Both the position numbers and the translations under genes were made by a program. A stretch of DNA of 64,000 bases from Gemmatimonadota bacterium (GTDB lineage: Bacteria; Gemmatimonadota; Gemmatimonadetes; Gemmatimonadales; Gemmatimonadaceae): the NCBI GenBank assembly GCA_021324775.1, contig JAJPIM010000001.1:1-64000 (forward strand), in the 5' to 3' direction. The notes under the pieces are model-generated. The model ran no database searches and was not told where the DNA came from. It was given only the letters and a program-made list of their open reading frames with translations. Positions 1 through 64,000 of this stretch are shown here, piece by piece (the first letter of the stretch is position 1; every line of letters begins with the position of its first letter).

Positions 1-84
1 CCGGCAGACCTCGGCGGCTTTCCCGCCCTCCGCCTCGCGTACCATCGCCAGGATCTGCTCATCGCTGAACCGGCTCTTCCGCAT
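1..84 (-). CDS. IS3-family transposase OrfA, N-terminal part
   Basis: Minus-strand ATG at 82-84 opens a frame that runs off the left edge; 28 codons are visible. The start MRKSRFSDEQILAMVREAE followed by G-rich residues matches the N-terminal helix-turn-helix of IS3-family OrfA proteins, which bind the element ends. OrfB should follow outside the window. The frame starts ~67 bp inside the IS end, as is usual for these elements. Confidence 0.8.
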   Translation of the reverse strand, partial: MRKSRFSDEQILAMVREAEGGKAAEVCR

Positions 85-151
85 CGGATCCTCCCGCCTC
101 AGGCAGGATCAGGACCCATAATTAGTGTTCCTCATCGCGGGGGGAAGGTCA
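1..151 (-). mobile_element. IS3-family element, one end (cut by window start)
   Basis: The minus strand reads from an apparent terminus TGACCTTCCCC (outer base near 151) through a short leader into an OrfA start at 84. Almost the same ~70 bp recur at 29155-29221, which marks both as ends of the same IS. The insertion lies in the 3' part of an Rhs tip, and the stop codon of that tip (149-151) is made by the first bases of the IS. The rest of the element lies left of the window, so intactness cannot be judged. Confidence 0.7.
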
Positions 152-1191
152 CGGCGCGCCATGGATACCGATGCTGAAGGCGTGGCTAAGTTCGTGCGCG
201 AGTATCTGTCCCGGCTGAGAATATGTCGTCCCCCCCGTGCATGTGCTGCCCATAAGCGATCGATAGCTGAGCCCGTTCCAATTATCAAGTAGCCACATCG
301 TACGTGTCGATGGGTCGTACTCCGGATAAGCATAGGAATACGACACGCTATACGTGTCCGGGGAGCCGACGAGGGCAGTGAAGGCCTGTTGGATATCAGC
401 AAAGGCCTCGCTGTGCGCATCCGGGGTGAATTTGGTCACGCAGTTGTCGCGACCATTGACGCGACCAAGCGTTATTGCCGAGTGCGTAGCGCCCTGCAAA
501 CCAGCCTTGAGCGAATTCACTTTCGCTGCGTCACCGTTGAAGCACACCGTGAGCCCGAACGGATCATCATAGTTGACCGGATCCCCTGCCGCAAACCCGT
601 ACGCATTGAGCCCCCCGGTCAGGCGAGCGGGTCTTCCTGTGTGAATTGACCGGTGGCTGGATCATAGACGCGCGCCCGCCGGTAGGCGGTCCCCACCTGG
701 TCTCGCTTTCCCTCCAGTACCGATCCCAACCAGCTCTCGGGCAATAGAGGTGGGAACATGGCATAACTCTGCCACCCGAGCTGTGTACCGAACCTGAACT
801 TGTGTGTCGTTGCCGCGTAAAGTGGCGAAACAAATGCGTTGTCCCATCGGCCAAGCGCGTTCCAGAGGGGCGTAATAGACACGATCGGCCACTGAACGTA
901 CGAGGACGGCTTCCCCAGTGAGTCCTGTGTATCGGCGTAGTTGAGCCGAGTGACACTCAATGGCTGGTCGACAGGTCCCGCACCGAATGTGAAAAGCGCC
1001 TGGCCGTAATAGGGATTGTAATCAGTTGCGTCCGTTCCGTCAGATCCCTTGGCCGGCAACTGGCCTGCACCGCATGTGCATCGGCCGTCGCGATCCGCAT
1101 GCGCGCCTTCGGAGCTGATTGTTGGTGCCATCAGCCCCTTGGCTTCCTTGTGATGCTCAACTCTTCGAACCGCGCGTCGATGAGTGGCCAC
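149..1191 (-). pseudogene. Rhs C-terminal fragment with metallopeptidase-like tip (frameshifted, IS-truncated)
   Basis: Recognisable Rhs sequence starts near 1130 and aligns in order with the end of the large Rhs protein at 4129-9570: a ...YY..ALF... stretch, WLGSVLEG, then YDPATGQFTQEDP. One base appears missing near 622: the first frame stops after QEDPLA, while the next frame continues as LTGGLNAYGF..DPVNYDDPFGL, the usual Rhs core end. The tip that follows holds HELSH, a zinc-peptidase HExxH motif. The IS3 end supplies the stop 8 residues later, so any later metal ligand is lost. No upstream Rhs repeats are present, so this is a displaced dead cassette. Confidence 0.8.
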
Positions 1192-1469
1192 GCCGTCTCA
1201 AGATCCACTAGATGGCTTTTCAACTCGGAGAATAGCCACACGTAGATTTTGCTGAGCAATGTGTGGGCTGCGTCGATCTGATCCGCTTGAGTGGGGTCAC
1301 AATCCAGAAGACCTCGCAGATAGCCGTCGATTTTCTGAGCTGCGAATACTATATCCGCAAAATCAACGGCGGACACCGCATTTGGCATTCCCGCCTTTTG
1401 CAGCCAACTGGAAAGTTGATTGGCGTATATGACGTGTTCACTGAGCGCTTTTGATTGGCCAGTATCCAC
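1131..1469 (-). CDS. Hypothetical protein, all-helical, possible immunity protein
   Basis: 112 aa, GTG start at 1469, no signal peptide or membrane segment. The sequence is predicted to be helical, with features such as VSAVDFADIVFAAQKIDGYL and LFSELKSHLVDLETAWPLID. It lies upstream of, and overlaps by ~60 bp, the open frame of the Rhs tip fragment. The family is not recognised by name. Its place between toxin fragments suggests an immunity or cargo gene of an Rhs cassette, but immunity genes normally follow their toxin, so it may belong to a lost upstream tip. Confidence 0.55.
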   Translation of the reverse strand: MDTGQSKALSEHVIYANQLSSWLQKAGMPNAVSAVDFADIVFAAQKIDGYLRGLLDCDPTQADQIDAAHTLLSKIYVWLFSELKSHLVDLETAWPLIDARFEELSITRKPRG

Positions 1470-1774
1470 AATAGGCTCGCCTTGTTTGATCGAGTTGCTT
1501 CATCAAGCTGGCTAACTGTACTCTACAGCCGCCGCGGCGAACGTGCCCGATAGGCGGCGGCTAATTTGAAACTCGTCCCGCGCGCTTAGGCCAGGAACGT
1601 TGGTGCCCCACAAACGCACATGCCTCGACCGGTAGATCGTATGCCAACGCCCTCGATTCATGAGGCCGCACCTACATCCATTGGCGCTGGGACGGCGAGA
1701 TTTTCATTGTGCCGAATTAACAGGGATTCCAGCTTCGTTTCGAAAGAATTCCCCATTTCTCGCCACATGATTGC
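1470..1774. other. Intergenic, no gene seen
   Basis: About 300 bases with no convincing frame. It has an imperfect GC-rich inverted sequence around 1530-1562 (GCCGCCGCGG / GGCGGCGGC). It is probably debris between the hypothetical gene and the recombinase fragment. Confidence 0.4.
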
Positions 1775-1957
1775 CGGCGGTCGTTTATTGGCGATTTGCT
1801 CGATGCGGGTGCGGACATGAGCACTGTGAAGGAACTGGCCGGGCATTCGAGTATCGAGACCACCGCCCGCTATGATCGCCGTGGCGAGCGGGCGAAACGA
1901 CATTGCTGCAGATCTGTTGCGGTTACCGAGTCGGTAGTGTTTAGTCGCAGGATCTGA
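1775..1957 (+). pseudogene. Tyrosine recombinase (phage-type integrase), C-terminal fragment
   Basis: The frame from 1775 reads [20 protein letters not shown] then [18 protein letters not shown]. This is the C-terminal catalytic end of a tyrosine recombinase: the RR of the HxLRR box, the H of LAGH and the nucleophilic Tyr of TARYDRRG are all present. Nothing upstream in frame belongs to the family, so only the last ~60 codons survive. It is a relic of an integron-like or site-specific integrase and marks past mobility next to the Rhs debris. Confidence 0.8.
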
Positions 1958-1998
1958 GAGAACGCCTTCTAGCAACTGCGTCCGGAGTTGCTTCGGCG

Positions 1999-2466
1999 CT
2001 ACGTTTCGGCGCTGACGCGCCTCTGTCCGTCCATGGAGAAGTAGGTGATGGCAGACCCGATCGGCAACCATGCCCCAGCCGGTAGCCCCACAAGCGCCCA
2101 CCTACCGTCAACGGACAACGACGCCGCAACTACCGCACACAAACCAGCCATCGCGATCACTCCGTAAATGCGTATGGAACCGAGCGCCAGACGTATGTGA
2201 ATCAGGCGTGAGATTCCCCTGAAAACAGACGCCGCCATGAACGCCACGCTACCATACAAAGCAGCGTTGAGGAACGGTGTCGCCAGAGAGTTCGCCAGAA
2301 TTGATGTCCCGTCAATAAGCCATGGCGGGCAAGTCCTGTGGACAGTCGCCCAAAACATATCGGCCAAGGCGTTCTGCGGATCACCGAAGGTCAGAAACGC
2401 CATCACGCCCCAGAAGATCGGCACCGCGAAGCCGACCAATGCACTGACAACGACTAATCGCTTCAT
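1999..2466 (-). CDS. Four-helix membrane protein, paralogue of 35894-36379
   Basis: 155 aa from the MKR start at 2464-2466, chosen because the paralogue 34 kb away aligns from the same residue. Shared features include MKRxVVVSA, WGV, ADMFW, TCPPWLI and LNAALYG. About four hydrophobic helices are visible (near residues 3-25, 60-85, 100-120, 125-145). Function is unknown. Both copies sit beside Rhs-tip debris, which suggests either membrane-embedded immunity proteins or passengers of the same cassettes. Confidence 0.65.
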   Translation of the reverse strand: MKRLVVVSALVGFAVPIFWGVMAFLTFGDPQNALADMFWATVHRTCPPWLIDGTSILANSLATPFLNAALYGSVAFMAASVFRGISRLIHIRLALGSIRIYGVIAMAGLCAVVAASLSVDGRWALVGLPAGAWLPIGSAITYFSMDGQRRVSAET

Positions 2467-2628
2467 CGATAACGACCCTGGAGAAGGCAAAGATCTTAGA
2501 TCCTACCTGCCGCCACGGACACGGACGAATACAGCCAGTCAGTTAGATCCCTACAAATGGGGTCGACAGAAATTGACGAATGGTGCAATATAGAAGAACT
2601 CCCAAATGAGCGCACTGTGAGCATGTGA

Positions 2629-3166
2629 GCACGCGCCCGGTGCGCACCCCCGCCGATCGGCCGAACGCGCGCTGGGCGATGGACTTTGTGCACGACTAAA
2701 CGGCGAGCGGCGCGACGTTCCGCGTGCTCACGGTGATCGATGTCTTCTCCCGCGAGTGTCTCGACCTTGTGGCGCGATCGCGCTTTCGCGGCGAGGATGT
2801 CGCGGCGGCACTCACCACGCTGCTCGTGCAGCGGGGGTGACCGGCGGTTCTACAATGCGATCAAGGAACCGACTTCACGTCGATGGCCGGGACGCCTGGG
2901 CATACTGGCAGCACATTCCGCTCGACTTGAGCCGGCGTGGTACCCCAGGCGACAATGCGGTGAACGAAGCCTTCAACGGCTCCCTCAGCCGGGAGTGTCT
3001 ATCGCAACATCACTTTTACTCGATCGAAGACGCGCAGCAGATCTTGGATGCCTGGCAGGCCGAGTACAACAACGAGCGGCCGCACACCAGCTTGCACGAC
3101 CTGGCGCTGGCTCACTTTCGAGCCCAAGCCAGCTTCACCCCAGAGCCAATCGCGCAGATTTCCTAA
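2629..3166 (+). pseudogene. IS3-family transposase OrfB (rve integrase core), degenerate
   Basis: The first frame reads RPNARWAMDFVHD, a stop, then FRVLTVIDVFSRECLDL and CDQGTDFTS. After a frame change it continues NAVNEAFNGSLSRECLSQ and YNNERPHTSLHDL. These are the DDE landmarks of IS3 OrfB: D of MDFVHD, D of DQGTDF, E of NEAFNG. At least two in-frame stops and one frameshift rule out a working transposase. The 5' third is missing. It lies between the membrane gene and the Rhs immunity gene, opposite to both. Confidence 0.85.
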
Positions 3167-3664
3167 CCGTCCTGCTGGTCCGAGATCGGGGTGTAGAGCC
3201 CGCCGCGCGGGGCTGCTGCGCACCCCGGCCCTCAACCCGGATCCGCCACCGCCAATAACGATTGCCACTGTCATCTGCCCCGCTGCCGGATCCCCCGCAG
3301 TGGGCTCACTGGAGGCGAGGGACTCTCACTCGATCACACAAGACGGAGAATCACTCGATCATTGACACCAACACCACTCATTCCCCTCGCACGCATCGCA
3401 TCATGGCCAGCTTCCACCCGCGACGCAACGTTTCGCGCCCCGGACAGGTATCGTGTTGGTCGGAGGATGGTGGTGCACTATACTGCCGCCGCGCCAGCAT
3501 TGGCGGTGCTCGACACGTCGATTCCCGGTATGACTACCACAATCCGTCGCCGTCGCTCCGAACAGAGCGATCACTCCTGTCAGCCGGGATCCATCCAGCC
3601 CGCGTTGTTCGGGCTGGCAGAGTCCGCGTGAATCAGGACCTCTAGTGTGCAACACATATCCGGA
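3167..3664. other. Intergenic, no gene seen
   Basis: About 500 bases between the OrfB relic and the putative immunity gene. Several frames are open on both strands but none shows protein-like composition or a recognised motif. It probably holds the right part of the decayed IS plus the 3' flank of the immunity gene. Confidence 0.4.
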
Positions 3665-4123
3665 TCAGCTATCGCTGGACGTTAATGACAATTCAATTGC
3701 TAACTGGTCGGATGGCGCAGCGGGCAGCTCGACCTGCGTTCTCGCCGTTTGAACTGCCGCATTTCTGGCGCGAGCATATGCAGCCCGCGCGTCCGGCCTC
3801 ACCATCCGACTCTCTTCAACGGCTTTCTTCCGCGTCAGAAAATCAGAATCGCCGCGAACGACTATTCCGACAACAGGATCCGTTTGATCGAGTGGTACTT
3901 TATAATCCATGAGAAATAAATCCTGATCACGGTCAAAATCCTGCTGAACACGGTCGCGAGTGATGCGAACGGTGCCGGAATCATCCGTCAACCCGATCAA
4001 GTCTCCGTAGTAGTAGGCGCCATGGCAGTACAGTTCAAGCGATACAAGAACATCGCGCAACGGAATGATGCTGTTGCTCTCCGTCTTGAGACGCACGACA
4101 ATCTCACGTGGCAATCGCGACAT
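3665..4123 (-). CDS. Putative immunity protein of the Rhs toxin
   Basis: 152 aa. The ATG at 4121-4123 is chosen because it lies 5 nt after the Rhs stop codon and starts the protein-like sequence MSRLPREIVVRLKTES. Upstream in-frame residues only overlap the Rhs tip. The protein is soluble, with no signal peptide. Notable stretches are LELYCHGAYYYGDLIGLTDD and VGIVVRGDSDFLTRKKAVEE. Position directly behind the toxin tip, same strand, is the standard place for a cognate immunity gene. Family not recognised; role inferred from context. Confidence 0.75.
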   Translation of the reverse strand: MSRLPREIVVRLKTESNSIIPLRDVLVSLELYCHGAYYYGDLIGLTDDSGTVRITRDRVQQDFDRDQDLFLMDYKVPLDQTDPVVGIVVRGDSDFLTRKKAVEESRMVRPDARAAYARARNAAVQTARTQVELPAAPSDQLAIELSLTSSDS

Positions 4124-4128
4124 GTGGA

Positions 4129-7100
4129 CTATGGATTGAGAGGCACAGGCGGTGATACACCGTGGATGGGTCTTGATGTAGCGGATTGAGCCGCGCCCGG
4201 CGCCACGGTACCATCGGGCGGTACTTGATTCTGCACGTTGCACGTTGGAAACTGACACATGTGCGTCGGGGTCTGCTTCAAGTGATAGCGTGCCTTTGCC
4301 TCCTTCGCTGACATCGTCGGCTCGTCCGTAGTATAGTGGATTTTGCGTGACTCACCAGCTTCGTTCACTGCTGGGATAGTGCCTCCGCTCTCCTCCACCT
4401 CCGCGGCTTCACTTGCCCCCATGTATCGCGTGCCTACAGCGGCCTCCTCATCTCCAGCTCCTAGCTCGTCCGCAGCATTTTCTCCGCCGGCAACCGCAAC
4501 ACTCGCTACAAGGGGCACCGCCGCCTCAAACATTGACTTTACGGTTCTCTCAAGATCACGAAGCTGTGCTGCGTCATTCTGTGCCTTCACCCTCGCTATC
4601 GATACCACAATTGATCCAACCTCGCAGCACGGATCCAGCCCGAACGGATCATCGTAGTTGACCGGATCCCCACCCCCAAAGCCGTAAAGGTTAACCCCGC
4701 CGGCAAGCCGGATAGGGTCTTCTTGTGTAAACGTCTGTGTTTGCGGGTCGAAGTACCGATTCCGCTTATACAGTTGATTCGATAGATCCCGGTGGCTGTC
4801 GACCAAACTGCCAACCCAAGTCACAGCGTTGCTTGAAGTTAGGCCTTGATCCTCAAACCACGCTCCATAGTAAAACGCGGGCCATGCGATTTGCACACAC
4901 GTACTGTCGTTCGACAGGGGGAGGATTCCATAATTCGTGCATAGGTATTCTGAGCCGGAACCGTATGTCCCGTTAAGAAAGGCACCTGCGTCGTAACCAT
5001 TCCGCAGGTTCGTGAATGGAATGATCGGGATCGGATTCGGCCAGAGAGTTGAATACCCCATCCGAATGATCTCCAACGGCGCGTCTAGGCCCAGTCCGTG
5101 TGTGTAACCTACGCGGCCAAAGAGCGCATTTGAATAATGCGAGTAGTATGTCGCGACCCCCCCCGTATCCCGTTCCAGACGTGCCGTTGATACCGAATCA
5201 TCCCCCGGCATGCGCATTTCGTAGAGGACTTGATCGCCGTCGTAGGCCGTCCGCTGAATTATCCCAAAGCAGCCGTTCGCCTTTTCCGGCAGCCCGTTGG
5301 CATTGCATGGTGTCGCATCGTCCCGCGACCGCATCATTACACGCCGCCCGAGTGCATCGTAGAAATATTCTTCGAACCGCGATGCAGTCGAGAGCGGAAG
5401 CGGATCAGCTTCACAGTCGTGGTTGGCACTGTTAAGGGTGCAACTCCGGCGATCCAGCACACGGAGGCGTTCGGCTGCGTCGTAGTACTCGTAGTTGAGT
5501 TCAAACGTATTTCCATTCAACAGCTCCCCGTCACGCCGGTTGCCAGAGGAATCATATTGATACCTCTCCAAGTAAGTGCCAGTGGGGAGCCCGCTGTGGT
5601 TCAACTCGGCCTGTTCAAGCCGTCCAGTGCCAGCACTGTAGGTCTTGAAGACATTGTTCAACGCGCTGTCCTCGGTAACCGAGGTACCGTTGGCTATTGT
5701 CGGCCAAGACGCCAACTCGTTACCGAGTGCGTCTGTTATGTATGCCTCCTCGTCCATCGTAAATGGATAGCTCGATGGCGGGTCAATAATTGTATGAGCC
5801 ATCGCACCGAGCGCTGAGTAATGCGTGAGGGAGGTGTCCTGCATGCCCGAAGCTGTCTCCAGAGCCTCAATCTGCCGGGCAGCACCGTCGTAGTAGAATT
5901 GCTGGCTATGAATCGTCCGCGATGGCCATCCGTCAGTAGTCCCTACATCCCCTGTAGAATCGACACGCGTAACTATCCGCTCATCAAGGTCGTAGGTTGC
6001 TGTCTCGGCGGTTCCCACGTTCTCCACGCGGGCAAGGTTACCATCTCGATCATATTGGTGATCGAAGAAATTGCCGAACACGTCAGTAGCGTTCTGCAGC
6101 TGATTGAGATTGTTGTACGAGTATTGTTGTTGTGTGTAAAGCACTCCTCCAGAGTACGGGGCAATCGTCGCCGGGTGCGTCATGACAGTACGGCGGTTAT
6201 CTAAGTCGTATGTATATTCAATGCCGTAAACATGATTCGTGAAATCGCCGGCCACGGCATATGTCCGGATTCGTAGCGTGTCGGCCGCGATAGTCCCGTT
6301 CGGGTTGTAGGCCCGCACAATTCGGGCATCTCTGTTGTTAGCCATAACCATATCCCCTACCTCATCGTACGCCAAGCTGGCCGTGTCTGCCGGAATGCAG
6401 TATTCCACTGAACTGCAGTTGCTATAGAGGGGATATGTCCATGTGAATGAAAAACTGGTATCTGGAAAGACTGTCGAGTCGTACGTAACGCCGGGTACTA
6501 TTGTGCGGATCACTCGATTCAAGCTGTCGTAGGCCGTCGCGATGACGTTGTTTCGACGGGTCGTATGGCTGACAACATTGCCGGCAGCATCCCGGGTGTA
6601 GTGGTCAGCGAAGCCATCCGGCGCCGTCTCCTGCTGGATGCGACCGGCTGCATCATAAACGCGTGCGATTGCCATTTGACCGATCGCATTGAGATCTGGC
6701 GAGGCCGAACGCCTTATAGTGTCCGGCAGCACCAAGCCGACCGAACTGTACACCGTCGCGACACTCAACGTCTCCGCTGGCGCGTACGTTGGCGTAGGCT
6801 GGGCGGGAATTGTAGTGTGCGGAAAGAACAGCGAGCTATCCCGGGGACCGTAGCTCCTGGTGAGCACAACGCGATCGAGGAGGTCATACGCCGATGAATC
6901 AACGCGCCAATACTTGGGCGTCGGCAGAGCGGAATCCAGTTGCGTTTGTGTTCTGATGCGATGACCGACCGCATCGACGATGTATTCAGTTAGGTAGCCT
7001 TTCGGCGTGGTTGCGATCGAGTCGTCGACTCTCAAGGAGTCGTAGGCGAGCTTTGCCGATGCGCCGGCAGTGTGCTGCAAGGGCGAGGCGACGCCGACCA

Positions 7101-9570
7101 GCAAATTGGCCGCTCTGGTACCCGCAGCCCCATATGTGAACCACACCTTGAAAGACGTATCCCCTTCCAGTTCCTGCCATTGCCGGTTACCGAATGTGGG
7201 GTCGTATGCGAAACTCACGCTATCGGCGTCGGCACGAGCGATATTCGTAACGAAGTCCCACTTCTGATCGAAAGCGTATCGGGTCGTTTCGTATACGCCG
7301 CTCAGCACATGAGAGGAATCCGTCTCACTGGCTAAGTTACCGCGAGAATCATAGGTGGCGCCCAGGACCCGCTGGTTGGCCGTCTTCATGCGCGTGACCA
7401 GCGCAGGGAATGCCGCATTGGCTTTGGTCAGGAGAGTTTCGTTGCCGATTGCATCGCGTACCCGAATCGGCGACCCGTATTGGTCGAGCCAGATCCGGGT
7501 GATGGTCGTATCGAACCGGGGGCCGTTGATGATACTGTACGCCGAATCCGGCGTCAGGGCGATGTGATACCCGACCGATTGCTGCGCCGTGAAGAGCGTC
7601 GTGAGGTTCAACGCCCCAGCTCCATTCAAGCCGGCTGTATCGACCGCGACCTGCTTCACTTTGAGCGCGGTATCGTAGTGAATGGTGGTCCACATTCCCC
7701 GCCGGTCCTGGATCGCTGAAATCAGGCTGGCCTGGTTACTGGCGCCCGAGTATGCGATCGATTCATGCGTGCCGTTCGGATAGACCACCTTCACGACTTG
7801 GTTGTTGCCATCCCGGTATAGGCTGTCCATACGGACGCCGCTCGCCCCTGGCGACCACACGGCATCGAGGTACCCACTCGTGGAGTTGTACTTGAACTGG
7901 TAGGTGATGCCGCCGGCCACATTACTGGGGACCGTAATGTGATCCACATCGATTGATGTCGACGTCGTCGTCCGATAGACAAACGTCGTGATGTACCCGA
8001 GGCGGTCGATGGTTTGGATATGGCGCCCCAAGGAATCGAAAACGACCTGCACGCGGTGCGGCGCGAGGCGCGTATAATGCTTGGTCGTCGTGTTGTAGGT
8101 GATCGTGTCAACGCGGTCCAATTGCTGTGTCGTCCAGAAGTCGGTGTGGCCGGACACGGGCTGGTAGTAGCGGATGTCCCCGCCTCCGGTGGTCCAGAGC
8201 AAGGACCCAGTCGGCGGCGTTCCATAAAACTGCAGGTGCTCGAGTCCCGCGACCGCCCAACCACGGCCGGCGTTCGAAAAGCGGTTGTTCTGGAACGCCG
8301 TGAACCCTGTCGTCGAATCCGTGGTCGTGGTCCCGGTGTGCCCATAGGTCGTCGCGACCACGACATATGTCACCTCACTACTGCCGCCGGACAGTTGATC
8401 TTCCCCCAGGACGGTGCGTTCCGTGACGCCGTGGGCGAAGGCGCTAGCTGGTAGGTTCACGTGGTCGACCGTCACTCCGCCGCTGTGCAGCTTCACCACC
8501 ACAGAATCGATTGTGCCCACAGACGTGTCCGCCGTAACCAACGCGGTGGACAGGATATACGGGTGCGCTCCCTGGCTCTCATAGATCAGCGCCGGAGTCC
8601 GAACTTTGTTATAGGTACGCACGGATGGCAGTTCGTGGACGAACCGCAGGTCGCCACACGTGACGGCGAGCCCGGGCCGGACTGCCACATCGAGGCAGTG
8701 CCCGGGATCGCGTAGGCTATTCGGGTTGTACGCAAGAACCGCAACCCCGTGAGCCGACTTCGTTTGTACCGTCACATCGGTCCACCCGCTGTCGGCAACC
8801 GTGGTCGGCGCGTTGGTCCGATGAGCATTGACTTGGATGGTGCCAGTAGCGTTGACGGCGGTACCCATGGTATAGGAGACCGATACCGCCTGTGTGCTTC
8901 CGCTGGCGAGGATCGCGCTCGCCGGGGACGCCGCGCCACACGTTGCCAGGCCGGTTCCCCGACAGGCCGCCACCACGGTGAATGTATCGGTGGCATTGCC
9001 CGTATTCGTAACCGTAAAGCTTGCAGAGCCGCTGGAGGCTGCCAGCGCATTAATGTGGCCCACCGCGGCGATCACGCTGATTCCATAGAGAGGAGGTGGC
9101 TTAAACGTGTACGTCGCCTTGGTTGTGTCGTAATACGTTTCGCCGCCGACGGCGTCTACTCTGAGCGAGTCAGTGCCGGCATTCAGCAGCAGCTGCTGCG
9201 TCGCTCGTATGTGCTTTGAGCAGCCAGGTGTTGAATCTGCCGTCACGAACGCGAACTGCGTTGAAACGTCCGCACCGTTAAATGCCACCTCGCCGACTCC
9301 GACGAGTATTGTATCACAAACGTCGATGGTGAACGATTGAAGCGACGAGGTGACCGCGCCAGAACTAGGTGTGATCGTTACTACCGGCGGATATCCGCAC
9401 GGACTACAGATCGGTGGCGGTGCTTGAGCTTCGACGCGGTGCCACCCTGTCAAAAGCGTCACGAGCAGGAGCATTACTGGCGCGACTAGACATATGCTGC
9501 TAGATCCGCGAGGGCCTGATTGCTCGCCCCACCGTACTGGGCGGACACACGGGACAAGAGCTTTGCGCAC
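4129..9570 (-). CDS. Rhs/YD-repeat polymorphic toxin, full length
   Basis: 1813 aa. The GTG start at 9568-9570 is supported by GGAGG 5 nt upstream. There is a signal peptide or membrane anchor at residues ~25-50 (VMLLLVTLLTGW..VEAQA). An Ig/CARDB-like N-terminal region (to ~300) is followed by a long array of YD repeats (e.g. YDSRGNLASETD, YDLDNRRTVM, YDAAGRIQQE). The conserved core end is TQEDPIRLAGGVNLYGFGGG then DPVNYDDPFGL at ~1600-1635. Residues after that are the variable toxin tip: a hydrophobic stretch, then GTRYMGASEAAEVEESG, RKIHYTTDEP and PTHMCQFPTCNV. The RYMG..EA..A...G..P and HYTTD pattern recalls ADP-ribosyltransferase-like tips, but this is tentative. Rhs proteins form shells that deliver the tip to competitors. 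Confidence 0.92.
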   Translation of the reverse strand: MRKALVPCVRPVRWGEQSGPRGSSSICLVAPVMLLLVTLLTGWHRVEAQAPPPICSPCGYPPVVTITPSSGAVTSSLQSFTIDVCDTILVGVGEVAFNGADVSTQFAFVTADSTPGCSKHIRATQQLLLNAGTDSLRVDAVGGETYYDTTKATYTFKPPPLYGISVIAAVGHINALAASSGSASFTVTNTGNATDTFTVVAACRGTGLATCGAASPASAILASGSTQAVSVSYTMGTAVNATGTIQVNAHRTNAPTTVADSGWTDVTVQTKSAHGVAVLAYNPNSLRDPGHCLDVAVRPGLAVTCGDLRFVHELPSVRTYNKVRTPALIYESQGAHPYILSTALVTADTSVGTIDSVVVKLHSGGVTVDHVNLPASAFAHGVTERTVLGEDQLSGGSSEVTYVVVATTYGHTGTTTTDSTTGFTAFQNNRFSNAGRGWAVAGLEHLQFYGTPPTGSLLWTTGGGDIRYYQPVSGHTDFWTTQQLDRVDTITYNTTTKHYTRLAPHRVQVVFDSLGRHIQTIDRLGYITTFVYRTTTSTSIDVDHITVPSNVAGGITYQFKYNSTSGYLDAVWSPGASGVRMDSLYRDGNNQVVKVVYPNGTHESIAYSGASNQASLISAIQDRRGMWTTIHYDTALKVKQVAVDTAGLNGAGALNLTTLFTAQQSVGYHIALTPDSAYSIINGPRFDTTITRIWLDQYGSPIRVRDAIGNETLLTKANAAFPALVTRMKTANQRVLGATYDSRGNLASETDSSHVLSGVYETTRYAFDQKWDFVTNIARADADSVSFAYDPTFGNRQWQELEGDTSFKVWFTYGAAGTRAANLLVGVASPLQHTAGASAKLAYDSLRVDDSIATTPKGYLTEYIVDAVGHRIRTQTQLDSALPTPKYWRVDSSAYDLLDRVVLTRSYGPRDSSLFFPHTTIPAQPTPTYAPAETLSVATVYSSVGLVLPDTIRRSASPDLNAIGQMAIARVYDAAGRIQQETAPDGFADHYTRDAAGNVVSHTTRRNNVIATAYDSLNRVIRTIVPGVTYDSTVFPDTSFSFTWTYPLYSNCSSVEYCIPADTASLAYDEVGDMVMANNRDARIVRAYNPNGTIAADTLRIRTYAVAGDFTNHVYGIEYTYDLDNRRTVMTHPATIAPYSGGVLYTQQQYSYNNLNQLQNATDVFGNFFDHQYDRDGNLARVENVGTAETATYDLDERIVTRVDSTGDVGTTDGWPSRTIHSQQFYYDGAARQIEALETASGMQDTSLTHYSALGAMAHTIIDPPSSYPFTMDEEAYITDALGNELASWPTIANGTSVTEDSALNNVFKTYSAGTGRLEQAELNHSGLPTGTYLERYQYDSSGNRRDGELLNGNTFELNYEYYDAAERLRVLDRRSCTLNSANHDCEADPLPLSTASRFEEYFYDALGRRVMMRSRDDATPCNANGLPEKANGCFGIIQRTAYDGDQVLYEMRMPGDDSVSTARLERDTGGVATYYSHYSNALFGRVGYTHGLGLDAPLEIIRMGYSTLWPNPIPIIPFTNLRNGYDAGAFLNGTYGSGSEYLCTNYGILPLSNDSTCVQIAWPAFYYGAWFEDQGLTSSNAVTWVGSLVDSHRDLSNQLYKRNRYFDPQTQTFTQEDPIRLAGGVNLYGFGGGDPVNYDDPFGLDPCCEVGSIVVSIARVKAQNDAAQLRDLERTVKSMFEAAVPLVASVAVAGGENAADELGAGDEEAAVGTRYMGASEAAEVEESGGTIPAVNEAGESRKIHYTTDEPTMSAKEAKARYHLKQTPTHMCQFPTCNVQNQVPPDGTVAPGAAQSATSRPIHGVSPPVPLNP

Positions 9571-10358
9571 GGTCGCCTCCGATATGGACTCACAATAGCT
9601 ATGTCACGATGCATCCCACCACGACGCACGTGATGCTTATTTCTAGGTACTCTTTGTCGTCACCGGGCGTGACATCCGCAGTTCACCCCAACCCATGCGG
9701 CCTTCGGTACCGACTCGGTTGGCCGACTACAGCCGCGCAAGAGCGGGTGGGAATCTCTAAATCAGACCCGCAGGCGCGAAAGCCGGCGCTAGTCGCTGCA
9801 AGCCATGCGACCAGTGACCGGCCACTGTCGTTGGTGCCACGATTATCTTGAGCGGTGACATTGACGCGCATGTGACCTCTCCCGCGGAGATTGGCTTTGC
9901 CTCTGGCCGGGCACCGTTCACGTGTGATTGTCCGCGTTGGCGAGAACACGGTAACCTCCTGGTATTGTACCGGACCACGCGCTACAGATATCGACCGGCC
10001 GCGCATGCTCCGGTGGCGCCGCAAGGATGTGGTCCTCTCGTGGTCGCGAATAGTGACTGGACACGCACGGGAGTGACTCACCGGGCAACGCAGTCACCGC
10101 CACACGGTCGACTCATTCCTCACGGTGCGCGATCGCATCACGTGCGATAGGCGCACGCGGGCTGCTGGTACCGGGCGGCCGGTTACATGCAGTATGACGC
10201 TGTTACATGCGTGCAGACGATGCACGCTGCGTGGCTGCTCCCATTGCGTCGAACAACTCCACCGGTACCACAACTAGACGCGACATCGCTCTAGCGAACA
10301 TGACCGCGGTCATTACTTTCATCTTCGCTTCCCCGCCCGTCCTCCCGGAGTGGCGCGC
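9571..10358. other. Long intergenic region, no gene seen
   Basis: About 790 bases between the divergent Rhs gene and the AraC-type regulator. The Rhs ribosome site (GGAGGCGACC before GTG) lies at its left edge and a GGAG 8 nt before the regulator ATG at its right edge. Short frames exist on both strands without protein-like content. It must hold at least two outward promoters; no repeat or RNA gene was recognised. Confidence 0.5.
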
Positions 10359-11309
10359 ATGGACTGTGGTCCCGACACTGGCGCGACGAGGGGAAAGTCC
10401 CGACTGTGGCCGACCGGAACTGCCGCCAAGCATGAGATCGTGGCGGCAGCGCGATCGGCCGAGGCACGCCAACACATCACGAGCGCGCTCCGCGGTGTCG
10501 CTCAGGTCCGATTCCTTCCGTCTCTCGCGACGCGAGATAGTTCGCGCGATTCCGAGACCCCCTTACTCGGATTGCTCTACTTGGACAGCCACGACCCGCT
10601 GGCCGATGCTCAGGAATGGGTGGCCACCGTATACCCGTTCCGCGCGCAGTGGCCCGGCGTCCCGGTCGTCGCGTACGCCCACTACTCAATCGACACGATG
10701 CGCCAGTGCTTCGATGCCGGCCACGCCGGCGTCAGCGATCTCGTCGTCCGGGGCTCGCGTGACTTGGCGGGGGTTGTCAGGCCGATCGTCGAGCGCCGAT
10801 CGGCGCATCCAATGATCCGCGCCATTATCAGAGAGGTCCTGCACGTGCGAGGCCCCCTTGGCGTCGATGCGCTCGGGATCCTCTGCTTCGCACTGGAACA
10901 CGTGCGGGAGCGCCTGAGCGTCGCCGCACTGGCAGCCGGCGTCGGCGTGTGCCGACGGACGGTGACTAACCATCTCGCCCAGGCGGGACTGGATTCACCC
11001 GAGCGCTTTCTTATGTGGGTGCGGATCCTCGTACTGGCGTGGCTCTTACGGGACGAGACGTACTCCATCAATCGGGCCATGCAGGTCCTCGGGTTCGACT
11101 CGCCTATACCGCTCCGGCACTTGGTCGCACGATACCTCGGGTACTCGTGCGAGGGACTGCGCGACTCAGCTGGCGTAGCCCACGTCGTGCAGGCGATGGA
11201 CCGCAGCGCCGCGATCACACGCGGTGCACCGGGTGCCCGCTCAGACACTGGGTTGCCCGCTGAGTCACTACTCCGTGACGGCGCGGACGGCATAATAGGG
11301 CGACCGTAA
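10359..11309 (+). CDS. AraC-type transcriptional regulator with receiver-like N-terminus
   Basis: 316 aa. ATG at 10359 is preferred over the in-frame GTG at 10350 because GGAG lies 8 nt before it. Residues ~30-155 resemble a response-regulator-like fold (LLGLLYLDSHDPL, GVPVVAYAHYS, GVSDLVVRGSRDL), although no clear phosphoacceptor Asp box is visible. Residues ~190-275 form two helix-turn-helix units typical of AraC (LSVAALAAGVGVCRRTVTNH, then INRAMQVLGFDSPIPLRHLV). It is the first gene before the secretion operon on the same strand and may control it; that is inference. Confidence 0.75.
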   Translation: MDCGPDTGATRGKSRLWPTGTAAKHEIVAAARSAEARQHITSALRGVAQVRFLPSLATRDSSRDSETPLLGLLYLDSHDPLADAQEWVATVYPFRAQWPGVPVVAYAHYSIDTMRQCFDAGHAGVSDLVVRGSRDLAGVVRPIVERRSAHPMIRAIIREVLHVRGPLGVDALGILCFALEHVRERLSVAALAAGVGVCRRTVTNHLAQAGLDSPERFLMWVRILVLAWLLRDETYSINRAMQVLGFDSPIPLRHLVARYLGYSCEGLRDSAGVAHVVQAMDRSAAITRGAPGARSDTGLPAESLLRDGADGIIGRP

Positions 11310-11395
11310 TTCAGGGCCGCGGGGGAGCGTCTCACTCGGCCCCGTAGCGGCACAACTTGCCAGGGCCGCAGTGAGCGGCCGGGGATTCGTCACCC

Positions 11396-12919
11396 GTGTC
11401 CGTCACCATGCCCGCTTCCCGTGCGGCCGTCGGCACCATAGAGCTTGCCGAAGGGCTCACGCGCGAGTACCTGCTTCACCACCGACTGTGCCCCGTCGAG
11501 CGAGGTGCCAGCGGCGACCTCCGAATCGCGGCGGCACCGGATGCGCTTCTCGAGGATGCGATCCCCGATCTCGAGCGGGCCTATCAGTGCTCCGTAGTGC
11601 CGATGCTAGTCTCAGATGCAGACGTGGTGCGCCTGATCGAACGACTGGTCGCCCACGCGGACCATGAGGCCGCGTCGATCGAGCTCGCCCGAGTCACTGC
11701 CAACGGGGACGTCGACGACCGAACAGCCGACATCCGCGATCTGGCCAACCAACCTCCTGTCGTCCGCTATGTAAATCTCCTCGTCCGCGATGCCTACGAC
11801 GCCGGCGCGAGTGACATCCACTTGGAAGCCACGAAAGACGGCCTCCTTGCCCGTCTCCGGCTGGATGGTGTGCTGAATCCGACCCCGGAACCGCCGCCAA
11901 GCCTCGCCCACGCTGTCATATCACGTCTCAAGCTCCTGGCAGAACTCGACATCGCCGAGCGGCGGCGCCCACAGGACGGTCGCATCCGCGTCCGGCTCGA
12001 AGCCCGCGAGCTCGACCTCCGAGTCTCGACCGTCCCGACGCTGTTCGGCGAGAGCGTCGTTCTCCGGCTTCTCGATCGCGGCGGCCGCCCGGTCAGCCTC
12101 GGCGAGCTCGGGATGCCCGGCGGCATCTACGAGGGCATGACTCGGTTGGCCACCCGCACGCACGGGATGGTCCTTGTCACCGGTCCAACCGGGAGCGGCA
12201 AGACCACGACGCTCTACTCCGCCCTCCAACAGCGTGATACCGCAGCCGAGAAGATCCTCACCGTCGAGGACCCGGTCGAGTACGAGTTGCCGGGCATCAC
12301 CCAAGTCCCCGTCCACCGCCAAGCCGGCGTCACCTTCGCCGCAGCCCTCCGCTCCATCCTCCGCCAAGACCCCGATGTCGTCATGCTCGGCGAAATGCGC
12401 GATCCTGAGACAGCGGAGGTCGCCGTCCAAGCCGCCATGACCGGCCACCTCGTGCTCTCCACGCTGCACACCAATGACGCCGTGAGCGCGGTCCCCCGCC
12501 TAATCGACCTGGGCGTCCCTCCCTACCTCCTCGCCGCCACACTCGAGGGCGTCCTCGCCCAACGACTGGTCCGCGTGACGTGCGACGCATGCCGCATGAC
12601 GTACCAACCAAATCCGGCACAGGTCGCGGCACTGTGGGCCACCAGCGATACCGAGAGCGATGACCTACAAGTCGACTTTTCCAAGGGCGCCGGATGCGCA
12701 GCCTGTCGCCAGACCGGCTTCCGCGGTCGCGTCGGCCTGTTCGAGCTCGCCGTCGTCACCGAGGCGTTCAGAGATGCGATCACACGCGGCGCCCCGCGCT
12801 CGGAACTCCGCGAAATCGCCGCCCGGGATGGCACACGACCGCTCGCCGCCGACGGCTGGTCCAAGGTCGTCGCCGGCGTCACGACTATCGAGGAGGTCCT
12901 CCGTGTCGCTCAGCACTAG
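11396..12919 (+). CDS. gspE: Type II secretion ATPase GspE
   Basis: 507 aa. This cytoplasmic hexameric ATPase powers pseudopilus assembly. An N-terminal MshEN-like region is followed by ASDIHLEA at ~138, Walker A GPTGSGKTT at 263-271, Asp box DPVEYELPG, Walker B PDVVMLGEMRD at ~336, and the His box STLHTNDA at ~365. Two CxxC pairs (CDAC at 396, CAAC at 434) form the zinc-binding domain typical of GspE. GTG start at 11396; an ATG four codons later is possible. First gene of the operon; its 3' end overlaps gspG by 17 nt. Confidence 0.95.
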   Translation: MSVTMPASRAAVGTIELAEGLTREYLLHHRLCPVERGASGDLRIAAAPDALLEDAIPDLERAYQCSVVPMLVSDADVVRLIERLVAHADHEAASIELARVTANGDVDDRTADIRDLANQPPVVRYVNLLVRDAYDAGASDIHLEATKDGLLARLRLDGVLNPTPEPPPSLAHAVISRLKLLAELDIAERRRPQDGRIRVRLEARELDLRVSTVPTLFGESVVLRLLDRGGRPVSLGELGMPGGIYEGMTRLATRTHGMVLVTGPTGSGKTTTLYSALQQRDTAAEKILTVEDPVEYELPGITQVPVHRQAGVTFAAALRSILRQDPDVVMLGEMRDPETAEVAVQAAMTGHLVLSTLHTNDAVSAVPRLIDLGVPPYLLAATLEGVLAQRLVRVTCDACRMTYQPNPAQVAALWATSDTESDDLQVDFSKGAGCAACRQTGFRGRVGLFELAVVTEAFRDAITRGAPRSELREIAARDGTRPLAADGWSKVVAGVTTIEEVLRVAQH

Positions 12920-13373
12920 CCATGGCCGCCGTCGTCACGCCACGGCTGGCTTTACGCTCATCGAGCTCTTGGTCGTGATCGCCATCATCGCGGTCCTCGC
13001 CTCCGTCGTCGCACCCGCGGTGTTCCGCAACGTGGGCGACGCCAAGCAGGCGGCCGCCCATAGCCAGATCGAACTCTTCTCCACCGCCCTCAACCAGTAC
13101 CGCCTCGACAATGACACCTATCCCACCACCGACCAGGGTCTGACCGCGCTCCGCACGATGCCGTCGGACGGCGATCCGCCACGCAATTGGCGCGGCCCCT
13201 ATCTCTCGCGCGTCGTGCCCCTCGACCCCTGGGGGCGGCCATACATCTACTCCTCCCCCGGCACCGAGAACCCGCAAACCTACGATCTCTATACGCTAGG
13301 CCGCGATGGCAAACCGGGAGGCGACGGCGATGACGCCGACGTGACCTCCTGGGGCGGCCCGGTCCACCCGTAG
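12903..13373 (+). CDS. gspG: Major pseudopilin GspG
   Basis: 156 aa. The GTG start at 12903 lies inside gspE, preceded by GAGGAGGTCC. It has a short positively charged leader, then the type IV prepilin site G/FTLIELLVVIAIIAV with Glu5, a hydrophobic helix, and the GspG C-terminal signature YPTTDQGL, PWGRPYIY, YDLYTLGRDGKPGGDGDD..W, which includes the calcium-binding region. It forms the pseudopilus shaft. No prepilin peptidase gene is in the window, so processing must be supplied from elsewhere. Confidence 0.95.
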   Translation: MSLSTSHGRRRHATAGFTLIELLVVIAIIAVLASVVAPAVFRNVGDAKQAAAHSQIELFSTALNQYRLDNDTYPTTDQGLTALRTMPSDGDPPRNWRGPYLSRVVPLDPWGRPYIYSSPGTENPQTYDLYTLGRDGKPGGDGDDADVTSWGGPVHP

Positions 13374-13393
13374 TCCGCCTCCGGCACAACACC

Positions 13394-14614
13394 GTGTCCT
13401 CCTCGGTCGGTCCGCGCACGTCACCCGAATCCACGTACCGCTATCGGGCGGCACGAGCCGACGGCACGATCGACCTCGGCACGGTGCGAGCCGCGAGCCC
13501 GGAAGCCGCGAACGCTCTCGTCGCCAATCGCGGCGACTGGGTCCTTGATGTCCGCCCCGAACGGCTCGGCTGGGCGCGCCCCCGCAGCCTCTCAGCCGCT
13601 GACCTCGGACTCGGTCTCCGCCTGCTCGCATCGCTCATCGAGTCCGGCCTCCCCATCGCCCGCGCGCTCGGCACTCTACAGGACGTCGCGCCTGACAGTT
13701 GGCGCCCATCGCTCCCCACAATCCGCGACGGGGTTCACCGCGGCGAGTCGCTCGCCACGGCGCTCTCTGTCGCCCCGATCGCGCTGCCACCCGTGGTGAT
13801 CGGCATCATCCGCGCCGGCGAGGCCGGCAGCGGCCTCGCTCAGAGTGTCCGCCGAGCCGCCACGCTCATGGAGTCGGCCGCCGCGACCCGGGCCTCGATC
13901 CGCGCCGCGCTCGCATACCCGCTCATTCTTTCCGTGGCCGGCGCCGGCGCGGTCGTGTTGCTGGTCGGTGTCGTGCTGCCACGGTTCGCGGCCATCCTCA
14001 ACGATTTGGGCCAAGCGCTGCCGCCGACGACGCAGGTCGTGCTCTCGGCCGCGCAACTCTTCCGCGCAGCAGCCATCCCTGGAGTGCTCGTGGTGATCGT
14101 GGCTACGGTGCTGTTCCGCGCGTGGTCCACAAGTTCCGGCGGCCGCCCCCATTGGCACGCATGGCTTCTCGCCTCACCCATCCTCGGCCGCATACGCCGC
14201 TCGAGCGCCACCTCGCGATATGCGCACGCACTGTCAGCACTTCTCGAAAGCGGCGTGCCCGCCGGTATCGCGCTCCGCTCCGCCGCGGATGCCGCCGGCG
14301 ATGCAACGGTCGGCGCTCGCCTCCTTCGAGCCCGCGACCGGGTCGTGCATGGTGAATCGATTGCCGCCGCGCTCACCGCGGAGGACGCGAGCACGCCGAC
14401 CACGATTCGCCTCGTGCGCGCGGGAGAGGAGAGCGGACGGTTGGCTGAGCTCCTCGCCCATGCAGCAACGATCGAGCAGGAGCGCGCCGAGCGGAGCGTG
14501 AAGAATGCGGTGCGCTTGCTGGAACCGGCTCTCATTCTCGCGTTCGGCGGCCTGGTAGCCTTTGTTGCCGCCGCGCTACTGCAGGCTGTCTACAGCGTGC
14601 GGCCCGGCATATGA
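13394..14614 (+). CDS. gspF: Type II secretion inner-membrane platform protein GspF
   Basis: 406 aa with two T2SSF domains (about residues 70-190 and 270-395). Each carries the family pattern of a helix with RLLASLIESGLPI or HALSALLESGVPA, then a GES box (HRGESLATAL, HGESIAAAL) and GEAGSGL / GEESGRL. Membrane segments lie near 170-195, 220-240 and 375-400. It anchors the GspE ATPase and the pseudopilus base. Its 3' end overlaps gspH by 4 nt (ATGA). Confidence 0.95.
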   Translation: MSSSVGPRTSPESTYRYRAARADGTIDLGTVRAASPEAANALVANRGDWVLDVRPERLGWARPRSLSAADLGLGLRLLASLIESGLPIARALGTLQDVAPDSWRPSLPTIRDGVHRGESLATALSVAPIALPPVVIGIIRAGEAGSGLAQSVRRAATLMESAAATRASIRAALAYPLILSVAGAGAVVLLVGVVLPRFAAILNDLGQALPPTTQVVLSAAQLFRAAAIPGVLVVIVATVLFRAWSTSSGGRPHWHAWLLASPILGRIRRSSATSRYAHALSALLESGVPAGIALRSAADAAGDATVGARLLRARDRVVHGESIAAALTAEDASTPTTIRLVRAGEESGRLAELLAHAATIEQERAERSVKNAVRLLEPALILAFGGLVAFVAAALLQAVYSVRPGI

Positions 14615-14967
14615 GCGACCGGCTGCTCCTCGAGAGGGCTCGGGGACTCCGTCGCGGCGTCACGCTCGTCGAGCTCCTGGTGGTGCTGGCGATCATGACG
14701 GTCATGGCTGCCGTGGTCGGTCTCGCGGCGCCACCAATTCGACACGTTGACCCCGACGTCGCCACGACGCGCGTGGCCGCAGCCCGGCGAGTTGCGCTGT
14801 CATCCGGTCAGCCGGTGAGCATCACGGTGGTTTCACGGGAGCGTCCGTACTCTGTGACGGCGTACCCGGATGGCGCCGTCGTCGCGGACTCCGCACTAGC
14901 CGTGGATCGCCTGGCCGGTGTGTTCGATCATCGCGTCGTGACTGCGGGCACACCCAGTGCACCGTAG
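14611..14967 (+). CDS. gspH: Minor pseudopilin GspH
   Basis: 118 aa. Basic leader, then G/VTLVELLVVLAIMTVMAAVV. The prepilin cleavage Gly and Glu5 are present, but the usual Phe at +1 is Val. It is short for the family, with a small C-terminal globular part. Assigned to GspH by position between gspF and gspI and by the prepilin motif. It is probably part of the pseudopilus tip. It overlaps gspI by ~11 nt. Confidence 0.8.
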   Translation: MSDRLLLERARGLRRGVTLVELLVVLAIMTVMAAVVGLAAPPIRHVDPDVATTRVAAARRVALSSGQPVSITVVSRERPYSVTAYPDGAVVADSALAVDRLAGVFDHRVVTAGTPSAP

Positions 14968-15376
14968 TCCCGTGAGACTCATCGCGCGCCGCGGAGGAAG
15001 GCGGAAACGCCGAGTGGCTGCTGCACTCCTGGAAGTGATGGTCGCGCTCACGATCCTGACCGTCGCGGGAACGTGGGCCGTCGCCATGGCGAACCAATCA
15101 GCGGATGCGATCCGCCGGGTACGCGAAGCCGACGCGGAAACACGCCGGGCGAGTGGCTTCCTCGATGCGGTCGCCCTTTGGCCTCGCGAGGACCTCGATC
15201 GCCACTTGGGCGACCACCGCGAGGGCGGATGGGTCCTGACAGTCGAACGGCCTGCCCTGTCGCTCTATACTATAGTACTGAGCACGGCCCCGGATACCGC
15301 GGCCGGCCGGCCGCTCGGCAGGGTATTGCTGAGCACAGCGTTGTTCCGGCCTGAGGCACCCGATGCCTCGCACTGA
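14957..15376 (+). CDS. gspI: Minor pseudopilin GspI
   Basis: 139 aa. It has a strongly basic leader (RRGGRRKRR) and a degenerate prepilin site AAALLEVMVALTILTVAG, with Glu5 kept. The GTG at 14957 overlaps the gspH stop; a second in-frame GTG at 14972 also fits. Order in the operon and the LEVMVAL signature support GspI, a tip-complex subunit. It overlaps gspJ by 14 nt. Confidence 0.85.
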   Translation: MHRSPVRLIARRGGRRKRRVAAALLEVMVALTILTVAGTWAVAMANQSADAIRRVREADAETRRASGFLDAVALWPREDLDRHLGDHREGGWVLTVERPALSLYTIVLSTAPDTAAGRPLGRVLLSTALFRPEAPDASH

Positions 15377-15935
15377 CCGGGAGAGCCGGCGGTCTGGCTT
15401 CACGCTGGTCGAGCTCATGGTCGCGCTCGTCATCGGCGCGATGGTCCTCATCGGCGCCCGCCTGATGATGGAGGCGCTCTCCGATGCCACGCACCGGACG
15501 ATCGCTGCAGCGCGCGCGGCCGACCGCACCGCAAACGCCGACGAGTTCTTGCGCACGCTGTTCGCTCGCCTCGAGATCGGCACGGCTGCTGACCAGCCGT
15601 TCGGCGGTAACCCCAACTCCGTCCACTTCACGACATGGTGCGACAGTCCCGGCGGATGGCTGGAGCGCTGCGAGGCGGTCGTCGCTCTCGAAGCCCATGG
15701 GGACACGAATTGCCTGGTCGCCCACCTCAATCCTCATGACCCTCACGGCGACATCGGCCCCCGCACGATACGCGTGGCCACCGGTTTCCGCGTCGGTGCA
15801 CTCCGTTACCTCAATGATCCCAGAGCCGGTGGCCAGTGGTTCGTACAATGGGGTGATGGGATCGTCGCGCCCCTGGCGATCGGCGTGGTGCTTGATGGTG
15901 ACACGAGCATCGTCCGCATCGGGGAGCGCGGTTAG
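15363..15935 (+). CDS. gspJ: Minor pseudopilin GspJ
   Basis: 190 aa. Canonical prepilin motif G/FTLVELMVALVIGAMVL after a basic leader, with a larger globular part as usual for GspJ. It has two cysteines in the central part (TTWCDS, ERCEAVV) that could form a disulfide. It follows gspI with overlap and sits 2 nt before gspK, completing the H-I-J-K minor pseudopilin set. Confidence 0.88.
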   Translation: MPRTDRESRRSGFTLVELMVALVIGAMVLIGARLMMEALSDATHRTIAAARAADRTANADEFLRTLFARLEIGTAADQPFGGNPNSVHFTTWCDSPGGWLERCEAVVALEAHGDTNCLVAHLNPHDPHGDIGPRTIRVATGFRVGALRYLNDPRAGGQWFVQWGDGIVAPLAIGVVLDGDTSIVRIGERG

Positions 15936-15937
15936 CC

Positions 15938-16891
15938 ATGCGCCACGAGACCCAAGGTGCACGCACCGGGTTCGCATTGATCGCCGTGCTCTGGATTCTC
16001 GTCGGCGTGAGCGCCCTGGCACTCGTGATGAACCTTGCGGGCCGAGATGCGCTCTCCTCCGCGCAGAACCGCCTCAGTGGGGCACGCGCCCGATGGCGTG
16101 CCGAAGCCTGCCTGGAGAGAGTGCGCGCGGCGGCCACCGAAGCGCTTGCCGGCCACGCCACTTGGATGCAGGAAGCCACGACGTGGGAAACACTCGACCG
16201 GGCCGTACTGGCGTCCCCGTATGTCGTGGACGCGCACTGCGACGTTACCGTCAACGCACCAGGTGTGGCACTCGACATCAATGCCGCGGACCTCGCCGCA
16301 TTCGATGCCTTGTTCGTCGCTGCCGGCCTGCCTGCCACGACCGCCGATTCGCTCGGTCGCGCGATCATCGAATGGCGCGGCGACGATACCTCGCGCATCG
16401 GACGCGCGACGGCACGCGCCTGGTACGACACGGCACATCGGATCCCACCCCGCTTTGGCCAATTCGCAGACCTGCGAGAGGTCCGCCGCGTTCGCGGATT
16501 CGAAGCGGCACGGGCGATCGTCCCTGGCCTCGACAGCCTTCTTACCACCGAACCGGGCCGGATCAATCCGGCCCGCGCGCCAGCGATCGTCCTGGCCTCA
16601 CTCCCAGGCATGACACCGCCGCTCATCGCGCGCATCGTGGCGCTTCGAAGCCTGGGTGCACGGGTCACGGATCTCTCGACGATCGCAGCAGGGATGGCAC
16701 CCGACGTCCAGGACTCACTCACGAGTCACTATCTGGCGTTGCGGTCGATGGTCGCAGGCCAGACCGACGCCTGGATCGTCACGGCCCGGGCGACCGAAGG
16801 CGCTGCACCAACCATCACAGCCACTACCGAGGTGCGTCTCGTCCACGCCGGAACCCGCGCCGCCATCGTCCGCCGCCGGACCTGGCAGTGA
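15938..16891 (+). CDS. gspK: Minor pseudopilin GspK
   Basis: 317 aa. Prepilin-like G/FALIAVLWILVGVSALAL lacks Glu5, as expected for GspK, which caps the pseudopilus tip. The large globular domain contains helix-hairpin-helix-like segments (LDINAADLAAFDALF, GRINPARAPAIVLASLPGM, VRRVRGF) seen in the family. Its stop overlaps the gspL GTG start by 4 nt. Confidence 0.92.
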   Translation: MRHETQGARTGFALIAVLWILVGVSALALVMNLAGRDALSSAQNRLSGARARWRAEACLERVRAAATEALAGHATWMQEATTWETLDRAVLASPYVVDAHCDVTVNAPGVALDINAADLAAFDALFVAAGLPATTADSLGRAIIEWRGDDTSRIGRATARAWYDTAHRIPPRFGQFADLREVRRVRGFEAARAIVPGLDSLLTTEPGRINPARAPAIVLASLPGMTPPLIARIVALRSLGARVTDLSTIAAGMAPDVQDSLTSHYLALRSMVAGQTDAWIVTARATEGAAPTITATTEVRLVHAGTRAAIVRRRTWQ

Positions 16892-18183
16892 ACGCGCCCG
16901 CTCTTCCCTTCCCCGCGCTTCGCCTCCGGATCGGCGTGGACCTCGGACGGACCGCCGACGGCATGATCGCTGTCCACGCAGTCGCTCTGCGCGGCACCCG
17001 CGTGCGCTGGCACGCGGAGCAAATGCTCTCGCCCGACGAGCCGCTCAGCCGATCGCTTGGCGTCTTTCTCTCCGGCCTGCCCGGCAATCGTGCGTGGCTG
17101 CCCAGGCATGTCGCTGTCGCCCTGGGCCCGTCGTTCGTCCAGCTCAAACGACTCCCCGGACTCCCTCCACTCACCGACCCGCGAGAGCTCGGTGCAGCCG
17201 TCCGCAGCAATGCCGCGCGGTTCTTTCTGAGAAACGGTGTGCCATTGGCCACGAGCATGCTGCGCGTCGATGGCCCGGGCGTCGCGTGGGGTGCCGCGAT
17301 CGAGCGACCCATCCTGGACGAGATCGCCGCGGCGTGTCGCTCCGCCGGCCTTCGGCTCACCACCGTCGTCCCCACCGGAGCAGTCTTGGGCGCCATCACC
17401 ATCGGCTACGCGATCGGCGACGCAGATGATGTCTCGACCACGGTAGCATGGCAGGACGGCGCCAACCGATACGGGTTTACCTACCTGCATGGGCAGCTCG
17501 TCGCGAGCCAGCGGTCGCCACGCGCCATCAGCACTCACACGGACTCTGTCGCGCTGACCAGCACTCGGCTCGCACACTCTGTCGGCAGGGCATACGCCGG
17601 CGCGTATGGCGCCGCCATTTCGTGGCGCGGCGAACCGGTCGCCTGGCTCCCGGCATACGACCCGGCACTGCCCGCGAACCGCCGGGCACGCATCCGTGCC
17701 TGGAGCGTCCTCGTGATCGCACTCGTCGCGGCGCTCGCGACCCCCGGCCTCTCGGCTACGCTCAGTGCTCGCCGGGCGGCGGCCCACGTGCGCGCCGCTG
17801 CAGTCCATTGGCGCACTGCGTTGGCCACGCGGGACTCGCTTGCCCGCACGACGGCCGCACTTGCTCAAGTCACCCAGTTTGCGGCAACCAGACGACCGGC
17901 CACGTTCACGCTGCGGGCACTGACGAACGCCCTGCCCCGGGGAAGCGCACTGCTCGCGCTGCAGATCGACTCGGCCGGAGGCACGCTCGTAGCGCTCGCG
18001 CCGAAGACCGCCGCCCTTGTGACCGCCCTCGCGGCTGACCCTTTCCTCGGAAACGTCGAGGTCGTGGGCCCAGTCACCCGGGAGAGCGTACCCGGGACTC
18101 CAGTCAGCGGCTCGCCCACTCCCCCACCTCGCGAAATCGAGCGAGTGACCGTGCGGTTCCGGTTCGCGAAGGCATCTCCATGA
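16888..18183 (+). CDS. gspL: GspL/PilM-like assembly protein
   Basis: 431 aa from the GTG at 16888 that overlaps the gspK stop (GTGA). The N-terminal cytoplasmic actin-like part contains GVDLGRTADGMIAVHAVAL, and a single membrane helix lies near residues 272-290 (VLVIALVAALATPGL). A PilN-like periplasmic region follows (FTLRALTNALPRGSALLALQ). This fused PilM+PilN architecture matches GspL, which links the GspE ATPase to the membrane. It overlaps gspM by 4 nt. Confidence 0.82.
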   Translation: MNAPALPFPALRLRIGVDLGRTADGMIAVHAVALRGTRVRWHAEQMLSPDEPLSRSLGVFLSGLPGNRAWLPRHVAVALGPSFVQLKRLPGLPPLTDPRELGAAVRSNAARFFLRNGVPLATSMLRVDGPGVAWGAAIERPILDEIAAACRSAGLRLTTVVPTGAVLGAITIGYAIGDADDVSTTVAWQDGANRYGFTYLHGQLVASQRSPRAISTHTDSVALTSTRLAHSVGRAYAGAYGAAISWRGEPVAWLPAYDPALPANRRARIRAWSVLVIALVAALATPGLSATLSARRAAAHVRAAAVHWRTALATRDSLARTTAALAQVTQFAATRRPATFTLRALTNALPRGSALLALQIDSAGGTLVALAPKTAALVTALAADPFLGNVEVVGPVTRESVPGTPVSGSPTPPPREIERVTVRFRFAKASP

Positions 18184-18857
18184 TCCGTCTTTCCGATCGC
18201 GATCGTCGCACATTGATGTTTGGGACGATGGCCATTGCCGCCCTTCTCCTGCTGACCAAAGGCGTGCCGGCGTGGCACGCATGGCAGCGCGATGCCGAGG
18301 CCAGCGCAATCGAATTCGCCGCGGATGCGGTGCGGTCCGATGCGGCGATCGCCACGTACCCCCTGCTGCACGACTCGCTTCGCGTCCGATCCGCCCGTTT
18401 GCTGTCGCTCGACTCGACAATCGTCACTGGCCCAGATCCAGCGTCCGCCGCAGCATCGCTCGCTACCATCGTGTCCGACGCGGCTTCCGACGCGGGCGTC
18501 AAGTTGGGAGCGGTACAACCGCGCGTGGACAGCGAGCCGCATTCACTCGGTGCCAACCGTGCCCCGTCACACCAGGTCTTCGCACACGTGTCGGTCCGTG
18601 GTGACGCCATCGGGGACGTCGTGGCGCTGACGCAGTTTCTGGCGGATCTCGAGCACGGTCCCGTGCTGCTCGCCGTCCGCGCCCTCTCCATCACGCAACC
18701 CGAGCCCGCGGCGCCCAGCAGCCGGATGGAGACGTTGCACGCGGACTTCACCGTCGTGGGCCTCGCGCGTGCCGCCGAGTTGAAGACCCATCGCGACAGC
18801 GGCCAGAAGACGATGACGCCGGATCCACTGTCGCAATCGCGACCACATTCGGACTGA
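18180..18857 (+). CDS. gspM: GspM-like assembly protein
   Basis: 225 aa. One N-terminal membrane helix (LMFGTMAIAALLLLTKGVPA) is followed by a periplasmic domain resembling the GspM-b/PilO type (LATIVSDAASDAGVKLGAVQ, ALTQFLADLEHGPVLLAVRA, then LHADFTVVGLAR). It pairs with GspL in the inner-membrane platform. The assignment rests on topology, these PilO-like features and its place after gspL. Confidence 0.8.
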   Translation: MIRLSDRDRRTLMFGTMAIAALLLLTKGVPAWHAWQRDAEASAIEFAADAVRSDAAIATYPLLHDSLRVRSARLLSLDSTIVTGPDPASAAASLATIVSDAASDAGVKLGAVQPRVDSEPHSLGANRAPSHQVFAHVSVRGDAIGDVVALTQFLADLEHGPVLLAVRALSITQPEPAAPSSRMETLHADFTVVGLARAAELKTHRDSGQKTMTPDPLSQSRPHSD

Positions 18858-18897
18858 TGACCCGCCAACCTGTGCGACCTTCCGGACGGAGCCACAT

Positions 18898-19404
18898 ATG
18901 AACCCGCTCCACTTCCAGCGCGGACTCTGGATCAGCGCGCTCGCGCTGGGCGTCGGTGCCGTCGTCGGATGGGAGAGCGGCGCACCCCGGGGCATATCGC
19001 CCGAGGCGGTAGTCGTCAACCGACCGGGACCCACGCCAATCGGCCAGACCATCCCAAGCGACTCGATCGACGACGCCGCGTCGGCCACGAGTGATCACGA
19101 CCCGTTCCGTCTTACGCGCGAGCCATCAGCGGTTCCGTACGACGCCAGCGGCGAAGTGGTGACCGCTGCGCAACCCACGCCACCAAAGCCCCCGCTCGCG
19201 CTCTCAGGCATCGTCGGCCCCCCGTGGGTCGCCGTGCTCGAAGGCGTACCCGGCAGAACTGGGAGCGTCTTGGCGAAGGTTGGCGACACACTAGCTCGCC
19301 CTCCACTCACGCCGCTCGTCGTGCATCGGATCTGGCGGGACACCGTCGTGGTACGCGGTGCGGACACCACGTGGACGCTCACCGTCTACCACCCGTGGCG
19401 ATGA
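18898..19404 (+). CDS. gspC: GspC-like protein
   Basis: 168 aa, 40 nt after gspM with a GGAG before the ATG. Single N-terminal hydrophobic segment (WISALALGVGAVVGW), then a proline-rich linker and a small beta-rich domain LALSGIVGPPWVAVLEGVPG ... DTLARPPLTPLVVHRIWRDT. The latter resembles the homology region of GspC that contacts the secretin. It is short for GspC and lacks a PDZ domain. Its stop overlaps the gspD start (ATGA), supporting a C-D pair. Confidence 0.75.
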   Translation: MNPLHFQRGLWISALALGVGAVVGWESGAPRGISPEAVVVNRPGPTPIGQTIPSDSIDDAASATSDHDPFRLTREPSAVPYDASGEVVTAAQPTPPKPPLALSGIVGPPWVAVLEGVPGRTGSVLAKVGDTLARPPLTPLVVHRIWRDTVVVRGADTTWTLTVYHPWR

Positions 19405-20936
19405 GCCACCGCCGGTACTGGGGTTTCGCTGCGGGCACCGCGATGGCATTCGCGGCCGGAAGGCTTGGCGCGCAGCAGCCGCTTTCCGCCGACACCGGCA
19501 CGCAGGTCGCCCGCGTGCGTGGGGACAGCGTGACCATTCACTTGCTGGATGTGGAGATCCGCACCGCGATCGCCGCGCTCGCCCCCTATCTCGATCGGCC
19601 CGTGTCCTTTGGCACCGTTCCACCGGTACGAGTGACGCTCGAGACGCCGCATCCCGTCCCACGTAAGGACATCTTAGCCCTGGCGCGCGGCCTCGTGGCC
19701 GGACAGGGACTGGAGCTGGTGACAGACACCGCGGCCAACATGTATCGGCTCCAGCAGCGACCGGCGGCGCCCGCACCAGTCGCTGCTGACCCGTCCAACA
19801 CGACTGGCGCGGGCGGCTCACACCAGGCCGGCGTCGGCGCTCCCGGCGCACCCCAGTTCTTCGTGATCCACCTCCGTCACGCCCGCGCAGCCGACGTCGC
19901 CGCGACCGTCAACGCACTATACGGACACGCGAGCGCCCTCGGAGAACCCGGCTCTGGCACCCGTGGCTCACTCAGCCAGCAGCTCTCCCAGAACCAACTC
20001 ACACCCGCCGGCACGCAATCCGCACCTCAAGCCGTCGGCGCCGTCGCCGGTCGTGTCGCGAGCTTCACCGGAGAGACGAGCATCATTCCCGACGCCGGCA
20101 CGAACAGCCTGTTCATCCGTGCCAACCGAGCGGACTTCGACCTGATCCAGGCCGCCGTGCAGGAGCTCGACGTCCGGCCGCTTCAGGTCTTGATCGAGGT
20201 CGTGATCGCGGAGGTAGACCGGAACAAGAGCTTCTCACTCGGTCTCAACGCAAGTGGCTCCCACAAGAACGGGCTCGGTGATTCAACGTCAGGCAGTTTG
20301 AGCTCAGGACTCGGCCTCGGCGACTTCGTCGCGCAAGTGATGAAGGTCGGTAACCCCGCGTTCACCGCTCAGCTCTCCCTTGCGTCCGCGAAGGGCGAAG
20401 CGCGGATCCTCAGCCGCCCGGTAGTCTTGGCAGCGAATAACGAGGAGGCCGAAATCCTGGTCGGCAGCCAGCAGCCGTTCATCCAGGTGTCTCAGACCCA
20501 GGTTGGCGCAGTCGCGCAGAACCAGGTCGTCCAGTACCAGCCGGTAGGCACTCGGCTCATCGTCCGCCCGACGATCTCGAGCGATGGCTACGTGACCCTG
20601 GATGTGACCCAGGAAGTCAATCAGGCAACAACGCAGGTCGTGTTCAACGCGCCGGTGATCTCCACCCGCAGCGTGCGGACGCGGTTATTGGTCCGCGACA
20701 ACCAGACCGTGGTGCTCGGTGGCCTCAGCGATCACGAACACGACAAGAACTCGGGCGGGATCCCGATCCTGTCCAGCATCCCGATTATCGGTGGCTTATT
20801 CGGCAGCACGAGTCGAAGTACGACAGACTCCGAGTTCTTCCTGTTCCTGACCCCACACATCGTCGCCTCGGACGCCGCGGCCGACTCGCTCACCAAACCC
20901 CTCCAGAAACTGGCCCCACCCGATTCCGCGTACTAG
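19401..20936 (+). CDS. gspD: Secretin GspD, outer-membrane pore
   Basis: 511 aa from the ATG at 19401. Signal peptide (GFAAGTAMAFAAGRLGAQQ), then an N0/STN-like region (VTIHLLDVEIRTAIAALAPY), one Secretin_N repeat (FFVIHLRHARAADVAATVNA) and a second (IIPDAGTNSLFIRANRADFD). The secretin barrel holds VLIEVVIAEVDRNKSFSLG, EARILSRPVVLAANNEEAEI, QTVVLGGLSDHE and GGIPILSSIPIIGGLFGS. Only about three N domains are present, so it is shorter than classical GspD. Last gene of the operon. Confidence 0.95.
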   Translation: MSHRRYWGFAAGTAMAFAAGRLGAQQPLSADTGTQVARVRGDSVTIHLLDVEIRTAIAALAPYLDRPVSFGTVPPVRVTLETPHPVPRKDILALARGLVAGQGLELVTDTAANMYRLQQRPAAPAPVAADPSNTTGAGGSHQAGVGAPGAPQFFVIHLRHARAADVAATVNALYGHASALGEPGSGTRGSLSQQLSQNQLTPAGTQSAPQAVGAVAGRVASFTGETSIIPDAGTNSLFIRANRADFDLIQAAVQELDVRPLQVLIEVVIAEVDRNKSFSLGLNASGSHKNGLGDSTSGSLSSGLGLGDFVAQVMKVGNPAFTAQLSLASAKGEARILSRPVVLAANNEEAEILVGSQQPFIQVSQTQVGAVAQNQVVQYQPVGTRLIVRPTISSDGYVTLDVTQEVNQATTQVVFNAPVISTRSVRTRLLVRDNQTVVLGGLSDHEHDKNSGGIPILSSIPIIGGLFGSTSRSTTDSEFFLFLTPHIVASDAAADSLTKPLQKLAPPDSAY

Positions 20937-20957
20937 ACTCCGCTTTTCGAGTGGAGT
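20937..20957 (+). terminator. Possible hairpin after gspD
   Basis: ACTCCGC and GTGGAGT form a 7-bp stem (one G-T pair) with a 7-base loop directly after the gspD stop. There is no T-run, so intrinsic termination is uncertain; it may be an mRNA 3'-end structure. Confidence 0.3.
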
Positions 20958-20963
20958 GCCCCC

Positions 20964-21509
20964 ATGTCAAGAGCCGCCACGTTCGTGATGTTTATTGGCA
21001 CTGCGCTGATAACAGCGGGCGCCTATGGCGCCCTGCACGACCAGATCAGCTACACGGTTTCGCCGGAATACTTCACGCGGTTCAAGTTCATAGAGTTCGG
21101 GCTTCTGAATGGTTCGATACCAGAACGGGTGCGCGTAGCCGAAGGCGGCTGGTTCGCTACGTGGTGGATGGGATTGCCAATCGGTCTGCTGACCGGCGTG
21201 GCGGGTTTCATCCAGCGCACTCCGGCGCTAATGCGTCGTGCGCTTCTGTGGTCCCTGCCGCTAATCCTTGGTATCGTTCTCACGTTCGGTGTGATCGGAC
21301 TGCTCTACGGCATCGTACAGACGCGCAGCATTGATCTGCATGCCTATCAGGGATGGTACATCCCCGACAACATTGTTCACATCCGCAGATATCTTTGTGC
21401 CGGGTACATGCACAATGCTTCATATCTCGGCGGCGCCCTGGCAATTCCGGCCGCTTGGCGCTTCCACTTTGTGTTTCGTGCTCGGACCCGCGCCCTCGCC
21501 GATCACTAG
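20964..21509 (+). CDS. Conserved membrane protein, unknown function
   Basis: 181 aa with about four hydrophobic helices (residues ~5-24, 68-86, 95-120, 150-165). The motif DQISYTVSPEYFTRFKFIEF between the first two helices is, from memory, shared by a family of uncharacterised bacterial membrane proteins. It lies 27 nt after gspD on the same strand but is unlike any secretion component, so it marks the start of the accessory region rather than the operon end. Confidence 0.75.
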   Translation: MSRAATFVMFIGTALITAGAYGALHDQISYTVSPEYFTRFKFIEFGLLNGSIPERVRVAEGGWFATWWMGLPIGLLTGVAGFIQRTPALMRRALLWSLPLILGIVLTFGVIGLLYGIVQTRSIDLHAYQGWYIPDNIVHIRRYLCAGYMHNASYLGGALAIPAAWRFHFVFRARTRALADH

Positions 21510-21657
21510 CATGATGAGACCCCGGTGATGCGGTTTCTTCCACGGCCCCGCTGCCTCCGCCTCGAGACCGCCGTCCTTCCACTAGGCTGCGATCCAGGCT
21601 GCATTGGGTTCTGTGGACCTCATCTATGAGGTGTTCTTACGGAACTGGGGGTGCGGG

Positions 21658-22252
21658 ATGAGGACACGACCCCGGTATAACATCGCGTTGGCGGCACGCG
21701 GTCGCGCGGCGGTCGCGATGGCGATCGTAGGCAGCGTTCTCGCGGGAGGGTTCGCTTGTTCGTCGACGACTGGCCCCAAGCCTGCACCGACGGTGCTGGT
21801 CGTGAACGCGACGTGTCAGCCAGGGCCGTGCAAGACGCTCTACCTGAGAGCATTTATCTGGGGATGGGAACATCCCCCAGCCGCCGACCGGCATCAAGCT
21901 ACTTGGTTTCGTTCACGGTCCAACTACCTGCCTGCAGATCCCTCCGGAGTGGACTCTCTGGCTGGTGGTTGGTAGTGCCTCAACTTTGCTCACGTGGAAA
22001 CCGCAGAATCCTGCCGGGATCTTTCTGTTGGCCTTCGATTCTGCGATCGGTTACGGCAATCCGACTCTGGCGCAGTTGGATAGCTCTAGTGAAGGCCTCT
22101 GGCCCTATGACGGTGCGGCGGCGGGCAGCGTTGGCCACAGCTCCACTTTTGTGCCCGGCAATTCTCCCGGCTGGAGCATCACTTTTCCTCCGACGACCCA
22201 GAGCGGCGGTGCCACTCCAGGCATTAAGGAATCGGATGCCTGCACGCCCTGA
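21658..22252 (+). pseudogene. Lipoprotein with one frameshift
   Basis: ATG at 21658. It has a lipoprotein signal with lipobox LAGGFAC, then TTGPKPAPTVLVVNATCQPG and PCKTLYLRAF. The frame then degenerates, and the next frame resumes as NIPQPPTGIKLLGFVHGPTT, LQIPPEWTLW, LLTWKPQNPAGIFLLAFDSA and SPGWSITFPPTTQ up to 22252. One extra base between about 21850 and 21885 explains it. The joined product would be ~197 aa and beta-rich. It could be a real disruption or a sequencing error. Function unknown. Confidence 0.7.
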
Positions 22253-22742
22253 CCGCGTGGCGGCTTGCCGCGTCGGCACGCCAATCACATCGTAGGGTCC
22301 GAAAATGATCCGTGGTAAACCTGGCTGCGCCGAGCATCGAGACTGGACGAGCACAAGACTGAGCGCAACCCGCGCGCACGACCACCAGGCCGAGCTACCG
22401 CGTCGCATCGTCAGGTTGCACAGTTGAGAAGGATTGACTCACTCAATAATATGGTCGCCAACCACCGACCGTATCACCCAGCCCCAGTTCCGATCTATCA
22501 CACGCTAAAAACGAACAATGCAGCCCATTCCGCCGGGGGATCCGAAGCACACGCAGGATCTGCGGGCGTTGGTCCCGAGCTGCGCAGGTGGTGAGGCTGC
22601 CGCGGCGCCATCCGTGCGCCCTATCTTGCGGCGCATCATCTATTCGATGGCCAAGCGGACCAAGATCCGGGCCATACGCCGGTAAGCGAAGAATCGGGCA
22701 AGTTGGCGTTCCCGCCGTAAGACGAGCGATGTGCACGCTCCG
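22253..22742. other. Intergenic, no gene seen
   Basis: About 490 bases between two convergent frameshifted genes. At 22697-22732 it includes a segment (GTTGGCG..GTAAGACGAGCG) that recurs with few changes at 35789-35822. No frame is convincing on either strand. Confidence 0.4.
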
Positions 22743-23346
22743 TTAGTAGCTCGCGATGCGGCGCTCTCCGATGACCACCCATTGGCCAGAGTGGAGCTCG
22801 ACTCGACAGACAACCTCGTACCACGCTCCACGTTGGCCACTGTACTCGGTGAATACCCGCACTGCCTTCTTGGTGATCTCGTAGATCCGCGAAACGGTCA
22901 TCTCTGGGCGATCCGTCAGACGATGCGAATCGCACAGGCCGGATCGCTCGATCGTCGATTGTGGGCACAGGCCCTTGAACCCCGCAATTGCTGCGGGCCT
23001 GTGCCAGTATCAATGAATCCCCAGCCGCGACATCCGTGGCAACACCAGCGGACTGGTTGCGGTGGGTGAGTAGGCCATAGGTGAGCACCGGGGGTCCATA
23101 ACGAGGTGGTGTCGCGTGGATAAGGACCGCGGCATAGATCCGGCTTCGCTCCTGCGGCGTCAGGTCAAGTGCTACCGTAGTGGAGTCACCTCGCAACCAA
23201 CTGCCTCTCGGCGCGGGCGCGTCGGCGGGAAGGGCAAAAAAGGCCGGAGGGGGTTCCGGACGTGAGAGCCCAGTCTGTGCCGTAACGCGAGAGTTGTACA
23301 GGGCAAGCGCGGGCACCAAAGCGATAGTCCAAAGACGGCATGTCAT
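22743..23346 (-). pseudogene. Exported protein with frameshift
   Basis: ATG at 23346 begins MTCRLWTIALVPALALY, a signal peptide, followed by PEPPPAFFALPADAPAPRGS and SRIYAAVLIHATPPRYGPPV. Around 22905-22960 the protein-like signal moves to another frame, which ends EITKKAVRVFTEYSGQRGAW, then YEVVCRVELHSGQWVVIGE and a stop at 22743-22745. The two halves together would give ~200 aa. The frame change must be an indel. No family recognised. Confidence 0.65.
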
Positions 23347-23599
23347 GCGAGCACCAGGCAAGAACAGGAGGTGGCCTGTTCAGGTCACAAGGGGTGTGAC
23401 GTCAGGTTCATCGAATTGGACGTTGGAAGGGTCGCCGCCGACACATTAATGTGCGACAACCAGAGGCCTCATGTGGTGGCGAGCCGCGGGGAGGGAGTCC
23501 ACGACAAGTACGGGATTACGCCCAATCCGATGCGACTGCATCTGCGCCGACAATTCCCGGCATCTGGTGAGCTGGCGTTCCAGCGCCGAACTCGGCCCT

Positions 23600-24508
23600 T
23601 CAGAACTCATCGGGGCGCTCATCCCAATCAGGCTTTAGACCACGAGGAAAGTCCTCGTGACGGTGCGAGTAATGCCGCCGGTTCATGAATGCCGTCGACC
23701 GTAGACGCGGCAGCGTATTGAGCGGTGACATATCTCCGTCGTCGATTATCGTCGTGCCGCAAAAGATTACGAACTCCAAATCTGCCAGACCAACAATCGG
23801 TTTCAGCGACGCGATGCGGCCGTCGTCAGTTAGGAATAGCCACTGCAACTGCCGTAGATCAGCAACCTCCGCGATACTCGTGAGCCGCCGGCATGCCTGG
23901 ATGTCCAGACGGCGAAGTCCCGTCAAGCGGTCGATACCGCGGAGCGAGGTTAGCTTGCTCAGGTAATAAAGTCCAAGGAATGTCAGGTTACGCAACTCGC
24001 CAAGAGCGACGACCTCCTGGAGCGGGCTACTCACGATGGACAGTGACTTGAGATTGACCAGCCCGGCAAACGGTGCGCTGGCGCCGCCGCGGTAGCGATC
24101 AAGATACAGACGGCGCAACGACACGCAGCCAAACAACGAATCGCTGCCTTTGGTCCAATCGATCACAGCATCAGCGAGATCCGGAAAACAACTGAAGTCG
24201 ATCGCGGTCCGGGCTGACGTTCGGATCTCCAGGACACGAAGCTCGTGCAACGCGTGAACGGGGCTGATGTCGTCGATCGCGCCGACGATGCTGAACGCCG
24301 TCAGAAATGGCAAAGTCTCCAGAAAGCCGATTCCCCCACCGTCCCACCCACACACATAGTTCAGCGTCAGTTCGTAAATCCGCTCACGTCGCATGTACTC
24401 CCCGATCGCTGGTCGCCAAGGCCCATTGACGACCAGCCGGGAGCCGGTGCGACCCCGCTCTACCGTAAAGCCGGCGTGTGTCGTCGCATCACGTGGCGTC
24501 GCGCTCAT
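23600..24508 (-). CDS. Leucine-rich-repeat protein
   Basis: 302 aa, cytosolic (no signal peptide). At least eight LRR-like units of ~21-24 residues run through residues ~60-270 (LHELRVLEIRTS, CVSLRRLYLDRY, LVNLKSLSIVSS, LRNLTFLGLYYL, LTGLRRLDIQAC, LRQLQWLFLTDD, LADLEFVIFCGT). LRR proteins of this size and location often serve as immunity proteins next to polymorphic toxins, but no matching toxin tip is seen beside it, so the role is open. Confidence 0.75.
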   Translation of the reverse strand: MSATPRDATTHAGFTVERGRTGSRLVVNGPWRPAIGEYMRRERIYELTLNYVCGWDGGGIGFLETLPFLTAFSIVGAIDDISPVHALHELRVLEIRTSARTAIDFSCFPDLADAVIDWTKGSDSLFGCVSLRRLYLDRYRGGASAPFAGLVNLKSLSIVSSPLQEVVALGELRNLTFLGLYYLSKLTSLRGIDRLTGLRRLDIQACRRLTSIAEVADLRQLQWLFLTDDGRIASLKPIVGLADLEFVIFCGTTIIDDGDMSPLNTLPRLRSTAFMNRRHYSHRHEDFPRGLKPDWDERPDEF

Positions 24509-24921
24509 GACCCCTAAATTGGAGGAACGTTACCTGGAGGAACTGGTGGAGGCGCGTTGAACCGGCCCAATGAGAGAAACGCGAGTCCGACCAGAAATAG
24601 CCTGCGCTGTATGATCATGGGCCTGTCACTGTAACAGCACCGCCGACGGCCCCACCAACTACCCTTTGCGACGACGATTGACAACTGGGCTGACAGCGGC
24701 GCATGTAAAGCTCGAGTTGGTTCGAGTACGAGGAATTTACGTGTAACCGAGCGATACCCGCTGTAACCGCAGTGCGGCGACGCGCCGTCTTGCTCCTGGG
24801 CAGCTCTGACAGCGGTTCCTTCTACCAGAGGCAGCGCCCATGCTACTACGGTTATCCCGCGTTCCGCTGGCATCGCGACGCCCATGCGCGACCACTCGGG
24901 CGCGTTTGACAAGACTCTCCC
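24509..24921. other. Intergenic, possible 34-aa exported peptide
   Basis: About 410 bases. A minus-strand frame 24514-24618 starts MIIQRRLFLVGLAFLSLG and ends in a proline-rich tail 6 nt before the LRR gene. It resembles a bare signal peptide and could be the stump of a deleted exported protein. A segment near 24738-24775 with two GTAACCG units resembles one at 41060-41100. Nothing else is recognisable. Confidence 0.3.
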
Positions 24922-25347
24922 TCATCGGTCGCGCCTGAACGTTACGTGGAGTAGCCATCCCAGGCCAAAGGCGACCCCGCCGCAGAGTATCATCCATATC
25001 GCCAGTCGAGCAATCAGGATCTCCCACTCGACCGACCACGTTATCCCATGGATCAACGGCGCCAATCCAATCACGGCGCCGGCCGGCAACCCGAATCGGA
25101 CAACGTATCGGCGAAATACGATGGAGACATCGGCCTGCCATCGGCCCTTGAAAAACACCAGACAGAAGACGGCACCCGCGCACAGTCCACCGACCGGGAT
25201 TCCATATACGAATCCTGCAAGCCCCGCCATCGAGTTGTTATGTGGGTACTCACGCACAGCCCACGATATATACACGACGTTCTCGATCACAAAGCCGACG
25301 ACAAAAGCGGCGGCGGCTGCTACCAATGAACCGGAGAAGCGTCTCAC
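24922..25347 (-). CDS. Membrane protein, unknown function
   Basis: 141 aa from a GTG at 25345-25347 that overlaps the stop of the preceding gene remnant (GTGA). This start is preferred to longer frames because the upstream residues belong to that remnant in another frame. Four hydrophobic segments are visible (AAAAAFVVGFVIENVVYISW, FVYGIPVGGLCAGAVFCLVF, FGLPAGAVIGLAPLIHGI, LAIWMILCGGVAFGLGWLL). Third member of a lipoprotein-small lipoprotein-membrane protein module; see 39896-40892. Confidence 0.65.
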   Translation of the reverse strand: MRRFSGSLVAAAAAFVVGFVIENVVYISWAVREYPHNNSMAGLAGFVYGIPVGGLCAGAVFCLVFFKGRWQADVSIVFRRYVVRFGLPAGAVIGLAPLIHGITWSVEWEILIARLAIWMILCGGVAFGLGWLLHVTFRRDR

Positions 25348-25548
25348 GACTTGGCGACCTCGGTGCACTGACCAACTGACACCGTTTGCGCCGGGTCCGG
25401 CTCTGAATCGAGCGAGATGATCGACCACGTCCCGCCCGGATAGCTGTGCGGTACGTGCAGCACCCCGGAGTCTGTCGCTGTCATGAAGACCACCGTGATC
25501 ACGCGTAGACCAGCCGCAGGGCGATCGCCGAACTCCTACCGACCCTCA
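25344..25548 (-). pseudogene. Remnant of small lipoprotein (paralogue of 40330-40764)
   Basis: The GTG start at 25548 sits just downstream of the beta-propeller gene stop, in the same GTGACGCGGTGAGG context as the intact copy at 40764. The middle is deleted. The end reads AGLRVITVVFMTATDSGVLH, then HSYPGGTWSIISLDSEPDP, matching IGLQAITVVFTTRTDVGVLH and HSYPGGSWSLSSLDAEPDP of the intact gene, and stops at 25344-25346. The reading frame between start and end is broken. Confidence 0.8.
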
Positions 25549-25553
25549 CCGCG

Positions 25554-27068
25554 TCACGGTCTGGTCGCACGAGGTGCCACTCGGCTCACGCTTGGCGCCG
25601 CCCGCAGGCGCACCGCCGACGCACTCGTTCCTGAGCCAGGCTGCCACGCCGGTGAGCCAACAAACCCGGTGAATGCCAGCGGCATCACCCGGTTCGTCGC
25701 GACGTTGATCACGTCGATCTTCGCGGTCGCTAACTCACGCCCCACGATCCACTGACCGTCCGGCGACCAGTCGATGTCGAAATAGTACTGGCTCCCAGCC
25801 GATCCCAATGCCCGCTGGCCACTTCCATCTGAGTTGATCACGGCCAGCGATCCAGTTCCCCCGTCGCTCGCGAGATACGCGATCTGGTTCGAGTTGGGAG
25901 ACCACGCCGGCGAGTGCGCTATGATGCCCATGTCCACCACCGCGCCAGTCGCGATGGTCAAGAGGCGCAGGTTGCCCGAGACGAGGTCAACGTACGCCAG
26001 CATGGTGCCGTCCGGCGACGGCGATGGCCAGTAGTCGTCGCCCGGGACAAGGCTGTGCAGCGAGTCGGCCATCGAGCCATCCGGATGGACGCGCTCAAGG
26101 ATGCCGCCTTCCCCGATGTGCGAGTAGTAGATCCACGTCCCATCACGCGAATAGAACGGCCAGGCGTCCGCCGGCGATGAGGAGAGGTCGAGGGTGTCCA
26201 CGTTGCCGTGCAGATCCGAGGTGCACACCGGCAGCACGTTGAATGGTTGGGGGCAGATGAACACCACCGACGTACCGCTTGGCGCCCATTTGACGTCTGT
26301 CGCCCCGACCCGGGTCACCGCCTGGAATCCGGACCCATCGAGGTTGAACATGATGACGCCACCTGTATCGCTGGTCGCGACCAGGGTTCCGGACGGCACG
26401 ACGCTGATGAGAGCACTGTCCGTCGCCCCGCCGGTGGCGCCAACTACGGACGCCAGCCCGGGTGCCGTCGTCGTCACGACATTGCCGGACAGGCTGACGC
26501 CGCCGTACCGCACTTTGTACGTCACGACATCGCCCGGCCGCGGGTTGCCAGCCCGATCGGCACTCGCGGCGTGCAGTGTCACCTGCTTGCCGACCGGTAG
26601 CAGTGTATCGGACGGTGTGATGGCGATGGTGTCCGCATGACCGGGTAACACAGTGAAGCTCGCCGTATCGATGTACTTCAGCGCCGGCACGGCGATCTGG
26701 ACTTTCGCCACACCAGCAAGCGTTCCGAATATGATCTGCACGCTTGCCATTCCCGTCCGGTCCGTGCTGTCGGCCACGGTCAACGACTGGCTCGGACTCG
26801 TCAGCAACGACACGTACGCGATCGCTCCACCCGGCGCGCTTGGCTGAATCGTCGAGAACTGCACGACCTGTCCAGCATTGGTCCCACCATTCGGCAGCGC
26901 TACGTGAATCACCAACGCCTGCGGAAGCGTCGATCCGATGCTGTCCTGCTGGCCGCCGCCCGCCAGGATCTGGATCGAGGAGCCCCCCCGTGGCGACGTC
27001 GAGCTGCTGCAACTGCCCACCACGATCGCAAGAGGGAGCGCAATCATCACGAGACGCGCCGACGCCAT
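25554..27068 (-). CDS. Beta-propeller (PD40/TolB-like) lipoprotein
   Basis: 504 aa if the start is the ATG at 27068, which places lipobox IVVGSC near residue 20; a longer frame to 27128 exists. Mature part: two Ig/Big-1-like domains (to ~240), then WD40-like beta-propeller repeats with the PD40 signature, such as PSPSPDGTMLAYVDL, SPAWSPNSNQIAYL, DIDWSPDGQWIVG. It is probably a periplasm-facing or surface-anchored protein. It is ~40% similar by eye to the next gene and looks like a tandem duplication. Confidence 0.85.
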   Translation of the reverse strand: MASARLVMIALPLAIVVGSCSSSTSPRGGSSIQILAGGGQQDSIGSTLPQALVIHVALPNGGTNAGQVVQFSTIQPSAPGGAIAYVSLLTSPSQSLTVADSTDRTGMASVQIIFGTLAGVAKVQIAVPALKYIDTASFTVLPGHADTIAITPSDTLLPVGKQVTLHAASADRAGNPRPGDVVTYKVRYGGVSLSGNVVTTTAPGLASVVGATGGATDSALISVVPSGTLVATSDTGGVIMFNLDGSGFQAVTRVGATDVKWAPSGTSVVFICPQPFNVLPVCTSDLHGNVDTLDLSSSPADAWPFYSRDGTWIYYSHIGEGGILERVHPDGSMADSLHSLVPGDDYWPSPSPDGTMLAYVDLVSGNLRLLTIATGAVVDMGIIAHSPAWSPNSNQIAYLASDGGTGSLAVINSDGSGQRALGSAGSQYYFDIDWSPDGQWIVGRELATAKIDVINVATNRVMPLAFTGFVGSPAWQPGSGTSASAVRLRAAPSVSRVAPRATRP

Positions 27069-27137
27069 CGACAGTACACGTCTCCCAGATATACGCGGTC
27101 GGCTGCGACGGACACACGGTATGGTCACAGAGCGATC

Positions 27138-28709
27138 TCAGCGCAACCGCAACGATCCGGGGGCCGTCAGCGATGCCGCTGACGATGCTCGCCGAGTCGT
27201 GGTGCGAGCCGCCGACGTGCGCCGCATCGTCCGGCCCGCCCCAGCGGTACCACTGGACCCCGGCCGCCAGGTCGGGGAGGCGAGTCCCGCAGTAAACGGA
27301 AGCGGCAGCACGAGACCTGACGACACGTTGATGAGATCAATGGAGCCGTTCTGGTATCGGCCCGCGACGACCCACGCTCCATCCGGAGACCAGTCGATGC
27401 CAATCCCGTAGCTGACACTCGATGAGCTGATCATCCGGGATCCGGTACCGTCCGCATGAACGACCATGATCGGTCCGTCCAATTCACCCGCGATGTATGC
27501 GATGAGATCGGAGTTCGTCGACCATTTCGGCGAGATGGCTGGGATTCCCGGGTTGAACACGGCACCTGTCGCGATCGTGAGGATGCGCAACAGCGGTGTG
27601 CCATTGCCGATGTAGGCGAGTTGCGACCCGTCCGGTGACGGCGATGGCATGTAGTTGTTGTCGGTCAGATTCACGCGCAGCGAGTCGGCCCCCGTTCCAT
27701 CGGGATGCACCCGCCACATCGCTTGCGGCGCCCCGTTCGCGTACCGCCCGAAGTAGATCCACATTCCGTCGCGCGAGTAGTCGGGCCACGTGTCCATGTA
27801 GTTGGCCGGTGGATTATCGGCGATGAGGATCGTTCCGGAAATCGTGGCGAGGGATTCGGTGCCACCCGGGCCGAAGAGGAGGCTCGTGGACGCATCGTTG
27901 AAGAGGACCATCGTGCCCGTCGGATCCCACTTCGCAGTCGTCGCGTCGGCATGCACCAGCGTCTGAAAGCCGGAACCGTCGAGGTTGAGCATCACAATGG
28001 CGGTGTCGAATGAGATTGCGGCTAGCGTGCCTAGCGGCACGACCGAGGCAAAAATCGTGTCCCGGGCCGTGGCGGATGCTGCCACGATCGTGACTCGCCC
28101 GATCGCGGCGCCGGTCAACACGGATCCCGAGGTCGTCGCCGGACCTGAGGCGATCGTGTAGCCGATCACCCTGCCGCGCGTCGTATTGCCGAATCGATCA
28201 GCGGTCGTCGCGCGGAGGGTTTCGGTGGCGTTGACGTAGATCGCCGTGTCGGCGGGGGCGGCCGAGATTTGGGTCGTCGCGCCGGGCAGTACAGTGAACG
28301 GCACCGTGTCGACGAACCCGAGAACCGGCGCGGCCACGATCACGCGTGCTGTCCCAGCGACGGTGCCGAGCTGCACTCGCACGCTTGCCTCGCCCGCGTC
28401 ACCCGTCGTATCGACCACGAAGGTCGCCAGCCCAGGCGAGCCCGGTGGGATCACGTACGCGTCGGTCGTTCCGTCGGAGTTCAGCAGCGATGTAAATTGA
28501 ACGAGCTGGTGGACGCTCGATTGGCCCGGCCCAGCTACGAGCCGGATCACGAGCGCCTGCGCGGGAGTCGATTGGACGGTGTCGCTCTGCGCGCCACCTG
28601 CGATAATGAGGATGCCGGGTTTACCCGGGGCGGTGGCGCTCGAGCACGCGAGGGCGGCGACCAGAGGGCAGGCACTCAGGAGGTACGCCCGCAACGACGG
28701 TCCAGACAC
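27138..28709 (-). CDS. Beta-propeller (PD40/TolB-like) lipoprotein, tandem paralogue
   Basis: 523 aa from the GTG at 28709. The lipoprotein signal MSGPSLRAYLLSACPLVAAL ends in lipobox ALAC. The layout is the same as its neighbour: Ig-like domains, then PD40 repeats (PSPSPDGSQLAYIG, SPKWSTNSDLIAYI, GIDWSPDGAWVVAG). The start region and upstream ~90 bp recur at 40866-40960, where only the first ~40 codons are left. Function unknown; such propellers often bind partners or substrates in the envelope. Confidence 0.85.
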   Translation of the reverse strand: MSGPSLRAYLLSACPLVAALACSSATAPGKPGILIIAGGAQSDTVQSTPAQALVIRLVAGPGQSSVHQLVQFTSLLNSDGTTDAYVIPPGSPGLATFVVDTTGDAGEASVRVQLGTVAGTARVIVAAPVLGFVDTVPFTVLPGATTQISAAPADTAIYVNATETLRATTADRFGNTTRGRVIGYTIASGPATTSGSVLTGAAIGRVTIVAASATARDTIFASVVPLGTLAAISFDTAIVMLNLDGSGFQTLVHADATTAKWDPTGTMVLFNDASTSLLFGPGGTESLATISGTILIADNPPANYMDTWPDYSRDGMWIYFGRYANGAPQAMWRVHPDGTGADSLRVNLTDNNYMPSPSPDGSQLAYIGNGTPLLRILTIATGAVFNPGIPAISPKWSTNSDLIAYIAGELDGPIMVVHADGTGSRMISSSSVSYGIGIDWSPDGAWVVAGRYQNGSIDLINVSSGLVLPLPFTAGLASPTWRPGSSGTAGAGRTMRRTSAARTTTRRASSAASLTAPGSLRLR

Positions 28710-28908
28710 CAGCCACTCCGGTGGTTAGAGCGGCCTCAAGTGTGTCGCAATTATTGGGAACGCGCAAGTAGCGTTAGTGACGGCGCCCGTTTGGTTGGAC
28801 TAGCCCGAATTCCGGACCGGCGCGCCGACGATGGCGTCCTTGTAACCGATGAATACGTGGATGTAACTGCTGCGCGCGGCGGCTAATCAATGCCCCGGCC
28901 GGTTCGAC

Positions 28909-29193
28909 TTAATGGCCAGCGCGCTGCGCCCATGCAAGGGTCGAATCCACATCCGCTTGCATGGCTTGCTTGTCAGCTGGGCTGAGTGGGTCAACGAACT
29001 TCCCATCGCAGCTGAAAAAAACATCTGTAATCCGCGACAGGATCACCGGATGATTCTGCACGCTAATGGGTTCTGCATAGCGTACCTCCTGATGCTGAAC
29101 GAGGTACTGCTTGGGGTTGAGGAGATAGTAGCGCGTTTCAGCCCGACCCGTTTCGCATCGGATCCTCCCGCCTCGGGCAGGGTCAGGACCCAT
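28909..29193 (-). CDS. Hypothetical protein fused to an IS end
   Basis: 94 aa. The first ~14 codons lie within the IS3-type end at 29155-29221, and the frame then continues as RYYLLNPKQYLVQHQEVRYA and ITDVFFSCDGKFVDPLSPAD to a stop at 28909. The latter 70 residues look protein-like and are probably the tail of a gene whose front was removed when the IS inserted and then mostly deleted. Family not recognised. Confidence 0.5.
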   Translation of the reverse strand: MGPDPARGGRIRCETGRAETRYYLLNPKQYLVQHQEVRYAEPISVQNHPVILSRITDVFFSCDGKFVDPLSPADKQAMQADVDSTLAWAQRAGH

Positions 29194-29221
29194 AATTAGC
29201 GTTCCTCATCGCCGGGGAAAG
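29155..29221 (-). mobile_element. Solo IS3-family end, second copy
   Basis: Sequence nearly identical to 84-151, including the TGACCTT..CCC terminus, ATTA(A/G)TGTT-like core and GGAGGATCCGATGCG before the OrfA start. Here OrfA and the rest of the IS are absent; other sequence follows directly after the OrfA ATG position. It is an IS remnant left by internal deletion. Confidence 0.75.
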
Positions 29222-29353
29222 GTCAGCGTGAGGCGAGTTGCATGCGCCTGCATCGTACAAGCTACTTTTGGTATTCCAATACGACGACCAATCAAATGCG
29301 CGGTATCACCGTAGGCATCTCGTAAGAGTTACGCCTTACATCGAGTAACCGCA

Positions 29354-29776
29354 TCAACCGTTCTCACTACTCGAAGCTGGATGTTTCGCTCGCCACAAGT
29401 TCGACGCAGCGAGCGGCCCCACCAACACACTGTAAACCAAAGGTATGACCCACTCACCTTTATCCCACCGCGCGATCGGACCAGCCACCATCAGCATCGC
29501 ACCAAAACCCATGGGTACTAGCGCAACCGCACCGACTACCATGGCACCGCGACGTGTGACAAGCAGGGGCCGCAGCAAGCCTACCATCGTACCAGTCATA
29601 ATGCCGCCGGCAACATAAAACACGATGCATTCAGTGAGGGTCGTGCCCAGGTGCTCAAACGGCTGCGCCCCACGAATCGCGAATAGGCCAAGCACATAGA
29701 GCACGAACATGCTCGCGAAGCCCAACCCGTAGGCTATGCCCCATCGGACATTTTTGAGCAGCGTGGCACCCGTCAC
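29354..29776 (-). CDS. Membrane protein, unknown function
   Basis: 140 aa from a GTG at 29776 preceded by GGGAAG; a longer frame up to 29866 is possible. Four hydrophobic helices are visible (WGIAYGLGFASMFVLYVLGL, CIVFYVAGGIMTGTMVGLL, MVVGAVALVPMGFGAMLMVA, VIPLVYSVLVGPLAASN). It is flanked by the IS remnant and the repeat region and has no recognised family. It resembles the other small membrane proteins of this island only in topology. Confidence 0.6.
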   Translation of the reverse strand: MTGATLLKNVRWGIAYGLGFASMFVLYVLGLFAIRGAQPFEHLGTTLTECIVFYVAGGIMTGTMVGLLRPLLVTRRGAMVVGAVALVPMGFGAMLMVAGPIARWDKGEWVIPLVYSVLVGPLAASNLWRAKHPASSSENG

Positions 29777-30227
29777 ATCACTTCCCGTGATAACGTCACC
29801 TAAAGCATGCCCCGATACGCTCCTAGGCCAGCCCTCTACGTTCCGACAACCGGAACAACATCCCAACTGCTCAAGCTCGCCGATGAAGGGTCGCCGATTT
29901 CATTCTTTCTATATGATTTTGCCGCAATGAAGGCAGCACTGCCCCCTGAGGTTATCGCCAATCCCTGAAGCCGTCCCGCAAGGCGAGCGAGCTGGGGCAC
30001 CATTCCGGTCAGAACCGACTCTCCACCAGCCGCCGGCGCACTTCCGCCCCGGTGGTGTGTTCACCCCAGGCCCAGACCGGATGCAAAAGCTGCGCGCTTA
30101 GTGGCCCAACTTTGGGGAGAGCTGCCCCGGATGCAAGAGCTACGCGCTCAGTGGCCCAACTTTGGGGAGAGATGCCATTCATGTCGAATGGTCAAAGCCA
30201 TTAGCCCAAGATTCTAGAGGAGCGCAG
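29777..30227. other. Intergenic with tandem repeat, no gene seen
   Basis: About 450 bases. A tandem duplication with 50-bp period lies at 30079-30178. Upstream of it (29960-30070) is GC-rich sequence that looks like old mobile-element debris but matches nothing recognised. Confidence 0.35.
30079..30178. repeat. Two tandem copies of a ~50-bp unit
   Basis: Unit 1 (30079-30128) and unit 2 (30129-30178) share CGGATGCAA, GCTGCGCGCT/GCTACGCGCT and GTGGCCCAACTTTGGGGAGA, differing at about five sites. Period is exactly 50 bp. It could be the duplicated edge of a mobile element. No open frame uses it. Confidence 0.75.
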
Positions 30228-30629
30228 TCATGGATCAACTGCATCCGGTCCTCCAATAAGCTGCTTCGCAACAGAAATGATCGCGAGCATTACGAACAAA
30301 TCTACAATGCCAAACGGTACGAGCGCCGGTCCGGGCACCCACCTGTCCGTCCAGGGAACTAACAAAATCAACGCGACATGAAGTCCCACGATGACCAGCA
30401 TCGTAATCCAAAACCATACCCGCCGCCTCAGGTTCCACTTAATCGCAACGGCGCAAGCAAGCATCCCCATGCCAAACAATGTAGGCAGCGCAAGATTAAG
30501 CTTGCCGAAGTGATCGAATAGCCAAGGGATCGGCATACTCCCTACAATGCAACACAGTACGCCCCACCAGGGTAGGCGCAGCTTCTTGGCTACTCGAGCG
30601 TCGGCCTTTATGTCGCTGACTACTGACAC
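30228..30629 (-). CDS. Membrane protein, unknown function
   Basis: 133 aa; ATG at 30629. Four helices: WWGVLCCIVGSMPIPWLF, LALPTLFGMGMLACAVAI, VWFWITMLVIVGLHVALILL and FGIVDLFVMLAIISVAKQLI. Its first ~15 codons (MSVVSDIKADARVAKKL) and ~90 bp upstream recur at 32014-32152 in front of a different gene. No family recognised. The small, four-helix design fits a membrane immunity protein, but no toxin partner is adjacent. Confidence 0.65.
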   Translation of the reverse strand: MSVVSDIKADARVAKKLRLPWWGVLCCIVGSMPIPWLFDHFGKLNLALPTLFGMGMLACAVAIKWNLRRRVWFWITMLVIVGLHVALILLVPWTDRWVPGPALVPFGIVDLFVMLAIISVAKQLIGGPDAVDP

Positions 30630-30715
30630 TGTGAGACCACCTTTGCTGTTTTGTAACCATCCAGCATAATCGAACCGACGGCGAGGGCTTGCTTAGCGAC
30701 AGGCACGGCTGAACG
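30578..30715 (-). repeat. Duplicated 5' block, copy 1
   Basis: This ~135-bp block includes the start and upstream region of the membrane gene at 30228-30629. It matches 32014-32152 at roughly 80% by eye: CAGCTTCTTGGCT, ATGTCGCTGACTACTGACAC, CACCTTTGCTGTTT, GGCTGAAC at the far end. It likely carries a promoter and ribosome site. Confidence 0.75.
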
Positions 30716-30786
30716 CTCACGTCACATCTGGTGGAGAGCCCCACCTCCATCCACCGACCATCGCCGACCGCGGCACGGGTGTGGCA

Positions 30787-31209
30787 TCACGGATTTGACG
30801 CGCGTCCTACATCGATCTGACCTGTCAACGCATCGATGCGTACGGTGGGAGTTCTCGCGGGATCGCCAACATCGTAATCAATGCTCCAATATGTGATGCT
30901 CGGCCGCTCATTTGTGTCGCGAAAAGCGAACCGCCATATCGTCGCGCCGCGAATCCTAGCGGTGTCGGAAACCATGACGCCGCTCGGCGCGCCACGACCG
31001 GATGCGATTGCCCGAAAGCCCGCTTCGACAAGGGCACATCGCTGCTCCTCAGTCAGAGGCGCTACCTCGTTGGACACTATAGCGTCGTGCTTGCACGGGT
31101 ATCTGGTCACAAGAGAATCAAGCACCGGGTGATCTGAACCAATGGACTTCGGCTTGGCGTGTCCATTACAAGCAATGACAGTTATGACAATACAAAGGAC
31201 TCGCGGCAT
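30787..31209 (-). CDS. Small exported lipoprotein-like protein
   Basis: 140 aa from the ATG at 31209, chosen because the signal peptide MPRVLCIVITVIACNGHAKP begins there; TVIAC could be a lipobox. The mature part is ~115 aa (LTEEQRCALVEAGFRAIASG, IWRFAFRDTNERPSITYWSI). It ends with VRIDALTGQIDVGR, reminiscent of PepSY-type C-termini. No family assigned. It sits in a run of minus-strand exported proteins. Confidence 0.6.
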   Translation of the reverse strand: MPRVLCIVITVIACNGHAKPKSIGSDHPVLDSLVTRYPCKHDAIVSNEVAPLTEEQRCALVEAGFRAIASGRGAPSGVMVSDTARIRGATIWRFAFRDTNERPSITYWSIDYDVGDPARTPTVRIDALTGQIDVGRASNP

Positions 31210-31481
31210 CAGGCGACGTGAAAGACACGTGTGGCCCCCCACCGACCTCATATGATTGCCTTCGCTGACGGCAACTGCGCAGTCTGTCGTCGTGCCCGTC
31301 TTGGTATAGGTCTCGCGGCAGCCGGCGGCGAGAATGCTGGCACCCGTTCACTCGTCGAGGTGCTCCACGCAGTCCTTCGCCAATCCTTACGGATCTCCGC
31401 TCTGACAATCCACGACAGCTTCATTGTTGCGATGGCATGTGCCCCATTGGCGGAGCGCATCATTGCGGAGGAATTGGCCAC

Positions 31482-32018
31482 CTAGACGTTCTCGATGACA
31501 TGAATGAGCTCCGAGGCAGTAAATACGCAACCATCGCCTCCGTCACTGAACAATGCACGACGAATAGGCGCGACCCGCTCGATAGCCGAGGGAGGATACG
31601 CCAACTCACTGATCCATCCCGCACACGGTTTGAACAACGCGATAGCGGTCAGGACTTCCCAACAAAGAAATGTGGACTGAGGTGTGTCATCCGCCGGCGC
31701 CAGGGCGACACAAACGCTGAACTCTCCAACCGGGCGAAGCGCGGCTATCTCATGTTCCTCGAGTGCGTAAGCTCTTATGGACGCGGCCGCCGCATCTGGA
31801 CCCCTGAGTGCTAGCTGATGATGCACCGCTCCAGGCGTGGCTTCAACGGCCGTCAGCGTACTATCCGCAGCGAATCCGCGCACGGCGTCGAGAAGCGCGT
31901 CGGCGCTTCTATTGTCGGGAACGAGACAACGATAGAGAACCACTATGGTAGTACACGCCGGACACCCGTAATCGGTGTCAGTGTCCCATTGCCATTTCCA
32001 GCCCAAATGCCCAGGCAC
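31482..32018 (-). CDS. Hypothetical soluble protein
   Basis: 178 aa, ATG at 32018. No signal peptide or membrane helix. Central residues such as ADALLDAVRGFAADSTLTAV and YALEEHEIAALRPVGEFSVC suggest an alpha/beta fold. The copy 2 promoter block (32014-32152) lies directly in front, and its short coding relic (MNADARAAKKLCLG) is in another frame. The gene may thus use a promoter borrowed by duplication. Family unknown. Confidence 0.55.
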   Translation of the reverse strand: MPGHLGWKWQWDTDTDYGCPACTTIVVLYRCLVPDNRSADALLDAVRGFAADSTLTAVEATPGAVHHQLALRGPDAAAASIRAYALEEHEIAALRPVGEFSVCVALAPADDTPQSTFLCWEVLTAIALFKPCAGWISELAYPPSAIERVAPIRRALFSDGGDGCVFTASELIHVIENV

Positions 32019-32152
32019 AGCTTCTTGGCTGCTCGTGCGTCGGCGTTCATGTCGCTGACTACTGACACTGTGCGGCCGCCTTTGCTGTTTCGTAACAGTC
32101 CAGGATAACTGAACGGATCGCGAGAGCTTGCTGAACGAGAGACAGGGCTGAA
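32014..32152 (-). repeat. Duplicated 5' block, copy 2
   Basis: Second copy of the block at 30578-30715. It keeps the ATG and ~12 codons of the four-helix membrane gene (MNADARAAKKL), then switches to unrelated sequence. It reads as a truncated gene start fused upstream of the 31482-32018 gene. Confidence 0.75.
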
Positions 32153-32329
32153 CCTAGCAATCCAGGAGCGGTTAAGCCCGTTGAAAGCAACCCTTTCCGA
32201 CACGGGCGTGCAAGAATCAAGACGACGGTTCGGTACGATCGGCGGAGTGAGCGCGTCAAGCGGAGAGGGGCGGACTTGCTACGAGTGCCGAGCCAGTAGA
32301 ACTGCGCGCCGGGTTGCGGGTACTGGGGG

Positions 32330-32800
32330 CTACGGACAGACGTCGTATTTCAGGTGATAGTGTCTCGTCACAACGGCGCCTGCTGCGAGCTCAATGGTAT
32401 CTCGTTGCGCATCGTAACCGAGGTGGATGGCGGCCACGACGTATCGACCGGGCGACAGATCGCGGACGACAAAACCGCCGGTCGAGTCCGTTTGTGCAAC
32501 ACTGCTATCGATGCCACGCACGCGGATCAACACATCCGCCAAGGCGGTTCCTGTCAGTCGTTCGTCCACGGTGCCAACAAGCGTGCCCGTTGCGGAGCGA
32601 GGCGTAGCTTCCGGAACACGAGTCGATGGACCATGCCTCGCCTCTGGGATAGTGTCACAACCCGGAATGATTACATCGTTGACCTGCGTCACATGTCGCG
32701 CACACGCGCTCGCGATCGTGCCGATTGCTACCAGCGCGATCGGTGCAGCGACGACGATCCGCTTGATCACGCCGACAGAGGGGCCGACTGCCAGAGACAT
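32330..32800 (-). CDS. Lipoprotein with carboxypeptidase-regulatory-like domain
   Basis: 156 aa from the ATG at 32800, giving a signal peptide with lipobox TIASAC (VVAAPIALVAIGTIASAC). The mature C-terminal ~80 residues read GTLVGTVDERLTGTALADVL, TDSTGGFVVRDLSPGRYVVA, HLGYDAQ. This is a CarboxypepD_reg / transthyretin-like beta-sandwich common in surface proteins and TonB-dependent receptors. Function in this island unknown. Confidence 0.7.
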   Translation of the reverse strand: MSLAVGPSVGVIKRIVVAAPIALVAIGTIASACARHVTQVNDVIIPGCDTIPEARHGPSTRVPEATPRSATGTLVGTVDERLTGTALADVLIRVRGIDSSVAQTDSTGGFVVRDLSPGRYVVAAIHLGYDAQRDTIELAAGAVVTRHYHLKYDVCP

Positions 32801-32926
32801 TAGCTGTGAAACAGGCCCCAGACGAGGTAGCCCTCGTGGCGCCGTGAACGATACGGCATAACGAAGTACCCACGCGGTCATGAAATACCCGAGATAAAGC
32901 GCCGACGGCTGGAGAGCTCCGCCGTT

Positions 32927-33610
32927 CTACAATGGACCACCCGCAATTAGCCACTCCCCACACTGCAGGCCAGTCCGTGCGATCTGCGCTTCGACAAGCG
33001 AGTCCGGTGGGACAGCGCCGTCACGAGATGCCTCCAATCGCAACTGAGCGGTCAGATCTGGAGGGCCGGCCCACATCAGCCATACGTCAATGGCGAATCT
33101 GGTTTCGTGGGAGCTTTTGCTCAGACACGCATGAGGCGAACCAAAATGGCCTACAAACACTCGTGCGACGGAATCAAATCGCTGCCGGCCGCCGCGCAGC
33201 CGCATTCCGGACGCCAAGACATATCCTGCAGGGGTCGTATCCCGGAAAAGAAAACCATCCCTACCAGGAGACCTGTGCCACCACACACAGGCGTCGTATA
33301 GACGACCCTCGAACCGGCCAGGCTCCAGCGTCCGAATACAACGATACTCTGTATCGGGCAATGCGGTGAGCTCCATAATGCTGTCGCGGCTCGCCACTAC
33401 TATGCGTCGGGGTTTGGTCCACGACTGCGGATACTTCGGGTACGACGGTTGCGACGGACCACACCCCATGAGCAACCCAAAGAGAAGGCACTTAGACACG
33501 AGCGAACGCCTACGCGGGGCCACAAACCCTGTCGCGGGCGCATTTGTGATGCCTGCGTGTTCCCCCATGCTCGCAGCTGGCATACGCATATTTGACATTC
33601 CGCCACTCAC
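32927..33610 (-). CDS. Exported lipoprotein, paralogue of 34992-35615
   Basis: 227 aa from a GTG at 33608-33610 that overlaps the stop of the upstream metallopeptidase tip; an internal ATG would give a shorter leader. The hydrophobic segment SKCLLFGLLMGC suggests a lipoprotein. Its mature part aligns with the paralogue along its length: RRIVVASRDSIMELTA vs RHVVIGAEDSIMFFTA, then FRDTT, a G..L.GGR.RFDS.ARV block and HFGSP. Direct coupling to the toxin tip makes it a candidate immunity protein; this is inference. Confidence 0.7.
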   Translation of the reverse strand: MSGGMSNMRMPAASMGEHAGITNAPATGFVAPRRRSLVSKCLLFGLLMGCGPSQPSYPKYPQSWTKPRRIVVASRDSIMELTALPDTEYRCIRTLEPGRFEGRLYDACVWWHRSPGRDGFLFRDTTPAGYVLASGMRLRGGRQRFDSVARVFVGHFGSPHACLSKSSHETRFAIDVWLMWAGPPDLTAQLRLEASRDGAVPPDSLVEAQIARTGLQCGEWLIAGGPL

Positions 33611-33944
33611 TACCGACGATCAACCACGTAACACATTTCGACAGCGCCTAGACTACTGGGGGCGTCGTGGTGAATTGCCGTGAAGGCAGACATGCATTCG
33701 TACGCTGCACCCTGCGCAGGGTTTGTTAATGGATTTGCTGTATCCCCAGGATCATCGTCGCGGCCGAACGCGTGTGCCTCTTCGTGCGCTAGAGTAATGA
33801 ATGTCTGCGTAGGGGAATCGAAGGCGCCACCGGTGGTGCCGAGGTAAATAGCAACGCCAGAGCTCGCAGTCGTAATAGCCCCGGATTGACCGGTCGTGAG
33901 ACCCCTGCTACGTGAGGGCGTTTGCCACCTGTGGCGGCGGCTTC
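33610..33944 (-). pseudogene. Orphan toxin tip with metzincin-like zinc motif
   Basis: An open frame of ~110 codons without a start codon or Rhs core. Residues include SGVAIYLGTTGGAFDSPTQT then FITLAHEEAHAFGRDD. HEEAHAFGRDD matches HExxHxxGxxD, the zinc motif of metzincin peptidases with Asp as third ligand. A tail AAYECMSAFTAIHHDAP follows. The stop TAG overlaps the GTG of the next gene. It resembles the tip of an Rhs toxin separated from its shell. It is marked pseudogene because the 5' part is missing. Confidence 0.65.
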
Positions 33945-33957
33945 AATCGGCGCGGCT

Positions 33958-34479
33958 CTACTCAGTCAGACGCACGGCTTGCACGGCGGCGAGAACCACT
34001 TGTGCCCCGACGGAATCGGGGGCAAAGCCGATCAAGCGGAGCTGGCGATCACTGCGGAGTTGCCAGAATGCTTGTACGAACCACCCTTCCTTATAGTCTC
34101 GCTTGGCGTACGCGGTTCGTACAATGACCGGCTTCCCACCGACCATTGCCGCGCACCATTGATCCGGGCGTGATCGCGCGTAAGCGGACAGACTGTCGCT
34201 CCAGTCCGCTGGACTAGCGACCACTTTGTACGCCAAGGTTCCGTCTCTAGGCAAGCCCCAGATCTCAACTGGGTCAGAGGATATAACCGAGTATCCGGGC
34301 GGCAAGCGCACGTTCAATCGCGCGTGCCGCGCACTGACGAGTAACCACGATCGCAAATCAACACTGGTCACGGAGCAGGTCTTTAGCCCTTGCGCAAAGG
34401 CCATACCCGGCATTCCTGCTAGGCCGAGAACGACTACTCCCGTACTTAGCACACCCAGCCAGTTCATTGATGATCGCAT
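33958..34479 (-). CDS. Exported protein, unknown function
   Basis: 173 aa from the ATG at 34479. A clear signal peptide (WLGVLSTGVVVLGLAGMPGMAFA) is followed by a ~145-aa domain with two cysteines (KTCSVTSV, DQWCAAMV). Stretches LNVRLPPGYSVISSDPVEIW and VIVRTAYAKRDYKEGWFVQA look like a single beta-rich domain. It follows the second orphan tip (34516-34956) by ~40 nt on the same strand, so it could be that toxin's periplasmic immunity protein. Confidence 0.65.
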   Translation of the reverse strand: MRSSMNWLGVLSTGVVVLGLAGMPGMAFAQGLKTCSVTSVDLRSWLLVSARHARLNVRLPPGYSVISSDPVEIWGLPRDGTLAYKVVASPADWSDSLSAYARSRPDQWCAAMVGGKPVIVRTAYAKRDYKEGWFVQAFWQLRSDRQLRLIGFAPDSVGAQVVLAAVQAVRLTE

Positions 34480-34515
34480 CGGGATGGCCAAGCGATTGAC
34501 TTTAGATAGACGTTC

Positions 34516-34956
34516 TCACCGCGGGTTTTCGGCCTGCTCCTCGCTAAAATTCATACCGTGCCCGCTCGCGACAGGAATGTGATGATAGATCTCGTGAGCC
34601 AATGACTGCTCGACGCTCGATGAGTGATTGCCACCATCGCAATGTCCCCAACCGCGGCCCGTGTGATAGGCAAGCCCCTCTTGATCGTCGAACACGTCAA
34701 TATTAAACGGACTATACTGCTCTGATTCTGCGTCGGCAGCGAATGTGACGTTAAACGTTGATGAGGATCCGATTAAGGATTCGAAGCCAGCGCATAAGTC
34801 GTCGAACGACCTATCGCCGTTCGATCTAACGCTGCTCGAGTCGACGCAGGGTTGCCGGTCGAGAGTGAACGTCGTGTTGGTCCCGGCGATTAGCATGACT
34901 ACGTGAGCGGCATTTCTACCGATCATTGGCCTCCAATAAGACCTCTGACGTGGCAA
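34516..34956 (-). pseudogene. Orphan Rhs-type toxin tip, gluzincin-like metallopeptidase
   Basis: 146 codons. It shares layout with the tip at 149-547: an LxxR.C.V stretch, a DDLCAGFESLIGSSSTFNV segment, a G.AY..G box, then LAHEIYHHIPVASGHGMNF and EEQAEN. HEIYH is HExxH, and the EE ~15 residues later could supply the glutamate ligand of a gluzincin peptidase. No Rhs core precedes it, and the N-terminal residues (MPRQRSYWRP) look like chance read-through. It is an orphan cassette, probably not expressed as an effector. Confidence 0.7.
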
Positions 34957-34991
34957 TTAGTCATTGCGGCTACTGCAGATCGCGAATGCGA

Positions 34992-35615
34992 TTATGCTGG
35001 ACCGTAGGCGTAAATCCAGTCGCCGCACGGCAAGTCAGACCGTACAGTTTGCGCTTCCACGACCGAAGCAGCGCCAGCGTACGGCGCTCCAAGACGCAGC
35101 TGAACTGTCAACCCCGGAGGTTTCCACTGTAGCGAGGGAGGATAGTTGGCGTTGCCCAGGCGGCCGGTGCGCCCCGGACACCGTCGCGGCGATCCAAAGT
35201 GGGCAGTTAATACCCTGGCAAGAGAGTCAAAGCGCGCCCGCGTTCCGCCAAGCGTTACTCCCGTTGCAAAAACCCGATGTACAGAGGTGGTATCACGGAA
35301 CACAAAATCGCCCGGGGCGGCGCCTGTCTCCAGCTCCATGCAGCCGCTAAACACGCGGTTCCCAAGTTGGCCCGGCACTACCATGGGCATGCAGTGGTAT
35401 GACGCAGCCACAGACGCGGTGAAGAACATAATGCTGTCCTCTGCCCCAATTACGACGTGCCGCGGCGTGTTCCAGTCCGCCGAGGGTTGCTGTGCAGACC
35501 CGCAACGCGCTGCCATTACTATGCCCACCACCACAATTGCAAATGGCCTACCACGCAACCAACACAACTCCGGTAGGCACGCATTACCAGTCGTGAGCCA
35601 CAGCCCAGACGTCAT
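34992..35615 (-). CDS. Exported protein, paralogue of 32927-33610
   Basis: 207 aa from the ATG at 35615; a much longer upstream frame is not protein-like. Signal peptide near residues 22-40 (RPFAIVVVGIVMAARCGSAQ), so a TTG start close to it is also possible. The mature region shares with its paralogue ...TPRHVVIGAEDSIMFFTA, GDFVFRDTT, TLGGTRARFDSLARV and HFGSPRRC. The conserved cysteines are probably oxidised in the periplasm. No toxin fragment was found directly upstream of this copy. Confidence 0.7.
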   Translation of the reverse strand: MTSGLWLTTGNACLPELCWLRGRPFAIVVVGIVMAARCGSAQQPSADWNTPRHVVIGAEDSIMFFTASVAASYHCMPMVVPGQLGNRVFSGCMELETGAAPGDFVFRDTTSVHRVFATGVTLGGTRARFDSLARVLTAHFGSPRRCPGRTGRLGNANYPPSLQWKPPGLTVQLRLGAPYAGAASVVEAQTVRSDLPCGDWIYAYGPA

Positions 35616-35893
35616 TACGCTGGATATATCCCACGGCAGGTCTGCTCCCCGGATCAAGAAGACAGCGAACTTGGCAATCAGTGTTTCGAACGCACCGTTG
35701 CCACCGTCTCGCCTGGTCCCACGAACCCCGTATGATCCAGAAAAAACCCGACGGCTCTTGCTTGCTGACCGCCATGAAGGATCGGTCAAGTTGGCATCCG
35801 CGGTGTAAGACGAGCGACATGAGTCGAGGCTTTGCTCGCACAAACCGTCACCGGATCCGTGATTCCCTGCTCCACAACAGAAGGTCAGGTCCT

Positions 35894-36379
35894 TTATTCC
35901 GTCGGCGCTTGCGAGTTCGGCCAGCCCCGCGGCGTGATCGAGAACCACGCGATAATCGCTACGATTGTAATCCAAGCACCAATCGGCATTAGGACGACCG
36001 GCCATGGCGCGCCGCCCGACATAAAGATCGGCGGGATCGCCATGATCCAACCCAGGGCTCCGCACACCACGATTGGTAGCCTCCAGTGGGCGCCAGAGCC
36101 AAGCGTGCCATGGAACAGCAGACGGACACCGCGCCAAATGATCGCACTGGCACACGCGGCGATGCCATACAGAGCCGCATTGAGCAACAATGGTGTGACA
36201 ATCAGTCCCGCATAAGAAGAATTGGGAATCAACCACGGAGGGCACGTCACACGTATCATATCCCAAAACATGTCAGCCGTGGCCGACTGCGGCGCGGTGA
36301 ATGCCAGGAACCCCAGTACCCCCCACCAGATTGGCACACAGAGGCCGACCACAGCACTCACGACGACAAATCGCTTCAT
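35894..36379 (-). CDS. Four-helix membrane protein, paralogue of 1999-2466
   Basis: 161 aa from the MKR start aligned with the other copy; an in-frame ATG at 36454 would add 25 residues. Shared with the 2-kb copy: MKRFVVVSAVVGLCVPIWWG, ADMFWDMIRVTCPPWLIP, LLLNAALYG, W/FRG..RL.H. Four helices. Divergence is clear (about half the residues differ), so the duplication is old. It again sits at the edge of a block with toxin-tip debris. Confidence 0.7.
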   Translation of the reverse strand: MKRFVVVSAVVGLCVPIWWGVLGFLAFTAPQSATADMFWDMIRVTCPPWLIPNSSYAGLIVTPLLLNAALYGIAACASAIIWRGVRLLFHGTLGSGAHWRLPIVVCGALGWIMAIPPIFMSGGAPWPVVLMPIGAWITIVAIIAWFSITPRGWPNSQAPTE

Positions 36380-36629
36380 TCGCCGGAGTACAGAACGAGG
36401 AGAACGGTTTGGCTCTGCATCTTGGGTCAAGTTCCTCAGATTGTCAGCCGCCATTGGAGCCTCCTACCCGGATTGCTAAATCTGCAGATGATCCAGGGAT
36501 GTGATGTAACCCCTCCATACTGTAGGTAACTTGATGGAGGACTCGGATAATCAACCATTGAATAGGCGAGTATCGGCACCCGCGCAGCATTGATCCGGGT
36601 TGGCCCGAGCATGCTGATGCGTTGCCAGG

Positions 36630-36658
36630 TATGTATCGATATGCGACAGTCATACATA
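36630..36658 (+). promoter_or_regulatory. Inverted repeat before vapB
   Basis: TATGTAT (36630-36636) and ATACATA (36652-36658) are 7-bp arms around a 15-bp spacer ending at the vapB start codon. Type II antitoxins of this family bind such repeats for autoregulation; the site is inferred. Confidence 0.5.
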
Positions 36659-36864
36659 TGAAGACTACCCTCAACATCGATGATGCCCTGTTGGCGGAGG
36701 CGGCTAGGCTGACGGGGATCACGGAGAAACCCGCCCTGGTGCGGGCCGGTCTCAAGGCGCTGATCGCGATCGAGCGCGGTAGGCTGCTAGCACAACTCGG
36801 CGGCACGGAACACGATCTGCGCGCGATTCCGCGCCGACGAGCGACGCGGCGCACGGCCTCGTGA
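36658..36864 (+). CDS. vapB: VapB-family antitoxin
   Basis: 68 aa from the ATG at 36658. MKTTLNIDDALLAEAARLTG then ITEKPALVRAGLKALIA is the ribbon-helix-helix N-terminus of the VapB/DUF2191 antitoxin family. The C-terminus (LAQLGGTEHDL) is the toxin-binding part. Its stop overlaps the GTG of a truncated vapC by 4 nt (GTGA). With the toxin broken, this is a solitary antitoxin. Confidence 0.85.
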   Translation: MKTTLNIDDALLAEAARLTGITEKPALVRAGLKALIAIERGRLLAQLGGTEHDLRAIPRRRATRRTAS

Positions 36865-36941
36865 TCCTCGTCGACACGTCCGTCTGGATCGACCGTCTCC
36901 GTCACGGGAACCGGCGACCGGCGCAATCACTACAGGGTTAG
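36861..36941 (+). pseudogene. VapC toxin stub (PIN domain N-terminus)
   Basis: GTG at 36861, 26 codons. VILVDTSVWIDRLRHGN is the start of a VapC PIN-domain RNase, including the first catalytic Asp (VDTSVW). After GN the sequence leaves the family and stops at 36939-36941. The remaining catalytic acids are missing, so it is inactive. Confidence 0.85.
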
Positions 36942-36988
36942 CAACGAATCATTCAAGCAGAGGTCCGAGGCGCGCCCGGCGCGGGCAC

Positions 36989-37060
36989 CGTATCCTATTG
37001 AAAGAGTTCCGTCACCCACGCATCGCCTCTCTCGCGGTAACCCGGACCCGCCCGCCACCG
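36989..37060. repeat. Flanking repeat A, copy 1
   Basis: About 70 bp matching 39714-39782 with small indels (CCTATTGAA..GAGTTCCGTCAC, GCATCGCCTCT, CGCGGT, CCGGAC.CGCC.CCACC). With repeat B it flanks the glycosyltransferase gene. On the minus strand it encodes the tail of the 37012-37272 frame. Confidence 0.75.
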
Positions 37061-37272
37061 CAAAGAGACTGTTTGGTGTCAGGTGAGAAATCGATGAGCA
37101 CACCTCCGGTGTCACGTATGAATGCCGCGACGACCCTCGGCCCGTCATGCACGATCTTGGCTAGCTCCGCTTGAGCAGCACCGACGGCTCGTACGCTATC
37201 GGCCGCGCTCGACGGCCAACCGACACTCGCTTCGCCGGTCGACGCCTCATGATGGTGCGTACACCCACTCAC
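37012..37272 (-). CDS. Small lipoprotein-like protein, possibly 5'-truncated
   Basis: 86 aa from a GTG at 37272. In-frame codons just upstream read LVGLVAFVSGC, a lipobox-like end of a signal peptide, before a stop codon, so the true start may have been lost. His cluster CTHHHEAS follows the Cys. Core: AELAKIVHDGPRVVAAFIRD, LIDFSPDTKQSL. An extra base near the 3' end probably changes the last residues from an ancestral RGDAWVTELFQ. Function unknown. Confidence 0.45.
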   Translation of the reverse strand: MSGCTHHHEASTGEASVGWPSSAADSVRAVGAAQAELAKIVHDGPRVVAAFIRDTGGVLIDFSPDTKQSLCGGGRVRVTAREAMRG

Positions 37273-37726
37273 AAAGGCTACCAGGCCAACGAGTACTTGG
37301 GCCTAGCCTTTGCGGCAGAATCCACCTTCTCGTAAGGGCTCGCTCCATCGCTGTTCAGTACGCCAGTCGCTCCCGCGAGGTTGACGCTAACTGGCCGCTT
37401 ACTCTTGAGTCTCCCCGTGGGATCGCGTTGGCGGGACACGCCCACGCCACAAGCGAACTGTTCCGCCCTTACTCCTGAATCTGCCAGTACCGTAATACTG
37501 CGGGCGCGCTGACCTCCAACGGGAACTGGCGCCAGGACGTGATAACTCGAACACGCAATTGGCGCGTACACCAAACGGTGCCTCTAAAGAAAACTCATAC
37601 CAAGGACGGTATGGTCTTGCCCAACCTGCACGACGCGCTGAGCCTGGACCGGCTGATACGCCCCGCGCCGCTCGACTCGCTAGAGCAAGGTCGGGAGTTA
37701 CGGAATAGCCAGGAGTTGGCCGCGCC
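37273..37726. other. Intergenic, repeat B, no clear gene
   Basis: About 450 bases upstream of the glycosyltransferase. A minus-strand 98-codon frame (37278-37574) exists but its composition is not convincing. Repeat B copy 1 lies at 37381-37445. Confidence 0.35.
37381..37445. repeat. Flanking repeat B, copy 1
   Basis: Matches 39785-39843: TTGAC..., CTGGCCGCTTACTCTTGAG vs CGGCCACTCACTATTGAG, then TCTCCCC and TTGGCGGGAC.CGCCCAC. In the downstream copy repeats A and B are adjacent; here they are ~320 bp apart. Confidence 0.7.
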
Positions 37727-39598
37727 ATGACCGCCGGCGCGGAGGCGTTGCCGCAGACGCGCAATCGGCGGCGGGCAGACCTGCTGCCGTCGCGCGCCCT
37801 GATGGTCGGGGTGTGGATCGCGAGCGTGGCCTACGTCGGATCCAGAATCACCCGCGACTGGACCCCGCATGACGAAGGCCTGTTGGCACAAAGCGCGCAG
37901 CGCCTCCTCGCCGGCCAAATCCCGCATCGCGACTTCGGTGATGCGTACACCGGCTTGCTCACCGCCTACCACGCCGTAGCATTCGCCATCGGCGGCCAGT
38001 CGCTCGTCACGCTCCGATTCGCCCTCCTGGTGGCGTTTGCACTGTGGGTACCAGTGTTCTATGCCATCGCCGCTCGGTTCATCCCCCCCGTAGGCGCCGC
38101 CCTGGCAACCGCAGTCGCGGTCGCATGGAGTGTACCGAACTACTCGGCGTCCATGCCGACCTGGTACAACCTGTTCTTCACAACCGCCGGCACATGGGCC
38201 GTGATCCGGTACCTCGAGATGAAAACACGCCGGTGGCTCACGGTGGCCGGCGTGTTCGCCGGCGTGTCGGTCCTCGTCAAGATCGTGGGCATTTACTTCA
38301 TCGTCGCGGTCGCGGTGTTTCTGTACTGGCGCAGTCTCGATGCCGGCGGCAGGTGGCAGGGCGAAAGTCCCAGCCTGCGATCACGACGCTGGATACGGGC
38401 GGGAGCCGCGGCGTTGGCGGCAATCGCGTTGTCTCTGGGCCTGCTCGTGCTCCTGTGGCACAATATCGGTGAGGGGATCGTGCTGCAGCTCGTGGTCCCC
38501 GTGGCCGCCACGAGCGTCGTTGTCGCGGTGGCGGGAACGCGATCCGAAGGACTCGAGTGGCGGCCACTAGGGCGCGACCTGTGTGCGTTTGCGCTGGGTA
38601 TCGTTGTTCCTGTCGTTCTGTTTCTCGTACCATACGTAGCGACCCACGCCGTTGGGTCGCTGATGACCGGGGTCTTCGTATCGCCAGTGCGCCGCCTGGT
38701 GTCGGCGACGCTGGCACCGCCTGGCTTCTGGGCAGCGGCAAGAGCGCTGCCGATCGCCGCGGGGTTATGGATTACGTCCATAGCGCACGGACACACCCAG
38801 CGTGTGTTGGCGTGGGCCACGATACCGGTGGCCGCGGCAGTGCTTCTGCTGTCGGGTACCGGGGTCGTGTACGCGAGCCTCATTGATGCGGCACGGACGA
38901 CCGTCCCCATCGCGGCCTGTGCCGCGGCGGTACTGCTCCTGCGCACACAGCACACCACGCGCCGGGCGCTCGACCGCCAGCGAGCCGTCATGGTGGTGTT
39001 CGCCGCCGTGTTCTTCAGCCTCGTACAATTTCCATTTGCCGCGACGATCTACTTCTGCTACGTCGCTCCCCTCGCGGTGCTCGCCGGCATCGCGGTGCTC
39101 GCTGGGCTGAGCCGCCGAGTCCCTGCAACTGTGGGCGGTGTCCTCCTGGCGTTCTTGCTGTGCTTTGGGGTCGGACGGTTGAACACGCGCGCCTTCCGCT
39201 CGTTGGCATCCGGATTGGATCCGAAACCCAATTCGTTGCTGGCGGTCCCCCGTGGAGGGATCCGCGTCAGCCCGGAGGATAGCACCATCTACACGAACCT
39301 CGTGCACACACTCCGCGCCCACGCCACGAGCAACGACACATTCTGCACGCCCGACTGTCCCGAGGCGTATTTTCTCGCCGGTCTCGATAACCCGACGCGA
39401 ACCACCTATGAGTTCCTGAACGACCCGCCAACCGATGCGCAGTCCGTCTTGAGGGTCGTCGACGCCCACCAAGTCGGCGTCGTGGCCGTGAATCGGCAGT
39501 TTCGATTCTCGGAGGTCGACCCGGAGCTGCTTCGGGCCCTTGACCGGCAATATCCGGACTCGGCGCGTGTGGGATACTTCACAGTCCGCTGGCGATAA
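37727..39598 (+). CDS. GT-C fold glycosyltransferase (PMT_2/ArnT-like), integral membrane
   Basis: 623 aa. The first periplasmic loop after helix 1 carries WTPHDEGLLAQSAQRLLAGQ then IPHRDFGDAYTG. The D-E pair and following acidic residues match the catalytic loop of GT-C enzymes, which use polyprenyl-phosphate sugars. About 11-12 helices run through residue ~460. A ~150-aa C-terminal periplasmic domain (NTRAFRSLASGLDPKPNSLL, FCTPDCPEAYFLAGL) follows. It stands alone between two copies of the A/B repeats, suggesting insertion or duplication around it. Substrate unknown. Confidence 0.82.
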   Translation: MTAGAEALPQTRNRRRADLLPSRALMVGVWIASVAYVGSRITRDWTPHDEGLLAQSAQRLLAGQIPHRDFGDAYTGLLTAYHAVAFAIGGQSLVTLRFALLVAFALWVPVFYAIAARFIPPVGAALATAVAVAWSVPNYSASMPTWYNLFFTTAGTWAVIRYLEMKTRRWLTVAGVFAGVSVLVKIVGIYFIVAVAVFLYWRSLDAGGRWQGESPSLRSRRWIRAGAAALAAIALSLGLLVLLWHNIGEGIVLQLVVPVAATSVVVAVAGTRSEGLEWRPLGRDLCAFALGIVVPVVLFLVPYVATHAVGSLMTGVFVSPVRRLVSATLAPPGFWAAARALPIAAGLWITSIAHGHTQRVLAWATIPVAAAVLLLSGTGVVYASLIDAARTTVPIAACAAAVLLLRTQHTTRRALDRQRAVMVVFAAVFFSLVQFPFAATIYFCYVAPLAVLAGIAVLAGLSRRVPATVGGVLLAFLLCFGVGRLNTRAFRSLASGLDPKPNSLLAVPRGGIRVSPEDSTIYTNLVHTLRAHATSNDTFCTPDCPEAYFLAGLDNPTRTTYEFLNDPPTDAQSVLRVVDAHQVGVVAVNRQFRFSEVDPELLRALDRQYPDSARVGYFTVRWR

Positions 39599-39895
39599 AT
39601 CGAACGATCCGATTGGCCACAGGTAACGGTGATCGATGTGGGATCCGGAGCCGACCGCGATTGGACGGGATGTCATTCACACCGAGCCCCGTGCGGAATG
39701 CACCGGTCGGGCATCGTAGCCTATTGAAGAGTTCCGTCACCTCGCATCGCCTCTCGCGGTGAGCCGGACGCGCCCCCCACCGTGTTGACCGGCCACTCAC
39801 TATTGAGTCTCCCCAGAGGACTGCTTTGGCGGGACTCGCCCACCACTCCTCGGGGTACGCGGTGTGCGTCCGATACCGCCCGATGCTTCCCGACG
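39599..39895. other. Intergenic with repeats A and B (copies 2)
   Basis: About 300 bases holding repeat A (39714-39782) and repeat B (39785-39843) next to each other. No gene seen. Confidence 0.6.
39714..39843. repeat. Flanking repeats A and B, copies 2 (adjacent)
   Basis: The joined A+B block matches the two separate blocks at 36989-37060 and 37381-37445 in the same orientation. The GT-C gene lies between the copies. Confidence 0.7.
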
Positions 39896-40264
39896 TCAGA
39901 GATCCCGCCACCGTTTGCGGGGATCCCACTCTGCCCACTTGGGCAACCAGCAATGCGGACACTTGGATTCAAGTAATCCTCGGCGGCGGCCGACGGGCAC
40001 ATTGAACTTTTTGCCACACCGGGGACAACGCCACTGATTTTCCCAGAACACGGCGATGACCATCACCAGGAGCCAGAAACGTGACAAGTCCGCTAACGAT
40101 AGAGGGATCGTGAACCAGTGGCGAAGGAGCCCCGCGATGGGGAACACACCGATCGGGATGCCGGCGAGGAGCAAAAAAATGATCCATCCCGCTCTCCGAT
40201 AGGCGCGCCACGCCGCCGCGTACGGGCCTTCAGTTTCGTTGGTCCCGGAGACGCTACGCGACAC
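39896..40264 (-). CDS. Two-helix membrane protein with zinc ribbon
   Basis: 122 aa from a GTG at 40264; a TTG nine codons upstream is also in frame. Two hydrophobic helices (WIIFLLLAGIPIGVFPIAGL, FWLLVMVIAVFWE) are followed by a treble-clef or ribbon-type CPRCGKKFNV ... SKCPHC. The CxxC-CxxC pair should bind zinc on the cytoplasmic side. It occupies the third position of the lipoprotein module but is not similar in sequence to the membrane gene at 24922. Function unknown. Confidence 0.65.
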   Translation of the reverse strand: MSRSVSGTNETEGPYAAAWRAYRRAGWIIFLLLAGIPIGVFPIAGLLRHWFTIPLSLADLSRFWLLVMVIAVFWENQWRCPRCGKKFNVPVGRRRGLLESKCPHCWLPKWAEWDPRKRWRDL

Positions 40265-40329
40265 GAGGTGGCGATCCGTCGCGAGCGCCAACGCCTGATG
40301 ACAGGCACCCGTCCCTGGTCAACGGTCTA

Positions 40330-40764
40330 TCACGGACTGGCCCCCCTGTCCGCAGCCTCCGGGTCCGGCTCCGCATCGAGCGAGCTGAGGGACCACGATC
40401 CGCCCGGATAGCTGTGCTGTATGTGCAGCACCCCGACGTCGGTCCGTGTCGTGAAGACTACCGTGATCGCCTGTAGTCCAATCGTATCGGTGTAATGCGC
40501 CCGCGCGAACTTCGCGATCAGCAACGCCCGCTCCCGACCCATCCCCGGCGTCACTTTCTCCGCCTCGCCCTCCGGGGCCTGCGCCGACAGTATCAATGCG
40601 CCGTTCGTGGTCCGTGTCACGACGAAGGGCTGTTGAAACTGCGCCTGCAAGGCAGTCGACAGCGCCCACATGCCGCTGAGCGTTCTCCTGACATCGGCGC
40701 AGCCGGCAGCCATGACACCAAGCGCGATGAGCACCGCGGCCGCGGCCGCGCGACGCGTCCTCAC
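40330..40764 (-). CDS. Small lipoprotein, intact member of a duplicated module
   Basis: 144 aa from the GTG at 40764, which overlaps the stop of the remnant upstream (GTGA). Signal RTRRAAAAAVLIALGVMAAG with Cys in MAAGC, a lipobox. Mature: LSAQAPEGEAEKVTPGMGRE then RALLIAKFARAHYTDTIGLQ, AITVVFTTRTDVGVLHIQHS and the tail YPGGSWSLSSLDAEPDP. A decayed copy lies at 25344-25548 in the same gene order. Function unknown; the fold of the C-terminal ~70 residues appears alpha/beta. Confidence 0.75.
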   Translation of the reverse strand: MRTRRAAAAAVLIALGVMAAGCADVRRTLSGMWALSTALQAQFQQPFVVTRTTNGALILSAQAPEGEAEKVTPGMGRERALLIAKFARAHYTDTIGLQAITVVFTTRTDVGVLHIQHSYPGGSWSLSSLDAEPDPEAADRGASP

Positions 40765-40892
40765 CGCGTCACCGCCCACGCGCACGCGACGTCACTAGGC
40801 TCAAGACCGGGCGTGACGGCACTCGAACAGGCGACGCTAGCTACCAGAGTGCGGGTACAGAGGACACACGCCCGCAAAGACGGTCCAAACAC
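40761..40892 (-). pseudogene. Remnant of beta-propeller lipoprotein (5' end only)
   Basis: GTG at 40892 starts MFGPSLRACVLCTRTLVASV then ACSSAVTPG, clearly the signal peptide and lipobox of the gene at 27138-28709 (SGPSLRAYLL..CPLVAALACSSATAPG). Only ~43 codons remain; the propeller is gone. The upstream ~70 bp also match (28710-28780 vs 40893-40960). It shows that this locus once had the same module. Confidence 0.8.
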
Positions 40893-41234
40893 CGGCACTC
40901 CAGGGATTGCAGCGGCCTCTAGTGTGCTGCTATAGCTGGGAATGCGCAAGTAACGTCAGAGGAATCCGGTGTTCGAATGACGCCACACGCCACACGCCAC
41001 GTTGGCCAGGCAACCCGCCGGCGCGCCGGAACCGCGAACTGACGCGGTTGCGATGGCTAAGTTGTAACCGTCGCATACGCCGTGTAACCGCACGGTGAGG
41101 TGGCCGTATACTCAACAATCTGGCCAATTACCGTGTTGGCCAAACGAGCCGGCGCGTGTGATCTTGTCCACTGGCAACACGTCACTTTCCACGTGGCGCC
41201 GCAGTTTGTGCCTGCATGCGTCCAAAGGCACGCC
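40893..41234. other. Intergenic, no clear gene
   Basis: About 340 bases. The left part repeats the promoter region of the 27138-28709 lipoprotein. A minus-strand frame ending at 41057 (tail ANTVIGQIVEYTATSPCGYT) might be the end of a lost exported protein. Support is weak. Confidence 0.35.
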
Positions 41235-41642
41235 CTATGTCGCGTCACGGAGTGTGAGCGAGGCCGAGGCTGCGAGCTCCAGCGCGCACTGCTTTCGTGC
41301 CTCCTTTTCCTCTGGCCAGTTGCGGATTTCAGCATGGCGAGGCGGAACATCATCTCGCACGAGCGTGAGTCCTGCAGTGGTTACAACTGAGGCAATCACC
41401 GTGGCCGCGCCGCGCACACGACGCACTGGTGACGGAACGACGTGCAGGTCGCCGAGCGCCCACACCGCACGCGCGTCCAGACCCGTAGTCCGAAAGACCG
41501 AAAGTCCCGTCGCGAGCCGCGAAGGCAGAAAGGCGCTACTGCTGACCTGGTGCCGTTCCTTGTGCCAGTGGCTGCTCTGGGTGAGGAACCGAGCTAGGGG
41601 CTCGTCGGGCGTCGCCGCAATGGTGTCAACTGCCGCGGTCAC
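41235..41642 (-). CDS. Third gene of TIGR04255-type operon, unknown function
   Basis: 135 aa from a GTG at 41642 that overlaps the upstream stop (GTGA). The sequence has the pattern LARFLTQSSHWHKERHQVSS, AFLPSRLATGLSVFRTTGLD, AVWALGD and PPRHAEIRNWPEEKEARKQC followed by ALELAASASL. I recall similar small proteins with an SVFR..GL and RHA.I..WP signature as uncharacterised. Soluble. Tight coupling to the two upstream genes implies one functional unit. Confidence 0.75.
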   Translation of the reverse strand: MTAAVDTIAATPDEPLARFLTQSSHWHKERHQVSSSAFLPSRLATGLSVFRTTGLDARAVWALGDLHVVPSPVRRVRGAATVIASVVTTAGLTLVRDDVPPRHAEIRNWPEEKEARKQCALELAASASLTLRDAT

Positions 41643-42124
41643 CCTAACGCGCTGAGCCGCTGGAGGTTTGCTATGATGGCGCGCGGTAGTTGCGTGCCGA
41701 GCGGCTCCTTGCCACGGGCGCGGGCCGGGCCAAATAGACCTGCATACGTCAGATCGCCGGCAGCTGAGATGCTCACGCTGAACGCCGCGTGCGCTCCGCG
41801 AATCCACTCCAACGTGACCTCGCCATCAGCATCCACACCGATCAGTGGGGCTGGGAACGCCGCAGGCAGCAATTCGAGGAACACCTGCGCCTGTTTGTAC
41901 GAGCCAGCAAGGATGGCATGACCACCAGCCCCGTCCCAGTCGGTGGTTGCGGCGTCCATACAGGCGTTATCGAGTGATGCAATCAGGTCGGTCCAGCGGC
42001 CGGTCGCGTCACGCGCTGTGGCCAGGGCGCTACGCAGGCGATTGTAGAGACCGTGGGTTTCGGAATTCACCGCGCTGTCGGCGTTCCACATCGAGCCCGG
42101 AATGTCTGGTGCGAACACGGTCAT
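41639..42124 (-). CDS. Second gene of TIGR04255-type operon, unknown function
   Basis: 161 aa. The ATG at 42124 overlaps the stop of the TIGR04255-like gene by 4 nt (ATGA). The N-terminal part is helical (LYNRLRSALATARDATGRWT), then DWDGAGGHAI and FLELLPAAFPAPLIGVDADG, EVTLEWIRGAHAAFSVSISA, DLTYAGLFG. The last stretches look like a small beta-sandwich. The DWDG.G and D.DGEV.LEW motifs are family-like. Function unknown; likely partners with its neighbours. Confidence 0.75.
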   Translation of the reverse strand: MTVFAPDIPGSMWNADSAVNSETHGLYNRLRSALATARDATGRWTDLIASLDNACMDAATTDWDGAGGHAILAGSYKQAQVFLELLPAAFPAPLIGVDADGEVTLEWIRGAHAAFSVSISAAGDLTYAGLFGPARARGKEPLGTQLPRAIIANLQRLSALG

Positions 42125-42864
42125 TGATAGCGCCTCAGAGTCGTCTCGGTGACACTACCGAAGAAGATCCGGTTCTTGAGGGCTCGCAAGTCCGAGAAGG
42201 CCTGGGGAACACGGTCGTGCACTATACCGTCCGGTACTTGGCGGTATGCGTCAATGTCGAGAATGATGACGGCGAGATTTGGATTCGGGCCAACTTGCGA
42301 CGCGAGAACGACAGTCGCCCCGGCGTTCAATTCCGGATCGACGAGGACGATGCGGGTCAGAAATTCCGTCATGGGAGTGGAAATATCGGCGGGAAACCCC
42401 GGTAGCAGAATGAAATAGTCGGTCAAATCCGCTCCCGGGATGGGAATTTCTATCTGATTGATGTATCGCAGGCTGAGACGCGTGCACGGCGGCGGGTCGG
42501 CCGTTTTGCGGTACAGTTCCCACAGCCGCAGTGCTTCGGGCCGAAGCTCGTCCCAACTGGTATAAGGGCGCAGCCGATTGAACGTGAAGCCATCACGCCG
42601 GAACTGAGCGATGGTGAGGCGGTCGGCCGATCTGAACACGTAACCCCGTAACTGTGGCTCTTTAACATCGGCCGCTGATACGCCAAGTCCGATGCGGAGG
42701 AAGGCTTGATGTTGAGTTTGCTGCTCCACCACGGGATACCGGTCATGGAGCGCCTCGGCCAATGCCTGGAATCGGCCCATGTCAAATGTGTCAGGCAACG
42801 TGGTCTGAAAATCGACCATCGCCTCGGCGATTGGCGCGTGCTCGAGATGGCGAGGTTCAGCCAT
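42121..42864 (-). CDS. TIGR04255-like family protein
   Basis: 247 aa from the ATG at 42864; upstream in-frame residues are not protein-like. The start MAEPRHLEHAPIAEAMVDFQ then FQALAEALHDRYP and QAFLRIGLGVS, RGYVFRSADRLTIAQFRRDG, FTFNRLRPYTSWDELRPEAL fits my memory of the sporadically distributed TIGR04255 family. The C-terminal half includes RLSLRYINQIEIP and a D..VLPGFP-like loop. First gene of a three-gene minus-strand operon with 4-nt overlaps. Function unproven for the family. Confidence 0.75.
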   Translation of the reverse strand: MAEPRHLEHAPIAEAMVDFQTTLPDTFDMGRFQALAEALHDRYPVVEQQTQHQAFLRIGLGVSAADVKEPQLRGYVFRSADRLTIAQFRRDGFTFNRLRPYTSWDELRPEALRLWELYRKTADPPPCTRLSLRYINQIEIPIPGADLTDYFILLPGFPADISTPMTEFLTRIVLVDPELNAGATVVLASQVGPNPNLAVIILDIDAYRQVPDGIVHDRVPQAFSDLRALKNRIFFGSVTETTLRRYQ

Positions 42865-43140
42865 GCAACTGCGGATCGCGGCAGAATGCGGACTGCGAAC
42901 CAGGCGGGAGGAAGTGCGCCATCGGATAAGAATATACCTCGACGGAATGGGGCTCGCAGCGGGCATTCACGGGAACATGGGGCTCATGCCGGCATCGAGC
43001 GCCATCATTCTGACGCGACTATGGCCTTCAACGCCACGCTGCCTGATCGCGCCATGCCGATACGGCGCCAACACCGATGGCGCTCACATCGTGTCAGCAG
43101 CGACCGCCGATGTACGACCAACCCTGACCGAATACGCGCA
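42865..43140. other. Intergenic between divergent genes
   Basis: About 275 bases upstream of both the TIGR04255-type operon (minus) and the short Xre-like gene (plus). It must contain the operon promoter. No sharp palindrome was seen. Confidence 0.4.
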
Positions 43141-43302
43141 ATGCCAAATGCCGGCAAAGACCCTGTCAAGATGACCGCAGCCAAACGCAAGCAACTGGAA
43201 GAGGCCGGATGGACCGTGGGGTCCACAGCCAACTTTCTACAACTCAGCCCCGATGAACAAGCCATCATCGAGATACGCTTGGAGACGCGCTTGGCGCGTT
43301 GA
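43141..43302 (+). CDS. Xre-type antitoxin-like protein, C-terminally truncated
   Basis: 53 aa. KRKQLEEAGWTVGSTANFLQ then LSPDEQAIIEIRLE is the conserved N-terminus of a common XRE-family regulator linked to toxin-antitoxin pairs, which normally continues into a helix-turn-helix of ~45 more residues. Here the frame ends after RLETRLAR, so the DNA-binding part is lost. No toxin gene is adjacent. Probably a dead fragment, possibly still translated. Confidence 0.65.
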   Translation: MPNAGKDPVKMTAAKRKQLEEAGWTVGSTANFLQLSPDEQAIIEIRLETRLAR

Positions 43303-43334
43303 GCACGGTGCTGCGGAACCGTCCTCCCATGCGA

Positions 43335-43874
43335 TCATTCTCGTGGAGCACCTGAGGGCGCAGTTGCTTCGGCTACACGTCGCGCCAACGTGGCCCTTGC
43401 GTCGTTGCTCAGTCCGGGAAAGAGGCCTCCACAGTTGCCACGCTGGAGGAACGTGACCTGCCGTAAGCCACCGCTCGCCGGATCGAAACGCAAACGGATG
43501 GCAGCCGTCCACCATCGTGGACCGTCGATACGCCTGATACGGGTCAGTGGTATCCGCACTGTACTCCATTCCCGTTGCACTTCGATTGCGGTGGCCAGCA
43601 GCCAAACGTCAGCAAGATGCCAGACCTCCCACGCCATTCTCAATATCATTGCCATCACTAGCCCGAAAAAGATGAGCGTGGAGAGAAATAGCCGGGTGGT
43701 TGCCAGCGCTGGCCCTGAGAAAAGCGCTCGGAAGACGGCGATCAATTGGACCGCACCGGCGAGCAGGCATACCGCCCAACCCCGGCGGTGGAGAGTGGTC
43801 GCCCCGATCGATAACCTCTCCCGAACCTCAGCCCCGAACCGTTCGGGATCCTTCACCTCGTCAGCCCCTGGCAT
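43335..43874 (-). CDS. Membrane protein with PH-like C-terminal domain
   Basis: 179 aa. Two membrane helices (GWAVCLLAGAVQLIAVFRAL, LFLSTLIFFGLVMAMILRMA) are followed by ~80 residues (IEVQREWSTVRIPLTRIRRI, IRLRFDPASGGLRQVTFLQR) resembling the bacterial PH-like domain of small membrane proteins. It sits downstream of and on the same strand as the S41 fragment. Role unknown. Confidence 0.6.
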   Translation of the reverse strand: MPGADEVKDPERFGAEVRERLSIGATTLHRRGWAVCLLAGAVQLIAVFRALFSGPALATTRLFLSTLIFFGLVMAMILRMAWEVWHLADVWLLATAIEVQREWSTVRIPLTRIRRIDGPRWWTAAIRLRFDPASGGLRQVTFLQRGNCGGLFPGLSNDARATLARRVAEATAPSGAPRE

Positions 43875-43925
43875 AAGGCCGCGCCGAAAATGTGCGCGAG
43901 CACATGAGTGGGTGACACCGCACCG

Positions 43926-44573
43926 TCAGCGCCCGGCTCCTGTCCCCCGATCGAACGCCGCCACCGCCGCCGTGATCTCCGGATCCAGCACGCTCGCCAC
44001 CCGATAGTACCCAGCCGGCCCCCAGCGCGCTCCACCCAGCTCCAACGCCAGCACACGCTGCACGATGCGATCGGCCGCCATACCCTCGGGGATCGAATCG
44101 CCCCGCGCACCCGCAAACAACCGGAAACTCGCTACCGCGGAATCCGGCATCGCCGGCGCCGCAACAAAGCTGGCCAATGAATCGTAGCTCGCCCGATGCG
44201 CGTCCAGATACCCGCCGATCCACTGCAACGGCAGCGCATCGGTCCGCACCCGATCGAGCCAGACCGGCACCGGCGGCTCCGCCGCCAACGTGACATCAGG
44301 CCAGATACCGCCACCTCCGTACACGACCCGGCCCGCATCCGTCTTGCACGACGGAAGGCCCGTGGTATCGCGGGCCGACGACGCGCGCTCGTAGTACTCG
44401 CGCACCGCCATACCACGGTAACTGCGCTGGATGATGCGGCCACACGGTGTCCGCGTGTGCCCGACCACCAGCATCAATATGGAGCCGTCCGTCAATAGCA
44501 CCGGCCGCATCATGAGCGCCTTGCCAAAGCTCGGCCGCCCAACATGGTTCATCATTGTTGCATTCTTCACCAT
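43926..44573 (-). pseudogene. S41 (C-terminal processing) peptidase, 3' fragment
   Basis: ~205 codons. GRPSFGKALMMRPVLLTDGS, HTRTPCGRIIQRSYRGMAV and GGGGIWPDVTL match the distal part of S41/Ctp-type serine peptidases: after the catalytic Ser, the conserved GR..FGK Lys region, TPSGR-like box and PDV. The front half with the PDZ domain and Ser is absent, since homology stops near 44545. An inactive remnant of an envelope peptidase. Confidence 0.7.
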
Positions 44574-44878
44574 CAGGGCGATAGTCTGGCGGCGAGCGAT
44601 GGCGCTATTAAGTATTTCCTGAATGCATCGAGCCCGCGGGGCGTACCTCTAGCGTCACCAGGCCGTTACCAGTCGCACGACGGATACAAGCGAAGGAGGT
44701 CAGCGGGGGCCGTTCGAGAACGGCCCCCACCATAGCATGCCACTCATGCCAGCGGTGCACCACCGACACAGCGGCTCAAGCTGTCTTGCCGAATGTAGCC
44801 CGTTAGGCTACACTTAACACGTGACCATTGGGAGCACTCGGCACAAAGACCTCAAGCACCGATATCAGGGAATAGCCC
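44574..44878. other. Intergenic with HigA-type operator
   Basis: About 300 bases. The left 200 show no gene. The right part holds the 19-bp palindrome at 44794-44812 and a higB stub from 44821. Confidence 0.55.
44794..44812 (+). promoter_or_regulatory. Palindromic operator before higB stub/higA
   Basis: TGTAGCC-CGTTA-GGCTACA is a perfect 7-bp inverted repeat around 5 bp, starting 27 nt before the GTG of the higB stub. This is the expected place for autoregulation by a HigA-type antitoxin. Confidence 0.7.
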
Positions 44879-44892
44879 ATGCGCATGGTTAA
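44821..44892 (+). pseudogene. HigB toxin stub
   Basis: GTG at 44821 opens 23 codons, TIGSTRHKDLKHRYQG, resembling the N-terminus of HigB/RelE-type toxins (F.HKGLK..YE). The rest of the toxin is gone and the frame runs 14 nt into higA. Together with the intact operator and antitoxin it indicates loss of the toxin by deletion. Confidence 0.55.
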
Positions 44893-45169
44893 CCCGCCTC
44901 ACCCGGGCGATTTCATCCGGACCGAGATCCTCGAGCCGCTTGGCCTATCCGTCACTGTTGCAGCGGCCGCCCTGAGGGTATCTCGGCCCGCACTATCGAC
45001 CCTGCTGAACGGTCACGCCAACCTGTCCGGCGAAATGGCGCTCCGCATCGAAAAAGCATTCGGGGTCAGGATGGACACCCTGCTGCGGATGCAGAACTCG
45101 TACGACATCGCTCAAGCGCGCCTGTTGGAACGAAAGATTCGTGTACCCCGATATCGAGCTGTCGCGTAG
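44879..45169 (+). CDS. higA: HigA-family antitoxin
   Basis: 96 aa. [20 protein letters not shown] then [20 protein letters not shown] and [20 protein letters not shown] are the complete HigA/VapI helix-turn-helix signature. The C-terminus ([18 protein letters not shown]) is the usual toxin-neutralising arm. It would bind the palindrome upstream and repress its own promoter. The cognate toxin is only a stub, so it acts alone or against a toxin elsewhere. Confidence 0.9.
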
Positions 45170-45188
45170 TCGAGGAAGATGCGCCACG

Positions 45189-45221
45189 TCTCCTCTCTCC
45201 TCTCCGTACGTCTCCTCTCTA
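45189..45221 (-). repeat. Polypurine TAG element, copy 1
   Basis: On the minus strand the stop TAG of the GNAT gene (45219-45221) is followed at once by AGAGGAGACGTACGGAGAGG and GAGAGGAGACG. One of four such tracts at minus-strand 3' ends in the window (see 51508, 54422, 60744). Confidence 0.65.
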
Positions 45222-46031
45222 GCGGCCGCGAAGCGCCGCTCCCCATTTCGTCCGCGTATACGCGATGGCAAACCCGGCACGCTCCGCGTTCCGCTGCGAC
45301 TGGCTGCCGACTTCCGCCACCATCATCGCCAGATCGCACCCGTGCTCGTAGGCATACAGCATCCGCTCCCGCATGAGCGCGGACTGCAACCCGCGGTGGC
45401 GCCACTCCGGCACCGTCGCCGCCCCGGCAAATAGCGCGACGCCGTCATGCACGAACAGCGCGCCCGCGGCACCGGCCTGCCCGCCGGATTCCGCGATGAA
45501 ACACACGGTCTGCGCCCGCGCGGTCATGAGCGCCCCGACTTCCTCTAGGAACTCCGTCAGTTCAGGGTGACCATGCGCCCACCCCCGAATGTTGACATCC
45601 GCCCAGAGCGCCGCGTCCTCTGCGCCAGCCACCCGCACCACGACGCCGCGATCGGACCGCTCCGGCGCCTCGACGCCACGAAATAGCACGCTGCTCATCT
45701 CGATAGGCCGGTACCCTCGGCCGCACAACCGGTCGGCGGTCACGACGCCGGCCAGCGGGCTCACTTCGTGCTGCACTTTCGCGCCCCGGTCCACGAAGAA
45801 CCGCTCGATCTGACCCAACGCCGCCGGCGTCGCCTCTTCGAACAGACCTAACCCGAATGTCTGGGTGACAGGCGAGTCGATACCGTCAAAGATGGCGTAC
45901 GCACCCGCGCACTCCATTGACGTGGCCCCACTCGCCGGATCGAGCCGGCTGCGCGCCTCGGCGAATGCCCGGCACGCCTGCCCCTCCGCCCGCTCCAATC
46001 GCCGCGAGAGCGCAAGATCGATGAATGGCAT
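45219..46031 (-). CDS. GNAT-family N-acetyltransferase
   Basis: 270 aa. The C-terminal GNAT domain (~130-265) has the acetyl-CoA loop VPEWRHRGLQSALMRERMLY (Q/RxxGx-type) followed by LAMMVAEVGSQSQRNAERAG, a usual beta6-alpha5 segment. The N-terminal ~120 residues form a second, degenerate GNAT-like half, as in tandem-GNAT proteins. Substrate unknown. It is convergent with higA. Confidence 0.85.
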   Translation of the reverse strand: MPFIDLALSRRLERAEGQACRAFAEARSRLDPASGATSMECAGAYAIFDGIDSPVTQTFGLGLFEEATPAALGQIERFFVDRGAKVQHEVSPLAGVVTADRLCGRGYRPIEMSSVLFRGVEAPERSDRGVVVRVAGAEDAALWADVNIRGWAHGHPELTEFLEEVGALMTARAQTVCFIAESGGQAGAAGALFVHDGVALFAGAATVPEWRHRGLQSALMRERMLYAYEHGCDLAMMVAEVGSQSQRNAERAGFAIAYTRTKWGAALRGR

Positions 46032-46279
46032 TCAGGGCAACTTAGCAACCCTACGATCCCAGACCAGCAGCTCTCCCGCGCGGACACTTCTCGCGAGACC
46101 GAATCGGGTTCCAGCGATGATGCTGTTGCGGTGGGCGGTCCGCGGTCACGCGCTGCTGACCCGAGATCCTGCGCGTTACCGCAGCTACTTCCCCACTCTC
46201 TCGCTCATTCACCCGCCGGGACAGTAAGAGCACAAAGGGCGATCCAGTCCCGCGCCCCTTGCCGCGCCTGCGCCTCCGC
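46032..46279. other. Intergenic
   Basis: About 250 bases between two minus-strand genes; no gene seen. Confidence 0.4.
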
Positions 46280-46990
46280 CTACGCCAGCAGCTCGCTCAC
46301 GATCGCCTCCACATGCAACCCCGCCGTATCCAGCACCGGGATCCCGGCAATCGTGGCCTCGGTCAATATCAGCGCCAACTCCGTCCCGCCCAGGATGATC
46401 CCGTCGATCCCCTCCTCCCGCCGAAGCCGGTCCACGACCGACACCAGCCCGTCGTGCGTCGCGCTCAGAAACACTCCTGGCACCAGCTCCCCCACGTATT
46501 TCGTGTGTACGTACTCCTGATCCGCCTCACTCGGCGCCACCAGCTCGATGCCCGCTGGCGTGAACACTCGCCTATAGAACTCGCCCCGCATCGTATACCG
46601 CGTCCCAATCAAGCCAAGCCGCTTGAGCCCCCGCGCACGAGCCGCCTGAGCCGCCACCTCGACTATCGAGATCATCGGTATCTTCGACCGCGCCCGCACT
46701 TCGTCGAAGACGATGTGCGGTGTGTTCGCCGACAACACCGCGAAATCCGCCCCGCCGGCCGTCAACATCTCCACCGCACCGCTCAATAGCTCCACGAACT
46801 TCGGCCGGTCGTCCGCCGCCGCGATCGCCAACGTCGCCTTGGTGTCGACGCTGGCAATGAGAAGCGATGGCCCGCTGCCCTCGCGCTGTGCCGCATACGC
46901 CCGGATGATCCGCCGATAATAATCGATCGTCGACTCAGGTCCCATCCCACCGACGATGCCGGCTGACTTCACTCGGCCCTTCTTGGACAT
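46280..46990 (-). CDS. Aspartate/glutamate racemase-family protein lacking both cysteines
   Basis: 236 aa. GIVGGMGPESTIDYYRRII then SANTPHIVFDEV and GLIGTRYTMRGEFYRRVF mark the Asp/Glu/hydantoin racemase superfamily. The catalytic Cys of the first lobe (normally xCNT) is Ala in SANTPH, and the second (GCTE) is Gly in LGGTELALIL. With both acid-base cysteines replaced, classical two-base racemisation is unlikely; another reaction or a binding role is possible. Stand-alone gene, upstream region divergent with the acetyltransferase at 47123. Confidence 0.85.
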   Translation of the reverse strand: MSKKGRVKSAGIVGGMGPESTIDYYRRIIRAYAAQREGSGPSLLIASVDTKATLAIAAADDRPKFVELLSGAVEMLTAGGADFAVLSANTPHIVFDEVRARSKIPMISIVEVAAQAARARGLKRLGLIGTRYTMRGEFYRRVFTPAGIELVAPSEADQEYVHTKYVGELVPGVFLSATHDGLVSVVDRLRREEGIDGIILGGTELALILTEATIAGIPVLDTAGLHVEAIVSELLA

Positions 46991-47122
46991 GCAATACTCT
47001 CGGTTGGGGTCCGTACCAAAGAGCCGCCTTCAGAAGTCTGACAGATTCTTGCGCTGTTCTACAACCCGCCACCACTGCTTCTCTACATTGCACGCGAGCA
47101 CTCACCACACCAGAGCGACGCC

Positions 47123-47860
47123 GTGCCTCCTCTCTCGACCCAGCCGCCAGTCATCAATTCGCTCGGCCAACCCATCGGCCACTCCGTCCCCAACTGGCAA
47201 CCCCCTCCCTTCCCCGAGCCGGCTCCGATCGATGGCCGCTACTCCCGCGTCGAACCGCTCGACGTCACCCGCCACGCCGCCTCGCTCTTCGCCGCGTACG
47301 CCGAAGACATCACCGGCGCGATGTGGACGTACCTCGCCTACGGCCCGTTCGAATCAGAGGCGCAATACACCACGTGGGCCGCCGATCGAGCCACGAGCCG
47401 CGACCCCTCTTTCTATGCCATCGTCGATCGCGCCACCAACCGCGCCCTCGGCGTCCTGAGTTACCTGCGCATCGATCCGCCCAACGGCACGATCGAGCTC
47501 GGTCACCTCGCCTACTCCCCCGCTCTCCAACGCACTCGCGTCAGCACCGAAGCCCTCTTCCTCCTCGCGGCCCACGCCTTCTCATTCGGCTACCGCCGCC
47601 TCGAATGGAAATGCGACGCTCTCAACGCTCCGTCACGCCGCGCCGCGGAGCGTTTCGGATTCCAGTACGAGGGTACGTTCCGGCAAGCCGTCATCGCCAA
47701 AGGCCGCAACCGCGACTCGGCATGGTACGCGATCATCGATCGCGACTGGCCCCGCCTTCGCGCCGCTTTCGAGACCTGGCTCGACCCCGCCAACTTCGGA
47801 CCGGACACCCGCCAGCGCGTGTCGCTCTCGAGTCTGACCCGAGCGCCTGCTCCGGCCTGA
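47123..47860 (+). CDS. RimJ/RimL-type N-acetyltransferase
   Basis: 245 aa. The Acetyltransf_3 layout is visible: RYSRVEPLDVTRHAASLFAA, then FYAIVDRATNRALGVLSYLR, IELGHLAYSPALQRTRVSTE and RLEWKCDALNAPSRRAAERF followed by GFQYEGTFRQ. The last two are hallmarks of the RimJ/RimL family acting on protein N-termini or small amines. The acetyl-CoA loop (LQRTRVSTEALFLL) is conserved. Stand-alone gene. Confidence 0.88.
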   Translation: MPPLSTQPPVINSLGQPIGHSVPNWQPPPFPEPAPIDGRYSRVEPLDVTRHAASLFAAYAEDITGAMWTYLAYGPFESEAQYTTWAADRATSRDPSFYAIVDRATNRALGVLSYLRIDPPNGTIELGHLAYSPALQRTRVSTEALFLLAAHAFSFGYRRLEWKCDALNAPSRRAAERFGFQYEGTFRQAVIAKGRNRDSAWYAIIDRDWPRLRAAFETWLDPANFGPDTRQRVSLSSLTRAPAPA

Positions 47861-47876
47861 CCACCAGGGTGGTTGA

Positions 47877-48338
47877 TCACTCAGCAGCGAGTAGCGCGTC
47901 AAAGCCAGCTTGCCGAAAGTGACGGTCCCCGGTAGCAGCCAGGGTGATCCCGAGGTCTTCCATCACGACGAACGAGAGGCAATCCGTCAGGCCCCACGTT
48001 TTGTCCGGTCTGCCCTGGTAGCGGTCGATGGCACGGGAAAGCAACGTGGTCGTAACCGGGACGACGGTCATATTGGGTGTCTCGTAGCAGGCCCGGATGA
48101 AATCGGCCGCCGCCGCCCGATCTTTGTCGCTGAGGGCGTCGCCGATCTCCATCAACACGGCCTCGGTGATCACGGTCTCGATTGCCGCCTCGACTCGGGG
48201 CGCGAGCGCGAGTGCGCGCGCGTGGTAAGCATCGTCGGGGTTGAGCACTGCCTGCACATAGAACGTATCGACCAGAAGCCGCTCCCCTGCGTGCGGTGCT
48301 GGGGTGCCTGCGGCGTCGATGGGCGCTCTCTTTGGCAT
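47877..48338 (-). CDS. PIN-domain toxin (VapC-like)
   Basis: 153 aa. LLVDTFYVQAVLNPDDAYHA contains the first catalytic Asp; ITEAVLMEIGDALSDKDRAA provides the Glu; TWGLTDCLSFVVMEDLGITL the third and fourth acidic residues; TGDRHFRQAGFDAL the family C-terminus. All four metal-binding acids are in place, so RNase activity is likely. It follows the RelB/DinJ-type antitoxin by 36 nt on the same strand. Confidence 0.88.
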   Translation of the reverse strand: MPKRAPIDAAGTPAPHAGERLLVDTFYVQAVLNPDDAYHARALALAPRVEAAIETVITEAVLMEIGDALSDKDRAAAADFIRACYETPNMTVVPVTTTLLSRAIDRYQGRPDKTWGLTDCLSFVVMEDLGITLAATGDRHFRQAGFDALLAAE

Positions 48339-48374
48339 GACCGCGGGCCGGACCCGGCCTCTTAACGCGCGCGC

Positions 48375-48743
48375 CTATGCCGCTCCCGATCGCTGCGACC
48401 CACGCTTGCGAACGCCGTGCACGTAATGATCGTGCTCGCTCGCCCAATCGGGTGGAGCGACAACCGTTCCGGACCGCTGCCGCAATACGCTCCAGGCGGT
48501 GGGCTTGACCGAGGCGCGGCCGCCCGGTCGCGCTTCCACGTCGAACGGCAAACCGTGATGGCGTACGACTTGGGTATAGAACAGCGTAATGGCGGTACTG
48601 GCTGACAATCCGACTTCGGTGAAGGTCGCCTCGGCTCGCTCCTTCAATGCGGGGTCTACGCGCGCCCGAATCATGGCGCTCTTCCGGCCTGTCATGGCAG
48701 GCTTGACACGTCGTTTTCTCGACGCTGAGTGGGATTTTGCCAC
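48375..48743 (-). CDS. RelB/DinJ-family antitoxin
   Basis: 122 aa from a GTG at 48743 with GGAG 5 nt upstream; an in-frame ATG at 48695 would begin right at the domain. KSAMIRARVDPALKERAEAT then FTEVGLSASTAITLFYTQVV, GLPFDVE is the ribbon-helix-helix DinJ/RelB signature. RelB/DinJ antitoxins usually pair with RelE/YafQ toxins; here the partner is a PIN-domain protein, an unusual combination. Confidence 0.87.
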   Translation of the reverse strand: MAKSHSASRKRRVKPAMTGRKSAMIRARVDPALKERAEATFTEVGLSASTAITLFYTQVVRHHGLPFDVEARPGGRASVKPTAWSVLRQRSGTVVAPPDWASEHDHYVHGVRKRGSQRSGAA

Positions 48744-48794
48744 GAGGGCTCCGGCACGCGAATGGAATGGGGTCGAAAATGATGGCAGTACAAA

Positions 48795-48814
48795 TGTATC
48801 TCATATGAGATACA
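48795..48814 (-). promoter_or_regulatory. Perfect 20-bp palindrome, antitoxin operator
   Basis: TGTATCTCATATGAGATACA is a complete palindrome 52 bp before the antitoxin start. No other gene starts nearby; the AraC gene ends at 48859. RHH antitoxins bind such sites, so autorepression is likely. Confidence 0.8.
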
Positions 48815-48858
48815 AATGCAACCCGGGGTCTCCGTCCACCCAGCGTGATCGGTTACGC

Positions 48859-49812
48859 CTACGCCGTCCGGCGCACCGCAAGCGATGCCCGCCACTGCGT
48901 CGGGGTCACTCCGAATGTCTTGTGAAACGCATTCGTGAAATGACTCGCACTCGAGAACCCGCTGTCCAGCGCGATCGCGCCCATCCGCACCGACGGATCG
49001 CTCATCCGCTCGAGCGCCGTCCCAAGCCGGAGCCGCAACAAGTACTGATGAACGGGCAGCCCCGCCCCCCGGCTGAATACCCGCGCCAGATGCGACGGCG
49101 ACATGCCGATGTAGGTCGCCAGATCCTCGAGTGACGTCGCAGCCGCCGGATATCGTGCGAGTGCCTGCTTCACGGTCTCCACGATATCCGGCCGCCCCGC
49201 CGCCTCGTCACGATCCGCCTCGGCGCCACGCTCGCCAACCCCCGTCCGGTACTGACGCCACGCCTCGGCCAGCACCAGCCGCAACAACTCCAACCCCTCC
49301 GCATCCACGTCCCCAGTCGTGACGCCCGCCCTCGGCACACGAAGCCACTGCCGAAGACGATGCAGTCGCAGGATCGCCGACGGAGGAACCACCGCACTCC
49401 CCGCCGGAAATGGCCCGCGATGCGCTATGCGCTCCGGCGCTCCACACGCCTTCGCCACCGCCAGGATCGCCGCGCTCTCGTAGGCCACCGCCGTGCACGC
49501 ATCTCCCCGGCTCGACGGATGACTCACGCGATACGGCTCCCCACGATTCAGCAGCAACACGTGCGCCGGCTCCGCCGCCACGTCCGCACGCTGGCTCGCC
49601 GTGCCGTGCTTCACGAAGACGCCCCGCCGCACGAAGACGAGCTGATATGCCCCCGACTCCCGCAACGCCCCCGCAGGCGACCGCGGACAGCTACACGTGA
49701 CGTCGGTGATGGCCAGCATCCGGCTGGCAAACAACGGATCGACCCGGCGATACCCGTGAGGCTCGCTCGCCAACCCGAGCGCGGATCCCATGAGACTCAT
49801 CCCCGATGGCAT
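48859..49812 (-). CDS. AraC-family transcriptional regulator
   Basis: 317 aa. An N-terminal cupin-like sensing domain (SGAYQLVFVRRGVFVKHGTA, HVLLLNRGEPYRVSHP) with a CSCPRSP start is followed by a C-terminal HTH_18 domain (TSLEDLATYIGMSPSHLARV, MGAIALDSGFSSASHFTNAF and HKTFGVTPTQWR). The domain order is the common one for effector-responsive AraC proteins. It precedes no obvious target; the nearby MocR gene is 111 bp upstream on the same strand. Confidence 0.9.
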   Translation of the reverse strand: MPSGMSLMGSALGLASEPHGYRRVDPLFASRMLAITDVTCSCPRSPAGALRESGAYQLVFVRRGVFVKHGTASQRADVAAEPAHVLLLNRGEPYRVSHPSSRGDACTAVAYESAAILAVAKACGAPERIAHRGPFPAGSAVVPPSAILRLHRLRQWLRVPRAGVTTGDVDAEGLELLRLVLAEAWRQYRTGVGERGAEADRDEAAGRPDIVETVKQALARYPAAATSLEDLATYIGMSPSHLARVFSRGAGLPVHQYLLRLRLGTALERMSDPSVRMGAIALDSGFSSASHFTNAFHKTFGVTPTQWRASLAVRRTA

Positions 49813-49923
49813 GTGACGGCAGGATTGAATGTCCGGTGCGCAACCGCCAATGGCTCTCCTGTACGATCCGCCGGCGTTGGACCCGCCGCCAGTACCAGAG
49901 TGCGCCTTTTCGATGGTGCCAGT

Positions 49924-51480
49924 TTACCGGGGGACCACCCTCCCCCCGCGCCCACGGCCCGCGCCTCGTCCGGCTCCCAACGCCACACCCAGCCGCCGGG
50001 CCGCCGCTTCCATCGCCGCGGGCGCGAACGCCGCATACCCCAGCAGGATCGCATCCCGCTTCGGAATCCGCTGGGTATAGTGCGACAGCGCCCGCAACTC
50101 GACGCCCACACCCGCCGCCCGCTCGATGATCCCGGCCGCGCTGCTGCTCCGATCGCGGATCCACCCGATCAGATGCAGCCCCGCGGCACTCGGCGACACG
50201 TCGAGCCACTCGGACAGATGGTCCTGCACATACGTGAGCAACGCCGCCTGCCGCGCCGCATACAACGCACGCATCCGCCGCAGATGCCGCTCGAAATGAC
50301 CCTCGGTGATGAACTCGGTCACCACGAGTTGCGCATCCGCGGACGCATACCGTCCCCCAAGCGCGAACGCCGCCTGAAACGCATCCACGAGCCCCGGCGG
50401 ACTCACCAGATACCCCACACGCAATCCCGGGAATAGGGTCTTGCTGAAGGTACCGACGTAGATCACCCGGCCCTGCTCGTCCAGTCCCTGCAACGATGGC
50501 AACGGCCGGCTCGCATACCGGAACTCGCTGTCGTAGTCATCTTCGATGATCCACGCATCGGCACTCGCTGCCCAACCGAGCAGCGCCATCCGCCGCGACA
50601 CACTCATAACCGCGCCGAGCGGAAACTGATGCGATGGGGTGACGTACACGCCCCGCGCCTTGGGATCGATACGAAGCCCCTCGTCGACCGAGATCCCCTC
50701 GCTATCGACCGGCACGCTGACCGCGGTCACGGCGGACGAATCGATCGCCGACCGCGCCCCCGAATAGCACGGATCCTCGATCCACACGACGTCGCCCGGC
50801 GATAGCACGAGCCGGATGGCCACGTCCACGGCCTGCTGGGTCCCGCTCACGATGAACACTTGCTGCCACTCGCACCGCACGCCCCGCGATCCGATCAGAT
50901 ACTCGGCAATCGCCTCCCGCAACGGCCGCGCACCCGCCGGATCCAGATAGCCGAGCGGCACTCGCCCGCTCCGCCAGCTCCGCGCGACCAGCCGGCTCCA
51001 CACGCGCACCGGAAAGACGTCGATCGCCGGATCCCCGATCCGGAACGGCACGGGCGACCCACGATGCGCCGGCGGCAATCGCTCCGCAGCCGCTAACGCC
51101 ATCGCCGCCACCCGCGACAACGGCCTCCGTCCCGCCACAACTTGCGCCACCTTGCGCGCCCGGGGCGGCCGGGGCGGCCGCGCGGTCATCTCCACCCGGT
51201 CTGATTCGAGCGACGCCACAAATGTCCCCACCCGCCCCCGCTGGACGAGGTACCCCTCGGCACGGAGCTGTGCGTACGCGGCTGTCACGGAGTTGCGCGA
51301 GACGACAAGATCGGCCGCGAGCGCGCGCGATGCCGGCAACCTCGCGCCTGCAGCCAGCCGCCCACTGGCGATCGCTCCACGGATCTGCTCGTAGATCTGC
51401 CGCCAGAGCGGGACCGCCTGCGCCGCATCGATCAGCACGAGCGCACGAACCGGAGTGCGCGTCTTAATGACACCCGCCAT
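49924..51480 (-). CDS. MocR/PdxR-type GntR regulator with aminotransferase domain
   Basis: 518 aa from the ATG at 51480; the open frame continues ~650 bp upstream but has no homology there. N-terminal GntR wHTH (VPLWRQIYEQIRGAIASGRL, RLPASRALAADLVVSRNSVT), then a class-I aminotransferase-like domain. PLP site: YVGTFSKTLFPGLRVGYLVS with the Schiff-base Lys, WIIEDDYDSEFRYASRPLPS, and SGTQQAVDVAIRLVL. PdxR proteins sense PLP and control vitamin B6 genes; MocR relatives control amino-acid genes. The target is not identifiable here. Confidence 0.92.
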   Translation of the reverse strand: MAGVIKTRTPVRALVLIDAAQAVPLWRQIYEQIRGAIASGRLAAGARLPASRALAADLVVSRNSVTAAYAQLRAEGYLVQRGRVGTFVASLESDRVEMTARPPRPPRARKVAQVVAGRRPLSRVAAMALAAAERLPPAHRGSPVPFRIGDPAIDVFPVRVWSRLVARSWRSGRVPLGYLDPAGARPLREAIAEYLIGSRGVRCEWQQVFIVSGTQQAVDVAIRLVLSPGDVVWIEDPCYSGARSAIDSSAVTAVSVPVDSEGISVDEGLRIDPKARGVYVTPSHQFPLGAVMSVSRRMALLGWAASADAWIIEDDYDSEFRYASRPLPSLQGLDEQGRVIYVGTFSKTLFPGLRVGYLVSPPGLVDAFQAAFALGGRYASADAQLVVTEFITEGHFERHLRRMRALYAARQAALLTYVQDHLSEWLDVSPSAAGLHLIGWIRDRSSSAAGIIERAAGVGVELRALSHYTQRIPKRDAILLGYAAFAPAAMEAAARRLGVALGAGRGAGRGRGGRVVPR

Positions 51481-51507
51481 GGCTTCAGTATACCACGACG
51501 CCTCGTA

Positions 51508-51543
51508 TTTTCTCCTTCCTCCTTTCTCCCATCTCCTTTCTAT
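51508..51543 (-). repeat. Polypurine TAG element, copy 2
   Basis: After the stop TAG of the 51540 gene the minus strand reads AAAGGAGATGGGAGAAAGGA then GGAAGGAGAAAATACG, reaching close to the MocR start region at 51480. The same layout as the other three copies. Confidence 0.65.
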
Positions 51544-52529
51544 TGTGTCTGCCGGGACCCCTTGCTGCCGGACACGCGTATGCTCGCGTGCACCGCGCCA
51601 TCGCGCTCGGTCAGTTGGATCTCGACGTCGGCGATCCCGTACGGAAAAGGGTTTCCTCCGCCGAGACCCGCCAGTCCCAACGCCGCCAGACACGCCTCCA
51701 TCAAGACGCGTGCGTCCGATACCACGGAACTCGCGGGCGCTTCCCCCAGCACCGACGATACGCTCGCCGCTACGCCGGGCCGCAGCATCGAGACGAGTGA
51801 TGCCGGCTCGATGAGCGATGGATCGAACGATGGATCGGCCGTGGTAGCCGAATAGACAGAGACCGCGAGCCGGACGCCTCCGAATGTCCGGCGCGTCACG
51901 GCCGGCCCCGTCTCCCAGACTTCGGTGCGATACTCCGCGCCGGCGCCACCCGCCTGCGCATGCTCCACCCCATTCACCCGCGGCCGCGCCGCCGCCATCC
52001 AGAACGACTGCCGGTTCGGCGGCCGCCGGCGCTCGCGGTACACCTCCTGCAGCGCCGTCGCGAGTTGTGGCGCGTCGGCCGGATCGCAGCACGTGCCAGG
52101 CTGCACGATGCCGCTGTCGATCACCGCCCCGACCCAACCTTTATAGTAGTCGAGCCATCCGGCGGCCCGGTGAGCACGCGGTCCATGGGCGTAGGCGCCG
52201 AGTGCAAACGGTGTGGCATCGAGGAAGCACGTACCGCCGGCCGGCATCCGGTCGAACCGCCACTGCGCGACGGCGTCGTACCCATCGCTCGCACCGTGCG
52301 ACCGCGTGAGCAGGACGCTGGGATCACGCGTCCGCCGCGCACTGCCGTCGATGCGCGGCTTGTACAATACCGCGAGCCCCCACCCCATCCCTCGTAACCC
52401 GAGCGCCCGCCCGCGCCAAGTCCTCACCGCATTCTGATCTCGCGCGCCACCCATCGGATAGACGAGAAACCGGTACGGACTCGTGACCGACCATTCACGC
52501 ACAGCCGCATCGCCGGGGTAGGCAGACAC
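51540..52529 (-). CDS. Hypothetical protein
   Basis: 329 aa from a GTG at 52529; the frame stays open upstream past the end of the 52610 gene, so the start is uncertain. No signal peptide or membrane helix. Features: WRGRALGLRGMGWGLAVLYK, FLDATPFALGAYAHGPRAHR, SGIVQPGTCCDPADAP, QSFWMAAARPRVNG and TRRTFGGVRLAVSVYSAT. A CC pair (TCCDP) stands out. Family not recognised. It directly follows the acidic repeat gene and may be co-transcribed with it. Confidence 0.65.
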   Translation of the reverse strand: MSAYPGDAAVREWSVTSPYRFLVYPMGGARDQNAVRTWRGRALGLRGMGWGLAVLYKPRIDGSARRTRDPSVLLTRSHGASDGYDAVAQWRFDRMPAGGTCFLDATPFALGAYAHGPRAHRAAGWLDYYKGWVGAVIDSGIVQPGTCCDPADAPQLATALQEVYRERRRPPNRQSFWMAAARPRVNGVEHAQAGGAGAEYRTEVWETGPAVTRRTFGGVRLAVSVYSATTADPSFDPSLIEPASLVSMLRPGVAASVSSVLGEAPASSVVSDARVLMEACLAALGLAGLGGGNPFPYGIADVEIQLTERDGAVHASIRVSGSKGSRQTQ

Positions 52530-52609
52530 CGCTACCCCGGGAAAGACCTGCGCCTCTCCCCCCGCCGATGCTGGATCGGCGTGTGATCCGTCAGCCGCGG
52601 GGGGTGCCG

Positions 52610-53950
52610 TCAGATACTGGTGGCTGAAGCCGTCGGCCCGGCTACGCGGAAGTTGAGATCGATGTCCCGATCCCGCGAGATGTGCATCCGGACTTCCAGA
52701 ACGTCGACACCACGCGGGAAGATGGCGATCCCTTCGCCGTTCGTATCGCGGCCCGCCAGCGTCCGGAGGCTCTGCGCAACGCCTTCGAGCATCCCGCGCG
52801 CATCGCCGGCCGACGACACGTGCTCCGTCACCGGTGGACGAACCGCCGTGTGCGCGGATGCCATCGACATCGCCTGCTCCGCTGTTGCGGCGCCGTTGGC
52901 GCCAAGTGCTTCGCCCGCACCCGTCGCATCATCGTGCGGCGTGTCGTGCGCAGTATGTGCAGCGACCATCACGTCACTCTCCTCCATCATGGCATCGGGC
53001 GGCCCAGCCTGCATCCAGACTGCAGCCTGCTCCTCGTCCTCGCTCTCCACGTACTGCTCGGCATCAACGCCGGCAACGTCCTGATGATCCGGAAGGGCAG
53101 GCTCGTCGTGCGCGTGCCCTTCATATGTGTGATTTGCTGTGTGATCTGTGTGCATGTGCTCCTCGTGCAGCGGCTCTTCGCCCCTGTGCTCTTCGCCCTT
53201 GTGCTCTTCGCCCTTGTGCTCTTCGCCCTTGTGCTCTTCGTCCCTGTGCTCTTCGCCTTCGTAGTGTTGTTCGTCGGCCGCGTGCGCTTCGTGCGTGTCC
53301 TCATCGACGTCCGCATCGGCCACCGGTTTGCTGTGTGCGTGCATGTCACTCGCCGCCAGTTCGGGCTCGTCCATATCGGTCGCGGGTTTCTCGTACCCGT
53401 ACACATCGCCAGCCACGTCGGCTTCGGCCACCGATGTCTCGTCCACCCGCCACTCGCTCACCGCCGCGTCGTGCACTTCCGCATCGCCTGCCGGCTCCTC
53501 GTAGAGATCCACACCATGCGCGTGCGTCTCGTTCACGACTGGGCGAGCCACCTCGACGTCGGCCGCCTGCCCCTCGCGCGCGTGTCTCTCCCCTGGCTCC
53601 CCCTCCTGCTCCTCCAAACCGCTCGCGTGCTCGTCCCGCGCCGCCCCATACCCCTGCGTCTCGTCCGCCACCGCACGATGCACTTCCACGTCGTCCGGGT
53701 GCGCGACGCGCGCGTCCTCGTCATCACCATCGGCTGCAGGATCACTCGCTGGCGTTTCGCCACCGGTGTCGGCAGCCGTGCCAGCAAGATCCGCTTGCGG
53801 CATGTATTCGCCGAATTCGCCAGCCACGCCGGCCCCTGGCTCCGCGGGCGAGATGCGGTCGAAGGGCAGATGATGCGCGGGCGCGGGTTCCTCGGCCTCA
53901 TACTCGTGAAGCTGTGTGTGCAGGTAGTCGTCGTTATGCGGGGGGTTCAT
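52610..53950 (-). CDS. Highly acidic, His-rich repeat protein
   Basis: 446 aa from the ATG at 53950 (an in-frame upstream start at 53992 adds 14). Composition is dominated by D, E, H and A. It contains tandem 5-residue units HKGEE repeated at ~residues 255-275 (EEHKGEEHKGEEHRGEE), many HD/HE clusters, and no signal peptide. The last ~70 residues lose the acidic character (LTAGRD..IFPRGVDVLEVRM) and look like a folded domain. The low-complexity part probably binds metal or is disordered. Function unknown; coupling to the 51540 gene suggests one unit. Confidence 0.7.
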   Translation of the reverse strand: MNPPHNDDYLHTQLHEYEAEEPAPAHHLPFDRISPAEPGAGVAGEFGEYMPQADLAGTAADTGGETPASDPAADGDDEDARVAHPDDVEVHRAVADETQGYGAARDEHASGLEEQEGEPGERHAREGQAADVEVARPVVNETHAHGVDLYEEPAGDAEVHDAAVSEWRVDETSVAEADVAGDVYGYEKPATDMDEPELAASDMHAHSKPVADADVDEDTHEAHAADEQHYEGEEHRDEEHKGEEHKGEEHKGEEHRGEEPLHEEHMHTDHTANHTYEGHAHDEPALPDHQDVAGVDAEQYVESEDEEQAAVWMQAGPPDAMMEESDVMVAAHTAHDTPHDDATGAGEALGANGAATAEQAMSMASAHTAVRPPVTEHVSSAGDARGMLEGVAQSLRTLAGRDTNGEGIAIFPRGVDVLEVRMHISRDRDIDLNFRVAGPTASATSI

Positions 53951-54450
53951 GTGAGCGCTCGGTGGAAGGCGACGGGTGTGGGAGCAGGACAATCTAACAG
54001 TGTAAGCATCGCGGAGGCTGCCATCACAATCGGCCCCAGCCTGTGACGCAATCGCGACGTCGCGAATAACTGCTCGTGCTACAGCATTCCGCGCACGGTC
54101 GGTCGCGCTCGCTACAGGTAGCGCAGTCTCGAGACTGAACGGCTCTTGTACACCGGGCCGTCAATCCCAATCATTGGCTGTGGGAAAATCTCCTGGTAGC
54201 ACATTCGTAACACGATCCGGTCACGCTCGCGCCGCTCGCGCCGTCGCAACGCTCGCCGGCGGAGATCGCCGCTCCATCGGTCGCTCGGATGAAGTCGCTG
54301 CGCGCGCCGCCCGCGATCCGGCTCTTCTGGAAATGCTCTTTCGCACGATGTTGGGTGACGGCCGCAACCATCGGCATCGCACGAATCCATCCCTCGTAGG
54401 GGCCGGTCGCGACCGGCACTCGTCTCCTTTCTCCTCTCTCCTTTCTCTTC
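53951..54450. other. Intergenic, no gene seen
   Basis: 500 bases between the acidic-protein gene and the acetyltransferase. Frames on both strands are arginine-rich and unlike protein. The right end is the polypurine tract. It probably holds the acidic-protein promoter at its left end. Confidence 0.4.
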
Positions 54451-54453
54451 CTA
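54422..54453 (-). repeat. Polypurine TAG element, copy 3
   Basis: The acetyltransferase ends CTACTATAG and the minus strand continues GAAGAGAAAGGAGAGAGGAG then AAAGGAGACG. The TAG is the gene's stop. Confidence 0.65.
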
Positions 54454-55038
54454 TAGTAGTACCCCGCCCCGCATCGCCCGCTCATACCCCGCCGTCCCCA
54501 CGATCGCCGTGATCGGCCGCGGCGCCGGCGGATCCGCCACCAGCGGCTGCAGTCCCCGCTCCCACCACCCCACGTCGTGCCACGCGCCGAACTTGTATCC
54601 CGCCGCCCGGTACACGCCGACCGGCGTGAACCCCAGCGACTCGTGCAGCCCCACACTCGCCGGATTGGGTAGCGTCACGCCGGCATACGCCCGGTAAAAC
54701 CCCTGCAGCACCAACAGGTCGAACAGCACTCCATAGAGCGCGCGCCCCAACCCGCTCCGGTGCGCGGTCGCGCGGATGTACACGGACGTCTCGACCGACC
54801 ATTGATACGCGGCGCGCTCTTTGAACCGCCCCGCCCGCGCATAACCGGCCACCTCTCCGTCGCGCTCCGCCACCAGCCACGGATGCATCACCAGGGTCTC
54901 CGTGATCCGCCGCTCCATCTCCGCCGCCCCCGGTGGCTCCACCTCGAATGAGATCACCGCCGCGGTCACGGACGGCGCATAAACCGCGGCGATCTGCTCC
55001 CCATCCTCCACAGTCGCCATTCGGATGATCGCCGTCAT
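54451..55038 (-). CDS. Phosphinothricin-type GNAT N-acetyltransferase
   Basis: 195 aa. The ATG at 55036-55038 overlaps the aminotransferase stop (TGATG). IIRMATVEDGEQIAAVYAPS, VISFEVEPPGAAEMERRITE and AYQWSVETSVYIRATAHRSG then LGRALYGVLFDLL and GVTLPNPASVGLHESLGFTP give the PAT/phosphinothricin family. These enzymes acetylate methionine sulfone, phosphinothricin or related amino-acid analogues. Coupled to an aminotransferase and permease, it fits amino-acid handling. Confidence 0.9.
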   Translation of the reverse strand: MTAIIRMATVEDGEQIAAVYAPSVTAAVISFEVEPPGAAEMERRITETLVMHPWLVAERDGEVAGYARAGRFKERAAYQWSVETSVYIRATAHRSGLGRALYGVLFDLLVLQGFYRAYAGVTLPNPASVGLHESLGFTPVGVYRAAGYKFGAWHDVGWWERGLQPLVADPPAPRPITAIVGTAGYERAMRGGVLL

Positions 55039-56114
55039 CACCCGCCCCGCGCCGCCGCGATCCGCCGCAACCCTTCCGCCAGCACGCCGCCCTCGACTCC
55101 CAGCGCTACTCTGATGTGCCCAGGCGCATCGAACAGATACCCAGGCACCACGAGCGTGCTCTGCTCGCGCGCCAGTCGCGCCGCAAACTCGGTCGTGTCT
55201 CCGATGCCGAGATCGATCCACGCGATCGTCCCAGCCGCCGGCGCGACCCAACTCACTCCCGGCGTCGCCGCGACCCACGCCTCCACTCGATGCAGGTTCT
55301 CCGCCAGCAGCGGCCGCCGCGCGTCGAGTATCGCATCCGCCCGATCCAACGCCCGAGCCGCGAGCCGCTCGCTTGGATGCGCGACGATGTTGTCGAACAA
55401 TCCCATGAACCGCCGCATCCGGTCCGCCAGCGCCGGCTCCCCCAGCACCCAACCGATCCGCAGCGCATTCAGCCCCAGCGCTTTGGTCACGCTCGATGTC
55501 GCGATCATCCGCCGCGACAAGACCGCGGCCGACTGCCCTCCGTCGCCCGCCCGGCCGTGCAGCCACTCCCGGTACACTTCGTCCACGAGCACGTGGAATC
55601 CCGATTGCTCGGCCAGCGCGGCGAGCGCCACGATGTCCGCGTCGCGCGCCACGACTCCACTCGGGTTGTGCAGGTTGGAGAGCACGACCAGCCGCGTCGT
55701 CGGCTCGAGCCGCGCCTCGATCGCATCGACGTCCAGCCGGTAGCCGTCCGCTTCCCGCCGGGCGACCCGCTCCACCGTCGCCCCCCACAATCGCGGCACC
55801 AGCTCCAGCGGATCGTACACCGGTTCCTCGACCAGCACATGGTCCCCCGGTGCCACGAGCGCTCCGATCGCCAGATGGTTCGCCATCGACGCGCCGGATG
55901 CCACCACGACCGATGTCTCCGGGACACTGTACCGCTTGGCGATACGCGCCACGAGCGGCGGCCACCCATAGTCGTTCCGCTCGGTCAGCGGTGCGTCCGG
56001 CTCCGGATCGCCAAGCTCCGCACGCGTCGCCGGATGTGCCCCGCTCCCCGCCACGTTGTACTCGGCGGCCGGCAGCGACTTGGCCCACGTGAGGTACCGG
56101 CTCTCCTTGATCAC
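55038..56114 (-). CDS. PLP-dependent aminotransferase class I/II
   Basis: 358 aa from a GTG at 56114. The fold-type-I landmarks are present: VVVASGASMANHLAIGALVA, VEEPVYDPLELVPRL, LSNLHNPSGVVARDADIVAL, FHVLVDEVYREWLHG, SSVTKALGLNALRIGWVLG (Schiff-base Lys in TSSVTKALG) and APGHIRVALGV. Lengths and motifs match capreomycidine-synthase/aspartate-aminotransferase-like enzymes; exact substrate unknown. It follows the permease gene by 7 nt and precedes the acetyltransferase with overlap: one operon. Confidence 0.9.
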   Translation of the reverse strand: MIKESRYLTWAKSLPAAEYNVAGSGAHPATRAELGDPEPDAPLTERNDYGWPPLVARIAKRYSVPETSVVVASGASMANHLAIGALVAPGDHVLVEEPVYDPLELVPRLWGATVERVARREADGYRLDVDAIEARLEPTTRLVVLSNLHNPSGVVARDADIVALAALAEQSGFHVLVDEVYREWLHGRAGDGGQSAAVLSRRMIATSSVTKALGLNALRIGWVLGEPALADRMRRFMGLFDNIVAHPSERLAARALDRADAILDARRPLLAENLHRVEAWVAATPGVSWVAPAAGTIAWIDLGIGDTTEFAARLAREQSTLVVPGYLFDAPGHIRVALGVEGGVLAEGLRRIAAARGG

Positions 56115-56121
56115 CGCTCTC

Positions 56122-57675
56122 TCACCGGCCAGGCACCGCCGCCCGCGCGGTCCGCGCACGCCATGCGAGAAATACCGGCACGCCGAGCGCGATGAGCCCC
56201 GCACCGACCAGCGCGTTGGGCGGATTCGACCGCACACTGCTCACGACCACCCACATCGCCACGCCGATGAACAGCGCCGGCACGCCCGGATAGCCTGGTA
56301 CGCGGTAACCTGCCACCGCGGGCGGCTCACGACGGTCCCGCGACCGGTACACGAACAGGGTCGCCACGATCATCGCGAAAAATATCCAGTCGCCGAACAC
56401 GGTGTAGTCGAGAAGTTGCCCATAGCTCCCCGAACCGGTGAGCACGACCGCCCACACGGCCTGGGCGAGCAGCGCCGCCGTCGGCGTGCGATACCGCGGA
56501 TGGAGGATCGCCGCCCGCCGGAAGAACAGCCCGTCCGCCGCCATCGCCTGCAGGATCCGCGGCGCCGACAGGATGGTCAGGTTCACGAACCCGAATGTCG
56601 ATGCCGCGATGCCGAGCCCGATGATGGTCCCGCCGGCCGCACCCAGCGCCCGCCGCATCGTGTCCGACGCCGGTGCCGTGCTCGCCGCCAGCGTGGCCGG
56701 CCCCAGCACGACCACGTACGCGATGTTCACGAGCACGTACACGGCCACCACGATCGCGATCCCATACGCCATCGCACGCGGTAACGTTCGCTCGGCATCC
56801 CGCATCTCGCCGCCCACGTTGTTCGCGTGTGCCCACCCGCCGTAGGTGAACAGCACGGGGATCAACGCCACGCCCACGACGCGAACCAGATCTCCGGTCC
56901 CGACCGGCGTCGCCGCGCGATCGGTCGCCCACGAGAGCGCACTCGTCCCGTGCGCTAGCACCGCCACGCCAGCCGCCACACCCACGGCTATCACCGCCAC
57001 CAGCGCCGCCAGCTTCAGGACCGTGAAAATATTCTGTGTCGTGGCGCCCGCGCGGATGCCAACGTAGTTGACGGCGGTCAGCACCAGGATCGACCCGATG
57101 GCCAACGGTTTGACCCACGCGCCGCCCGCATGCATGAGGTCCGTCGTGTACCGCGCGAATGTCACCGCGACGGCCGCCATTCCGCCGGTGTTCACGATCA
57201 CGAGGAATGTCCAGCCATACAGAAACGCGGGCAGCGGCCCGAATGCGTCCTTGAGATAGACGTACCCGCCACCCGCCTCGGGCCGCCGGCCGCCCAGCTC
57301 CGCGAAGCAGAGCGCTCCCATCACCGCGATCACGCCGCCCAGCACCCATGTGCCGATGATCAGCGAAGCGGTATGCACTCGCTGGGCGACGACCGCTGGG
57401 TTGAGAAAGATGCCGCCGCCGATGATCCCGCCCACGGTCAGCATCGTCGCGTCGAATATCCGCAGTTGCCGCGAATACCCGGTCGTCTCGGTCACCGGAC
57501 TCTTGACGGCGCCCGGCGTCGCCCCGCGATCGGCGACGGCCGGGATCCCCGGCTCGGCGCCCTGGCCGAAACCCTGCCGCGATGAGACCTTGGCCCGGCT
57601 GTCCCGGGGAGCCGCCGCGTAGTTGGCATCGCTGGCCCGAACAATACGCGGATCCCCGGCGGGCGCCCGCACCAT
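56122..57675 (-). CDS. APC-family amino-acid permease
   Basis: 517 aa. A cytosolic ~65-residue N-terminus is followed by 12 helices. APC signature: FDATMLTVGGIIGGGIFLNP in helix 1, ELGGRRPEAGGGYVYLKDAF in helix 3, FTYGGWAHANNVGGEMRDAE, RTLPRAM and the tail with GYRVPGYPGVP typical of LAT-like members. It imports amino acids across the inner membrane. First gene of a permease-aminotransferase-acetyltransferase operon; divergent from the sensor kinase. Confidence 0.93.
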   Translation of the reverse strand: MVRAPAGDPRIVRASDANYAAAPRDSRAKVSSRQGFGQGAEPGIPAVADRGATPGAVKSPVTETTGYSRQLRIFDATMLTVGGIIGGGIFLNPAVVAQRVHTASLIIGTWVLGGVIAVMGALCFAELGGRRPEAGGGYVYLKDAFGPLPAFLYGWTFLVIVNTGGMAAVAVTFARYTTDLMHAGGAWVKPLAIGSILVLTAVNYVGIRAGATTQNIFTVLKLAALVAVIAVGVAAGVAVLAHGTSALSWATDRAATPVGTGDLVRVVGVALIPVLFTYGGWAHANNVGGEMRDAERTLPRAMAYGIAIVVAVYVLVNIAYVVVLGPATLAASTAPASDTMRRALGAAGGTIIGLGIAASTFGFVNLTILSAPRILQAMAADGLFFRRAAILHPRYRTPTAALLAQAVWAVVLTGSGSYGQLLDYTVFGDWIFFAMIVATLFVYRSRDRREPPAVAGYRVPGYPGVPALFIGVAMWVVVSSVRSNPPNALVGAGLIALGVPVFLAWRARTARAAVPGR

Positions 57676-57691
57676 GCCGTTATCCCGGATA

Positions 57692-57719
57692 TTGGCACCC
57701 CCCTTGCCCGGGTTAGATT
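57692..57719 (+). promoter_or_regulatory. Predicted promoter of the sensor kinase gene
   Basis: TTGGCA and TAGATT separated by 16 bp lie ~65 bp before the GTG start, on the plus strand. Fits a sigma-70-type site; not tested. Confidence 0.5.
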
Positions 57720-57783
57720 AGCGGTTCGGGTCGTCCGTGCGGGGATGCGGACTCCGCCGGGTCGCGACGTTAGGGAGGCGAGG

Positions 57784-60717
57784 GTGACGGTGAAGGCACG
57801 CCTGGGCACGCGCTGGCACTCGATCGAGCGGCAGCTCCCTCTCCTGATCGCCGGGCTGCTGCTCGTCACGGTCGTCGCGTTCGCGTGGGGCGCGTATCAG
57901 CGCGTCAAACACGTGCTCCTCACCACTGCCGGCCAGCGGCTCCAGGGTACATCGCTCACGCTCGGCTTCCTGTTCGCGGAATCCGCGCGCCGCTATATCA
58001 GGGAGGTCGACAGCGCCGCCTCCGATCCCGCCGTCGCGACGTTCCTCACGACCGGCCAGGCTCCGCCCGACTTGCGACGCCGCCTCGCCAGCGCGTGGGC
58101 CGGCGACCCCACCCCCCGCGCACGCCTGCAGCTCCTGCGCACCGATGGGACGGTGGCGATCGACACCACTCGCGGCGCTCCAATCCCTCCGTCGGCGTGG
58201 GCCAGCCAGATCGTCCTCGCAGGCGGCCCCATCGCCGCCACATCACACGTCAGCCCGTTTCTCGCGAGCGGTGACTCCACGTACTCCCAAGCAATCGCGC
58301 CGGTCCGCGCACCCACCGACCCCGCGCGCATCGTCGGATACCTGGCTGACCTGCGATTCACCAGCAACCAGAACGGAAATGCAGTCCGCGACCTCATCGG
58401 CCCGCACGCCACGATCCTCGTCGGCTCCCCGGGCGAGAATGCCTGGACCGACCTCGATCGCCGGCGGCCGCCACCACCCGCCAACCACCCGCTCGGCCAG
58501 TCCGCCATCGTCATCGGATCCACCGGCAAGGAAGCCGTCGCAGTGGAATCGGCAGTGGCCGGCGCCCCCTGGATGTTCTGGATCGAGCAGCCCACGGATA
58601 CGGTGCTCGCCCCGATGCGCACCCTGCTCCTCGAATTGGCGGAGGTCGCCGGGATCATCGTCCTCACAGGCGCCGGTGCCGGCTGGCTGCTGAGCCGCCG
58701 GATCACGTCGCCGATCGTGTCGCTCACCGCTGTCGCCGAGCGAATCGTCGCCTCCACCGACACTCCGGTTCCCCAGACCAACGACGATGAAGTCACCCGG
58801 CTCGGCGACGCGATCCGCCGGATGGCGATCCGCGTCCGGGATTCGCTGACGAGCACGGAAGCCGCGCGGGCGGACGCCGAGGCGCTCGCCAGCCAGTTGC
58901 AGGATCGGACGGTCGAGCTGGAGCAGCAGACACGGGAAGCCCACGCGCTCGCCGCGGAGCTGGAACAGCAGTTCGAGGAAGCCCAGTCGCTATCCGAAGA
59001 GCTCGAGCAGTCCAACGAGCAGCTTCAGGAATCCGCCAACGACGCCGATGCGGCCAGGCGCACCCTTGGCGATATCGTGGAAAGCATCACCGACGCGTTC
59101 GTCGCCTATGACCGCAACTGGCGCATCACGTTCATCAACCGCCGCGCGCAACAGTACTTCCGCCAGTTGGGCGTCACCGCCGCGGAGTTCGTAGGACAGG
59201 ACGTCTGGACCTTCTTTCCCCAGTCCCGCGGCACTCTGGTCGAACGCGAGATGCGCCGGACGATGGAAGAACGTGTTACCGTGACGTTCGAGACCGAGGT
59301 GGGCGGCGACCACTGGCTCGCCATCCGCGCCTACCCGAGCGGCGACGGCGGGGTGACCGCGGTCTGGACGGACATCACGGAGGCCAAGCGCGCTGCTATC
59401 GCCAACGCGTTTCTCGCCGAAGCGAGCCGTCTGCTCTCCGCATCTCTCGATGTCCCGGCATCGATGCGTGAAGTCGCGCGCGCGGCGGTCCCCGCTCTCT
59501 GCGATTGGTGCGGTGTCGATCTCGTCACCGACCCCCGCTCGACCGGGTGGCCGCCTGCGCTCACCCGGCTCGGCATCGCCCACCGGAACCCCGAGTTGGT
59601 CGCGTTCGCGACGGCGTTCCAGGAGCGGCATCCGATCGACTGGAACGCCAAGGGCGGGATCGCAACGGTCCTGCAGACAGGCGAGCCGCAACTCGTGCCG
59701 GTCGTGACGGATGAGATGCTCGCCGCTGCCGCCACGTCCGAGGCGCACCTCGCTGACCTGCGTCGCTTCGCCTTCGCGTCGGTCATGATCGTACCGATCA
59801 CGGCGCGCGGACGCACGCTGGGCGTCCTGAGCCTCGCGATGGCCGAGTCGGGCCGCCATTTCGACACGCGCGACCTCGAGTTGATGCGGAACCTCGCCGA
59901 CCGCGCCGCGATCGCCGTCGACAACGCGTGGCTCTTCCGCGAAGCGGACAACGCTCGCACCAACGCGGAAGCCGCGAACAAGGCGAAGCTCGATTTCCTG
60001 GCCAGCATGAGCCACGAGTTGCGCACGCCGCTCAATGCGATCGCCGGCTACGTGCAACTGCTCGACATGCAGGTCGCCGGCCCGGTGCTGGATGAGCAGC
60101 GCCGATTCCTCGCCCGCATCCGCCGGGCACAGGATCTCCTGCTCGGCCGCATCAATGACATGCTCAATTTCGTGAAGATCGACAGTGGCACGCTCACCTA
60201 CACGCTGCGCCCAGTGCGGCTGTACGAGGTCCTGGCGGGCCTGGACATCATGATCCAGCCGCAGCTCACCGAACGTGGCCTGACGTATCAGTATGTCCCG
60301 GCCGACTCCACGCTTGTCGTCCACGTCGACAGCGAGAAACTCGAGCAGATCCTCCTCAACCTGCTCTCCAACGCGATGAAGTTCACGCCGCGCGGCGGCC
60401 GCATCACGCTCGCCGCGGCACGGCGCGGCGGACGGGTCGAGATCACGGTGTCCGATACCGGCGTCGGCATTCCACCGGACCGGCTCGCGGCGATCTTCGA
60501 GCCGTTCGTGCAGTTGGACCCATCCCTGACCCGCGAACGCGATGGCACCGGTCTCGGTCTCGCGATCAGCCGCGACCTGGCCCGCGCGATGGGCGGCGAG
60601 GTCACGGTATCCAGCGCCCCGGGCTCCGGCTCGACGTTCACACTCGCCCTGCCAGCCCACACGCAGCCGGCCGAACCGTCGCGAGCAGCCGCATCGGCGG
60701 TGGCTGCCGCCCAGTAG
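57784..60717 (+). CDS. Hybrid-sensor histidine kinase (HAMP-PAS-GAF-HisKA-HATPase)
   Basis: 977 aa from a GTG at 57784 with GGGAGG 5 nt upstream. Residues ~15-35 form helix 1; a ~240-aa periplasmic sensing domain follows; helix 2 lies at ~285-305; then HAMP (SRRITSPIVSLTAVAERIVA). A coiled coil rich in Q/E/A (EQQTREAHALAAELEQQ) leads to a PAS domain (ITDAFVAYDRNWRITFINRR), a GAF domain (~540-720), HisKA with H744 in SHELRTPLNAIAG, and the HATPase (LLNLLSNAMKFTP, SDTGVGIP, DGTGLGLAIS). No receiver domain or regulator partner is adjacent. Confidence 0.95.
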   Translation: MTVKARLGTRWHSIERQLPLLIAGLLLVTVVAFAWGAYQRVKHVLLTTAGQRLQGTSLTLGFLFAESARRYIREVDSAASDPAVATFLTTGQAPPDLRRRLASAWAGDPTPRARLQLLRTDGTVAIDTTRGAPIPPSAWASQIVLAGGPIAATSHVSPFLASGDSTYSQAIAPVRAPTDPARIVGYLADLRFTSNQNGNAVRDLIGPHATILVGSPGENAWTDLDRRRPPPPANHPLGQSAIVIGSTGKEAVAVESAVAGAPWMFWIEQPTDTVLAPMRTLLLELAEVAGIIVLTGAGAGWLLSRRITSPIVSLTAVAERIVASTDTPVPQTNDDEVTRLGDAIRRMAIRVRDSLTSTEAARADAEALASQLQDRTVELEQQTREAHALAAELEQQFEEAQSLSEELEQSNEQLQESANDADAARRTLGDIVESITDAFVAYDRNWRITFINRRAQQYFRQLGVTAAEFVGQDVWTFFPQSRGTLVEREMRRTMEERVTVTFETEVGGDHWLAIRAYPSGDGGVTAVWTDITEAKRAAIANAFLAEASRLLSASLDVPASMREVARAAVPALCDWCGVDLVTDPRSTGWPPALTRLGIAHRNPELVAFATAFQERHPIDWNAKGGIATVLQTGEPQLVPVVTDEMLAAAATSEAHLADLRRFAFASVMIVPITARGRTLGVLSLAMAESGRHFDTRDLELMRNLADRAAIAVDNAWLFREADNARTNAEAANKAKLDFLASMSHELRTPLNAIAGYVQLLDMQVAGPVLDEQRRFLARIRRAQDLLLGRINDMLNFVKIDSGTLTYTLRPVRLYEVLAGLDIMIQPQLTERGLTYQYVPADSTLVVHVDSEKLEQILLNLLSNAMKFTPRGGRITLAAARRGGRVEITVSDTGVGIPPDRLAAIFEPFVQLDPSLTRERDGTGLGLAISRDLARAMGGEVTVSSAPGSGSTFTLALPAHTQPAEPSRAAASAVAAAQ

Positions 60718-60724
60718 GGTAAGG

Positions 60725-62506
60725 CTACCGGTTCTTTCCAGGCACCGTCGTTCTCTCCTTTCTCCTTTCTCTTTTCTCCTTTCTTGTTTCTAGCCGCTCC
60801 ACGATCTCCTCCGCCGGATCGCTGATCTCCAACACCGCGCCCCGGCTCGCGTTCGTCACGAGCGCGCGGTAGCGCGCGAGCCAGCCCGTCCGATACTTGA
60901 GCGCTGGCGCCTGCCACTCTGCGCGCCGCAGCTCCAGTTCGTCTGCTGAGACATCCAGCTCCAGCGTCCGGCTCGGCAGATCGATCCGCACGATGTCGCC
61001 GTCTCGTATGAGCGCGATCGCTCCGCCCTCCGCCGCTTCCGGTGACACGTGTCCGATGCACAGCCCGCGCGTCCCGCCGGAAAACCGGCCATCAGTCACC
61101 AGCGCCACCGATGTCCCGAGCGGCATGCCCTTGAGCATGCTGGTGAGCACGAGCATCTCGCGCATCCCCGGTCCGCCCTTGGGACCTTCGTTGCGGACAA
61201 TGACGACCTCGCCGGCGAGGATTACGCCCTCGCGGAGTCCCGTTATCGCTTCCTCTTCGCTCTCGAATACACGGGCCGGCCCGGTGAATGTCATCTCGTG
61301 CTGTTCGACCGCCCCGACTTTGACCACCGCTCCATCGCGCGCGAGTGATCCGAACAGCACCGCCAGAGCGCCGCGCGGGGAATGTGGATTGCTGGCGGGC
61401 CGGATACACGCGGGGTTGCGGGTCGAGACGCCCTGGAGCGCCTCGCCAAGCGTGCGCCCCTCCACGGTGGGGACGTCCAGATCGAGAATGCCGGGTTTCC
61501 GCGACAACTCGGCGAGGATCGCCGGCACGCCGCCGGCTTCGTGGATGTCCTGCATGTGCCACTGCCGCGTGCCATCCCACGCCGGTGAAATCTTGGCCAG
61601 TGTCGGCACCCGCGCGGCCACGTCGTTGAACCGGCTGAACGGGTAGTCGATCCCTGCTTCCCGCGCGAGCGCCAGCACGTGCAGCACGGTGTTCGTGGAC
61701 CCGCCCATCGCGACGTCGAGCGCGACGGCGTTGTCGATCGCGGACTCGGTCAGGATGTCGAGAAAACTCACGCCCTCGTGCAGGAGGCGCAGGACGTGCC
61801 GCGCCGCGGACCGCGCGAGTTCGTGGCGTTCCGGAGACACCGCCAGGACGGTACCGTTGCCGGGAAGCGCGACGCCTAGTGCCTCACAGAGGCAGTTCAT
61901 CGAGTTCGCCGTGAACATCCCGGAGCAACTGCCACACGTGGGACATCCGCCGGCCTCCAGCTCCTCGAGCCGCGCGTCGTCGATCGTCCCCGCCGCGTGC
62001 GCACCCACGCCCTCGAATACCGAGATCAGGTCGATGGCCTGGCCTTTCGCGTCGGCGCCCGCGCGCATCGGCCCCCCCGACACGAACACCGTCGGGATAT
62101 TCACGCGCGCCGCCCCCATCAGCATCCCTGGCACGATCTTGTCGCAGTTCGGGATGCACACCATCGCGTCGAAACAGTGCGCCCGCGCCATGGTCTCGAC
62201 ACAGTCGGCGATCAGCTCGCGCGATGGCAAGGAATACCGCATGCCCTCGTGCCCCATCACGATCCCGTCGTCCACACCGATAGTGTTGAACTCGAACGGG
62301 ATGCCGCCAGCGTCTCTCACGGCGTCCTTGACGACTCGCCCGAACGCCTGGAGGTGCGCGTGCCCGGGGACGATGTCGACGTAGGAGTTGCACACCGCCA
62401 CGAACGGCTTGTCGAAATCCGACCGGTCACGGATCTGCCCGGTCGCGCGGAGGAGACTGCGGTGCGGCGCGCGATCGAACCCGCGCTTGATGATGTCGGA
62501 GCGCAT
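60725..62506 (-). CDS. ilvD: Dihydroxy-acid dehydratase IlvD
   Basis: 593 aa. Converts 2,3-dihydroxy acids to 2-oxo acids in branched-chain amino-acid synthesis. Family motifs: [91 protein letters not shown]. The cysteines bind the Fe-S cluster. The last ~20 residues ([20 protein letters not shown]) are encoded by a polypurine element and are absent from typical IlvD, which would end a little earlier. A TTGACA-16-TAGACT promoter lies upstream. Confidence 0.96.
60744..60797 (-). repeat. Polypurine TAG element, copy 4
   Basis: Minus strand CTAGAAACAAGAAAGGAGAA then AAGAGAAAGGAGAAAGGAGA inside the 3' end of ilvD. Here the TAG is out of frame, so the tract is translated into a basic 20-residue tail instead of ending the gene. 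Confidence 0.65.
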
Positions 62507-62592
62507 CAGCTCTACTCTCTGCTTTCTGCGTCGCTACGTTCTGCCTTATCGGTGGCCGGCGGTACCGGCTCCTGGGCCTGGCTGGTGCGCGC

Positions 62593-62620
62593 AGTCTACA
62601 AGCTTCCCGGAGGCTGTCAA
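62593..62620 (-). promoter_or_regulatory. Predicted ilvD promoter
   Basis: TTGACA (62615-62620) and TAGACT (62593-62598) with a 16-bp spacer on the minus strand, ~90 bp before the start codon. The leader is long enough for an attenuator or leader peptide, but none was recognised. Confidence 0.55.
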
Positions 62621-62685
62621 CCACACAGTCCCAGTCTCTGGCTCGCAGGCGGCTTTGGCCGTCGCTCAGCCCGTTCTCGGCCCCG

Positions 62686-64000
62686 CTACAGGACCGCGCT
62701 GACCGCCGCGAACTGCGGCGCCGACGCGAGAAACGCCTCGAACACGTCGTCGCGCCACCACCGGCGGTTGCCGCTCATGCAGCTCTTCATATCCTCGATC
62801 CCGGCCGCGGGCGGCTTCGCGGCCTGATAGCTACGCGCCGAGGTCATCGCGTCGTAGACATCCGCGACGCAGACGACTTGCGCGTGCAACGGCACTTCGT
62901 CGCCGCGGAGCCCGTCCGGATATCCGCTGCCATCCAGCTTCTCGTGGTGCGATCGGATGATCGGCTTCACGGTCCACGGGAAGTCGATCGTCGAGACCAG
63001 CTCCAGTCCCCAGAGGGGGTGCATCTTGATGATCGCGAACTCTTCTTCGCTCAGCCGCGACGGTTTGTTCAGGATTTCGTGCGGCACACGCATCTTGCCC
63101 AGGTCGTGCAGGTATGCGCCCATCCGCACCGTCATGACGCCCTCGTCATCCAGCCCGAGCGCGCGCGCGACGGCGATCGCGTATTCCGCCACGCGCCCTG
63201 AGTGACCGAAGGTGTAGGTGTCGGCCGACTCCAGCGAGCGCCCCCAGTTCGCGACGACTTCGACGAACAGGCTTTCCAGGTTCGCGACTCGAGCCGAGAC
63301 GTCGCGCAGGTCCCGCTGCGCACCCAGTCGCTGGAACAGCCGGATCGACCGGTTGAGGAATACAACCGAGTCATGGTTGTGCTCGATGCGCCGGTACACG
63401 AGCGCCAGCTCGCGGCTGGCCTCGGCTTCCTGCAACGTCGCTCCACACCCCACCGCCAGGTCGATCGCTGCCTTGAGGCGCGCCTCGGCTAGCCCCAGCA
63501 CGCCCGTCTCCCGATACAGGACGCCGAGGAATTTGTAGGCGTCCGATTTCCCCTGTTGGCTCCCCATCCCGTCGAAGATCCGGAGCGCCGACTCCGCACT
63601 CTGCCGTGCATCCTCGAAGTGCTGCCGTGCAATGTGGACCTCGGTGCGGTTGAGCAGGGCGCACCCGCGCAGATGCACGTCGCCGGTGCGCTCCGCGAAG
63701 TCGAGACACTTCGCGTAGTACCCGTCGGCCTGATCCCACCGCTGCTCGTCCGCGCTCACCATGCCGAGGTTGTGGTAGGCGATCGCACAGCCACGCTCGT
63801 CGCCTGCCTGCTGAAAGGCCACGAGCGATGTGCTGTACCGCGACAGCGCCTCTCGCAGATCGCCCTCGATGTTCGCGATGATCCCGAAGTTCTGCTCGAT
63901 ACGCCCGCGCAGCTCGTCGTGCTCCATGCCGGCGGCGAGGGCCCGAGTCAGCGCTTCCCGCGCTTCCGCCAACTCGCCCCGCTCCAGATGGACCGCCCCC
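62686..64000 (-). CDS. TPR/HD-GYP domain protein (5' end outside window)
   Basis: At least 437 aa; the open frame continues to the right edge, so the start is missing. Residues in the first part form several TPR units (ALSRYSTSLVAFQQAGDERG, AIAYHNLGMVSADEQRWDQA, AYKFLGVLYRETGVLGLAEA). The C-terminal HD-GYP domain has GHSGRVAEYAIAVARALG, MGAYLHDLGKMRVPHEILNK, HHEKLDGSGYPDGLRGDEVP and VADVYDAMTSARSYQ, the full metal-binding set of a cyclic-di-GMP phosphodiesterase. TPR repeats suggest protein-protein control. Downstream gene is ilvD. Confidence 0.92.
   Translation of the reverse strand, partial: GAVHLERGELAEAREALTRALAAGMEHDELRGRIEQNFGIIANIEGDLREALSRYSTSLVAFQQAGDERGCAIAYHNLGMVSADEQRWDQADGYYAKCLDFAERTGDVHLRGCALLNRTEVHIARQHFEDARQSAESALRIFDGMGSQQGKSDAYKFLGVLYRETGVLGLAEARLKAAIDLAVGCGATLQEAEASRELALVYRRIEHNHDSVVFLNRSIRLFQRLGAQRDLRDVSARVANLESLFVEVVANWGRSLESADTYTFGHSGRVAEYAIAVARALGLDDEGVMTVRMGAYLHDLGKMRVPHEILNKPSRLSEEEFAIIKMHPLWGLELVSTIDFPWTVKPIIRSHHEKLDGSGYPDGLRGDEVPLHAQVVCVADVYDAMTSARSYQAAKPPAAGIEDMKSCMSGNRRWWRDDVFEAFLASAPQFAAVSAVL

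What the first reader, a model, noticed from the sequence alone, without database searches (positions are those of the whole stretch)
41235..42864. TIGR04255-type three-gene operon with 4-nt overlaps
Three soluble proteins of no known function are translationally coupled (ATGA, GTGA). The first resembles the sporadic TIGR04255 family; the second and third have their own conserved-looking signatures. Location among decayed toxin-antitoxin genes and sporadic distribution make it a candidate mobile stress or defence unit. The functional claim is inference only.
Basis: partly seen in the sequence, partly recalled or inferred. Interest (0 to 1): 0.55.

Follow-up and report, generated by a model that had tools for sequence, protein, structure and literature searches.

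The report
Three-gene module with predicted ADP-ribosyltransferase-fold protein
Three tightly packed bacterial genes form a conserved unit whose last protein is predicted to have the fold of enzymes that transfer ADP-ribose from NAD, which suggests a toxin-antitoxin-like conflict module built around the otherwise unexplained TIGR04255 protein family.

Summary
On the minus strand lie A (42121-42864, TIGR04255, 136 bits), B (41639-42124) and C (41235-41642), with ATGA and GTGA overlaps. A-B-C recurs as a unit: 17 of 57 TIGR04255 genes examined carry both B and C downstream, including three IMG/VR contigs, and A, B and C distances co-vary. New result: an AlphaFold2 model of C (pLDDT 84.8, four sequences) has an ADP-ribosyltransferase (ART) fold. 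The 25 best structural matches are all ART-superfamily proteins (Tpt1/KptA Z 8.2, AvrPphF ORF2, DarT, Tne2). Arg18, Ser48 and His103 are invariant in 12 of 12 aligned C proteins. TIGR04255 heads other modules too; in two the third gene is a known toxin type (RES, zeta). Best reading: a modular toxin-antitoxin-like conflict unit with C an NAD-using toxin, B its neutraliser or adaptor, A a scaffold or sensor. Fold and linkage are computed; toxicity, neutralisation and defence are inferred.

The parts
42121..42864 (-). Gene A, 247 aa, TIGR04255 family; predicted duplicated beta-alpha (TBP-like) fold; first gene of the operon
   Evidence: NCBIfam TIGR04255 136.3 bits against cut-off 30; AlphaFold2 pLDDT 83.8, pTM 0.80 on 7 sequences; Foldseek best E 1.3e-3 to TBP, VIA Z 8.6 to guanidino kinases
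41639..42124 (-). Gene B, 161 aa, family with the core W-D-G-Y-G-A ... P-x-P-x-I ... D-P-D-G-E ... E-W (window: W-D-G-A-G-G ... D-A-D-G-E ... E-W); inferred neutraliser or adaptor of C
   Evidence: B homologues downstream of A; B-type homologues hit PADLOC candidate PDC-M32A weakly
41235..41642 (-). Gene C, 135 aa, GTG start; predicted ART-fold protein, inferred NAD-using toxin or effector
   Evidence: AlphaFold2 pLDDT 84.8, pTM 0.78 on 4 sequences; the 25 best of 50 listed VIA rows are ART superfamily
42121..42124 (-). A/B overlap ATGA (start of B in stop of A), conserved -4 in 10 of 12 intact loci
41639..41642 (-). B/C overlap GTGA; seen only in the window among 12 intact loci
41589..41591 (-). 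Codon of Arg18 of C (predicted strand 15-20): candidate motif I residue
   Evidence: invariant in 12 of 12; secondary structure; motif role inferred
41499..41501 (-). Codon of Ser48 of C (predicted strand 47-51): candidate motif II residue
   Evidence: invariant in 12 of 12; secondary structure; motif role inferred
41334..41336 (-). Codon of His103 of C (predicted strand 103-107): at the place where classic ARTs carry Glu/Asp/Gln
   Evidence: invariant in 12 of 12; secondary structure; motif role inferred

Best explanation
The operon is a toxin-antitoxin-like conflict module. C is an ART-fold enzyme that uses NAD+ (it ADP-ribosylates a cellular target, possibly a nucleic acid, or destroys NAD+) and so arrests the cell. 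B, made by translational coupling just before C, binds and neutralises C or delivers it. A, the constant TIGR04255 protein, is a duplicated beta-alpha (TBP-like) scaffold or sensor that holds B-C inactive and releases C on a trigger such as infection. Elsewhere the same A is combined with other second and third genes, including RES and zeta toxins, so A would be a chassis for exchangeable toxin pairs. Shown here by computation: gene order and co-inheritance, predicted ART fold of C, invariant Arg/Ser/His, exchange of partners behind A. Inferred: NAD chemistry, toxicity, neutralisation by B, sensing by A, any role against phages.
For: (1) Model of C: 25 of the 25 best of 50 listed VIA rows are ART superfamily, Z 8.2 to 3.5, first other row Z 3.1. 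(2) R18, S48 and H103 invariant in 12 of 12 C proteins, each on a predicted strand. (3) Third-gene slot of other TIGR04255 operons holds a RES domain (PF08808, 45.5 bits) in 1 and a zeta toxin (PF06414, 46.8 bits) in 1 of 57 loci; RES is an ART-superfamily domain (PMC9503650, passages read). (4) Second-gene slot holds an XRE-type HTH protein in 12 of 57, weakly like Pfam's antitoxin Xre-like HTH (E 6.4e-4, below its cut-off). (5) Of 13 full-length C genes, 12 sit with A and B, and B is open in all 12; C is broken beside intact A and B in 2 loci (L079, L037). (6) A, B and C co-vary. (7) Full operons in 3 IMG/VR contigs. (8) Neighbours of 29 TIGR04255 loci hit 301 PADLOC models, controls 6.
Against: Foldseek alone gives only E 0.41 for C against Tpt1, and a best Z near 8 is what models without a clear match typically reach (tool note). 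No Pfam, NCBIfam or PADLOC family matches C, and hhalign finds no kinship with one KptA (1.1%). His at the third position fits none of the three ART active-site profiles named in PMC9503650, so C may be inactive or of another chemistry. Two C-like genes (L107 full length, L109) have no A and no HMM-detectable B within reach. The broken C genes may be sequencing errors. B has no fold or functional evidence. No phage, plasmid or PADLOC record holds the trio as a known system.
Confidence: 0.5

Rival explanations
1. C is an NAD-dependent nucleic-acid processing enzyme of the Tpt1 kind (2'-phosphate removal or end modification), and the operon is an RNA or DNA repair unit, not a toxin module.
For: Tpt1/KptA gives the best structural rows (Z 8.2-6.8); neither Tpt1 (passages read) nor C uses a catalytic Glu.
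Against: C has no N-terminal RNA lobe and does not match a KptA profile; its sporadic, mobile distribution, partner exchange with RES and zeta toxins and decay of C are not those of a repair gene.
Confidence: 0.15
2. C keeps the ART fold but is not an enzyme; A-B-C is a binding complex, for example a phage- or element-borne regulator, with A as a TBP-like nucleic-acid binder.
For: His103 replaces the usual Glu; A resembles TBP in Foldseek (E 1.3e-3 to 5e-3); the operon sits in viral contigs.
Against: Arg18, Ser48 and His103 are invariant although mean identity is low, which is typical of an active site; A matches guanidino kinases as well as TBP, so its fold does not name a function.
Confidence: 0.17
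3. Roles are reversed or different: B is the active component and C modifies or restrains it, with A a chaperone.
For: B-type domains occur without A or C in six IMG/VR contigs (L133-L138) and resemble part of a candidate defence protein.
Against: B is the best preserved of the three where A and C are broken, as expected of an antitoxin; the third slot, not the second, holds known toxins elsewhere.
Confidence: 0.1
4. In this genome the operon is a non-functional relic in a region of decaying horizontally acquired DNA.
For: B and C have a weak coding-composition signal (not called), no sigma-70-like promoter was found, and the region has lowered G+C.
Against: All three frames are full length, all conserved residues are present and dN/dS against the nearest relatives is below 1 (0.19, 0.26, 0.42 for A, B, C; dS near saturation).
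Confidence: 0.08

Closest known systems
CmdTAC (mRNA-targeting ART toxin, antitoxin, SecB-like chaperone; PMC11618068, passages read)
   Same: Three-gene operon with an ART-fold protein and two small partners; a toxin restrained by partners would be the shared logic.
   Different: CmdT carries H-Y-[EDQ], C carries R-S-H; CmdC is SecB-like, A is TBP-like in the model; gene order is reversed; no PADLOC hit (I did not verify that the library holds a CmdTAC model).
RES-Xre toxin-antitoxin systems (search listing only)
   Same: ART-superfamily NAD-consuming toxin; a RES protein takes the third slot of one TIGR04255 operon and XRE-type proteins the second slot of 12.
   Different: The window has neither a RES domain nor an XRE protein, and has a third gene, A.
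DarT/DarG (mentioned in PMC9503650, passages read)
   Same: ART-fold protein in a conflict module; DarT is among the structural matches (Z 5.3 and 5.1).
   Different: No macrodomain or NADAR partner is seen; no sequence match.
Tpt1/KptA RNA 2'-phosphotransferase (PMC6333775, passages read)
   Same: Best structural match of C (Z 8.2, rmsd 3.0, 98 residues).
   Different: C lacks the N-terminal RNA lobe and profile kinship (hhalign 1.1%).
TIGR04255 (sporadTIGR04255, NCBIfam)
   Same: A is a member (136.3 bits).
   Different: The family carries no function; this report adds its partners and a predicted effector.

Membership tests
TIGR04255 | Score over the curated cut-off across the model | tested here: met
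   136.3 bits, cut-off 30, model 2-250 of 252
ART superfamily (C) | ART fold | tested here: met
   At model level only: 25 best VIA rows all ART, Z 8.2-3.5; Foldseek alone weak, E 0.41
ART superfamily (C) | Sequence match to a known ART family | tested here: not met
   No Pfam or NCBIfam hit at E up to 10; no PDB sequence kin
ART superfamily (C) | One of the active-site profiles R-S-E, H-Y-[EDQ] or H-H-h | tested here: not met
   R-S-H in 12 of 12; profiles from PMC9503650; assignment of motif positions inferred from predicted strands
ART superfamily (C) | NAD+ binding or turnover | not testable with these tools
   Needs protein
Tpt1/KptA (C) | Profile kinship with KptA | tested here: not met
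   hhalign probability 1.1% against one KptA; PF01885 not hit
Tpt1/KptA (C) | N-terminal RNA lobe with Arg-His of the Arg-His-Arg-Arg tetrad | tested here: not met
   C is 135 aa and aligns only to the C-terminal lobe of Tpt1 (residues 84-182)
TAC / CmdTAC | SecB-like chaperone | tested here: inconclusive
   A's listed rows are TBP and guanidino kinases; SecB not among the 50 rows shown
TAC / CmdTAC | CmdT-type H-Y-[EDQ] triad | tested here: not met
   C carries R-S-H
RES-Xre toxin-antitoxin | RES domain (PF08808) with XRE-type partner | tested here: not met
   No hit in the window trio
Known or candidate PADLOC defence system | Clear PADLOC model hit | tested here: not met
   Only B, E 0.0095 to PDC-M32A; L140 B 2.3e-6 and L137 B 1.8e-5
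Toxin-antitoxin system (function) | C toxic alone and neutralised by B or A | not testable with these tools
   Needs expression tests

The most novel reading that the evidence does not exclude
TIGR04255 is the constant chassis or sensor of a whole class of tripartite conflict systems with exchangeable partner-effector pairs: an R-S-H ART branch (this operon), RES, zeta, DUF7689 and 'CD' proteins. C founds an ART branch whose active site uses His in place of Glu.
Probability: 0.4. Interest if true: 0.78.

Novelty: new variant of a known kind. Interest (0 to 1): 0.58.

Why it matters
TIGR04255 is a named but unexplained family: two full-text searches of the held 5.39 million open papers found no mention. 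Showing that it heads three-gene units with exchangeable second and third genes, some of them known toxin types, gives it a testable role. A predicted ART fold for C turns an anonymous gene into a concrete biochemical question (does it use NAD+, and on what?), and the R-S-H pattern would be an unusual active site if it works.

Tried and rejected
Integron cassette: the own genome has no TIGR02249 match over the cut-off, and repeat searches gave only a few paired intergenic repeats; dropped.

Plasmid or phage spread of the trio: A hits only 3 plasmids and no phage record; window B and C hit no plasmid, viral C and B no plasmid, viral C no phage record.

Sequence kinship of C with the third genes of classes C' and 5, which by eye keep R...S...H: hhalign 0.6% and 1.4%, so not claimed.

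Solved-structure search with profiles: A matched a designed solenoid (9hnh, E 0.006; its paper was seen in a listing only), B nothing, C only 3hxg at E 1.2; all set aside as chance. Viral structure library for C: best hit an unnamed 149-aa protein, E 0.025; not followed.

SecB-like chaperone fold for A: not among the 50 rows shown; this does not exclude it. PADLOC neighbour test: 29 of 57 loci used, up to 5 nearest called genes of at most 800 aa each, A plus 1.4 kb downstream left out; the tool lists 25 of 301 families and one specificity protein can hit many models, so I cannot give the number of distinct defence proteins or loci. B-like partner of the orphan C in L107: seen by eye only, not by HMM. 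Chained gene picks are meaningless beyond frameshifts and were not used there.

Full report
What is there. Three frames on the minus strand, A (42121-42864), B (41639-42124) and C (41235-41642), overlap by ATGA and GTGA. A is TIGR04255 at 136.3 bits. B and C match no Pfam, NCBIfam or PHROGs family over a cut-off; B has a faint PADLOC hit (PDC-M32A, E 0.0095), stronger in two B-type homologues (2.3e-6 and 1.8e-5). The organism was not told; the genome has 4.19 Mb in 46 contigs and this is its only TIGR04255 gene.

It is a conserved unit. TIGR04255 occurs in 40 of 395 genomes of the phylum. I took 57 TIGR04255 genes: 48 from those genomes, two from named genome contigs (L002, L003), three from plasmids and four from IMG/VR contigs. 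Downstream of them: B with C 17; XRE-type with 'CD' protein 10; 'CD' protein only 8; HEAT-like with DUF7689 5; B only 3; class 5 pair 3; XRE-type only 2; C' only 2; B with C' 1; RES 1; zeta 1; none of these 4. Class labels are mine, from phmmer with picked representatives at E 1e-4; 'HEAT-like', 'CD', C' and class 5 are by-eye names, while DUF7689, RES and zeta rest on Pfam. Among 12 loci with all three genes open, the A-B distance is -4 in 10, the B-C distance varies, and the three distance matrices correlate (r 0.85, 0.62, 0.63; 0, 3, 4 of 5000 permutations as high). dN/dS is below 1 wherever dS could be computed.

C is predicted to be an ART-fold protein. The AlphaFold2 model, from an alignment of four (window, L092, L093, L140), has mean pLDDT 84.8 and pTM 0.78. 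Foldseek alone is weak: best hit Tpt1 (1wfx) E 0.41, KptA structures also among its first 30. The second look with VIA is consistent: rows 1-25 of 50 are all ART superfamily (Tpt1/KptA Z 8.2-6.0, AvrPphF ORF2 6.6, DarT 5.3, Tne2 5.0, PltA 4.6, pertussis S1 4.3, rifampin ART 3.5, cholera A 3.5), and the first other row has Z 3.1. That these entries share the ART fold I partly recall; for Tpt1 and the toxins it is stated in passages of PMC6333775. The tool warns that best Z values of 7-8 are common in models without a true match, so the agreement of the list counts for more than the top value.

Candidate active site. In the 12-sequence alignment Arg18, Phe38, Pro40, Ser48, Val49, Pro100, His103, Ala120, Leu123 and Ala124 are invariant. 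Arg18, Ser48 and His103 lie on the predicted strands 15-20, 47-51 and 103-107, the order of ART motifs I, II and III (recalled). PMC9503650 names three active-site profiles, H-H-h, H-Y-[EDQ] and R-S-E (passage); R-S-H is none of them. So C is ART-like in fold, not filed as a member of any ART clade. No coordinates were available to check that the three residues meet in one groove.

A and B. The model of A (seven sequences, pLDDT 83.8) is a duplicated beta-alpha unit: Foldseek's first 17 hits are TBP (E 1.3e-3 and up), while VIA favours guanidino kinases over the whole length (Z 8.6). This fits a scaffold or binding fold but names no function. B has no model; its conserved core is W-D-G-Y-G-A and P-D-G-E...E-W. 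B-type domains occur alone in six IMG/VR contigs.

Why toxin-antitoxin-like. The third slot behind TIGR04255 holds a RES domain in one locus (45.5 bits, cut-off 23.2) and a zeta toxin in a Vibrio plasmid (46.8 bits, cut-off 22.3). PMC9503650 places RES in the ART superfamily. The second slot holds XRE-type proteins in 12 of 57 loci, with a sub-threshold match to Pfam's antitoxin Xre-like HTH. In the survey of broken genes 13 loci have a full-length C; 12 of them also have A and B (A cut by a contig end in L140) and one (L107) has neither. C is broken beside intact A and B in L079 and L037, and broken, partial or missing with A also broken or missing in L085, L045, L046, L050, L103, L106 and L112; L109 matches C only in part and has neither A nor B. 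In seven of these nine (L079, L037, L085, L045, L050, L103, L106) B is still largely open. That is what loss of a toxin under a retained antitoxin would look like, but assembly errors can do the same.

Mobility and neighbourhood. Full A-B-C lies in three IMG/VR contigs (L092/L132, L093/L125, L140), A alone at a contig edge in L139. L093 also codes for a large serine recombinase (TP901-1 integrase, E 5.6e-23). Neighbours of 29 TIGR04255 loci of all classes (142 proteins) hit 301 PADLOC models at E 1e-5, among them mad2 in 4 proteins, mad3 in 3, mad8 in 3 and type I specificity subunits in 2; 134 proteins of 29 control stretches of largely the same contigs hit 6 models. Pfam lists PIN in 3 and Phd/YefM antitoxins in 3 neighbours, neither among the 25 families shown for the controls. 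The count is of models, not of independent loci, and is not specific to the A-B-C class.

Against housekeeping. KptA occurs in 1 of 151 genomes of the order, and C in 16 of 395 of the phylum, so neither is a core gene.

Verdict. A new variant of a known kind: a tripartite ART-type conflict module around TIGR04255. Nearest in logic is CmdTAC (PMC11618068, passages), from which it differs in triad, chaperone fold and sequence. The claim 'ART-like fold' I hold at about 0.8; 'toxin with B or A as neutraliser' at about 0.5; 'anti-phage' lower, perhaps 0.3.

Noticed in passing
57 TIGR04255 loci, e.g. L059, L067, L087: 18 of 57 TIGR04255 genes are followed by a protein with a [ST]-x-[ST/D]-C-D-[ILV] motif and no Pfam hit in the four members scanned; its fold is unknown.
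   Followed up: partly
L002, L070, L076, L084, L086: TIGR04255 followed by a HEAT-like protein and a DUF7689 protein (122 bits in L002); conserved N-C-[IV]-A and T-H-A-A-R-Q patterns look like a papain-type Cys/His pair (by eye).
   Followed up: partly
L133-L138: B-type proteins alone in six IMG/VR contigs, not next to A or C.
   Followed up: no
window 25391-25512 and 40359-40480; 28623-28777 and 40806-40959; 30574-30714 and 32013-32153; 36949-37060 and 39673-39782; 37390-37445 and 39788-39843: Paired imperfect repeats (74-84% identical), some between genes, in the low-G+C stretch; unexplained.
   Followed up: no
window 20000-48000: Long stretch of lowered G+C and weak coding signal between G+C-rich, well-coded flanks, as in a region of acquired DNA.
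   Followed up: no
window 36658-36861, 44879-45166, 47880-48338: VapB-type, HTH_3 and PIN genes around the operon; partners not sought.
   Followed up: no
window 2855-3163: Fragment of an integrase core domain (rve_3).
   Followed up: no
L107:1477-1938, L109:1471-1935: Divergent C-like proteins without A; both keep R...AF...SV...H with N-P-[FH]-H-A-D-I-E-L-P.
   Followed up: partly
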